Source: Notolepis coatsorum (Eukaryota > Chordata > Actinopteri > Aulopiformes > Paralepididae). From it: a stretch of DNA of 64,000 nt. The position numbers and the translations under genes were made by a program. The notes beneath the pieces were generated by a model. It searched no databases and was not told the DNA's origin. It saw only the letters and a program-made list of their open reading frames with translations. Within the stretch, counting starts at the first letter, position 1, and the number at the start of each line of letters is the position of its first letter. This document shows, piece after piece, positions 1-64,000 of this stretch. Location: positions 53,542,888 through 53,606,887 of the forward strand of contig OZ020589.1 of NCBI GenBank assembly GCA_963971535.1. The letters are read 5' to 3'.

Positions 1-12350: not shown

Positions 12351-13291
12351 TAGGGATGGGAATCGAAAACCGGTTCCCGTTGGGAACCGGATCCTAATTG
12401 GCCGATGCCTGGAACCGTGTGCCTCCCGTGACTTTCGATTCCCTTATCGCTGCCAGGTTTTCAAAACAACGTTAGCGTTAGCATGTAGCCATGGCAGACT
12501 TATTTGATTCCTTAAGGGCTCGAAATTGCCTGGATTTTGGTAATATGCTATAGATTAAATTAGTTTAAGAATAAAAAAATAAATACATTTTAAGAGAATC
12601 TCAAATACATTATTTTATTTAAGTGTAGGCTATAGTTAATGTTTTATTTTTTACAGTTTTTGTATTTTTCTGACATGGGGGCTCAACAATAAATGACAAT
12701 CAGAAATGTCAAGGTGCATGTTGTTATTCTAACCAGCTTAGACCCCTACGCTCTGCATCTTCTGGCCGCCTCAGACCTACTCCTATCCAAGCTCCGGGAG
12801 GGTCATCAAAGAGTAGTCGCCTATTCTCAGTCCTTGCTCCACAATGGTGGAATGAACTACCCACCCCAGTTAGGACAGCCGAATCACGTCCAATCTTTCG
12901 CCGTCGACTAAAGACGCACTTCTTCAACCATTATCTGAATAAAAAAATATATATATATCTAACCCTAACTAACCTTACTGTCATGCACTTGTCCTAATAA
13001 ACTAACCTACACTGTAGCAGTGTGTAGCACTCAACACTTTGATGAACATGGTTGCTCAGCTGATAGAGTTGTGCCCTTCCTGATGACTTGTCGTACAGAA
13101 CTTGTAAGTCGCTTTGGATAAAAGCGTCAGCTAAATGACTAAATGTAAATGTAGTTCTGTTGCATTTCCAATTTATTTATGTAAATTATAAATTGATCAG
13201 GTATCGATAAGGGTATCGATAAAGAATCGAATCGATAAGCAGAATCGATAATGGAATCGTATCGATAAAATCCTATCAATTCCCATCCCTA
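12351..13291. mobile_element. hAT-like element with 8-bp TSD, carrying a LINE 3' end
   Basis: Ends are TAGGGATGGGAATCGAAAAC on the left and, in reverse complement, TAGGGATGGGAATTGATAGG on the right. The direct repeat TTTGTGTG flanks it at 12343-12350 and 13292-13299, a perfect 8-bp TSD as expected for hAT. The right arm is full of ATCGATAA repeats. No transposase is visible. A LINE 3' fragment (about 12690-13155) sits inside, so the element either was hit by a LINE or moved with it. Confidence 0.88.
12690..13155 (+). mobile_element. LINE 3' fragment inside the hAT-like element
   Basis: Around 12790-12945 one forward frame reads QAPGGSSK, LFSVLAPQWWNELP and FRRRLKTHFFNHYL. This is the usual end of a fish LINE reverse transcriptase ORF (the WNELP and KTHFF blocks). 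The 3' UTR ends at GTCGCTTTGGATAAAAGCGT and TAAATGTAAATG, a common LINE tail. The rest of the ORF is absent, so this is a 5'-truncated copy. Confidence 0.75.
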
Positions 13292-13331
13292 TTTGTGTGT
13301 ATGTGTGTAATGTGTGACATTGTGTGTGAAC

Positions 13332-13865
13332 GCATGTTACAGGGTGTCATTGACTCTGTTTCTATCTGTGTGGATGCATGTTACAGGGTGTCATTGACTC
13401 TGTTTCTATCTGTGTGGATGCATGTTACAGGGTGTCATTGACTCTGTTTCTATCTGTGTGGATGCATGTTACAGGGTGTCATTGACTCTGTTTCTATCTG
13501 TGTGGATGCATGTTACAGGGTGTCATTGACTCTGTTTCTATCTGTGTGGATGCATGTTACAGGGTGTCATTGACTCTGTTTCTATCTGTGTGAATGCATG
13601 TTACAGGGTGTCATTGACTCTGTTTCTATCTGTGTGGATGCATGTTACAGGGTGTCATTGACTCTGTTTCTATCTGTGTGGATGCATGTTACAGGGTGTC
13701 ATTGACTCTGTTTCTATCTGTGTGGATGCATGTTACAGGGTGTCATTGACTCTGTTTCTATCTGTTTGGATGCATGTTACAGGGTGTCATTGACTCTGTT
13801 TCTATCTGTGTGGATGCATGTTACAGGGTGTCATTGACTCTGTTTCTATCTGTGTGGATGCATGT
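13332..13865. repeat. Minisatellite, 44-bp unit
   Basis: About 12 nearly identical copies of a 44-bp unit that includes GCATGTTACAGGGTGTCATT and CTGTTTCTATCTGTGTGGAT. Single-base variants (for example TGTGAAT, CTGTTTGGAT) mark individual copies, so the array is recent. Confidence 0.97.
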
Positions 13866-13999
13866 GTATAACTTGTGTGTGTGTTTGAACATGCCGTTCA
13901 TGGCAGATGGAGCCCAGCGTGCACTGGGAGGTTGTCGGTGCTAAGCCCTTCCCTGTGTGCCTGGCTTTAAGTCTGGTGGCTGTCATGAGCCGCGCTGAA

Positions 14000-14165
14000 G
14001 CCACGCCTCCTCTGGCAGAGCCACGCCTCCTCTGGCAGAGCCACGCCTCCTGTTCGGTGCAGCCGGCAACACACAGCAGGCATCTTAACCCTTTCACTGC
14101 CACACGACAGCCGGTTAACCCTTTCACTGTGACAATACAGAAGGTTAACCCTTTCACTGTGACCA
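14000..14165. repeat. Two short tandem repeats
   Basis: A 21-bp unit (GCCACGCCTCCTCTGGCAGA) occurs two and a half times at 14001-14053. It is followed by three diverged copies of GGTTAACCCTTTCACTG at 14085-14165. A further diverged copy, ACAGAAGGTTAGCCCTTTAC, appears at 15369 beyond the inserted repeats, so the array was split by them. Confidence 0.75.
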
Positions 14166-15370
14166 TTTTTTTAATTTATTTTATTTAACCTTTATTTAAC
14201 CAGGAAGTCCCATTGAGATACAATATCTCTTTTGCAAGGGAGACCTGGCCAAGATGACAGCAATACCATTAGCAAATATCAGACAGCAATAAAATGTGCG
14301 GTACATCACACAAGAACATAATAAAAGTGCATGTATACAATATACTATACATCACATGTAAACACAAAAACACAAAACCGAATAGTCTACATAATAGTAA
14401 AAGTGTATGACAGTAAAATACAGGGTAATAATTAGGGGTGGGAATCACCAGTTTCATCATGATACGATACGATATCGATTCTTTGGACAACAATACGATA
14501 TTTGCCGATATCACAAAGTCTCTCACGATACAATACGATACGATTAGATTCAGGTGCCTGCGATCGATACGAGATGATATCATATGCCCATTTAACACAA
14601 TCAGTAACATTTTGATCAACAAAAAAAAGGTAATGAAAATATCATTTGACATTTGTATTTTTGAGCTCTTCCAGACATTTAAAGGAAAATCAATCTATTG
14701 TTTTTAATACAAATAGACCTCCTGTTCACTGTAAAGTGCCACGTTTTTATATATTGAGCTTTAAACTTTAAGCTAAATTTTTTGGAACTCAAAACTCACA
14801 ACCTCCCTCTCCCAAACCGTTCCTACAACAATTTGTTGATGTTGCATGATCATGTATAGGCCTACATTTATTATGTATTATATTGTTTATGTTTAAATAA
14901 CATTTAAACATCAAACTCCTCTGACCTCATCTGGTCTTTCCAAAGACGCGCGCACACACACACAGAAAGGGAGAATGCTATGCTGTAACATCTACACACA
15001 CGGAGCTACTGCTGTTGTTCTTGGGCGGATATGAGACTCGCCACAGGATTTTCAAAATAAGAGTATCGATATGAATCGATCTTATTACATCGCATCGATC
15101 CGATTCGATTGTTGATAATTACATCGATGTATCGATCTGGATCGATGTATCGTCCCACCCCTAGTAATAATACAGTAATTTTGCAGTTGGGACCCGACTA
15201 CAGAAAGCAGCGACATTCTTGTTGTAGGAAGTTATGTAATACAGATTTAAATTAGCAGAGGGAGACCAGGGTATCTAAGTGGATATGGTCCTGTAGCCCA
15301 TTCCATGCCCAAGGTGCGAAGCTTGAAAAAGCTGTTCTTCCTAGTTCAGTGTTTATTCACTGAACAATAC
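14166..15370. mobile_element. Old interspersed repeat, interrupted
   Basis: Two halves (14166-14424 and 15172-about 15360) surround the hAT-like element at 14433-15163. The left half has TTTAACCAGGAAGTCCCATT and GGGAGACCTGGCCAAGATG. The right half has GGGAGACCAGGGTATCTAAG and CATTCCATGCCCAAGG. I recognise these phrases from a common fish interspersed repeat but cannot name the family. It lies within a short tandem array whose units flank it. Confidence 0.5.
14433..15163. mobile_element. hAT-like element, 731 bp, 8-bp TSD
   Basis: Left end TAGGGGTGGGAATCACC and right end, in reverse complement, TAGGGGTGGGACGATACATC. GTAATAAT flanks it at 14425-14432 and 15164-15171, a perfect 8-bp TSD. The arms are rich in GATACGATA and ATCGAT motifs. 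No transposase is seen. Its right part contains, in inverse orientation, the AAAATAAGAGTAT and GGGCGGATATGAG phrases also present in the element at 11006-12135. Confidence 0.88.
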
Positions 15371-17485
15371 AGAAGGTTAGCCCTTTACTATCACACAACC
15401 CACGGCGATGCTCCTTCATTAGCATCATTAGCTCCGCTTCACACAGCGCATGAGCTAACCTGCTATCTGATTTTTACTAAGGAAAAAACACAGAATAGAG
15501 AGGGCTCTCTAAGAGCCCCGGTCCAACATACACATGTGCTTCTGTGGCCAGTCCAACCCAGTTGTAGGTCACATGACACACACAACCCATCATCACCTAC
15601 AAAAAATGGCAAAAACACTCTACAGAGGAACGCCGTTTTTCATAATGAGAGAATACATAATTCTCGATTAGTATCGGCCACAGGCCTTGCTAAGCACACA
15701 CGACAGCGACCAAACAATCTTTTCTTTTAGGAAAATAAAGTTTCTCCAGCAGTTTTTAGCACAACCTCAGCAATCAAGCTAAGGGTTACATCGCATCCCT
15801 ACCACACAAAAGACACAATGTAGTGCACAACATGTCTGATAGGAGGATGACAAAGTCCCCAGGGAACCGGGGGGAAACACAATCCTCTTATTTTACCCTT
15901 AATATGGCCAGTTAAAACAGGAAAACCTGTTAATATGTGAACACACTGTTCATTGTCATCACAGGCTGAGAAAAGAACATTCTTTTACTCACTTGTCACT
16001 AAGCATAGCTTCATAGGTTAGTTACCTTAGTTGTGAGTACACAGTACATATAAACACACATGATGTTTCTCACACAACAACCAGATCATTTTCACATCTG
16101 TAACAACCCGATTTGCACGGAGAAGCTAACTGCCAGTGACAAAGACAGTTCACACATAACTCGCGTCGTATCCTAAATGCATTGCAGCAACACACGTTTT
16201 GGGAAAACATCGTTATTCACAAAACATTTAGAAAGGCAAAACCAGAAGACGTGTTATAAGGTCTGGTCAAACCTTGTCCTACCCGGAACATAGATCAGCG
16301 AAGTGCAGTCTCAAGACACCGTAGAAACACAGCCATCCTGTGTTGTTCGATCCGGGCAGCGTCGCCGCTCTACCCGTCGCAACGGTCCCTTTGTTAACGC
16401 AATCCTTGCCGTCCTGGCTCAGGGCAGGGTCGACGAACATCCCCTGTCAAAGATGACGTCGTAGTCAAGAGTGTAAAACATGTTATAATCAAAGCACGTT
16501 CAACAGAGTAGCATTAAGCTAACGGCCGCTCCAACCGTCGGTCGCTATTACCCCTGCTCGCGAGACGCCGAGCGAACGGCGCACGCGACCAGAGGGGAGC
16601 TCACGGCGGCGCGCTGGCCTTGTCCGATAGCAGCAAGCTAACGTTTCCTAGTGATCACAACAGCTAGCGCCGCAGCTAACAGCTGACTGGCTAACAGTAG
16701 GCCCAACCTCTGTAGGCCACGCAGTGATCCCAGCAGGCTAACGCCGCAGCTAACAGCTGACTGGCTAACCGTAAGCTAAGCAGCTATCACCTGAACTTGT
16801 ACACAATGATATAACACTCACCCAGACAGGCCGTCGTTCTGAAACCCTCCTCACTTCTTAAGAGAAAAGAGAAACAAGATGTCAACACAGCTTTACAACG
16901 GTGATTTTACCAACACCCGACGGAATCAGCACAATACCAAACTGGCCTGTGTAGCTGACTTGAACATGGATCTTCCGCTATCGAACATCCATGCACATAT
17001 CTCCTCGTGAAGGAATACTCTCATTTGGATATGAAAGAAGGGGCTACACGGTGACAGGGAGATACCCACTCATCCAGAAAACACAGGGATCACCAGTGTT
17101 AATGGTCGCGGCCCACTAGTTAAAACTACAATGGTCTTCAGACCAAGGTCTTCTGTCGCCTAGGTGGCTGAACAAAGGACGCTAGCCTGGGGCCGGTTTT
17201 CATAAACATTGTCAAGTAGCCCCCATAGCACTAACAGACAAGTGAAGCCTGCCAGCAACAGTACTCACCCAACCTGAAACCCACCGCTTCTCACAACAGC
17301 GGCGCGTCCGACAGTTCAGCTGTGGCCTGAAAGGTTTCACCCCAACCAAACACAGCAAGGAACTGCAGTTGAGAAGCATGCAGCGGCGTGCTCCCAATAC
17401 GAAAACCGGTGGAGGGTTTTAGAATGATCACCATCTTCCAGACACTCCAGTGACGAAGACAACATTGCCGTATTTTCTCGAAAAT
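15370..17485. other. Unassigned region with a CpG-rich core
   Basis: No convincing gene. A 141-codon forward ORF (15305-15730) and a 61-codon reverse ORF (17212-17397) have no motif I recognise. 16340-16700 is rich in CpG (for example CGCGAGACGCCGAGCG) and is followed by a direct repeat of GCCGCAGCTAACAGCTGACT at about 16670 and 16745. It could be a promoter-type CpG island, an old LTR or the far flank of a larger element. I cannot choose between them. Confidence 0.4.
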
Positions 17486-18916
17486 TGTTGTGAAGGGCCA
17501 GATTAAACCGAATATATATATTTATTTATATATATATATTTAATTGTATTTGTATATTCTCTAATATTCCCTGATATCCCTTGTATATTCCTTGTACAAT
17601 ATGCATTGAATATTCATTCTAGCCTACTGAACATCCCATAATAGTCTCCATTCTACTATTGGTCGAGACCTTGGTGCCAGGCTGCCATACCCCTCAGACC
17701 CAGTTCAAACGTACCGCTCGACATGTACGAACAAGTCCTAGTTCCGCGTAGGAATTTGGCTACCGCACCACTAATGGGACTATTTGTTCATAGTGCGTAT
17801 ATATACTGCGCTACTAAAGTAGGACTTTCTTTTCAGTCCAGTTTCTTACCCTCCAATAGAGTCACAGACGTAAAGCCTCCCCGCGACGCCACGTGTGGGA
17901 GTAAGGCCAAGTTCGCCTACCATCGGTATTGAGACATCATGTATATTAATATTTGAATAGTCATATTTGGCACTATATCGTCGAGTTGGACGTAGTCTAT
18001 TAAGCTAATAATAGTCTGTTAATATATAGTGCTTCGTGCGGTGAGAATACTACCGTAGTCAGTACCCCATCGTTTCGGGCAGAGAACTGGCTGCTTACCC
18101 AGGGTGGTTGACCCTATGTGAAGCTGCACCCGAGGAGCCCCAGAGCCGACGAGCGAGTGGACCTGTATACCGGATTATTCTACCGACGACAGCCCGCCTT
18201 CCCAGGCACGGATTATGCTTTGGATACTTTGATTATTCCATGGATAAAGACCCCCGACACTGCCGTGTGTTGGAACCCCCCCCCTGGAGAGGACGCAAGG
18301 TGAGGAGACGCTCTGCAAGACGAGGTCTCTTCACGTCTCTCCCCCGTGGACCGGAGAGAGCCGGCCCACAAAGAGTCCACCTGCTTTCATCTGTGGTCCA
18401 AGGATCGCCGGCGCATTGAACGGCACTACAGTGGGTTCACCTGGGATACCCTTGGCCGGACGAGGCAGCTGGATTCTACCCCCCCCCCCTCCTACTCCTG
18501 TCGGCTTACAAGCGACCGGATTAACCCCCTCTAGTGTATCCAGCCTATAATCATTAAAGTATCATTGCTGTTATTCCTTAACTATTCCAGGTTGTATATT
18601 TACCACCTGCGCCTTCAGAGATTGGACATTCTCTATTGATATACCGACGAATACTCCTTGCCATAAAAGTGCATACTATTTCAATTCATAAATGTAATTA
18701 AGTGACTAAGTGCTTATTCTACACACCATCGCTGTGTAGGAAATAAAGACCTGTTTCTAATTCGTACATTTGTGTTGGATCCGTTTCATCTACGTGAGAG
18801 TGTTCATGATAATATATTTATGCCGTGTACTGGGTGGCCGAATATTAAGTACAAAGGTAGTGGTAGTAAGTATCATATCTAGTAATACAGTCAGGGAATT
18901 GTACCCCTCAGTTACA
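17486..18916 (+). repeat. 5' LTR of the BEL/Pao element
   Basis: Starts TGTTGTGAAGGGCC and ends CCTCAGTTACA, so it has TG..CA termini. It holds A/T-rich TATATATTTA runs near its start, a C-run (18480-18489), an ATTAAAGT signal near 18552 and an AATAAAGACC poly(A)-like signal near 18742. The promoter and R boundaries cannot be set from sequence alone. A 69-codon ORF in both LTR copies is identical because the LTRs are, and is not evidence of a gene. Confidence 0.95.
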
Positions 18917-18918
18917 AT

Positions 18919-18935
18919 TGGTCCTTCGAGCCGGA
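18919..18935 (+). promoter_or_regulatory. Primer-binding site, complementary to tRNA-Tyr
   Basis: TGGTCCTTCGAGCCGGA starts two bases after the 5' LTR. Its reverse complement, TCCGGCTCGAAGGACCA, equals the 3' end of vertebrate tRNA-Tyr as I remember it (T-stem end, acceptor strand, discriminator A and CCA). This is where minus-strand cDNA synthesis would start. Confidence 0.8.
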
Positions 18936-18960
18936 TGGTAATTAGTGTAATATTAATATA

Positions 18961-21900
18961 GTGTTATTAATATTGAAATGGCCTATGATGAACACTCCAC
19001 GAAACGATCCTCCTAACCAACGCCCGCAGCGCGAACGACGGCTCCCTCAGTACTTAGAGGCTTACGCTGTCAGTCAACAACCTAGTCTTCTACTAACAGT
19101 AAACGCGGTAAAACTAGAAAGTAAAAGTATGTCTAACCCCAACGCCCAGACTACCCCGACCATAGAGGCCCCTACGGGCTCTAATGTAACTGACCAAGTT
19201 CACGGTGGGGACCAGTGGGAACCAGACATGACTTCACACCCCGCCAGTACTGAAGAAGTAGTCCCCGATGAGTCCCGGGAGGAATACAACGCTACCGAGA
19301 GAGAACTCGGCACGGAAGAAGACGGGGAGAGCACCGTGGAGATAGAGCTCCAAGGCTCCGCAAGGAGTACCCCGAGGGAAGGCTCCCCTATACAACCGCC
19401 TTCTCCCAGCGAGGCAGAGAGGACCCTACAGCAGGCATTCCTCGTCAGCCTGAAAGCCTCTACTGAACGCGATAGACTCCAGGGTGAACGCGATCGATTG
19501 CAGCTACAGCAACGGAGCGAAGAAGAGCACATACGCCTGGAAATAAGACGCATTCAGATGGAAGAGAATGTGGCCCGAGACCGAGCAGACAGCCAGCGAG
19601 CAGCCGCTGGTGCTCTACGGGAAGCAGAGCGCGACAGACAGCAAGCGCAACTAATAGAACAGCTGATCAGACGGACAACACCCTCTCCCTCCGCCAGAGG
19701 CTCCAGGAACTCGTCTAGACACACCTCCAGGGCGGCATCCCCTAGCCGAGTAAACAACCCTGAACTTGACCAACAGACGAGGTCTATACCCCCCACAGAC
19801 CACCTCCCCCCACCGGTCCAAGCGAGACCTAGCAACCGGGAAGGAGCAGCATATCCTGTGGAGAGGCTAAACCAGAGACTACAAGCACTGGATGACCTAA
19901 CTGAAGACGAAGAGGAAGAGGAGGAGAACCACGCCCGAAGACAGCACAGTACTCTACCGGACCAGGAGGTCCGGTACAGCCCAGGCTATACTCCCGCGGA
20001 GCTGCGCTACAGACCCCCGACTCTATACACGGGTGAGCACGACGCACGACCCGCACCGAGGAACAGCACCTGGACAAGCGGGCCATGGTACACTGCCGGT
20101 ACCAGCCCATACCAAGGAGCGGGAGGAGACTCGCCTAGGAGGCCTCTCCCCCAACGCTCGCCGATGTATCCACAGTCAGCGTCATACATTGGCACGCCTA
20201 TGGTACCCGACTTCACCCAAGAGAACCGGGCCCAGTATACAGAACTCCGCATGTGTCTGGAGACCATGTTGGTGGATGTATTGGATGAACGCCACAAATA
20301 CGCCATCCTACTGCAGCACTTAAAGGTACCCCGCGCACATAATATAGCGCTCGCCTACGCGACTTCCACCACCCCATACACAGCAGCGCTGGTAGCATTG
20401 GACCAGAGGTATGGACGCATATGGGATTACGTGATCCAGGAGATCCGACACATCGACCGCTTACCCCCAGCAATAGACAATCGAGCACTGGACGACCTGT
20501 CCATCAGAGTGCAGTCCCTGGTAGGGATGTTGGGAGCGCAAAGAGAGAAGGGGAAGTATGAACTTTACGCCAACTCAAATGTGGAAAGGATTCTGGAGAA
20601 GCTGCCGCCCGCTCGTCAGGAGCGCTTTAGGCGGCAGAGGGACCACAGAAACCCGAATGGCCCCGAACCGAACCTCCTCGATCTAGCAGACTTCCTGGCG
20701 AGAGAAGTCAGCAGCCTACGGCTAGATACATTCGGACGGAGCACCCCTGGCTCCAGAGAAGGAACCAGACGACTAAATGATGGAAGAAGATCGGTGACTG
20801 TGATGCACCAATCGGAGTCAGTACCGAGCAGCAGGAGCCACAGTACCCCCTCCAGAACGGAGAAGTGGAAGATAGTGTGCCCCTACTGTGAGAAAGAACA
20901 CTGGCTAGCGCAATGTGACTCCTTCCCCAAGCTGAACGCGGAGGAAGCAGGTCAATGGATAAAGTCCAACAAGCGCTGTTTTCGCTGTGCGCGCTCACAC
21001 ATGGCAGCCGAATGCCGCTTAAAGAAAAGGTGCACCAAGTGCGATGGAGCCCATCTGGACATACTTCACGACAGTAACAGACGGCGCCCTTCACCTGCAC
21101 CATCCAGCCGCAAAGCGAGCGTCATGTACATCGATCCCGCCAGCAGCAGTGGAGCCCGAGTACTCCTAAAAGTAGTGCGTGTGACACTAAGCTACCAGAA
21201 TAAAGTCCTGGACACTTACGCCGTCCTCGATGACGGGTCAGAGAAGACCCTGCTGCTCGCCTCCGCTGCGGCCCAGCTAGGGCTGCGGGGAAGCGAAACC
21301 CAAATGACAATTCGGACAATAAGACGAGATTTGAAGACGATAAAGGGCGAGAATGTCTCATTCTCTATCGCAGCAAGCGGCCAGCCTGAGCGACGGTACC
21401 AGATTGCAGACGCTTTCACCAGCCAAGAAATAGGACTGTCGCGGTACACATACCCCGTCGCCAAGCTGATGGAGAAATATGCACATCTGCGCAAGTTACC
21501 GATCCCGCTCATAGACAATGCTATGCCGACCCTGTTGATAGGCTCCGACCATGCAGACCTCATTGTCCCGATAGACCGGGTTCATACCGGACCCCGAGGC
21601 TGCCCTGCAGCAGTCGAGACCCGTTTGGGATGGACTCTCCAAGGCCCGCTCGCCAAATCTCTCAACCGAAGTACAGCCACTAGATGTCTCCACTCCCGAG
21701 TCACAGAGGGAGAAACCGCACTCCTGCAACACGTAGAGCGGCTATGGAGCTTGGAACAAATGCCCTTTAAGAATGGAAAGAAAGACATTCGCTCTAAAGA
21801 TGACATTTACGCCATTCACCTCCTCGAGACAGGGACCAAGAGAGTCCCGGTCAACGGCGTGTTGAGATACGCCACGCCACTCCTGCGGCGACAAGGAATG

Positions 21901-24498
21901 CCTACTTTCCACGCCAAGACAGACGCCATAGAACGGTACCTGCTGAACACGGAGCGGCGCTTAGCCAAGAACCCCGTCCAAGAGAGTGTATACCGCGCTG
22001 AGATTGAGAAGCTCATCACAGCGGGACACGTCACAAAGATGGACATTAAAGAGGCTGACCAGACCACTGAATCGTGGTACGTGCCCCACCACAAGGTCCA
22101 TCACAATGGTAAAGACCGCATAGTATTTAACTGCAGCTACCAGATCGGATCCCAAAATCTGAATAAAGAGTTACTGCCCGGTCCCACACTCGGCCCCTCC
22201 CTACTCGGCGTTCTACTCCGCTTCCGCCAGGAAAAGGTGGCCATCAGCGGGGACATTAAAGGAATGTTCCTGCAGGTGAGATTAGTAGAGGCGGACAAGC
22301 CCCTGTTACGGTTCCTATGGAGAGAGAAGCCAGGAGATGAGCACCCAGCCATCTACCAATGGGAAGTCCTCCCCTTCGGAACGACGTGCAGCCCCTGCTG
22401 TGCGACATTTGCACTACAGAAACATGTAGCAGAGGACCCAGCAGCGGACGAAGAGGTCCGACACAGCGTAAAGAACAGCTTCTACGTAGACAACTGTCTA
22501 CAAAGCCTTTCAACCCAGGAAGAAGCCGAGGCTCTCCTGATTAAACTCCGCGCCTCATTGATCAAAGGCGGCTTTGATCTCAGGCAGTGGGCCAGCAGCG
22601 ATCCGCAAGTACTGCGCAGCCTCTCCTCCGAGGACAAGGCAGCCAGCAGCGAGACCTGGATGGCTACAATCCCGGGAGAAGCCCAGGAGATGACCCTGGG
22701 ATTGGTGTGGCGATTCAAAACAGATTCGCTTCACTACAGACACAAGCCCCTGACTACGGAGCAGGGAAGGCCGGCGGCGGCGCCGACCACCAGACGGAGT
22801 GTGTACACAACACTCGCCCGACAATATGACCCGCTAGGATGTATTCTACCGTACACCACCAGGGCAAAAATGATTGTACGAGCATTGTGGGACAAGGACC
22901 AGGGCTGGGACGACCCCATTCCCGCACACCTTGCATCCACCTGGAGAGAGTGGGAGATGGAGCTCCACTCACTCCCAGGCGTTAATATGCGCCGAAGCTA
23001 CTTCCCACCCATGGTGAGGCCAGAGACATGTAAAATGGACTTACACGTCTTCAGTGACGCCTCAGAGGTCGCATACGGATCAGTAGCCTACTTGCGGGCC
23101 CAAGACCAGGGGGGAGAGATCTACACAGCATTTGTCCTCGCCCGCTCGAGAATAGCCCCACGCAAGCAACAATCTATCCCACGTCTAGAGCTCTGCGCAG
23201 CCCTAGCCGGAGCGCACCTAGCCACGCTCATCCAACGTGAGCTCACCATACCGGTGTCTAGAACAATCCTGTGGTCAGATTTCACGACGGTACTCGCCTG
23301 GATCAAATCGGACTCATGCAAGTACAAAGTCTTCGTGGGAGTCAGAGTCACCGAGATTCAAGACTTAACCGAAGAGTTAACCGGAGAAACAGAGTGGCGC
23401 TACGTTGATACAAAACAGAACCCAGCTGACGTCATCACCCGGGGGATGCCCCTGGATGACCTCACCCGTCGCAATGTCTACAGTGACGGCCCCGCATTCC
23501 TAAGACTCCCGGAAGGACAGTGGCCCATGCCTATCCCGAGGGAAGCAAGTCCAGAGGAGGTGGAAATTAAGAAGTCTCTGTTCTGTGGATTGAGCACCGT
23601 AGCCTCCACCGACCCTAACATAAACGATTGCACGTCCATAGAGAGTGCACAACAAAGAACATTCCTGCGGTACCACCCGGAGTGCAAGTCCCCCGCTGAT
23701 ATGTCAGCGGCTGACTACGAGGAAGCAGAATTGCTTCTACTGCAGCGAGCCCAGAGAGACTCGTTCCCCGATGAATTGGCCTGTCTACAGGGAGGAAAGC
23801 CCGTCCCATCCGACAGCAGATTAATTCACCTGGCCCCCGAGAGCGACGCTCACACCCTCATCAGAGTGGGTGGTCGCCTACGCAGAGCCCCCAATCTACC
23901 GGATGACATTAAATACCCGATCGTATTGAACAGCCGACACAAGGTCACAGAGCTGATTATAAAGAAATACGATGAGGATGTACATCACGCAGGAGCAGAA
24001 ACAGTCCTCACGGAGATTGAGGGAGTATTGAACTCTAAGCCCCTCGGCTACGTCTCCAGTGATGTGGCGGATATCGACCCAGTTACCCCCAACACACTCC
24101 TGATGGGGCGGCTAGATCCTGCATTACCACAGACAATGTACCGGCCTGAAGAAGCGAACGGCCGACGAATGTGGAGGTACAGCCAAGTATTAGCCGACAA
24201 GTTTTGGAACAGTTTCCTACTGCACTACCTACCGTCTCTACAGACCCGCCAGAAGTGGGTAAAGGAGAGAGACAATTTGACAGAAGGAACAGTCGTCATG
24301 ATTATTGATCAATCACTGCCCAGAGCTATGTGGCCGGCCGGCCGCGTAAGCAAAGTGATCACCGGTGCCGACGGCAAGGTCCGAGCAGCTGAAGTGCTCG
24401 TCCAGGGTCGCACTTACACCCGTCCCGTGGCAAGGCTCATAGAACTGCCTCGACTCCCAGACACAATCGATGATGACCATGACCCTACAACCCTATGA
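18961..24498 (+). CDS. BEL/Pao gag-pol polyprotein lacking the integrase core
   Basis: 1845 codons. Residues 1-630: gag, with a charged Glu/Arg/Gln-rich coiled-coil stretch near 150-230. About 640-705: three zinc knuckles (CPYCEKEHWLAQC, CFRCARSHMAAEC, then a CTKC..H..H variant). About 750-850: aspartic protease with DDGS. About 1000-1200: RT, with catalytic Asp in SGDIKGMF (about 1096) and YVDN near 1176, where the second Asp is Asn. About 1360-1500: RNase H and connection (VFSDAS, PRLELCAA, WSD, NPADVITRG). About 1660-1685: start of the integrase zinc domain (DVHHAG). The frame then passes straight to TEIEGVLNSKPL and the C-terminal domain (KFWNSFLLHYLPSL, TRPVARLIELP). The DDE core is absent without a frameshift. 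The ATG at 18961 is the first in frame; later ATGs near 18985 and 19129 are possible starts. Confidence 0.93.
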   Translation: MLLILKWPMMNTPRNDPPNQRPQRERRLPQYLEAYAVSQQPSLLLTVNAVKLESKSMSNPNAQTTPTIEAPTGSNVTDQVHGGDQWEPDMTSHPASTEEVVPDESREEYNATERELGTEEDGESTVEIELQGSARSTPREGSPIQPPSPSEAERTLQQAFLVSLKASTERDRLQGERDRLQLQQRSEEEHIRLEIRRIQMEENVARDRADSQRAAAGALREAERDRQQAQLIEQLIRRTTPSPSARGSRNSSRHTSRAASPSRVNNPELDQQTRSIPPTDHLPPPVQARPSNREGAAYPVERLNQRLQALDDLTEDEEEEEENHARRQHSTLPDQEVRYSPGYTPAELRYRPPTLYTGEHDARPAPRNSTWTSGPWYTAGTSPYQGAGGDSPRRPLPQRSPMYPQSASYIGTPMVPDFTQENRAQYTELRMCLETMLVDVLDERHKYAILLQHLKVPRAHNIALAYATSTTPYTAALVALDQRYGRIWDYVIQEIRHIDRLPPAIDNRALDDLSIRVQSLVGMLGAQREKGKYELYANSNVERILEKLPPARQERFRRQRDHRNPNGPEPNLLDLADFLAREVSSLRLDTFGRSTPGSREGTRRLNDGRRSVTVMHQSESVPSSRSHSTPSRTEKWKIVCPYCEKEHWLAQCDSFPKLNAEEAGQWIKSNKRCFRCARSHMAAECRLKKRCTKCDGAHLDILHDSNRRRPSPAPSSRKASVMYIDPASSSGARVLLKVVRVTLSYQNKVLDTYAVLDDGSEKTLLLASAAAQLGLRGSETQMTIRTIRRDLKTIKGENVSFSIAASGQPERRYQIADAFTSQEIGLSRYTYPVAKLMEKYAHLRKLPIPLIDNAMPTLLIGSDHADLIVPIDRVHTGPRGCPAAVETRLGWTLQGPLAKSLNRSTATRCLHSRVTEGETALLQHVERLWSLEQMPFKNGKKDIRSKDDIYAIHLLETGTKRVPVNGVLRYATPLLRRQGMPTFHAKTDAIERYLLNTERRLAKNPVQESVYRAEIEKLITAGHVTKMDIKEADQTTESWYVPHHKVHHNGKDRIVFNCSYQIGSQNLNKELLPGPTLGPSLLGVLLRFRQEKVAISGDIKGMFLQVRLVEADKPLLRFLWREKPGDEHPAIYQWEVLPFGTTCSPCCATFALQKHVAEDPAADEEVRHSVKNSFYVDNCLQSLSTQEEAEALLIKLRASLIKGGFDLRQWASSDPQVLRSLSSEDKAASSETWMATIPGEAQEMTLGLVWRFKTDSLHYRHKPLTTEQGRPAAAPTTRRSVYTTLARQYDPLGCILPYTTRAKMIVRALWDKDQGWDDPIPAHLASTWREWEMELHSLPGVNMRRSYFPPMVRPETCKMDLHVFSDASEVAYGSVAYLRAQDQGGEIYTAFVLARSRIAPRKQQSIPRLELCAALAGAHLATLIQRELTIPVSRTILWSDFTTVLAWIKSDSCKYKVFVGVRVTEIQDLTEELTGETEWRYVDTKQNPADVITRGMPLDDLTRRNVYSDGPAFLRLPEGQWPMPIPREASPEEVEIKKSLFCGLSTVASTDPNINDCTSIESAQQRTFLRYHPECKSPADMSAADYEEAELLLLQRAQRDSFPDELACLQGGKPVPSDSRLIHLAPESDAHTLIRVGGRLRRAPNLPDDIKYPIVLNSRHKVTELIIKKYDEDVHHAGAETVLTEIEGVLNSKPLGYVSSDVADIDPVTPNTLLMGRLDPALPQTMYRPEEANGRRMWRYSQVLADKFWNSFLLHYLPSLQTRQKWVKERDNLTEGTVVMIIDQSLPRAMWPAGRVSKVITGADGKVRAAEVLVQGRTYTRPVARLIELPRLPDTIDDDHDPTTL

Positions 24499-24589
24499 CT
24501 TTGTGAAGTTGACTGACCCCTACAGCAAACCCTTATGTGTAAATAGACAACGCGATTAATCTGTCTCTGTTTAACTGATTAGGTCTGGG

Positions 24590-24607
24590 ACCTATTCAGG
24601 GGGTGGC
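24590..24607 (+). promoter_or_regulatory. Polypurine-tract region before the 3' LTR
   Basis: TATTCAGGGGGTGGC lies directly upstream of the 3' LTR. The G-rich run is the likely plus-strand primer. It is short and contains pyrimidines, so the exact primer limits are uncertain. Confidence 0.55.
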
Positions 24608-26043
24608 TGTTGTGAAGGGCCAGATTAAACCGAATATATATATTTATTTATATATATATATTTAATTGTATTTGTATATTCTCTAATATTCCCTGATATC
24701 CCTTGTATATTCCTTGTACAATATGCATTGAATATTCATTCTAGCCTACTGAACATCCCATAATAGTCTCCATTCTACTATTGGTCGAGACCTTGGTGCC
24801 AGGCTGCCATACCCCTCAGACCCAGTTCAAACGTACCGCTCGACATGTACGAACAAGTCCTAGTTCCGCGTAGGAATTTGGCTACCGCACCACTAATGGG
24901 ACTATTTGTTCATAGTGCGTATATATACTGCGCTACTAAAGTAGGACTTTCTTTTCAGTCCAGTTTCTTACCCTCCAATAGAGTCACAGACGTAAAGCCT
25001 CCCCGCGACGCCACGTGTGGGAGTAAGGCCAAGTTCGCCTACCATCGGTATTGAGACATCGTGTATATTAATATTTGAATAGTCATATTTGGCACTATAT
25101 CGTCGAGTTGGACGTAGTCTATTAAGCTAATAATAGTCTGTTAATATATAGTGCTTCGTGCGGTGAGAATACTACCGTAGTCAGTACCCCATCGTTTCGG
25201 GCAGAGAACTGGCTGCTTACCCAGGGTGGTTGACCCTATGTGAAGCTGCACCCGAGGAGCCCCAGAGCCGACGAGCGAGTGGACCTGTATACCGGATTAT
25301 TCTACCGACGACAGCCCGCCTTCCCAGGCACGGATTATGCTTTGGATACTTTGATTATTCCATGGATAAAGACCCCCGACACTGCCGTGTGTTGGAACCC
25401 CCCCCCCTGGAGAGGACGCAAGGTGAGGAGACGCTCTGCAAGACGAGGTCTCTTCACGTCTCTCCCCCGTGGACCGGAGAGAGCCGGCCCACAAAGAGTC
25501 CACCTGCTTTCATCTGTGGTCCAAGGATCGCCGGCGCATTGAACGGCACTACAGTGGGTTCACCTGGGATACCCTTGGCCGGACGAGGCAGCTGGATTCT
25601 ACCCCCCCCCCCCCCCTCCTACTCCTGTCGGCTTACAAGCGACCGGATTAACCCCCTCTAGTGTATCCAGCCTATAATCATTAAAGTATCATTGCTGTTA
25701 TTCCTTAACTATTCCAGGTCGTATATTTACCACCTGCGCCTTCAGAGATTGGACATTCTCTATTGATATACCGACGAATACTCCTTGCCATAAAAGTGCA
25801 TACTATTTCAATTCATAAATGTAATTAAGTGACTAAGTGCTTATTCTACACACCATCGCTGTGTAGGAAATAAAGACCTGTTTCTAATTCGTACATTTGT
25901 GTTGGATCCGTTTCATCTACGTGAGAGTGTTCATGATAATATATTTATGCCGTGTACTGGGTGGCCGAATATTAAGTACAAAGGTAGTGGTAGTAAGTAT
26001 CATATCTAGTAATACAGTCAGGGAATTGTACCCCTCAGTTACA
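24608..26043 (+). repeat. 3' LTR of the BEL/Pao element
   Basis: Matches the 5' LTR throughout. The differences I found are A to G near 25062, T to C near 25718, and longer C runs near 25400 and 25605. C-run length is error-prone in both replication and sequencing. A true difference of about two in 1430 bases indicates a very recent insertion. Confidence 0.95.
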
Positions 26044-26048
26044 AAAAT

Positions 26049-26204
26049 AGTGAGAGAGAAAATAAAGATATGATGTCAACGTATCTCCTTGTTCTTTTTC
26101 TCCTCGTAAACATTGCTTTCCCAGCAATATCTTTCTCCACGTCAAGTGGGCATATAGCAACACGTTGCTTGTGATGAAATTTGAGAAGGAGATGAGTGTG
26201 TGGC
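26049..26204. other. Flank of the BEL/Pao insertion
   Basis: Short unique-looking sequence between the BEL/Pao TSD and the DIRS-like terminal relic. No feature is recognised. Confidence 0.4.
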
Positions 26205-26340
26205 ACCATCCCTGCTTATATAGGTAAGCGGATGGGGGTGTGGCCAGATGAATGCTGGCATTTAAAGGTACATTGTGAAATTATTCAGTGTATATATGCT
26301 GAAGTGAGATATATGCAATGAACGCTGAGCGTGAGCTAAG
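26205..26340 (+). mobile_element. Relic DIRS terminal repeat
   Basis: CTGCTTATATAGGTAAGCGG, ATGGGGGTGTGGCCAGATGA, TTTAAAGGTACATTGTG and TTATTCAGTG, followed by CGCTGAGCGTGAGC, match the right inverted terminal repeat of the DIRS element at 40465-45583 (CTGCTTATGAAGGTAGGCGG, ATGGGGGTGTGGCCAGACGA and so on) with scattered differences. No internal DIRS sequence is attached, so it is either a solo terminal repeat or one edge of a deleted copy. Confidence 0.8.
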
Positions 26341-26801
26341 TGTGATACAGAACTAGAGGACTCTCTGAACTTTGATACCACACTGTTGCTTTATTGAAAA
26401 TGAATAAATTACTGACTTGCTTGACACGCTCATACAATATTGTGAATGTTCTCGAACCAATTAAATTGTCCAAGGCCATAGGAATAATGTATTGGAATGT
26501 TGAAATGCAGCAGGTTTCCTGTTAAAGTGACCTGTTTTGCAGTGAAATCACAGTGGTTTTATTCAAATACACATAGAAAAGAAACTATGCAGAAATATTG
26601 TTACCTAATGTGATATGGAATATTTGCAAAACCTGAAGTTTTGCAAGCTTATCTTGAAAAGGAGACACTTACAAATCAGTTTTCGGTTGTCAATTTCATT
26701 GTTTGACAGAATGCCACACAATTGTAAGCCAGACAGTTAATTCCTTCTAATCATTAAATACTTATATAAACACAGGAGTCGGTGCTCCAGTCACGTACGG
26801 G
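26341..26801. other. Unassigned A/T-rich spacer
   Basis: Non-repetitive A/T-rich sequence without recognisable features. Confidence 0.4.
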
Positions 26802-27990
26802 GGCCGGCAGTGACTCAGGAGGTAGAGCGGTCGTCTGGTAATCGGAAGGTTGCCGGTTTGATTCATGTCGGAAGTGTCCTTGAGCAAGACACTTAACCCC
26901 TAACTGCTCCCGAGGAGCAGGTTGGCACCTTGCGCGGTCGCCTGTGCTGTCGTTGTGTGAACGTGTGAGTGAACGGGTGAATGTGTGAGTGAACGGGTGA
27001 ATGTGAGAGTGAGCGGGTGAATGTGAGAGTGAGCGGGTGAATGTGTGAGTGAGCGGGTGAATGTGAGAGTGAGCGGGTGAATGTGTGAGTGAACGGGTGA
27101 ATGTGTGAGTGAGCGGGTGAATGTGTGAGTGAGCGGGTGAATGTGTGAGTGAACGGGTGAATGTGTGAGTGAACGGGTGAATGTGTGAGTGAACGGGTGA
27201 ACGGGTGAGTGAACGGGTGAATGTGTGAGTGAACGGGTGAACGGGTGAGTGAACGGGTGAATGTGAGAGTGAACGGGTGAATGTGTGAGTGAGCGGGTGA
27301 ATGTGTGAGTGAGCGGGTGAACGTGTGAGTGAACGGGTGAATGTGAGAGTGAGCGGGTGAATGTGTGAGTGAGCGGGTGAATGTGTGAGTGAACGGGTGA
27401 ATGTGAGAGTGAGCGGGTGAATGTGAGAGTGAGCGGGTGAATGTGAGAGTGAGCGGGTGAATGTGAGAGTGAACGGGTGAATGTGAGAGTGAGCGGGTGA
27501 ATGTGTGAGTGAGCGGGTGAATGTGTGAGTGAACGGGTGAATGTGAGAGTGAGCGGGTGAATGTGAGAGTGAGCGGGTGAATGTGTGAGTGAGCGGGTGA
27601 ATGTGAGAGTGAGCGGGTGAATGTGTGAGTGAGCGGGTGAATGTGAGAGTGAACGGGTGAATGTGAGAGTGAACGGGTGAATGTGAGAGTGAGCGGGTGA
27701 ATGTGTGAGTGAACGGGTGAATGTGAGAGTGAGCGGGTGAATGTGAGAGTGAGCGGGTGAATGTGTGAGTGAACGGGTGAATGTGAGAGTGAGCGGGTGA
27801 ATGTGAGAGTGAGCGGGTGAATGTGTGAGTGAACGGGTGAATGTGAGAGTGAGCGGGTGAATGTGAGAGTGAGCGGGTGAATGTGAGAGTGAACAGGTGA
27901 ATGTGTGAGTGAACGGGTGAATGTGAGGCACGAGCTGTAAAGTGCTTTGGATAAAGGGGCTATAATTATAAATGCACCATTTATCATTTA
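26802..27990 (+). mobile_element. tRNA-derived SINE expanded from within
   Basis: The head has an A-box-like stretch (CTCAGGAGGTAGAGCGGTCG) and a B-box-like stretch (GGTTGCCGGTTTGATTC). The body has GTGTCCTTGAGCAAGACACT and TAACCCCTAACTGCTCCCG, phrases common in fish SINEs. The tail, GCTGTAAAGTGCTTTGGATA up to CACCATTTATCATTT, is found at 27931-27990. In ordinary copies, as I know them, the body and tail are separated by one or two GTGAATGGGTGAATG motifs. Here that spot is a roughly 970-bp array. Confidence 0.8.
26956..27925. repeat. 20-bp minisatellite inside the SINE
   Basis: About 48 copies of GTGAGTGAACGGGTGAATGT with variants (GAGCGGG, GTGAGAGT, one GAACAGG). The period stays exactly 20 bp, and 20 is not a multiple of three. 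The reverse-strand frames nevertheless stay open for over 340 codons (Ser/His/Pro/Thr/Leu repeats), because the unit holds no reverse-strand stop. Confidence 0.97.
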
Positions 27991-28157
27991 CTTATTTCAG
28001 TTAAATACGATTCAGGGATCTCTTTCAGCATTTCCACTCTTTACTAATACTATTCTATTCAGCCTCTATTCTCAGCGCGTTATCCCGTTGAAATGCAGAT
28101 GACAGCCAAGTGGGAATACAAGGAGAAACACACGATAGGAAGTACAGCTGAGCAGCA

Positions 28158-30050
28158 ATGACTCACATAGCCTGTGGCAGGGACCACACACCAGGGACTA
28201 CACACCAGGGACTACACACCAGGGACTACACACCAGGGACTACACACCAGGGACTACACACCACACAGCCTGTGGCAGGGACTACACACCAGGGACTACA
28301 CACCAGGGACTACACACCAGGGACTACACACCAGGGACTACACACCAGGGACTACACACCACACAGCCTGTGGCAGGGACTACACACCAGGGACTACACA
28401 CCAGGGACTACACACCAGGGACTACACACCAGGGACTACACACCAGGGACTACACACCACACAGCCTGTGGCAGGGACTACACACCAGGGACTACACACC
28501 AGGGACTACACACCACATAGCCTGTGGCAGGGACTACACACCACATAGCCTGTGGCAGGGACTACACACCAGGGACTACACACCACATAGCCTGTGGCAG
28601 GGACTACACACCACACAGCCTGTGGCAGGGACTACACACCAGGGACTACACACCAGGGACTACACACCACATAGCCTGTGGCAGGGACTACACACCACAC
28701 AGCCTGTGGCAGGGACTACACACCAGGGACTACACACCAGGGACTACACACCACATAGCCTGTGGCAGGGACTACACACCAGGGACTACACACCAGGGAC
28801 TACACACCACATAGCCTGTGGCAGGGACTACACACCAGGGACTACACACCAGGGACTACACACCACATAGCCTGTGGCAGGGACTACACACCAGGGACTA
28901 CACACCACATAGCCTGTGGCAGGGACTACACACCAGGGACTACACACCACATAGCCTGTGGCAGGGACTACACACCAGGGACTACACACCAGGGACTACA
29001 CACCACATAGCCTGTGGCAGGGACTACACACCACACAGCCTGTGGCAGGGACTACACACCAGGGACTACACACCACATAGCCTGTGGCAGGGACTACACA
29101 CCAGGGACTACACACCACATAGCCTGTGGCAGGGACTACACACCAGGGACTACACACCACATAGCCTGTGGCAGGGACTACACACCAGGGACTACACACC
29201 ACATAGCCTGTGGCAGGGACTACACACCAGGGACTACACACCACATAGCCTGTGGCAGGGACTACACACCAGGGACTACACACCAGGGACTACACACCAG
29301 GGACTACACACCACACAGCCTGTGGCAGGGACTACACACCAGGGACTACACACCAGGGACTACACACCAGGGACTACACACCACACAGCCTGTGGCAGGG
29401 ACTACACACCAGGGACTACACACCACACAGCCTGTGGCAGGGACTACACACCAGGGACTACACACCAGGGACTACTCACCAGGGACTACACACCAGGGAC
29501 TACACACCAGGGACTACACACCAGGGACTACACACCAGGGACTACACACCAGGGACTACACACCACATAGCCTGTGGCAGGGACTACACACCAGGGACTA
29601 CACACCAGGGACTACACACCACATAGCCTGTGGCAGGGACTACACACCACATAGCCTGTGGCAGGGACTACACACCAGGGACTACACACCACATAGCCTG
29701 TGGCAGGGACTACACACCAGGGACTACACACCAGGGACTACACACCACATAACCTGTGGCAGGGACTACACACCAGGGACTACACACCACATAGCCTGTG
29801 GCAGGGACTACACACCAGGGACTACACACCAGGGACTACACACCACATAGCCTGTGGCATGGACTACACACCAGGGACTACACACCACATAGCCTGTGGC
29901 AGGGACTACACACCAGGGACTACACACCAGGGACTACACACCAGGGACTACACACCACATAGCCTGTGGCAGGGACTACACACCAGGGACTACACACCAG
30001 GGACTACACACCAGGGACTACACACCAGGGACTACACACCACACACACGA
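28158..30050. repeat. 14-bp minisatellite with two monomer types
   Basis: About 135 monomers of 14 bp. Type A is CAGGGACTACACAC. Type B is CACATAGCCTGTGG or CACACAGCCTGTGG. B units occur singly between runs of one to eight A units, giving an irregular higher-order pattern. Forward and reverse frames stay open (Thr/His/Gly/Gln/Leu readings) as a by-product. Confidence 0.97.
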
Positions 30051-30474
30051 GCCTGGACCTCCACCTGCAGGTGGTCAGCGAGAGAGAGCACTGTGGCCGT
30101 GACAGACCACCACCACATCCACACCCACTGAGGCGCGGCGCTGCCAGCTCATTCTCCGAGGGCTCGAACACACAGCCTGGGTGCTGGTTCCCCCGCCAGC
30201 ACGGTGTGTGTCGTGACTCTCTCAGTGAGTGAGTAGTGGGCAGAGCGTTATGTGTTCATGTCACTGTCCGGGAACCTGCTGGTCCGGGCCCTGAGATGGG
30301 TCGGGGTCCTTTGATAATCCTGCAGGCTTTGCTTAGTCTGTTGTCTTATGTCCTGGATGGAGGGAGGCTCGCATCAATTGTTGGGCTGTGTTTTCATTTT
30401 CATATTCTTTTTAAGCTGTACGTGATTGCTCAATCATATGTGTGGTGGTGTCTGTGTGTCCACGCTGAGCAGAG
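30051..30474. other. Spacer between arrays
   Basis: Unique-looking DNA. A frame running out of the 14-bp array into 30230 is probably carry-over rather than an exon. Nothing else is recognised. Confidence 0.4.
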
Positions 30475-30676
30475 GGGGGAGGGGAGGGGAGGGGTTACAG
30501 ACACACACAGCACAGTGAGCAGTGAACAGGAGGCGGGAGGGAGACGAGAGAGAGAGAGAGAGGGAGAGGGAGAGGGAGAGAGAAAGAGAGAGCGAGAGAG
30601 AATGAGAGAGAGCGCGAGAGCGAGAGAGAATGAGAGAGAGAGCAAGGGAGAGAGAGAGGGAGAGAGAGGGAGAGAG

Positions 30677-30755
<79 letters not shown>

Positions 30756-30835
30756 GGAGAGAGAGGGAGAGGGAGAGAGAAAGAGAGAGAGAGCGAGAGA
30801 GGGAGAGGGAGAGGGAGAGAGAGAGAGCATACACT
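30475..30835. repeat. Purine-rich GA/GGGA repeat
   Basis: A short GGGGAGGGGAGGGG run, then GAGAGA-type sequence mixed with GAGAGGGAGAGG and GAGAGAATGAGAG. A pure GA core lies at about 30680-30748. It is almost all purine on the plus strand, the opposite strand bias from the 2546-10632 array. Confidence 0.95.
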
Positions 30836-30899
30836 ACTAGTGCGACAGACGGAGACAACAGCTGGAAAGGTGAGGAAATTAGTGACAGCAGTACAGTGT

Positions 30900-31490
30900 A
30901 GAGTCAGACCACCACCACCTAGACCTGTCAGACCACCACCACCACCACCTAGACCTGTCAGACCACCACCACCACCACCTAGACCTGTCAGACCACCACC
31001 ACCACCACCTAGACCTGTCAGACCACCACCACCTAGACCTGTCAGACCACCACCACCACCACCTAGACCTGTCAGACCACCACCACCACCACCTAGACCT
31101 GTCAGACCACCACCACCACCACCTAGACCTGTCAGACCACCACCACCACCACCACCTAGACCTGTCAGACCACCACCACCACCACCACCACCTAGACCTG
31201 TCAGACCACCACCACCACCACCTAGACCTGTCAGACCACCACCACCACCACCTAGACCTGTCAGACCACCACCACCACCACCTAGACCTGTCAGACCACC
31301 ACCACCACCACCTAGACCTGTCAGACCACCACCACCACCAACTAGACCTGTCAGACCACCACCACCACCTAGACCTGTCAGACCACCACCACCACCACCT
31401 AGACCTGTCAGACCACCACCACCACCACCTAGACCTGTCAGACCACCACCACCTAGACCTGTCAGACCACCACCACCACCACCTAGACCT
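30900..31490. repeat. CCA-type minisatellite, first phase
   Basis: About 20 copies of CACCTAGACCTGTCAGACCA with a variable number of CCA triplets, so unit length varies from about 24 to 36 bp in steps of three. Because of those steps one forward frame reads a Pro/Arg/Val repeat without stops, and the reverse frame reads Gly/Leu/Thr or Trp/Ser/Asp/Arg repeats. No flanking exon structure supports coding. Confidence 0.95.
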
Positions 31491-32335
31491 GTCACAGAGG
31501 TCTTTATTCAGACCACCACCACCACCACCTAGACCTGTCACAGAGGTCTTTATTCAGACCACCACCACCACCACCTAGACCTGTCACAGAGGTCTTTATT
31601 CAGACCACCACCACCACCACCTAGACCTGTCACAGAGGTCTTTATTCAGACCACCACCACCACCACCTAGACCTGTCGCAGAGGTCTTTATTCACACCAC
31701 CACCACCACCACCTAGACCTGTCACAGAGGTCTTTATTCAGACCACCACCACCACCACCTAGACCTGTCACAGATGTCTTTATTCAGACCACCACCACCA
31801 CCACCTAGACCTGTCGCAGAGGTCTTTATTCAGACCACCACCACCTAGACTTGTCACAGAGGTCTTTATTCAGACCACCACCACCACCTAGACCTGTCAC
31901 AGAGGTCTTTATTCAGACCACCACCACCACCACCTAGACCTGTCGCAGAGGTCTTTATTCAGACCACCACCACCACCACCTAGACCTGTCACAGAGGTCT
32001 TTATTCAGACCACCACCACCACCACCTAGACCTGTCACAGAGGTCTTTATTCAGACCACCACCACCACCACCTAGACCTGTCACAGAGGTCTTTATTCAG
32101 ACCACCACCACCACCACCTAGACCTGTCACAGAGGTCTTTATTCAGACCACCACCACCACCACCACCTAGACCTGTCACAGAGGTCTTTATTCAGACGAC
32201 CACCACCACCACCTAGACCTGTCACAGAGGTCTTTATTCAGACCACCACCACCACCACCTAGACCTGTCACAGAGGTCTTTATTCAGACCACCACCACCA
32301 CCACCTAGACCTGTCACAGAGGTCTTTATTCGGCA
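31490..32335. repeat. CCA-type minisatellite, second phase
   Basis: About 18 copies of a longer unit, roughly 46 bp. It is the first-phase unit with CAGAGGTCTTTATTCAG inserted after CCTGTCA. On the minus strand every unit carries AATAAA, so the array is a row of poly(A) hexamers. The insertion breaks the open frame. Confidence 0.95.
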
Positions 32336-32439
32336 CTCAATGTCTTAGCGGCACACACACAGTGGTTAGTTTTTAACACACACACACACACACGGGAACA
32401 CACAGACACACACCGGAACACACACGCATGCATTGTCTT

Positions 32440-32815
32440 TAGGACCGCCGATGCGATTTTCCTCTGCGCTTAACCCATCCCGTCATCCTTCCCCCCCCAA
32501 GGGCAGCCGGGAGCAGACGAGGGCTGTGACGTGGGCCGCGCCCGGGGACCATCCAAGTGCTCCTGCCCGTCTTCGTCACGGACGCGACAGCGTTAGCCAT
32601 CTGTTGTTGTGCATGTTTTTCCATTGGGTTTATCTTATCGGGGGGGAGGACCCTTGCGAGCACGGGGAGAACATGCAAACCCCACACAGAAAGGCCTGGG
32701 AGATCCCCCACCTGGGTACCTGGCATCGTGGAAACCTGGTCCCCAAGCAGGAATCAAACCCTGGACCTTCTTGCTGTGAGGCGACAGTGTTACCACTACG
32801 CCACCTAGACCTACA
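32440..32815 (-). mobile_element. tRNA-derived SINE, DANA-like
   Basis: Read on the minus strand, it starts near 32815 with GTGGCGTAGTGGTAACACTG (A-box region), then GTCGCCTCACAGCAAGAAGG and GGTCCAGGGTTTGATTCC (B box), followed by CTTTCTGTGTGGGGTTTGCA and TGTTCTCCCCGTG. These body phrases are characteristic of DANA and related fish SINEs. The 3' part is diverged, so the far limit near 32440 is approximate. Short ORFs in it are not genes. Confidence 0.75.
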
Positions 32816-34214
32816 ACCCAGAGCCAGTTTTTGCAAAAGGCTATGACACAATGTTTTGTAGCACTCTGCTTCATGTTGAGTATGTAAGTAAAGCTATATA
32901 AATGATAAACATTTGACATCATTTTAGTTTTTGACATTAGTAATTCATTTTACACATAATTTTACATTTACACTTTTTGGTCAGGTGCCCTCCCCTGACC
33001 AATCAGCTCTCACTTCTCTCTTTAAAAAGAAACACACCAGATGAGTGTTCTGCCGAGCTCTGATTGGTACAAATTGGCAATGAATAGGGAAGTAGCTGCA
33101 CTTCTGTCAAACGGAGCGTGTGTGTGACCGGTGTACATGGTGCTGTGTTGTGTTTCAGTTCTGCAAGGGACAGCCAGGACTCCGCTTTAATAATAATAAA
33201 AATAATAATAATAAATTGGATTTATAGAGAGAAGTGCTTTTCTCAGAATCAAGGACACTTTACAAAGAGAGAGCTATATAAAAGAGAGGGTAAAAAATAT
33301 GAATATATATAGTAACAACAGGAAAAATTTAACTAATACAAATAATAATAAAAAAAAAGGGGGAAGCAAGCTGCTGTCCAATTGGACGAACAGTAACAGA
33401 AAAATAAACAAAAACAACGGGATCGGTAGCTTAAAAGAAAAGAGTCCGGGGGCTTTGTTGAACACGGGTTTATTTCTTTCTCTCAGGCCGTACAAGCAAA
33501 CAAACACACACGGGGTGAGTCAGCAGCGGCGCTCTCAGGCCGCACAACATTTGCCTGTAACGTAAAACATACACTCGGACAGGGTGCTAACTAGCAGCTA
33601 CGTTAGCCAGCGAAATAGCTAGCCAGCAGCTATGTTAGCTAGCCAATGATGGCTATCTCAAAACATATTGACGGTACGATTAGAATGAATCGACCAATAA
33701 TGCATAAACATATTTACAAACAATGTATGAATCTAATACACGGTAAAAGTGGCGATTAATACAGTAACTGTACTAAAAAGAGTGCAAGCTCAGAGATGCG
33801 TACCTGTCTGTCTCATCAACGTGACAAGAGAGGCGGGACGGGGGGGGGGGGGGGGGGGGCCTGGACGATACCAAGATACAGATACAGATGTACAATCATT
33901 AGAATCACAGGAACAATAATAAAACACTGCATAAACCAAAACAACAATGCAGCTATATATCAAGAGGAAATAATATTACGGAATTACATGTAATTAATGT
34001 AAACTAAAATGTCCACTCCCCTACACTATGCCCCCGTTCCCACGCCCAACAAGTAGCACCCTGAACAAAGTGGACATGTATGTAAGTGTAGCGTACGTAG
34101 CGTGTGGTGTGTAGAGATGTGTAATTATAAATACAATGCACTGTGTTACATGGTGTGTGCACTCTGTTGTCTGTGAGAGGGTCTGGTTTAGTTTGGTCTG
34201 ACGTCTCACACCTT
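32816..34214. other. Unassigned spacer with simple repeats
   Basis: Contains an AAT-rich run with a ...GGATTTATAGAGAGAAGTGC block (33188-33275) that resembles the end of a fish interspersed repeat, GCTAGC/GTTAGC-rich sequence at 33580-33650, and a G run of about 20 at 33839-33859. No gene is recognised. Confidence 0.45.
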
Positions 34215-34385
34215 CAGCTGCTGTTATGTTGGTCCTAAGAGGCGTGCGGGCACAGCTGCTGTTATGTTGGTCCTAAGAGGCGTGCGGGCACAGCTGCTGT
34301 TATGTTGGTCCTAAGAGGCGTGCGGGCACAGCTGCTGTTATGTTGGTCCTAAGAGGCGTGCGGGCACAGCTGCTGTTATGTTTCC
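34215..34385. repeat. Minisatellite, 38-bp unit
   Basis: Four full copies and a part copy of a 38-bp unit containing CAGCTGCTGTTATGTTGGTC and GAGGCGTGCGGGCA. The copies are almost identical. Confidence 0.95.
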
Positions 34386-34581
34386 TCTGTCTAGCAGGAA
34401 GGAGGCTGCTCCCTTGCCGTTAAAATGCATTATCGCCGCACTGGGTTTGTCAAGTTATTTGTGAGGGCGGTGCTGCTATATCAATGAGATAAGATGAGAT
34501 AAGATACTATTGTTGTTGACGTTTCCACCAAGCGTACCGAAGTATGAAATCTTGTCCTTAGTGCTACAACAAGCATAATAG

Positions 34582-35658
34582 TAGAGATGTTCCGATACCA
34601 TTTTTTCCTTTCCGATCCGATTCCGATACCTAAGCTTTGGGTATCGGCCGATACCGATACTTATCCGATACCAGTGCATACATAAATTAAAAAAAATATA
34701 TATATATTATATACATTTTTTATAAATATAATTTTTTTTTTTTTTAACAAATACTGTTTTATATATACTGTTTTTTAGTAATAACTAGAAAGTAATGGTA
34801 TTTATTCAACAACAGGTGATTGTATAGATTTGTATTAGTATCATTAATCAATGAGTATGGGGCTTCAGCACTGCAGATATACCCTACTCCAATGATCCAC
34901 ACGGACATTATACGTTGCTGCACTCGCTACCCACTGGCTCTGCAGATATACCCTACTCAGTCTGTCTACAAGGCTCCGTTGAAGTAGCAGAGGATCTGTT
35001 GTGATTTTTGCACAATAAATATTCAACATTCTCTTTTGAGACTCCGCCTCAGACTCTTATCATTTGGCACTAAAAGCTAAACATTGTCGCCGATATGGCT
35101 GTCCGCAACATGTCATTAATTGTGTACGCGACGTGCAATTGTGCAATGACGACGTTACCGTTAGCTAGCATGAGCTACCGGTATATGGGAAGACCATAGA
35201 AGACTGTAACGTTACTGGTGACATTGTGATTTAACTTGGAATACTCCTTTGCCAACTTGCTGTACTTTGCTTGCAGGTCTGCAGCCATTATTGCTGGATT
35301 ATATGAATAGCCCCAACTTTAGCCAAGGTAATGTTAAAGCTAGCTTTCGGTTAGCTGTTCAATGCTAATAACACCAGCCACCAAGCGAACCCATGAGCTC
35401 CCCGTCAACACCGCTCTGTCGGGACGATGACATTTAAGAAAGTATCTGCTGTTAAAATGACAAATGGCATTGACACTTTCATCGATTAAGCACACGTTTG
35501 TTTTATAATGCTTACTCAACAGACCACAGTGTTGTTGATAAATTACGTCATATGGTATCGGAGCGCAACATTAGAGGGTACTCGCCGATACCGATACCAG
35601 CATTTTAGCCAGTATCGGCGGCTTTTCCGATACTGGTATCGGTATCGGAACAACTCTA
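34582..35658. mobile_element. hAT-like element, 1077 bp, 8-bp TSD
   Basis: Left end TAGAGATGTTCCGATACC. Right end in reverse complement TAGAGTTGTTCCGATACC. CATAATAG flanks it at 34574-34581 and 35659-35666, a perfect 8-bp TSD. The arms are built of CCGATACC and TATCGG motifs. The inside has no transposase ORF but shares long stretches with 57880-58440 and 59460-60180 (for example GTAATAACTAGAAAGTAATG and GGAATACTCCTTTGCCAACT), so those blocks derive from a related element. Confidence 0.9.
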
Positions 35659-35874
35659 CATAATAGTAATTACAATTATAATCTACCTTGGTTTGGGCCT
35701 CAGATCATTGATTGATTTCCACACAGAGTCTAATAACAGCATGGCTTCCCGGTACAATCTTTAGCTATACATTGAAAACGTTGTACATCGCAAGCGTTCA
35801 TAACGTTAGCTTGGCTAATGTACGTTGCTAATGTCAACGTTGCTAGCTAGCTAACGCGTTAGCTTGTAGTTTGC

Positions 35875-36325
35875 TGTATGCACGCAGCAGTGTGAGCTGT
35901 GTGGGAGAGACAGACATACAGACCAACCCTGTTCCATGCTGTAGCAGTGTGAGCTGTGTGGGAGAGACAGACATACAGACCAACCCTGTTCCTGTAGCAG
36001 TGTGAGCTGTGTGGGAGAGACAGACATACAGACCAACCCTGTTCCTGTAGCAGTGTGAGCTGTGTGGGAGAGACAGACATACAGACCAACCCTGTTCCTG
36101 TAGCAGTGTGAGCTGTGTGGGAGAGACAGACATACAGACCAACCCTGTTCCTGTAGCAGTGTGAGCTGTGTGGGAGAGACAGACATACAGACCAACCCTG
36201 TTCCATGCTGCAGCAGTGTGAGCTGTGTGGGAGAGACAGACATACAGACCAACCCTGTTCCATGCTGTAGCAGTGTGAGCTGTGTGGGAGAGACAGACAT
36301 ACAGACCAACCATGTTCCATGCTGT
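35875..36325. repeat. Minisatellite, 50/57-bp unit
   Basis: Eight to nine copies of a unit with AGCAGTGTGAGCTGTGTGGG and CATACAGACCAACCCTGTTC. Units are 50 bp, or 57 bp when ATGCTGT is present. The longer form occurs only toward the two ends of the array. Confidence 0.95.
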
Positions 36326-36450
36326 AACAAGTCAATAGGGACAGAGCACAGGTCATTGGGTAACTCTGTCAACCTTCCACCAAGTTTGAGCAAAATCTGA
36401 TAAGGAATGCTCAAGTTACTGTGGTTATGGACAGGAAGACACACACGTAC

Positions 36451-36451
<1 letters not shown>

Positions 36452-36500
<49 letters not shown>
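36452..36500. repeat. (CA)n dinucleotide repeat
   Basis: About 24 uninterrupted CA units. Confidence 0.95.
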
Positions 36501-36501
<1 letters not shown>

Positions 36502-36502
36502 C

Positions 36503-36872
36503 GACACAAGTGATTATAATACCCCCTTGTGCCATCTTGGTCCTTAGCCATTATCTCTGCAGATGATCTTCAAAAGATTTGAAACAAATTCAATAGTGCA
36601 AGTCCTTGGATGACTGTCAAACTATCCATTACGTTTGAGCCAAATCAGATAAGAAGTGCTGTTGTCACATGGGTTTATGCTTTAATAAGTAGGTCAGCGC
36701 AGATGGTACGAAACATTTTAATAAGCCTTTAATATGCAGGGTTAGTATCCATCCTGTTTTCACATTTAGTCTACGTGCTAATGACGATTTTATGAACACT
36801 TTGTATGTCTGGTCCCCGGGCAACAACAGCTGACCCAGACCCTGACCCTGACCCCTCCCTCTGCCCTCACTA
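36503..36872. other. Possible intron-like sequence before the candidate exon
   Basis: Unique-looking A/T-rich DNA that turns C/T-rich (CTGACCCCTCCCTCTGCCCT) just before 36871. That is compatible with the 3' end of an intron. No other gene signal is seen. Confidence 0.35.
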
Positions 36873-37061
36873 GAGACGACGGGAGTCTCTGCCCGGGGGG
36901 CAGTATGCGGTGCGCCGGCGCTGCTCCGGCCCCATGCAGCTGCCGCCGCTGTCCAGGCGCCACTCCAGCCAGGACCCCCGGAGACCCCCGCCCTCCCGGG
37001 ACCACCAGGCCGACCTGGATGCCATCTACAGCCGGGCCCTGGAGGCCCCCGAGCACCACCG
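36873..37061 (+). CDS. Candidate coding exon of an unrecognised host gene
   Basis: A 189-bp GC-rich block. Upstream lies a pyrimidine tract ending CCCTCACTAG (acceptor AG at 36871-36872), and downstream CGGTCAGCC (donor GT at 37062-37063). With the first base completing a split codon, one frame is open throughout and reads DDGSLCPGGQYAVRRR, then LPPLSRRHSSQD, then DLDAIYSRALEAPEHH. The mix of basic, Ser/Pro and amphipathic stretches looks like protein, unlike the repeat-derived ORFs nearby. I do not recognise the family. No neighbouring exon was found, and the donor is weak. It could be an isolated exon of a long-intron gene, a duplicated exon fragment or chance. Confidence 0.4.
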
Positions 37062-37065
37062 GTCA

Positions 37066-37066
37066 G

Positions 37067-37148
<82 letters not shown>
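37066..37148. repeat. (AC)n dinucleotide repeat
   Basis: About 41 uninterrupted AC units, starting five bases after the candidate splice donor. Confidence 0.97.
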
Positions 37149-37150
<2 letters not shown>

Positions 37151-37629
37151 TCAGGACGGACGCCAGGTTCCCGGAGGACTGAGGATCTAATTGATCAAAT
37201 CACTTTTAGGTCTTTAGTCAAGTCAAGTCAAGTCAAGAGTTTTATTTGTCACGGCATACAAGTATACAATGAAATGCGGGTGGTCTTGCCCGCAACGATG
37301 TGCAATACAGTGGTACAACATATAATAGAATCCAATAGACAACATTGTGCAATAAACAGGTAACATAGTGGGACATCACGGTATTTGTACATAAGTTATT
37401 TACAGAGCATGGAGGACATGCTAGGTCCCTTGGTAGTGCAATACACTGTTACTGTTACTATACTATTTTTAAAGTGACCTTTCTTTGTGGCCATAAGTGT
37501 GGGTGTGTGCAGCATGAGTGTGTGCTTGCTCATGTTAAAGTGGCTGCTAGTGTGCGAGCGTGTACAGCGTGTGTGTCGTGTGTGTGCTAATGTGTGCTTG
37601 TGTGTGTAGGGTTCAGTGTTCTGTGACCC

Positions 37630-38651
37630 TCAGTGTTCATTGTTCAAGGCTCTGATGGCCTGGGGGAAGAAGCTGAGCCGAAGCCTCTCTGTCCTAGTTG
37701 CTGGTGTTCGCAGGCGTCTGCCTGACCTCAGCAGCTTGAACAGGCTGTTGTTGGGGTGGTGAGGGTCTTTCATTATCCTGCAGGCTCTGGATTTGCACCT
37801 CTTGTATAGAACCTGCAGGGGAGGTAGTGCAATACCCGTGGTACGCTCGGCAGAGCGCACCACTCTCTGTAGGGCCTTCTTGTCCTGTGCCGTGCTGTTG
37901 CCATACCAGGCAGTGATGTTTCCAGTCAAGATGCTCTCTACAGCTCCGGAGTAGAAGGACTGGAGTATCTTCCCAGATACTCTGAACTTCCTTAACTGTC
38001 TCAGGTGGTAGAGGCGCCGCTTCGCCTTTTTTACAACTGAGTCTATGTGTGTTGACCATGTCAGATCCTCTGAGATGTGGACCCCCAGGTACTTAAAGCT
38101 GCTCACCCTGTCCACGGTGGCCCCGTTTATCCTCAGTGGTGTGTGTGTCTCCTGCTGTCCTCTCCTATAATCCACGATCAGCTCCTTGGTTTTACCAATG
38201 TTCAGGAGCAGGCTGTTGTCCTGGCACCAGCGTTCCAGTACCTCAACCTCCTCCCGGTAGGCCTTCTCGTTGTTGTCCGAGATCAGCCCCACCACCACCG
38301 TGTCGTCTGCGAACTTCACTATGGAGTTGGAGCTGAACTTGGCCACACAGTCGTGTGTGTATAGTGAGTACAGCAGGGGGCTCAGAACACAGCCCTGGGG
38401 GGACCCGATGCTCAGGGTGATGGTGTTGGAGGTCTGACCCCCCACCCTGACCGCCTGGGGTCTTTCACTCAGAAAGTCCAGTACCCAGGCGCTCAGAGCG
38501 GAGCTCAGACCCAGCTCGATCAGCTTGTCCACCAGTCTGGTGGGGACTATGGTGTTGAACGCTGAGCTGTAGTCAATGAACAACAGTCTCACATAGCCCC
38601 CCTTCTGACGGTCCAGGTGAGAGAGGGTGCTGTGCAGTACTTGGGAGACCG
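37630..38651 (-). pseudogene. LINE reverse transcriptase, catalytic palm to C-terminus
   Basis: The open part (320 codons from 38592) starts just before FIDYSSAFNTI (RT motif A, catalytic Asp). GSPQGCVLSPLLYSLY and KFADDTVVV (motif C, FADD) follow, with downstream FKYLGVHISEDLTW, NITAWYGNSTAQ and FFPQAIRALNNEH. The catalytic residues are intact. Compared with copy 2 one Asn codon is missing in VLY-KRCKSR. The N-terminal RT part lies beyond the inserted transposon at 39937-40345. Confidence 0.88.
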
Positions 38652-39262
38652 CAGGGCTGTACAGTGCGATGATATGATCGCAAATTGCCCCCTAATTTGG
38701 TCCGTGCGAGTTTAAAATAATATCTGGGGGCAAGCTTGCGAGTGGTGATTTCAACCCTTCATTCGCATTTCACTCCTAAATTAATCCATACAAATTGTAG
38801 TAAAACATTAGCCTACAACCAGGGCTGTACAGTGCAATATAATGTTGCGGTTGTAATTTCATTAGACAGACCAGCGCGGACCTTTAATAACATGCAATTT
38901 AATTGACACGAGCAATGAGCTAACGGTAGCTGCTAACCAAGGTATCTATTAGGATTATGCTAAGCTAACTAGCGATCTCTGCTAACCCTGGAAAACGGTC
39001 AAAGCGGACTCCACAAGACTAGTTCCATTCGTGAGGAAAGGGGGTGGGTTATATTGACAACGCTTGACAACAGAAGTTTAAACATAACTTCATATTTATT
39101 GGTTATTCATTTCTGTATATCATTCAATTTCCATCTCAGTGTGTCTCCATCTCCATCTCTTCCTGTTTACATTCAAGTGTGACGTCATCACCTACGGCAG
39201 CTTAGGCGATCAAAACGCGAACCTAGAACAAAACCCGAAGGGGGGGGCTGGCTCTCTTGTTC

Positions 39263-39313
39263 GTTCTCGCCCCCCCCCCCCCCCCTCTCTCTCTCTCTCT
39301 CGCTCTCTCTCTA
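39263..39313. repeat. C run followed by (CT)n
   Basis: A run of about 17 C, then CT repeats with one CG interruption. It lies inside the hAT-like element. Confidence 0.9.
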
Positions 39314-39462
39314 CATTCAATGATTTAATGTAGCCAAATGTTACACACAGTATAAATACTAACTGGATAGTTAATGATATAAACATTTAATTTCATTATC
39401 TGAAATATTCTAAAATCATTAAGTCTGTGTGATTATTATTTTCTCACAGTAGTGTGTGTGTG

Positions 39463-39501
<39 letters not shown>
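39463..39501. repeat. (TA)n dinucleotide repeat
   Basis: About 19 TA units inside the hAT-like element, followed by TGTGTGTG. Confidence 0.95.
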
Positions 39502-39512
<11 letters not shown>

Positions 39513-39936
39513 TTGGCTAAAGTGGATAGAAAACACAGTACTGTGTAAAAGGCACCCAAGAGTTTTTATATAAATTGTCTTAGATGTAAATAATTTTTTT
39601 TATTAGTGTGTCAGTAGACTACTCTTAGTACATTTTCATTAAATTATTTTTTAAAGCATCTTCATGGTTTAATAATGCAAACATATGTTGCAGGGACTTA
39701 TTATAATCATCATATTGGCGTGACTGTATGCATCAAAGGGTTAAATCAAGCATTTTTAAGTGCTTTAGAGGAAATGTCAAAATATCGCGATATCATTTAG
39801 AGGCCATATCGCCCAGCCCTACTATAATGGTAAAATAGTTATTTAAAAATGTGCCCCTAACAAATATCCTTTGCCCCTAAATTTCTCATTTAGGGGCAAG
39901 TGTGCCCCTAGTGAAAAAGCTTAGCGTACAGCCCTG

Positions 39937-40345
39937 GACCGCATCGTCAGTGGACCTGTTTGGCCTGTATGCAAATTGCATATGGTCCATATCGCTGGGG
40001 AGGGAGGCACAAATGTGATCCTTGACCAGCCTCTCGAAACATTTCATGGCCACAGAGGTGAGTGCCACCGGTCTGTAGTCATTGAGACCTGCTGGGGAGG
40101 GTTTCTTTGGTACCGGGATAATGGTAGACATCTTGAAGCAGGCAGGGACCACTGACTCCTTCAGGGATCGATTAAATATGGTGGTGAACACAGGGGCTAG
40201 CTGGTTGGCACAGGACTTAAGTATGTGTCCTGTTATTCCATCTGGGCCAGCCGCCTTCCTGGTGTTCACCTGCATAAATGCTCTTCTCACACTGTGTACC
40301 GTCAATGAGAGAGCGTCCCCGCCCCCCCGCGGATGGGGATTTAAC
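39937..40345 (-). pseudogene. LINE reverse transcriptase, N-terminal part
   Basis: About 135 codons on the minus strand with FMQVNTRKAAGPDGITG, FKMSTIIPVPKKPSP, NDYRPVALTSVAMKC and QFAYRPNRSTDDAV, i.e. the fingers region before motif A. It is separated from the palm by the transposon at 38652-39936. The same blocks are contiguous in LINE copy 2. Confidence 0.88.
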
Positions 40346-40464
40346 AATGGTAGTTTAACAAAATGTTTATTGACTGATTAAAGAATAAATGCTGCAAAAA
40401 TAGACGGTTCACAAGTTATAGAGAATAGAGCCACCCGTATGTCTCGCGCCCACAGACCCATACC

Positions 40465-40660
40465 AGTTCTATTTCGTAATGGATCTCGCTCAGCATCACA
40501 CTTGCACTGTACTTCACTTTGTGCACGAGCACTGAATAAAAAATTCCACCATGTACCTTTACATCCCAACATTCGTCTGGCCACACCCCCATCCGCCTAC
40601 CTTCATAAGCAGGTGTGTGGTCACCTACTCGCCTCCTTCTTCACTTTCACCACAAGGAAG
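40465..40660 (+). repeat. Left inverted terminal repeat of the gag-only DIRS element
   Basis: Runs from AGTTCTATTTCGTAATGG through CAAGTGCAGTG-type sequence to TTCACTTTCACCACAAGG. Inverted, it matches 45370-45550. Its outer 40 bases pair with 45251-45291. Confidence 0.88.
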
Positions 40661-40777
40661 TGCCTTCGGTAGATCCCCACTTGACGAGGTTGCTAGTTGA
40701 AGAAAGTTGAGACGTGTTTACATTGTGCTTATTTTTTTCTTCTCTCATAAGTATTCGATAGAAAAATCTAAGTCATA

Positions 40778-42419
40778 ATGTCTACTTCGGAGAGTCGCAG
40801 AGCCACTCTTCACCAGCGGTTTTCCATTCCCGCCTCCGTCGTGCGTTCTGGTGCGGGGCTGTTGCCTCTCTCGTGGTTGACAGCCACGCCCGGTAGGCGT
40901 CCGATGGGTAGTTTGCCTCCCCGAGGAGCCGGTGCACCGGTGCTGTCGTCTCTGCGATGGCCTGGTCCTGGCTCTGGTTCCTCTGTTTCCGGGGAATCGT
41001 CCGCTGTTGAGCGGCCGGTTCCTTTGGTTCCGGAGGATTTGAGACGCAAACTTTTTGCGTCTGCTCGCTCCCGTCGCAAGATGGTGGCTTGCAGACGCGA
41101 ACGGCCTGGGTTTGGTGAATTGCTGGAGCCCAGCGAGGATGCGTTGGTCTCTAACTGCCCGATGGAGACAGAGGATTGCATGGTAGAGGCAGACGGGTTC
41201 TTGTTTAAAGGCCCAGTAGAGACGAGTATCCCACCCGTCCAGATAACACTGGAGGGGGGTGAAATGTCTCCTTGGGGCGCCTTGTTCGAGGATGTCGGGG
41301 AAGACCCTCGGCCTCATCGGCAGGATGCCCTACTATCAGCCACATCAGACTGTGGCTCCTTGACCAGTCGAAGCCTGCTGCATGTGAGGGATGTGGGCTC
41401 AGTGGAGGAAAGTCTGCAGGGGGAACTGCAGGCTTTGTTTCCCGAGCTTATGGCGGTGGCGGCCGCTGCAAACGGCGTGCCGCTGCCGCAGCCACTGCCT
41501 GCTCCTGTCCCTGATGATTTAATAGGTCATCTCTGGCAACATCGCCCGGTGAGAGGGGTGGACGTTGTCTACCCATTTTTCCCCTCAATGGGGGCCTATG
41601 TTCATCGGGGCCAGGTGGTATCCCACATCATGGGCCTCACCCCCGCCTACGTACCGGTTACGCGGGTGGTGGGTTTGGTCGACGGTATGAGAGAGGGCAT
41701 GCCACGGCTTGATAGGCCGATGGCCGCGCTCCTCTGTCCGGAAGTGGTGTGGGAGCCGTTATGCAAGCCGGTTCTTCAAGGAAAATCGGCTAGGCGGTTG
41801 GCGTACTGGAGCGACCAGTCATTCATCGCCGGAACACAATCTGGCAAGATTCATGTCCGGGATATTGACGGGCGGCATGGAGCTGAGTGATGAACAACAT
41901 GACCAGCTCACCCAGGCGGCAGGAGCTATCCTGCATCTGACTCAGCTGCAGGCCATAGCCGCTGGGAAAATGCGCGCCCTGGCGACTCTGAACCAGCGCC
42001 ACCTTTGGCTGGAGCAGGCCCGTGTACCGGAGAAGAAGAGAGGTCCTCTTCTAACGGCCACCCTCTCCGATGCTGGACTGTTCGGGAAGGCCCTGCAATT
42101 GATGACCTCAACGTGCAGAGAAATGGCAGAGGAGCGATCCGTGCTCCAACCCCATTTTCCTCCTCCCGACATCGCCGGTGGAGTCAGACGGCTTCCACGT
42201 CGTCGAGCTTCCTCCTTCGTGGCTGCTACTGCCTCCACCGCCACTGCTGGCCCATCGAAGAAGGCCAGAAGGAGAGACGGCGCCGCTGCTGCAGCCGGCC
42301 CATCTGCGCCTGGAGGAGACGGTAGGGACCGACGTGACCAGCCACCGATTGTCTACCGTCCCTCCGGGGGTTCCCGGGGTGGCAAATCCCGAGCGGCTCG
42401 AGGCAGCAGGCGCCGCTAG
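40778..42419 (+). pseudogene. DIRS gag-like gene with a frameshift
   Basis: The first frame is open from ATG 40778 to 41890 (370 codons; MSTSESRR start, Ser/Pro/Arg-rich, then VVGLVDGMREGMPRLDRP and AALLCPEVV). Similarity then passes to another frame (open 41709-42419), which carries LTQLQAIAAGKMRAL, LNQRHLWLEQARVPEKKRG and an Arg/Ser/Ala/Gly-rich basic C-terminus. The shift lies around 41780-41880. HLWLEQ followed by a charged stretch is the typical gag block before RT in DIRS elements, and the second DIRS copy has the same block at 54685. An AATAAA lies at 42499. A programmed shift cannot be excluded but a mutation is simpler. Confidence 0.7.
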
Positions 42420-45250
42420 CCCAGTGACTTTTTTCCCCTGTGGTCTCCTCTGTTTATTCCCTCCCCGGCCTCTCATATAATTTGAATTTGTTCGAAAATA
42501 AAGAGTCCCCTCTAAAGGGGGACTGTATTTTTTGTTTAACAAACTGTGTGTTTCTTCACCAAAACATATGATGAGGTTGCAAAGTGTGAATCTTCACTAG
42601 TATACATTGATAGAAGGGTTGCGTTCGTGTTATGAGCATTAAGCAAGGTCTGCAGCCTACACTCGGTTATAGAAGGGTTTCTACCTCGGCCTGACACTCC
42701 ACAGGCAGGTAGAGGCTAGTTGTATGGTCTGTTGCTTACACAAGTAATGTTGAGCTACAACACTGTTGTGTTAGTTGCAGTAATGCTTGTATACACACGT
42801 TCCACGGCCCAGCCGTTCGCTCTCTCTATCAGTGTTTTTCTATGTACAACATGGAATGCGGGTGTAGTATTCACACACACACACGACTTGGTTTTGTTGT
42901 AAACCCTGTCCACAGTTATCTGTGGGTAGCGTGCATTGTATTAGCTTGTGCTATTCATTAGCATTCTACCAAAGGTCTCATATGCTACAGTTGTTATTGT
43001 GTGCAGGGGGAAGGGTTTGTGAGGGGGTGCCGAATAAACCCCTCCTTCCCTCTTCTGATTGGTCAGGGGGGTTTTTACTCATCTCCTGTTGGGCCAGTCG
43101 GGGCCAAATCGTTAGGCGACTTGGCAGGGAGGGGGGGGGGGGGGTGGGGGGAAAGGGTTGCCCTGTCTCTGCTCCTATTAAAAACAGGCGTTGAGTGTTG
43201 GGTTTCCCCCCGTCATGGCATACGTCACTACGCACGTTGCTATGACGATGTCTTCCTTGAGTTGGATCTTACGTACGATCTGGTGTGTCAAAGCGTCGGG
43301 ATAGAGCGTAGGACTTACGGGTCCACTACGCTCGATTTTATGTGTAACTTGAGTCAGTTGGTCACATGACTCATAGTTACCATGGCTTTTTCATTCTACG
43401 ACTCACGTGGGAAGGCTCTCTGGGGAATTCGGTCTGAAGTCCTCTGTGATAGGGGTGACTGGATGTAAAAATGTAAACAGTTTTTACCCTCGGCTGTGTG
43501 AAATGGGATTCATGTCTGTTGGTGCTTCCTTCTTTTTAATAAAAAGAGTTGGAGTTTAGGAAGCACCACACCCCTCTTGTCGTTTCCCCTGGGCGCCTTG
43601 GGGATTCACTGAAAGGTCTAAATAGCCTGTTCATTGATGTGGTTGTGTCCCGATGCACGCTTAGTGCTAGCTCGGGTGTCCTGTTAAGGATCATGCGTGT
43701 AGCTAGTACGCCTTGGTTGCTTGTGGTTAAAACAGCGTTTTTATAAAGCAACTGGGATGGGTGTTTTTGTCCTCTTCCGACAACCTGTTACTGGTTCTCG
43801 AAGGATTCTCGTTCATGTCTGGGGGATGATAACGGAATGGATCTGGACATATGTAGAGGGGTCTCACGCCCTTGGGGTGGGCCACCGAGCGCAGTTCACA
43901 CTGGCACGTCTGGGTGGCGCCCTCTTTTCATGTTTTAGATCAACACGCATATCTGCCCCTTCCCTTGGAGTAGGCATGTCGGCGTGGTTAGGGCATGGGA
44001 CTGGTTCTGGTCACGCTGGTCCAGGTCAGTTAACCCGTTTGTCCGCCGGGGATGCAGATCTGCTGTTCTGGTACCCTGAGGGACTTGGGCTTTTTTTTTT
44101 TGGGGGGGGGGGGAAATGCCGGGTCGGCCTGGGGTGTCACAAGGTTAGGCGTTATAGAGACCCTTGTTGGGTACTCTTTTGTACCTGGCACTATCATAGG
44201 GGGCTGGTTCTCTTTTTCTTCACTCCTCTCACACGCATGGCGGAGGGAGGGCTGTCGGGGTGGTCTTCTGGACCTCCTCTAGTAACCCTGTGTGCGTCCC
44301 GGGCCGCCGGGTCCGGTCCGAAGTAAAGTTTTGTTGATACCGTAGACCGGGGATAACCCTTTTTTCTTGAGGGGTTATAGGAACAACCACTGCATAGGGT
44401 AACGACAGGGTGGTTGGTTCCCTGGTGTGTTACCCGGTTGAGTGTGCCCCTGCACGTTCATGACGTCTGCCAATCATGTCAGCCTTCTCTGCCTCAAACC
44501 CCTCTGGGTGGGTTTTTTTTAACGGTGGCTTTGTCATGGTGTCAACAACGCCAGCATACGCCCCTTCCGCCTGGGCGGCTGTTCTCAGCTGACTCCTTTG
44601 GCGCCTGTCTCGTCCGCAGTGCTCCAGGCTCAGGTTACAGCCTGTTGCCTGGTTTTCCCCGGTGCGCTGCCTGCTTCCGTTGGTTAGCCTTTTTTGTGTG
44701 CTTACGGCCGTGCTGACTGCCTGTTCTGCAGGGTCAGTATGCCAGGCGGTGTGCTATTGGGGGGAAAGGGCCCGCTCTTGGAGGGGCCTTATCCGAATAC
44801 GCTGGCGATGTGGGGGGTAGTGTCACTAAGTGACCACCTGGTGGGGTCTTGATGCCTGGCGTCATTGACCTCTCCGGGCCCCCGTTTTCCAGGGGATCCA
44901 GTCCCTTCAGTGGGTCTGGGTCTTCCTTCGCGCTCCGCTGCTACGGCCTTGCCACGGGGTTGGGTTTGCTCTTGACCCCGTGATATTGGGGGCAGTAACG
45001 AGGTTTCCTCGTTCGTTCCCGGGTGGCATGCGTGTTGTGCGTGTGTGTAGTCGTGGGGTCAAGCCACGGTCTGCTCACCCTGTGCGTTGGGTTGCTTGAG
45101 TGCCTCTTCGCACGGTTGGATCCGTCGCCCTCCCGTGAACCTCCAATAGGGGGGGTACCCTCCATTAGGGAGGGTCGGGGGGGCTCGGTCCTCTGATCTG
45201 ATCAGCGGGGTACATTTGTCGGGCTATGGCTCTCGCTCAGCCTCCCTTGT
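42420..45250. other. Non-coding interior of the gag-only DIRS element
   Basis: 2.8 kb between gag and the internal complementary region. The longest forward ORF (201 codons, 43721-44326) has no RT, RNase H or recombinase motif, and the others are under 125 codons. Homopolymer G runs occur at about 43129-43150 and 44102-44112. The last stretch, with GGGGGGTACCCTCC and GTACATTTGTCGGG, resembles the equivalent place in the second DIRS element (GGTACACTTGTCGGG near 63285). The rest looks unrelated to DIRS coding sequence. Confidence 0.55.
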
Positions 45251-45344
45251 GCAAGTGTGATGCTGAGCGAGATCCATTTACGAAATAGAACGTTAGGTTA
45301 TGGCTATAACCAAGTTCTATGAGTAATGGTGACGCTCAGCATCA
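45251..45344. repeat. DIRS internal complementary region
   Basis: 45251-45291 is the reverse complement of the element's left edge (40465-40505). 45291-45344 is the reverse complement of its right edge (45530-45583). The two parts join at CGTTAGG. In DIRS biology this region splints the two cDNA ends to form a circle. Confidence 0.88.
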
Positions 45345-45369
45345 GACGCCGCTGCGGCCCTTGATCTCG

Positions 45370-45583
45370 CCTTGTGGTGAAAGCTTGGGACGGAGGCGAG
45401 TAGGTGACCACACACCTGCTTATGAAGGTAGGCGGATGGGGGTGTGGCCAGACGAATGTCGGGATGTAAAGGTACATGGTGGAATTTTTTATTCAGTGCT
45501 CGTGCACGACGTGAAGTACAGTGCAAGTGTGATGCTGAGCGTCACCATTACTCATAGAACTTGGTTATAGCCATAACCTAACG
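45370..45583 (-). repeat. Right inverted terminal repeat of the gag-only DIRS element
   Basis: Inverse of the left repeat up to GATGCTGAGCG, then a unique right edge (CACCATTACTCATAGAACTT and on to CATAACCTAACG) that pairs only with the internal complementary region. Confidence 0.88.
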
Positions 45584-45823
45584 TTAGCCGTCTTACGATT
45601 CATATTGAGAGCTCTAGACCCTTGAATGCACAGAGGTTATATACTTTCTTTTGTTCGGACGGTCGGTCACATCTGTTGTTCACGTGAGTTTCCATCACAT
45701 TAGACCACGTTGAGCTTCTAAGTTGAGCTGCCGTTAGCGGTTTCAGTTCCTAGGGTGGTAATTATTCAGCAATGGGATTCCCTTGTTGGAAGAAACTGCC
45801 TGTGTCCCTTCTCCCTCCAAACC
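45584..45823. other. Spacer right of the gag-only DIRS element
   Basis: Unique-looking sequence without a recognised feature. Confidence 0.4.
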
Positions 45824-45825
45824 CG

Positions 45826-45888
<63 letters not shown>

Positions 45889-45905
45889 TCACTCTCTCTC
45901 TCACC
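45824..45905. repeat. (CT)n dinucleotide repeat
   Basis: About 40 CT units with a few CA interruptions, directly before the LINE fragment. Confidence 0.95.
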
Positions 45906-46452
45906 AGACGCAAGGTTCTTTTATTTGCTTTTAAAGCTCTTCATGACCTTGCCCCACCCTACCTCTCTGAGCTGTTGCAGGTCTATACACCTTCTCGCTC
46001 TCTCAGGTCAGCTGACCAGCTGCTCCTAGTAGTGCCTACAACTAGGCGTAAGCTCAGGGGGGGCCGTGCCTTCTCCGCTGTCGCCCCCAACATGTGGAAC
46101 GAGCTGCCACTGCAGATTAGGCCTCATCACTGCCCCGTTTCAAAGGCCTCCTTAAGACCCACCTCTTCTCTCTGGCTTTCGACACCATGTAGCTTGTTGA
46201 TTTTATGATCTTATTGTCTTACTGTGTTGTTGTTGTATCGTTTTGTTACTGTGTCCTTTGCTTTTAAATATTTTTTAAGTACTCTGATCTATTTAAATTC
46301 TTATTGCTGCCTATATTTACCCTTTTTTTCCTTCTCTTTTTGGTACTCTTGTTTTTTTTATATATATTTTTAGTGCTGCTAATAGTTTTTAATATGCTCC
46401 CTCTGTACAGCACTTTGTGCCTCTGTGGCTGTTAAAGCGCTTTATAAATAAA
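45906..46452 (+). mobile_element. LINE 3' end, second family
   Basis: A forward frame to 46208 reads TRRKVLLFAFKALHDLAPPY, LSELLQVYTPSRSLRSADQ, FSAVAPNMWNELP and SSLWLSTPC, the C-terminal block of a fish LINE pol. The UTR ends CTGTTAAAGCGCTTTATAAA TAAA, a usual LINE tail. Its wording differs from the minus-strand LINE beside it, so it is another family. It is 5'-truncated at the CT run and its last bases touch the tail of LINE copy 2. Confidence 0.8.
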
Positions 46453-46874
46453 GTCAAGTCAAGTCAAGTCAAGAGTTTTAATTGTCACGGCATACAGGTA
46501 TACAATGAAATGCGGGTGGTCTTGCCCGCAACGATGTGCAATACAGTGGTACATATAATAGAATCAAAAGAAGAAAACAACATTGTGCAGTAACAGGTAA
46601 CAGGTAACATGGAGTGACATCTCGGTATCTGTACATAGTTATTTACAGAGCATATGGGACATGCTAGTTAGCTTTGGTAGTGCAATACACTGTTCCTGTT
46701 ATTCTAATTTAAAGTGTCCTTTCCTTTGGCCATAAGTGTGCGTGTGTGCGACATGAGTGTGTGCCCGCTCATGTTAAAGTGTTAAGTGGCTGCTCGTGTG
46801 TGAGCGTGCACAGTGTGCGTGTCGTGTGTGTTTTCATGTGTGCTTGTGTGTGGACAGTTCAATGTTCTGAGCAC

Positions 46875-48266
46875 TCAATGTTCATTGTTCATGGCTCTGA
46901 TGGCCTGGGGGAAGAAGCTGAGCCTAAGCCTCTCTGTCCTAGTAGCTGGGGTTCGCAGGCGTCTGCCTGACCTCAGCAGCTGAAACAGGCTGTTATTGGG
47001 GTGGTGAGGGTCTTTCATTATCCTGCAGGCTCTGGATTTGCACCTCTTGTTGTATAGAACCTGCAGGGGGGGTAGTGCAATACCCGTGGTACGCTCGGCT
47101 GAGCGCACCACTCTCTGTAGGGCCTTCTTGTCCTGTGCCGTGCTGTTTCCATACCAGGCAGTGATGTTTCCGGTCAGGATGCTCTCTACAGCTCCTGAGT
47201 AGAAGGACTGGAGTATCTTTCCCGATACTCTGAACTTCCTTAACAGTCTCAGGTGGTAGAGGCGCTGTTTCGCCTTCTTTACTACTGTGTCTATGTGTGT
47301 TGACCATGTCAGGTCCTCTGAGATGTGGACCCCCAGGTACTTAAAGCTGCTCACCCTGTCCACGGTAGCCCCGTTAATCATCAGTGGTGTGTGCATCTCC
47401 TGCTGTCCTCTCCTATAATCCACTATCAGCTCCTTGGTTTTACCAATGTTCAGGAGCAGGCTGTTGTCCTGGCACCAGCGTTCCAGTACCTCAACCTCCT
47501 CCCGGTAGGCCTTCTCGTCGTTGTCCGAGATCAGCCCCACCACCACCGTGTCATCTGCGAACTTCACTATGGAGTTGGAGCTGAACTTGGCCACACAGTC
47601 GTGTGTGTAGAGTGAGTACAGCAGGGGGCTCAGAACACAGCCCTGGGGGGACCCGATGCTCAGGGTGATGGTGTTGGAGGTCTGACCCCCCACCCTGACT
47701 GCCTGGGGTCTTTCGCTCAGAAAGTCCAGTACCCAGGCGCTCAGGGCGGAGCTCAGACCTAGCTCGATCAGCTTGTCCACCAGTCTGGTGGGGACTATGG
47801 TGTTGAACGCTGAGCTGTAGTCAATGAACAACAGTCTCACATAGCCCCCCTTCTGACGGTCAAGGTGCGAGAGGGTGCTGTGCAGTACCTGGGAGACCGC
47901 GTCGTCGGTGGACCTGTTTGTCCTGTATGCAAATTGCATAGGGTCCATATCACTGGGGAGGGAGGCACAAATGTGGTCCTTGACCAGCCTCTCGAAACAT
48001 TTCATGACCACAGAGGTGAGTGCCACCGGTCTGTAGTCATTTGGACATGTTGGGGAGGGTTTCTTCGGTACAGGGATGATGGTAGACATCTTGAAGCAGG
48101 CAGGGACCACTGACTCCGCCAGGGATTGATTAAATATGGCGGTGAACACTGGGGCCAGCTGGTTGGCACAGGACTTGAGTATGCGTCCTGTTATGCCATC
48201 TGGGCCAGCAGCCTTCCTGGTGTTCACCTGCATAAATGCTCTTCTCACACTGTGTTCCGACAACAA
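46875..48266 (-). pseudogene. LINE reverse transcriptase, complete domain
   Basis: 463 codons. The fingers region has NTRKAAGPDGITG (about 15-28) and CFKMSTIIPVPKK (57-69). Motif A FIDYSSAF is at 147-154, SPQGCVLSP at 206-214 and KFADDT at 235-240. The thumb and C-terminal part end FFPQAIRAMNNEH. All catalytic Asp residues are present. It overlaps the upstream frame by about 20 bases near the C/G run at 48290, where the shift occurred. Alone it is an intact RT domain, but the protein it belonged to is broken upstream. Confidence 0.88.
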
Positions 48267-49110
48267 GAGAGCGTCCCCGCCCCCCCGCGGTTGCCCCCCC
48301 CCCCCTCCACAACAGCCGGCGCGCCAGTGACGTCACTAGCCGGAGAGCCGGCAGCGCCACTGTCTGCACCAAACCGAGCGTAGAAGATGTTGAGCTTGTC
48401 CGCGAGGGAGACGTCGTCGCTCCCCATTGAGGGGGCGCTGACTTTATAGTCAGTTATTGTCTTCAGTCCCTGCCATAATCCTCTTGTGTCGTTTTGTGCC
48501 ATTTGTGTCTCCAGTTTGTCAGCATATGTCCTCTTAGCAAGTTTGACAGCCTTGCGTAGAGTATGGACTGAAGCCTTATACTCCTCCATGTTTCCTGACT
48601 CTCTACCCAGGTTGTAGGCGGTGGTACGAGAGTTCAGAGCTGCTCTAATAGTGCTATCCACCCACGGTTTCTGGTTTGGGAAAATCCGCACCGTTTTTCT
48701 GGGGACAATACCATCGGCTATTGTTGTGATGTAGCTCACCACTGTGTCTGCTAGCTCACTGACGTCACTGGCGCTTCCTTTGAACATATCCCAATCCGTG
48801 TCTGTAAACACGTCCTGGAGCGTGGCCTCTGATTCGTCGGTCCACTTCTTTGTCTCACGTGACACGACGGCGTCACGTGATCTCTGCTGATATGCCGGAA
48901 ATAGCAAGATGGAGTCGTGGTCGCTCGAGCTTGTGGACCCCGTTAATGGCGGAGCGGCTACTGCCTTGTAGCCGGCTCTGAACGGGGAATAACAGTGGTC
49001 GAGTGTGTTTTTCCCTCTGGTGGAGCAAGCGATGTGCTGAAAAAAGGATGGCATCACTTTCTTCAGGTTGGCCTGGTTGAAGTCGCCAACGAACGGGCAT
49101 TCGCCAGAAA
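48267..49110 (-). pseudogene. LINE endonuclease C-terminal part and linker
   Basis: Open in one minus frame to 48245: FVGDFNQANLKKVMP, GKNTLDHCYSPFRAGYKA and SSSDHDSILLFPAYQQ, i.e. the last catalytic blocks of an APE-type endonuclease (GDFN, TLDH, SDH). The linker to RT follows. The first blocks of the domain are not found upstream. Confidence 0.82.
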
Positions 49111-49392
49111 GATGGATGGAATTGCTGGGCGGTAAGCAGCTCTTTTTAGTCTCAGTCTGATACCTCCACGTCTCCCTCTGTGTCTCCTCCTGCCGTAGCC
49201 TTTGTTCTTTTCCTTGCCGCCATTCTCCCGTCTGATTTCTGCTGGCCATTCTAGGTCAAAAGTGTCTCCAAACTCCTCTTTGAGCCCGAGGTTCAGGTCC
49301 ATAAGTGTCTGACAGTCGTATGACGTACCCGCCAGTGTTGCTTTAAATAAAAAAGTAGAAAAAACAAACATAATAGCTAAAAGTGTGTACAT
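49063..49392 (-). pseudogene. LINE pol N-terminal piece
   Basis: 109 codons on the minus strand: hydrophobic start, then a basic stretch (GRRRHRGRRGG) and HRP-like AYRPAIPSIFLANARS, the usual entry to the endonuclease domain in this LINE group. After ANARS similarity jumps to the end of the domain, so roughly 150 codons of endonuclease are deleted (size inferred from the usual domain length). Confidence 0.75.
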
Positions 49393-49544
49393 CGTTGCGG
49401 AGCTAAAACCAGAGGCGTCTGACCAGGGTCGCGTCCTCCTTCGTAACTTTGTTTGGATTGGATTGGAAGGTTAGCCGGCAAGGTCATCTCATTAGTGGTG
49501 TTTGTTGCTTGTTTCATTACACTGGGGCTCAGTGACCTCTGACC

Positions 49545-50850
49545 CAGGGTTAGAAATTAACATTTTTTTTCAAGGGCTTTTTTTGCCCCCCTTAATTGAT
49601 TTTCGGGGGCTTTTTTTTGTATTTCGGGGGCACTGCATTTTTATGATAAACGGTAGGGGTGGGACGGTTCACAAAATGGGACGGTTTGGTTCGTATCACG
49701 ATTTTGGGGTCACAGTTTTCAGTTCGATATATGTTAATTTTTATTAAAAAAAAATTTAACACTCAAATCTCAAATCTAACACTCAAAACTCAAATCTAAA
49801 CATGCTTCTCATTTATTAAAAATAAAATAAAAGGTTTACAGTGTTTACAGCCTTAAATAATGTTTGGCACACAAAGACCGAACTGACTGAAAAATATAGG
49901 CTACATTTGTCAAAGTATTAACTTAGTGCAAACAAACAATATGCTCAGCCAGCACTAGACTTTCCTTTCTTTAATATAAACACACAAAAACAATGTCAAC
50001 CATGTTTAAATTCCCTGATTGTCAGTTCTTAATGGAAAGATTCGTTTTCTGCTTGAAATTATTATGTTTCTGTCTACATTTATTTAGACTAACATTATTT
50101 AAATATTGTGTGCAACTGTGGTGGATTACGTAATTCGGTGAGTTGGAACTATCTATGGGTTGGCGCCGGGTCCCCACGGACATTTTAGCGTCACGGACCA
50201 CAATGTTATCAGCTCCGGTAACGTTAGGAGGAGACGTTCTAACATCAACATGCAGTGGAAAAGCGGCAATAGTCCCGGTTGGAGTTAGTAAAACACAGTT
50301 GTATGTTAGCCTTCTTGGATGTTGAATAAACGCCTATTATTGTCTTTAAACACCCCGCCTCTCAGACTCCCATTTCCTCCTCTGCTACAGTAGCTAGTAG
50401 CTACGGTGACATTTCATTGACTACAGTATTAGCTTGCGGGCTGCGTCGGGCTACCATAGTTAAAACGTGCGTTGTGTTTACAAACTCCTAACGCTATGGC
50501 AAGATGTGTGTAGGCATATGTAATGTTAATGGCTATGTTTTTAAAGTCGTAATGAAGATTGATTTATATTGTGCGTGCCATTTTTACACAAACTGACTAG
50601 CACCTGGCAGCTGGCTGCTGCTGCCTGCAGCCTGCAGCCAGTGCAGAACACCGGCTCCGCCAAATGATTTTTTTTTTATTTGCGCGTCATCTGAACCGTA
50701 CTCCCACAGACGCTCCATTACCGGATAAATATATATATATAATTAGTAAACTGTCGGGGGCATTAAGTGCCCTCCTTAACTGATTTTCGAGGGCATTTTG
50801 TCCATTTTCAAGGGCATTATGCCCCAAGCCCCCGTTAATTTCGAACCCTG
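49545..50850. mobile_element. hAT-like element, 1306 bp, 8-bp TSD
   Basis: Left end CAGGGTTAGAAATTAAC. Right end in reverse complement CAGGGTTCGAAATTAAC. CTCTGACC flanks it at 49537-49544 and 50851-50858, a perfect 8-bp TSD. The arms hold GGGGGC and AGGGCATT motifs. Inside, GGTAGGGGTGGGACGGTTCA at 49651 may be the start of a second element nested in it, with a possible decayed end near 50690 (TGAACCGTACTCCCAC). No transposase ORF is present. Confidence 0.9.
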
Positions 50851-52022
50851 CTCTGACCTCTCCCTCTGACCAGGGGCAAGGCCATGTTCTCCTCTGACCA
50901 GGAGCAAGGCCATGTTCTCCTCTGATCAGGAGCAAGGCCATGTTCTCTGACCAGGAGCAAGGCCATGTTCTCTGACCAGGAGCAAGGCCATGTTCTCCTC
51001 TGACCAGGAGCAAGGCCATGTTCTCCTCTGACCAGGAGCAAGGCCATGTTCTCCTCTGACCAGGAGCAAGGCCATGTTCTCCTCTGACCAGGAGCAAGGC
51101 CATGTTCTCCTCTGACCAGGAGCAAGGCCATGTTCTCTGACCAGGAGCAAGGCCATGTTCTCCTCTGACCAGGAGCAAGGCCATGTTCTCCTCTGACCAG
51201 GAGCAAGGCCATGTTCTCCTCTGACCAGGAGCAAGGCCATGTTCTCCTCTGACCAGGAGCAAGGCCATGTTCTCCTACTGACCAGGAGCAAGGCCATGTT
51301 CTCTGACCAGGAGCAAGGCCATGTTCTCTGACCAGGAGCAAGGCCATGTTCTCCTCTGACCAGGAGCAAGGCCATGTTCTCTGACCAGGAGCAAGGCCAT
51401 GTTCTCTGACCAGGAGCAAGGCCATGTTCTCCTCTGACCAGGAGCAAGGCCATGTTCTCCTACTGACCAGGAGCAAGGCCATGTTCTCTGACAGGAGCAA
51501 GGCCATGTTCTCCTCTGACCAGGAGCAAGGCCATGTTCTCTGACCAGGAACAAGGCCATGTTCTCCTCTGACCAGGAGCAAGGCCATGTTCTCCTACTGA
51601 CCAGGAGCAAGGCCATGTTCTCTGACCAGGAGCAAGGCCATGTTCTCTGACCAGGAGCAAGGCCATGTTCTCCTCTGACCAGGAGCAAGGCCATGTTCTC
51701 TGACCAGGAGCAAGGCCATGTTCTCCTCTGACCAGGAGCAAGGTCATGTTCTCCTCTGACCAGGAGCAAGGCCATGTTCTCTGACCAGGAACAAGGCCAT
51801 GTTCTCCTCTGACCAGGAGCAAGGCCATGTTCTCCTACTGACCAGGAGCAAGGCCATGTTCTCTGACCAGGAGCAAGGCCATGTTCTCTGACCAGGAGCA
51901 AGGCCATGTTCTCCTCTGACCAGGAGCAAGGCCATGTTCTCTGACCAGGAGCAAGGCCATGTTCTCTGACCAGGAGCAAGGCCATGTTCTCCTCTGACCA
52001 GGAGCAAGGACATGTTCTCCTA
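50851..52022. repeat. Minisatellite, 27/30/31-bp unit
   Basis: About 40 copies of GACCAGGAGCAAGGCCATGT plus TCTCT, with optional CCT or CCTA additions that set the three unit lengths. Reverse frames stay open (Ala/Leu/Val/Arg/Gly/Glu/His and Trp/Ser/Pro/Cys readings) and are artefacts. The first unit overlaps the right TSD of the hAT-like element. Confidence 0.97.
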
Positions 52023-52029
52023 CCCTCTG

Positions 52030-53145
52030 ACCAGGAGGACCGCTGGGCTCCAGGACACAGGAGGACCGCTGGGCTGCAGGACACAGGAGGACCGCTGGGC
52101 TGCAGACAGTACACAGGAGGACCGCTGGGCTGCAGGACACAGGAGGACTGCTGGGCTGCATACAGTACACAGGAGGACCGCTGGGCTGCAGGACACAGGA
52201 GGACCGCTGGGCTGCAGGACACAGGAGGACCGCTGGGCTGCAGGACACAGGAGGACCGCTGGGCTGCAGGGCACAGGAGGACCGCTGGGCTGCAGGACAC
52301 AGGAGGACCGCTGGGCTGCAGGACACAGGAGGACCGCTGGGCTGCAGGACACAGGAGGACCGCTGGGCTGCAGGACACAGGAGGACCGCTGGGCTGCAGA
52401 CAGGACACAGGAGGACCGCTGGGCTGCAGGACACAGGAGGACCGCTGGGCTGCAGGACACAGGAGGACCGCTGGGCTGCAGGACACAGGAGGACCGCTGG
52501 GCTCCAGGACACAGGAGGACCGCTGGGCTGCAGGACACAGGAGGACCGCTGGGCTGCAGGACACAGGAGGACCGCTGGGCTGCAGGACACAGGAGGACCG
52601 CTGGGCTGCAGGACACAGGAGGACCGCTGGGCTGCAGGACACAGGAGGACCGCTGGGCTGCAGGACACAGGAGGACCGCTGGGCTGCAGGACACATGAGG
52701 ACCGCTGGGCTGCAGGACACAGGAGGACCGCTGGGCTGCAGTACACAGGAGGACCGCTGGGCTGCAGACAGGACACAGGAGGACCGCTGGGCTGCAGGAC
52801 ACAGGAGGACCGCTGGGCTGCAGGACACAGGAGGACCGCTGGGCTCCAGGACACAGGAGGACCGCTGGGCTGCAGGACACAGGAGGACCGCTGGGCTGCA
52901 GGACACAGGAGGACCGCTGGGCTGCAGGACACAGGAGGACCGCTGGGCTGCAGGACACAGGAGGACCGCTGGGCTGCAGTACACAGAAGGACCGCTGGGC
53001 TGCAGGACACAGGAGGACCGCTGGGCTGCAGGACACAGGAGGACCGCTGGGCTGCAGTACACAGGAGGACCGCTGGGCTGCAGGACACAGGAGGACCGCT
53101 GGGCTGCAGGACACAGGAGGACCGCTGGGCTGCAGGATACAGGAG
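52030..53145. repeat. Minisatellite, 26-bp unit
   Basis: About 42 copies of a unit containing AGGACCGCTGGGCTGCAGGA and CACAGG. A few copies have an inserted CAGA or ATACAGT, and single-base variants occur. Long ORFs on both strands (up to about 595 codons, some spanning the neighbouring array) follow from the absence of stops in the unit. Confidence 0.97.
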
Positions 53146-53253
53146 TCGTGATAGAAAGGTCACGGGAGACTCTGTGGCTTTGACTCCCCGTCGCTCACGG
53201 CCCTCTGTAACGGTTTCACTGAGCCAGAACACAGGTGCAGCACTGAGGTATAT

Positions 53254-53623
53254 ATGTACACTATGTTATATTACTCTATGGTTTACCCATATATCAATTA
53301 CTGTAATTTAGTTTGGGGTAGTACTCATCAGACCAAACTTGAGCCCATATACCGTCTGCAGAAACGAGCTCTAAACATAATCAGCTGTGTACAACGAAGT
53401 CATTCTTCTCAGCCTCTATTCCATAAGTTAGGTATCCTCAGTGTTTATCAAGTGAATCATCTTCAGACTGGTTTATTCGTGTATAGTTCTTTAAAAAGAG
53501 CCCTTCCCCCTTTCTTTTATGACATGTTTGCCCACAATTACCAATTTCATAATTACTCCACACGTAGCTCATGTTTTCTTAGACCACCCCATTCCCGCAC
53601 TTCCCAATCACTTCCCAAAGTTA
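53254..53623 (+). pseudogene. LINE RT C-terminal remnant, left half
   Basis: One open frame reads YPYINYCNLVWGSTHQTKLE, PIYRLQKRALNIISCVQ, LFHKLGILSVYQVNHLQ and NYSTRSSCFLRP, a standard C-terminal block of a fish LINE pol. It stops where DIRS sequence begins (the ATATAG stop belongs to DIRS). Its missing end lies 10 kb away at 63659, so the DIRS element landed inside this LINE. Confidence 0.85.
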
Positions 53624-53787
53624 TATAGCATACTTGGCTATCACGTCTCGCTCTGCCAATGAGATAACCTCTTATCTCCTTGCACATATTGTGCACACGA
53701 AACAAACAAATGCACCCACTTGCACGTGACCAAGCCACTCCCATGCGTCTTATGACGCCGGACATGGTCACGCTTCACCTTCCTAAT
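53624..53787 (+). repeat. Left inverted terminal repeat of the second DIRS element
   Basis: From TATATAGCATACTTGGCT, the outer edge that pairs with 63340-63355, through CATTTGTTTGTTTCG-type sequence (on the other strand) to CACGCTTCACCTTCCT. Confidence 0.88.
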
Positions 53788-53834
53788 TTAATTTCCAACA
53801 CGGAAGTAGCAGTGCACTCCGTGAACTAGTTGTT

Positions 53835-54860
53835 ATGAAACGCAGGGAGAAATTACACAATGTTGGGTATTCGCCAGAAGTTCACCAGCCCCCGGAACCT
53901 TCTCGGCACGTCCTAACAGCGCAGCGGGCCTGTCCTGGGTTTTCCTCGTCTCGTGACAGCGGACCGAGGGACGTCGCGCGACGGTTAGCAGTCGAGCTAA
54001 GTCGTGCACAGGTAGGGCCTGCGCTATCAGGCATTGATACTAGCATGAGTGATACTGCTCGTTGTCCCGTGAGACGACCGAGTGATGTATTGGCGCGGCG
54101 GGCAGGATATTTGGGAAAACATGGTCGTCATGACTTTTTTGGGTGTTTTTCCAAGTATCCTAGAGCGCGGGCTAATGCTAATGCTACAATGCTGGGACGC
54201 CGTTCCATTGTTCCCTGCCGTGGGCTGTCGCCACTCTTCCCTCCTCTTAACCGTTTCATTGCTGAAGGTCAATCGGTGTCTAATGTGGGGGGTTTTGCTG
54301 ATGCTTGTTTACCCTTTATACGGGTGGATGGGCTGACGACAGGGCGCAAGGCGGGTGTGCCGTGGTTAGAGGGCCAGGTAGCATCGGTCCTTTGCCCTGG
54401 CATGGTTGAACGGTATCCCACCCGGAAGCCGACGCCAGGGGGCGAGTCGGCCCGGCAGGTGGCTGAGTGGGCTGATGAAGCTTATACCGCCGGAGGACGG
54501 AATTTAGCGGCGACCAGTAACATTGCTCATTTGGCTGCTTTTCTGTCCACAATGGTGTCGGGTGGTGGGGCCTTAGGGCCAGCCGACGTCGAAAAAAATC
54601 ACGCGTGTTTTTGAGGTTATAGAGCTTTTGACCCAGCTGCAAGCTATAACCGCAGGGAGCGCTAGGATGCTGTCAACGCTTGTTCACAGGCATCTTTGGT
54701 TGGAACAGTCTCCCCTTGAGGAGGAGAGAAGGCTTCCCCTCCTCCGGGCTCCCCTCTCCGGAGAGGGACTTTGGTCTTTCCACAGGGGCACGGGCGGTAT
54801 TTGACCTAGGCCCCACACCGCGCAGCCAGAGGTGAGGGCACGGCCTTGCCAGCGGCTGCG
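53835..54860 (+). pseudogene. DIRS gag-like gene, broken
   Basis: The first frame runs from ATG 53835 to 54614 (259 codons) with a Cys/Arg-rich N-terminal part, FADACLPFIRVDGLTTGR and SVLCPGMVERYP, in the same order as the gag of the element at 40778. After 54610 the match continues in another frame: LTQLQAITAGSARMLSTL and HRHLWLEQSPLEEERR (54625-54740). It then degrades into the stop TGA near 54802. The shift is near an A-run (GAAAAAAATC, 54591). Confidence 0.75.
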
Positions 54861-54899
54861 GCCATGTTTCCCCCGCCTGAGGTACCCTGGGCACAAAGA

Positions 54900-55941
54900 C
54901 AACAGGTGATCACAAGGCCGACAGCCTCGGCGGCCGAGGGATCGGCTACATTAGATGAGCACGCCCTAAAAAACCGTCGCCGTCTAGCTGTGTCTAGCTT
55001 ACTCTCCGGTCACGCCCCCCCCCCCCCAACACCAGCGGGATACGGGCTCTGATTTGTTCCTTTTCGCTGTGGGACGCATGCTTTCAGTGAAGCACGAGTG
55101 GCCCCACGTTTCGCTTCTCATGGAGACAGGGGCTGACACCCAGTTGCTAGCTAGGCCTGGGTCTGTCCGTGAGAATGCTGTGCTGTCAAGCGGCTCCCAC
55201 ACCACACGTCCTGCGTCTGTGTTTGGTGAGCCTGGTGTTGTGTCTGTCGATGGAAAAGGTTGTCAGCAGGGGAACTCGAGGCCCAGGAGGTCGCAGCGTG
55301 AGTTCCCCCAGCCTGCCCTAGCCAGGCCGGGTATCACGTTAGTGCCTCCCACAGCCGGAAGACCGGCGGTGGTCAGTCAGGCACGCGTGGTTTGGGTGGT
55401 AGTAATATCACTACAGGGCTACGGTGTGTAGGAACCCACCCTATCGGGCAGTGTGGGGACCACACACCTTGCATGTCCAGCTGCAGAGCAGGCTATCCTG
55501 CTAGTCCATGCCGGGAAGATGCTCAGTGGGGGAGCTTATGTCACCAAGTGTGATGGCCGCTCCCCCCGTATCAGACCGGGCCTTTCTGTCGGGGTCCCCC
55601 CTTGGGTGCGATTGCCTCGTTGGTAGAGTCAGGGTGCGATATCCTGGCTCCGCGAGATGCCCTGCTCGCGCGGTTGGTGAGTCCAGGGTTGACGACGCAA
55701 AGCGGGTAGGACCGGGCCGCCTATCTACGGTTCCTGGCGGACCAGCGCCAGTTGGCGGCGGGTGCGCTTTGGGATTATCATTACGTATGGTTACGGAAGT
55801 GCCATATGTCGAGGTGGATGGAGAGAACGTTGAGGCGGGGGCTTGTGTTGCAGTTTGCACAACCCCACCCTCCGTTTTTCATGTTTGGTACAGACCCTGT
55901 TGTCAGGGTCAACAGCAGTGACAGCTCTGGCCGACGAGATC
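54900..55941 (+). pseudogene. DIRS region between gag and RT, plus RT N-terminus
   Basis: Several frames alternate: 55054-55431 (includes LLMETGADTQLLARPG), 55508-55921, and 55752-55940, where AAGALWDYHYVW, RTLRRGLVLQFAQPHPP and the lead-in to RT are read. The last stretch is the usual W..RG..LQF..PPP entry to a DIRS RT. It ends in ...CTCTGGCCGACGAGATC, where the nested block begins. METGADTQLL resembles an aspartic-protease-like D[ST]GA site, but DIRS elements are not known to me to need one, so I only note it. Confidence 0.6.
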
Positions 55942-56164
55942 ATATTTAGTCATCTTCATTTATTTTTTGTTTAGTCAGTTTTAGTCAACTAAATGTCTGA
56001 GCATTTTAGTCTTAGTCAGTTTTTGTCTCAATTTTGTCTTTTTTGTTTTAGTCTAGATTTTGTCTACGAAAACGGATGACATTTTTGTCTATTTTTAGTT
56101 AACGGAAAAAAACGTATTTTTTAACCTAGGGGAATCTGAGTCGGTGGCACAAGTGATACACAGG

Positions 56165-56385
56165 AAGTATATATGTTGGTGTAGACATGGTCCAATGTAT
56201 TGTTGCTCCTACAGTATATGTTGGTGTAGACATGGTCCAATGTATTGTTGCTCCTACAGTATATGTTGGTGTAGACATGGTCCAATGTATTGTTGCTCCT
56301 ACAGTATATGTTGGTGTAGACATGGTCCAATGTATTGTTGCTCCTACAGTATATGTTGGTGTAGACATGGTCCAATGTATGCATC
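56165..56385. repeat. 45-bp minisatellite, copy A
   Basis: Almost five copies of a 45-bp unit with TATATGTTGGTGTAGACATG and TCCAATGTATTGTTGCTCCT. The matching array in the second duplicate (58445) has about eight copies. Confidence 0.95.
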
Positions 56386-56877
56386 AAAGAGAGCATTACG
56401 GATGTGGTGACGTTGTTTCTGACCAGAGAGACGACGCTGAACTCTGTCTGTCTTCTGTTTGCTGTGTCTTTCCTTTCTCTCTGCCATGTCTGTCCTCTCT
56501 CTGCTGTGTCTGTCCTCTCTGTCATGTCTGTCCTCTCTCTCTGCTGTGTCTGGCAGCGGTTTGTTCTATAACAGGATACTGTAAACTAAGTAAACAAAAC
56601 ACACAGTAGTACTAGTAGTAGTACACACTGATTGCAATCTGCTTGCATAAAAACATTATATTAAAATCACATTCTGAGGTCAGTGTTAAAGTGCCACATG
56701 GAAGAGGTCTGGTTAGTGGTTAGAGTTAGAGGTGGTCTAGGTCTGGTTAGGGTAACTTAGGGGTAGTTAAGCATTCATTATAATTTATTATTATTATTTA
56801 GATAGATGGATGTAAAGGGCTAGACCAACTCTTAACCCCTATCCGGACCTAGACCACCTCTAAGTCACAACCCTAAC

Positions 56878-57696
56878 TAGGGCTGGGCGATATGACCAAA
56901 AACGTTATCGCGATAAAATTATAAAATTATTTTCATATAATTCGATATCGATAATTATCGTCGATATAATGTCCGTCAAGTTTAATTAACTTCTTATGCT
57001 GCTGCGAATGTCTCAAGTCGAGTTGATGTCGTCATCAGTCATCCGCGCACGTTACACGTTAAGCAAGCGGAGTATCTCATGACAATAAATATGACACTAA
57101 AATACTCTCTTCCGCCACAATATATTGAAACGAACTGTATACCCCACACTACTATAAACGTGGCCTCAGAATTCAAAACACACACATACTCGGCACGTAA
57201 ATATATAAAACGTCGCCGTGCAAGCTAATTAGCCTAGCAAGCCTGTAGTATCTAAGCGCTGTATTCCATGACAATGTGCTAAATATTACACTAAAATACT
57301 CTCTTCCGCCACAATATATTGAAACGACGTCCACTGTATATCCCCACTACTATAAACGTGGCCTCAGAATTCACGTCACACACATACTCGGCACGTAAAT
57401 ATATAAAACATCGGCGTGCAAGCTAATTAGCCTAGCAAGCCTTGTTGAGTGAGTCCTACCTCCTTCCGGGTATATTTCGCTCTCGGCCATCTCCTTCACT
57501 GATTGGTTGTTAGCTGTTGTGCGTAAACACGTCATCACGTAACGTTGGTTGTTGTTAGTGAGTGAGCTGAGCCGAGGCTGAACGGAGCCAAGCTTGGAAA
57601 ATCGATATATCGAAACTTTGCGACCACGTTTCATGTTTATTTTGAGGAAATAATTTATCGCGATAGTTATCGTTATCGTTTTATCGCCCAGCCCTA
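56878..57696. mobile_element. hAT-like element, 819 bp, with exact empty site nearby
   Basis: Both ends read TAGGGCTGGGCGATA inward. ACCCTAAC flanks it at 56870-56877 and 57697-57704 (8-bp TSD). The second duplicate has a single ACCCTAAC at 59283-59290 and no element. The arithmetic agrees: the offset between duplicates changes from 2413 to 1586, i.e. 827 = 819 + 8. Inside, about 155 bp (57091-57245) is repeated at 57288-57442 (CTCTTCCGCCACAATATATT). A reverse 87-codon ORF is not a transposase. Confidence 0.95.
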
Positions 57697-58440
57697 ACCC
57701 TAACTTAGGGGTTAGAGTTAGAGGTGGTCTAGGTCTGGTTAGGGGTTAGAGTTAGAGGTGGTCTATGTCTGGTTATACGGTCTGGTTAGGGGTTAGAGTT
57801 AGAGGTGGTCTATGTCTGGTTATACGGTCTGGTTAGGGGTTAGAGTTAGAGGTGGTCTATGTCTGGTTATACTGATCCAATACCAGTGCATACATTAAAA
57901 AAAAAATTATATTATATAAATTATACAACTTTTTTCTCTTTTCTTTTTTACAGCTACTGTTTTATATACTGTTTTTTTAGTAATAACTAGAAAGTAATGG
58001 TATTTATTCAACAACAGGTAATTGTATAGATTAGTATTAGTATCATTAATTGACAACTAAGCTCAATGAGTTCACCCACGGAATGGTTGTTGGTACATTG
58101 GTTCCGCACAGACATTATACGTTGTTGCGCACTTCCTATCCAGGCTGCTCCGTTTAGGTTTGCTACTGCAGAGGCACTGTTGTGATTTTTAATGCAAAAT
58201 AAATATTCAACATTCTCTTTTGAGACTCCGCCTCAGACTCTTTGGCACTAAAAGCTAAACATTGTCACCGGTATGGGTGTCTGCAACATGTCATTAATTG
58301 TGTGCGAGAGGTCAATCAGTGACCACGTTAGCGTGAGCTAGCTTAGCCACTAGTTAACGCGAGCTAGATGGAAATACAAACATTGTAACGTTACTGGTGA
58401 ATAAGTGATTTACCTTGGAATACTCCTTTGCCAACTTATA

Positions 58441-60180
58441 TGTACAGTATATGTTGGTGTAGACATGGTCCAATGTATTGTTGCTCCTACAGTATATGTT
58501 GGTGTAGACATGGTCCAATGTATTGTTGCTCCTACAGTATATGTTGGTGTAGACATGGTCCAATGTATTGTTGCTCCTACAGTATATGTTGGTGTAGACA
58601 TGGTCCAATGTATTGTTGCTCCTACAGTATATGTTGGTGTAGACATGGTCCAATGTATTGTTGCTCCTACAGTATATGTTGGTGTAGACATGGTCCAATG
58701 TATTGTTGCTCCTACAGTATATGTTGGTGTAGACATGGTCCAATGTATTGTTGCTCCTACAGTATATGTTGGTGTAGACATGGTCCAATGTATGCATCAA
58801 AGACAGCATTACGGATGTGGTGACGTTGTTTCTGACCAGAGAGACGACGCTGAACTCTGTCTGTCTTCTGTTTGCTGTGTCTTTCCTTTCTCTCTGCCAT
58901 GTCTGTCCTCTCTCTGCTGTGTCTGTCCTCTCTGTCATGTCTGTCCTCTCTCTCTGCTGTGTCTGGCAGCGGTTTGTTCTATAACAGGATACTGTAAACT
59001 AAGTAAACAAAACACACAGTAGTACTAGTAGTAGTACACACTGATTGCAATCTGCTTGCATAAAAACATTATATTAAAATCACATTCTGAGGTCAGTGTT
59101 AAAGTGCCACATGGAAGAGGTCTGGTTAGTGGTTAGAGTTAGAGGTGGTCTAGGTCTGGTTAGGGTAACTTAGGGGTAGTTAAGCATTCATTATAATTTA
59201 TTATTATTATTTAGATAGATGGATGTAAAGGGCTAGACCAACTCTTAACCCCTATCCGGACCTAGACCACCTCTAAGTCACAACCCTAACTTAGGGGTTA
59301 GAGTTAGAGGTGGTCTAGGTCTGGTTAGGGGTTAGAGTTAGAGGTGGTCTATGTCTGGTTATACGGTCTGGTTAGGGGTTAGAGTTAGAGGTGGTCTATG
59401 TCTGGTTATACGGTCTGGTTAGGGGTTAGAGTTAGAGGTGGTCTATGTCTGGTTATACTGATCCAATACCAGTGCATACATTAAAAAAATTATTATATTA
59501 TATAAATTATAAAACTTTTTTCTCTTTTCTTTTTTACAGCTACTGTTTTATATATACTGTTTTTTTAGTAATAACTAGAAAGTAATGGTATTTATTCAAC
59601 AACAGGTGATTGTATAGATTAGTATTAGTATCATTAATTGACAACTAAGCTCAATGAGTTCACCCACGGAATGGTTGTTGGTACATTGGTTCCGCACAGA
59701 CATTATACGTTGTTGCGCACTTCCTATCCAGGCTGCTCCGTTTAGGTTTGCTACTGCAGAGGCACTGTTGTGATTTTTAATGCAAAATAAATATTCAACA
59801 TTCTCTTTTGAGACTCCGCCTCAGACTCTTTGGCACTAAAAGCTAAACATTGTCACCGGTATGGGTGTCTGCAACATGTCATTAATTGTGTGCGAGAGGT
59901 CAATCAGTGACCACGTTAGCGTGAGCTAGCTTAGCCACTAGTTAACGCGAGCTAGATGGAAATACAAACATTGTAACGTTACTGGTGAATAAGTGATTTA
60001 CCTTGGAATACTCCTTTGCCAACTTGCTGTACTTTGCTTGCAGGTCTGCAGCTGGATTATGAATAGTCCCAACTTTAGCCAAGGTAACGTTCAGCTAAAA
60101 CTAGCTTTTCAAATAGCTCCAGCTAATGCTAATAACGGAGCTCCCCATCACACTGCTCTAGTCGGGACGATGGCATTAAG
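58441..60180. repeat. Tandem duplication, second copy and extension
   Basis: The 45-bp array (58445-58790, about eight units), then the same order as the first copy but without the 819-bp element. Beyond CTTTGCCAACTT it continues into TTGCTGTACTTTGCTTGCAG and TTTAGCCAAGGTAACG, matching 35260-35335 in the hAT-like element at 34582. So only this copy keeps the full hAT-derived right side. Confidence 0.9.
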
Positions 60181-60424
60181 AAAAGTTATAATTATTTTGT
60201 CTCGTCTTGTTTTAGTCAACAATATCAACATACATAAAGATAAATTTCGTCCTGGTTTTTGTAAATTGTCCTCAGTTGTGGTCAACGATATTTAATAAAC
60301 AATTTAGTCTTGTTAGCATGACATGGTCTTCAATAACGTGACGTCACATCTCATTGTCGTCATGAAAAAAACCTTCGTTGACGAACATCTTTCGTCATCA
60401 ATTTAGTCAACAAAATTAACACTG

Positions 60425-61712
60425 GATCCAATCTCTGTTGGCGAAGCAGGCCATCGGCGTGGTCCCAAAAGAGGACGCGATGCGTGGCGTTTACTCCCGG
60501 TATTTTCTAGTGCCCAAGAAATCGGGAGGTGTCAGACCTATTCTGGATCTGTCCTCGTTCAATCGGCTGATTGTGGCGAGACGGTTCAGGATGTTGACCG
60601 TCAAACACCTGCTAGGCGCTGTCAGAGTGGGAGACTGGTTCACCTCCATAGACCTGAAGATACTTTCACGTCCCGATCTTCCCTCCTCGCAGGAAATTCG
60701 TTCGCTTCCTCTTTCAGGGTGTAGCGTACGAATACCAGAGGCTGCCGTTCGGCTATTCTCTGGCCCCTCGCACATTCACCAAGTGAGACTCTGCGTCGTC
60801 AGGGGATACGAATTCTATTCTACCTCGACGACATTCTGCTCCTCAGCCGGTCAGAGGAGATCGCCAGGTCTCATACCAGGCTGGTGGTGGAATTCCTCAC
60901 CAGTCTAGGTTTTGCTGTAAACTGGGAGAAGAGTACTCCTCTTCCCAGTCAACAGGTGGAGTACTTGGGCTTGGTTCTAAGCTCAAGGCCCATGAGGGCA
61001 ACCCTCTCAGAGCGACGGCGAGAGGATATTCTCAATGCGCTCAGGAGGTTCCGTCCTGGCAGGACTGTTACGGCGCTGTCCGTGATGCGCCTGTTCGGTA
61101 TGATGGCATCTGCTCACTCTGTGGTCCCTCTTGGCCTCCTCTTCATAAGGAGGATACAGAGGTGGTTTTCCAGGATGAAACTAGACCCGGTGAGAGACAA
61201 GTGGAAGCGACTGAAGGTTCCTGTGTCAGTACTGGGGGATCTCGACCACTGGGGGAGGCCTGGTGCCCTCACCAGCCGGATCTCCATGGGCAGCAGGCTA
61301 TCACACGTCACGGTCTTCACCGACACCTCCCTCACGGGATGGGGGGGATGTGTCTGGGGGGGGATGTGTCTGGGGGGGGGGAAGGGCAGTCCTTCTGGTC
61401 CTCAAGCAGTTCGGCCACCTGGTGGTGGGCGAGCATGTGTTGGTCAGGATGGACAACACGATGACAGTGGCGTATATCAACAGACAGGGAGGAGAACGCT
61501 CCATCCGTCTGCACCGGGCGGCGGTCAAGCTCTGGTTATGGGCGTCTCTCAATCTGCGCAGCCTGAGGGCTCTCCACATCCCTGGCAGGGAGAATGTGGG
61601 TGCAGATGTGATGTCGCGGGGCGGTCTTCATCTCGACGAGTGGGGACTACATCCAGACATAGTCAGGCAGGTCTGGGACCGATTCGGGGAGGCCTTGTGG
61701 ATCTGTTTGTGA
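60425..61712 (+). pseudogene. DIRS reverse transcriptase and RNase H, broken
   Basis: 60438-60660 reads AIGVVPKEDAMRGVYSRYFL, VPKKSGGVRPILDL and GDWFTSIDLK (start of the RT palm). Small losses follow near 60660 and 60790. GVAYEYQRLPFGYSLAPRTF and the catalytic ILFYLDDILLLS are still readable but in other frames. From 60884 FAVNWEKSTPLPSQQVEYLG, the thumb and then TVFTDTSLTGWGG (RNase H start) are read. At 61340-61385 a G-rich direct repeat (GATGTGTCTGGGGGGGG) shifts the frame. The rest of RNase H (HVLVRMDNTMTVAYINRQGG, IPGRENVGADVMSRGG) is in the frame ending at 61712. Confidence 0.88.
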
Positions 61713-61949
61713 GCAGACAGTCTCACCAGTGCCCCTTGTGGTTCTCGGTCAGTCGGGGGGACAATCCCTCTCTGGGGGTGGATGCCTTCTCGATGTATCC
61801 GTGGCCGCCCGGGATTCTGTACGCGTTCCCCCCCATACACCGGATAGCTCAGCTGTTGGAGCGGGTACGTCGGGAGCGCAGGACTTTGATCCTGATCGCG
61901 CCGGACCGGGGCACAGCTGTGTGGTTCCCGGTCCTGATCCAGCTCTTGG

Positions 61950-63000
61950 TAGCCCCGCCGTGGCCTGTTCCATGGTCGCCGTGGGCCCTCTCTCAGGCAC
62001 ACGGATATCTGTGTCTGTTCCCTGTTCTGGGGCAGCCACTGAAGGTTTGGCTGCTGAAAGAGTGAGTCTGGAGGGGATTGGTCTTAACCCTACTGTGGTT
62101 GACACCATCCGGAACGCGTGCACTCCGTCCACTATCGCGGTTTACGCAGGTAAGTGGCGTGCTTTTCAAGAGTGGTGTGAGGTTGGGGGCCTGGATCCGG
62201 TGTCCTGCCCCCTGGACGCTGTTCTTTTCTTCCTCCAGTCTATCTTGGATAGGCTGTCGGCCTCGACAGTGAGGTTATACGCCGCGGCTATATCCTCTTG
62301 TCATGTGGGTTTTGAGGGCGGTACAATGTTCAGCCACCCTCTCGTGAAACGTTTCCTGCTTGGCGCTCGGCGTCTCAAGCCTGTGGAGCGTTCTCTGTCT
62401 CCGAGTTGGGACCTCCAACTGGTCCTGGGCCGGTTGTCGGAGGCCCCGTTTGAGCCTCTTGAACAGGCGCCATTGGAGCGGCTGTCTTTTAAGACCGCGT
62501 TCCTTTTGGCCATCACCTCCGATAAGTGCGTGGGTGAGCTGTGAGCTCTCTCGGTGCGGCCTGAGTGCCTGTCTATTCGGGCCGATAGCGGTGCGACTCT
62601 GAGGCCTAATCCGGTCTTCGTGCCAAAGAATATCCGGAGCTCTTTTCGCTCCAGAGATATTGTGGTTCAGGCGTTTCATCCGCCTCCTCACGCTAGTGGG
62701 TTGGAGTCGAGCCTGCACCTGTCGTGTCCTGTCCGTGCACTGGGGGTTTACCTCAGTCGGACACAGGGTCTCAGGGCTTCCGATCAACTGTTTGTTTGTT
62801 ACGGTGGCCCTCGCGCGGGTAAGGCACTGTCCAAGCAGCGCCTGTCACATTGGTTGTGCGAGGGCATTGCCCTTTGCTACACGTTGGCTGGACAGGTTCC
62901 CTCCAGGGGCGTCAGGGCGCATTCCATTCGTGGAGTGGCGGCTTCTGCTGCCCTGTTAGGGGGGGCCTCGGTGGAGGACATGTGTGCTGCGGCCTCCTGA
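61950..63000 (+). pseudogene. DIRS tyrosine recombinase, broken
   Basis: The N-terminal core-binding part reads TPSTIAVYAGKWRAFQEWCE and ILDRLSASTVRLYAAAISS. The catalytic part follows: FLLAITSDKCVGEL, where the family normally has an Arg (box I) and this copy has Cys; then an in-frame TGA at 62542; then RPECLSIR...; HSIRGVAASAALLGGAS (box II His-x-x-Arg kept). A TGA at 62998 ends the frame where Trp is usual, before the Tyr nucleophile region. The loss of the first Arg, the internal stop and the early end each predict an inactive enzyme. Confidence 0.85.
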
Positions 63001-63330
63001 TCCTCCCCGGGTCCTTTCGTTGACTGGGGGTTCTGTCTCCCAGGCGGTTCTGAGGTCTGGGACCTCTCCTGCGTCCCGCCATTTGGTGGGCTAGCAGGGG
63101 TGTGTGGGTGTGGGCCACGGGGTGCTGTGTCACACACGGTCCCGCCTGTGCTGTGCATTCAGGGGTACCTGGTTCCCCCTTTTTTCGCACTTTGGTGGAG
63201 TTGACTGCCTCCCCCCCTTCGTTAGGACGGGCGGGTGGACGGGACTCCCCTCCCCCTGGGTGGGGTTTACGGGCCCTCAGGGGGTACACTTGTCGGGTCA
63301 CGCGTCCGCTCTGCCCCTTATCTCATTGGC
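63001..63330. other. DIRS 3' non-coding region
   Basis: G/T/C-rich sequence between the recombinase stop and the internal complementary region. Short ORFs here have no motifs. Confidence 0.6.
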
Positions 63331-63418
63331 AGAGTGAGACGCGATAGCCAAGTATGCTATATAACGAAAGGTTATTTCATAACCTAGTTATATGAATACT
63401 GGCTGAGCGTCTCGCTCT
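63331..63418. repeat. Internal complementary region of the second DIRS element
   Basis: AGTGAGACGCGATAGCCAAG and TATGCTATA complement the left edge (53624-53655). AACGAAAGGTTATTTCATAA and on to GGCTGAGCGTCTCGCT complement the right edge (63604-63658). Confidence 0.9.
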
Positions 63419-63468
63419 TAGCGCCCTGAGGTCCCTTGGATGGTTTTTCCGCTTATGGAAATCGTTCT

Positions 63469-63658
63469 GAGGAAGGTGAGGCGTGACCATTTCCGGCGTC
63501 ATATAGGGAGACGCATGGGAGTGGCTTGGTCACGTGCAAGTGGGTGCATTTGTTTGTTTCGTGTGCACAATATGTGCAAGGAGATAAGAGGTTATCTCAT
63601 TGGCAGAGCGAGACGCTCAGCCAGTATTCATATAACTAGGTTATGAAATAACCTTTCG
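63469..63658 (-). repeat. Right inverted terminal repeat of the second DIRS element
   Basis: Inverse of the left repeat from GGAAGGTGAGGCGTGACC to GGCAGAGCGAGACG. It then has its own edge (CTCAGCCAGTATTCATATAA to ACCTTTCGTT). Confidence 0.88.
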
Positions 63659-64000
63659 TTTTGTTTACTCTACCGAGGCTCAAAGTTGTGGAACTCTTTG
63701 CCTCCACATATTTTGGATTTTTCTTTTCTGAAGTTCAAAAGAGCACTGAAATCTCATCTCCTAGATCACCAATATTTTTCCATATGGGCTCCCTTTACAA
63801 ACTCTCTGATGGCTTGTTGTATTTTGTTAATTTCTTCCCGTCATTTGTAGTTTCTTTACTTTATTTTCTCTAAACTTGAAGCCGTATGGCATAAGTAGTG
63901 CCTACTTCAGTGTCTATCTGTAGACCTGCTTGTATGTATTGTGAATGAATGTTCCTTGTGTGTGTTTGGGGGGAGGGGATTTTTTCTTTTTATATTGATG
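63659..64000 (+). pseudogene. LINE RT C-terminal remnant, right half
   Basis: From 63674 one frame reads RGSKLWNSLPPHILDF and SFLKFKRALKSHLLDHQYF, the last conserved block of the same kind of LINE pol seen at 53254-53623. A 3' UTR runs to the edge of the window. Together with the left half it marks the pre-insertion target. One base of frame difference between the halves fits an old copy. Confidence 0.8.

Follow-up and report, generated by a model that had tools for sequence, protein, structure and literature searches.

Sequence between direct repeats is lost from retroviral vectors by template switching, in which the minus strand jumps to the upstream repeat, and long repeats of less than 82% similarity give under 1% deletion (PMC3187697, in the part of its text available). 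Defective endogenous retroviruses (ERVs) complemented in trans are a second described system, for which the accessible portion of PMC10924933 names bovine ERVK[2-1-LTR], ETn complemented by MusD, and IAP I-delta-1 complemented by IAP. Among BEL/Pao elements, Sinbad has a DSG protease and a YVDD reverse transcriptase, according to the available sections of PMC554778.

Here we analyzed a BEL/Pao element of Notolepis coatsorum that has lost the catalytic core of its integrase. As in the retroviral vectors of PMC3187697 (same portion of text), one repeat and everything between the repeats are gone, and the kind of event is already known. Unlike the vector case, the BEL/Pao case is natural, its repeats are both short and imperfect (equal at 12 of 16 bases), 208 places are affected, and the crossovers often overshoot. 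The core-less copies resemble the trans-complemented ERVs in that defective copies would be inserted by the proteins of competent ones; the accessible portion of PMC10924933 describes those ERVs as defective lineages, whereas the BEL/Pao copies show no lineage and have the integrase core as their sole loss. The bovine ERVK is the nearest relative of the idea put forward in an earlier note on this DNA, that the element represents one integrase-dependent subfamily. A literature search covering integrase-less and BEL deletion families, template-switch deletions in LTR elements, and recurrent ERV deletions showed no report of the 594-bp deletion among the entries listed, which does not prove that none exists. 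Our analyses indicate that the core-less copies probably arise when template switching recurs while core-bearing RNA is being reverse-transcribed, with the products inserted by the integrase of the parents.

The window, that is, the whole stretch of 64,000 nucleotides that was analyzed (contig OZ020589.1, positions 53,542,888 to 53,606,887), holds the element in plus orientation between AAAAT flanks. Its parts, in window positions, are:

17481..17485, no strand: left target-site duplication AAAAT, 5 of 5 bases equal to the right side
17486..18916, plus strand: 5' LTR, TGTTGT...GTTACA
18919..18935, plus strand: probable primer binding site TGGTCCTTCGAGCCGGA, 2 bases past the LTR, its role inferred from position
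18961..24498, plus strand: gag-pol in a single open frame, 1845 codons from GTG; first in-frame ATG at 18985
20878..21069, plus strand: Gag triple Cys-His box (CX2CX4HX4C, CX2CX4HX4C, CX2CX3HX4H)
21214..21249, plus strand: protease motif TYAVLDDGSEKT, a DDG variant
22210..22581, plus strand: reverse transcriptase RVT_1 (Pfam), active-site motif YVDN at 22483
22789..23280, plus strand: Peptidase_A17 (Pao) domain (Pfam), RNase H motif DAS at 23056
23926..24000, plus strand: integrase N-terminal remnant, zinc finger HH present and CC absent
23998..24018, plus strand: deletion junction, form A, GAAACAGTCCTCACGGAGATT, 594 bp gone relative to core-bearing copies
24003..24018, plus strand: single repeat left at the junction, AGTCCTCACGGAGATT
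24169..24444, plus strand: DUF5641, the integrase C-terminal region (Pfam)
24608..26043, plus strand: 3' LTR
26044..26048, no strand: right target-site duplication AAAAT

Alignment of the window integrase with that of a core-bearing family member and with five BEL elements belonging to other families of this genome revealed that 198 consecutive residues (594 bp) are missing. Specifically, DVHHAGAE is joined directly to TVLTEIEGVLNSKPL, and the junction translates in the window frame as DVHHAGAETVLTEIEGVLNSKPL. The missing block includes the zinc-finger CxxC and the catalytic D, D, and E, for which the core-bearing copy has a D-to-D distance of 62 and a D-to-E distance of 49. Pfam matched DUF5641 in both the window and a core-bearing copy, and Integrase_H2C2 in the latter alone. 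The rve model PF00665 was matched in neither; because the core-bearing copy also goes unreported for PF00665, its absence from the window proves nothing alone. A PDB search with the integrase of the core-bearing copy as query gave 0 matches, and phage records gave no match. The alignment, the Pfam matches, and the frame at 18961 to 24498 bear out the earlier note in its claim of an 1845-codon frame from which the integrase core is gone with the rest left in one frame; the LTRs that it had called near-identical are indeed so, being 2 substitutions and 2 indels apart over about 1431 bp.

The window copy contains Pao-type pol domains (RVT_1, Peptidase_A17, and DUF5641), a Gag triple Cys-His box with the motif given in the available sections of PMC554778, and two LTRs with a short target duplication. 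The integrase HHCC and DD(49)E are absent from it and present in a core-bearing member of its family. Thus, it is a deleted member of BEL/Pao that has lost one defining part. The family shares with Sinbad, as covered by those sections, the triple Cys-His box, the Pao peptidase domain, and, in core-bearing copies, D(62)D(49)E; it differs from Sinbad in having DDG and YVDN, and the window copy differs further in lacking the core. YVDN replaces YVDD at the reverse transcriptase active site in 21 of 21 core-less and 9 of 10 core-bearing copies, and the protease is DDG in 21 of 21 and 7 of 10, respectively. The same sections of PMC554778 leave the function of YVDN open and take DDG as inactivating. 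Given the thousands of places and the near-identical LTR pairs, the sequences suggest that both variants work in vivo. Long tandem arrays of short units surround the element in the window (2537-10637, 26957-27925, 28178-30041, 31462-32331, and 50863-53145).

A junction that is unique or present only in the assembly was rejected on the count of the junction 26-mer, which has 170 genome matches at up to 1 mismatch (reversed pattern, 0). The 25-mer just upstream of the junction occurs at 6144 genome places at up to 2 mismatches (control, 0), the unequal mismatch thresholds making the ratio of the two counts a rough one. Among the 100 exact upstream-motif places listed (contig C1, 0.37 to 100.5 Mb), 7 have the 594-nt deletion. 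We examined 30 upstream-motif places and found the core-bearing spacing exactly in 23 and within 2 nt in 25, with core deletions in 5. The first 12 of these were fetched: 9 contain the core at exact spacing and 1 contains it with one extra nucleotide, at locus L048, the 594 deletion is present in a different form, and L046 has an 84-bp deletion. The best frame is stop-free in 8 of the 10 cores. The 18 further places, judged by spacing alone from reads downstream of the core, gave 14 exact spacings, 1 that is two nucleotides short, and 3 that are shorter by 132, 132, and 28. Other BEL families are abundant in the genome as well, with 150 scored PF18701 matches of 25124 candidates, and all 9 of the PF18701 loci fetched have a stop-free core. 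The loci L033 and L035 of these other families include an open copy with H in place of the first catalytic D (GVHYFGP) and a copy with WDR instead of WER at the E.

Core-bearing copies have GCAGAAAGAGTCTTCGCGGAAATC at the upstream end of the deleted segment and, 594 away, TAATGACAGTCCTCACGGAGATT at its downstream end, and the two ends hold a 16-nt imperfect repeat, AGTCTTCGCGGAAATC upstream and AGTCCTCACGGAGATT downstream, with 12 of 16 bases equal. The 594 deletion was found at 208 places, all in one register, in up to eight crossover forms. From 5' to 3', the counts are 3 for C, 27 for C', 24 for A', 88 (exact) for A, 55 for B, 3 for D, 6 for E, and 2 for F; adjacent forms such as E and F are one base apart and possibly point variants, and the number of independent origins is inexact. 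Forms A, B, and A' make up 167 of the 170 junction 26-mer matches. The crossover lies 5' of the repeat in 142 of the 208 (forms C, C', A', and A), in which the entire repeat and 0 to 7 bases past it derive from the downstream side. This one-sidedness is what a minus strand should produce if it copied through the downstream repeat, and some bases past it, and then jumped. From the recurrence and the one-sided crossovers, we infer that the deletion is made in reverse transcription; the slip would occur while the minus strand is being synthesized, and most core-less copies would be products of a single step. An origin in place within chromosomal DNA, whether through slippage or through single-strand annealing of the repeats, is highly improbable, as is an origin in the assembly. 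The target duplications and LTR identity would be compatible with such an event after insertion, but at least 208 places in one register, with nearly identical LTR pairs, would call for an extraordinary rate, and both the prevalence of crossovers on one side of the repeat and the unique flanks of the junction copies speak against it. An RNA helix that would bring the two repeats together was considered as the cause of the hotspot without result: it appeared in 680-nt folds of five copies and was lost in 1151-nt folds.

The 594-bp deletion is not the only one in the core. An in-frame 132-bp deletion between AAAGGAAGA repeats was found at 23 places, namely L100 (C1:11962084), L101 (C1:12094468), and 21 more, in two crossover forms of 13 (plus 1 variant) and 9, one of which overshoots by a base. 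An 84-bp deletion between TGTGGCGGA repeats was seen once, at L046. In the 594-, 132-, and 84-bp deletions alike, the repeat lies at both ends and one copy is left, and the 132-bp deletion behaves like the 594-bp one.

BEL/Pao elements are flanked by a short target duplication of characteristic length. Of 20 form-A copies fetched whole, a number that includes two in which the duplication was not assessable (L009 and L016), 17 have a perfect 5-bp duplication, all differing mutually and from that of the window; in L023, the duplication matches at 1 of 5 bases and the tip of the 3' LTR is missing. Between the two LTRs of each of the 17 copies, there are 0 to 5 differences over about 1430 sites. 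The different sites and 5-bp duplications therefore argue that an integrase inserted core-less DNA, and since the core is gone from the copy itself, this integrase must have been supplied from elsewhere, by a core-bearing element. Entry by another route, for example by cDNA recombining with resident LTRs to give tandem elements, is extremely improbable. Six pairs of junction places, each on one strand, 7083 to 7124 bases apart, and of a single form (three A and one each of A', C', and D), would fit this route and, judged by position, are probably tandem elements with a shared LTR. However, single insertions bounded by 5-bp duplications account for 17 of the 20 fetched copies, and a core-bearing pair 7691 apart was also listed, so tandems are not peculiar to core-less copies. 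The six pairs lie at C7:44.08M, C45:0.85M, C46:27.94M, C6:68.16M, C6:53.98M, and C49:2.30M.

We compared 20 form-A copies with 28 core-bearing ones over 1.18 kb downstream of the junction. All members of the core-bearing group lie within the initial 30 Mb of contig C1; it includes L070, L071, and L079, which have other core deletions, and L049 and L085, which have small indels, and 17 of the 28 had been read solely downstream of the core at the time of the test. The Snn, divergence, and private-variant tests left out the window copy and L002-L008, all of which had been picked by similarity, as well as L046 and L048. Form A was not separated from the core-bearing copies by nearest neighbor (Snn 0.474; shuffled, 0.506; p 0.67), and form B was not divergent from form A (net divergence -0.00006, p 0.50). 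When forms A, A', and B were pooled (n=32, the 3 A' and 9 B copies being the first listed, on C1 and C4), mild clustering against the 28 was evident (Snn 0.650; shuffled, 0.493; p 0.0155). The net divergence of A, at 0.00127, and that of the pool, at 0.00145, were higher than in any of the 2000 shuffles. Older copies in the core-bearing sample may be the cause of this clustering. In equal-size draws, the nearest neighbor of a form-A copy was also form A in 0.61 upstream and 0.74 downstream.

Form-A copy L015 is identical over about 1180 bp to L039, in which the core was read, and form-B copy L098 is identical over about 1180 bp to L082, in which the core was inferred from spacing. Two variants occur in at least two core-less copies and in none of the other group (mean over shuffles 4.2, sd 3.8), compared with 34 found in both groups; with three outliers dropped, there are 6 private variants versus 4.1 (p 0.25). 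Reduced upstream diversity beside the junction was not found in core-less copies.

These data bear on an alternative, an amended form of the view in the earlier note, that we regard as unlikely: that one or a few core-less lineages have been transcribed, packaged, and inserted in trans by integrase from core-bearing particles, and that recombination with core-bearing RNA at every cycle has erased their shared ancestry and shifted the crossover. The different sites, 5-bp duplications, and near-identical LTRs would all be expected, as would the predominance of form A (88 of 208) and the mild pooled clustering. The core-less copies are mosaics, which also agrees with it, and their share is above the per-cycle expectation for such a repeat that can be drawn from the available text of PMC3187697. 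In cattle, defective ERVK copies outnumber competent ones and are supposedly trans-complemented (PMC10924933, accessible portion). Against it, two downstream haplotypes that are distinct from 24028 on (24028-24060), about ten bases off the junction, both occur in form A, just as in core-bearing copies, and private variants are not in excess. In addition, the most similar pair among 21 core-less copies has 19 differences over 5493 sites, above the differences within LTR pairs; the sample therefore contains no siblings.

The many forms, the lack of nearest-neighbor separation for form A, the identical downstream sequence, and the absence of a private-variant excess favor deletion that is made afresh, repeatedly. 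In the proposed mechanism, the parent would be an abundant core-bearing BEL/Pao family and the window copy a recent insertion. While copying core-bearing RNA, the minus strand would complete the downstream repeat AGTCCTCACGGAGATT (codons of TVLTEI) and then jump 594 nt to the upstream repeat AGTCTTCGCGGAAATC (RVFAEI), an in-frame loss of the integrase core. The resulting cDNA would then be inserted by integrase made from core-bearing RNA, giving the 5-bp duplication. The slip would recur, each core-less insertion possibly coming fresh from an intact parent and not from one core-less master.

Many sites with target duplications were found, as for a mobilized subfamily; in place of a single junction inherited by descent, there are up to eight forms in one register. 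The single integrase-dependent subfamily proposed earlier is therefore not borne out by the crossover forms, the Snn result, the identical core-bearing copies, and the private variants. The same note held that the element had moved with its deletion on the integrase of a full copy: the integrase of a core-bearing element is upheld by the many sites, the duplications, and the relatives, but movement while already carrying the deletion is not supported. It had also proposed a search for the junction at different flanks and for a core-bearing relative, and both were found; because the deletion can recur, a shared junction with different flanks fails to discriminate. A junction common to many differently flanked copies does not prove a mobilized deletion subfamily. 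The window element acts like a helper-dependent element, and its membership in a mobilized nonautonomous subfamily is not supported.

Given that the repeat is both short and imperfect, core-less copies make up a large proportion (208 versus 6144, or 7 among the 100 exact-motif places listed). This proportion could reflect some onward spread, and onward mobilization with recombination is possible. Specifically, core-less copies might be a standing by-product at a few per cent of insertions, their RNA repackaged and reinserted by the integrase of the parents so that their share rises with each cycle, a scenario that we hold to be rather doubtful. If it is true, self-generated, recombining parasites that supply gag-pol and lack integrase could drag the family down, and truncated integrase in mixed particles would be a possible brake. 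How much a family loses through its own copying errors, and whether such losses feed on intact copies, become testable questions. The 208 places provide a natural map of template switching by a BEL/Pao reverse transcriptase, and the 132-bp deletion, at 23 places, provides a weaker second hotspot as an internal comparison.

We also considered coding constraint. Over 21 core-less copies, pN/pS is 0.37 for the full frame; the integrase remnants upstream and downstream of the junction give 0.22 and 0.15. The open frame and the value of 0.37 were rejected as proof of a subfamily, since core-bearing copies are equally constrained in the one region compared, the downstream integrase remnant (0.25 for core-less versus 0.22 for core-bearing copies). 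A remnant that is not relaxed is expected of core-less copies freshly derived from core-bearing ones. In-frame stops are absent from the aligned part of 13 of the 20 fetched core-less copies; this is no demonstration that the encoded proteins are used. The open frame is inherited from the parents, given the similar pN/pS of the downstream remnant in the two groups. Between RNase H and integrase, window positions 23445-23624 are much more divergent among copies and occur as two or more haplotypes.
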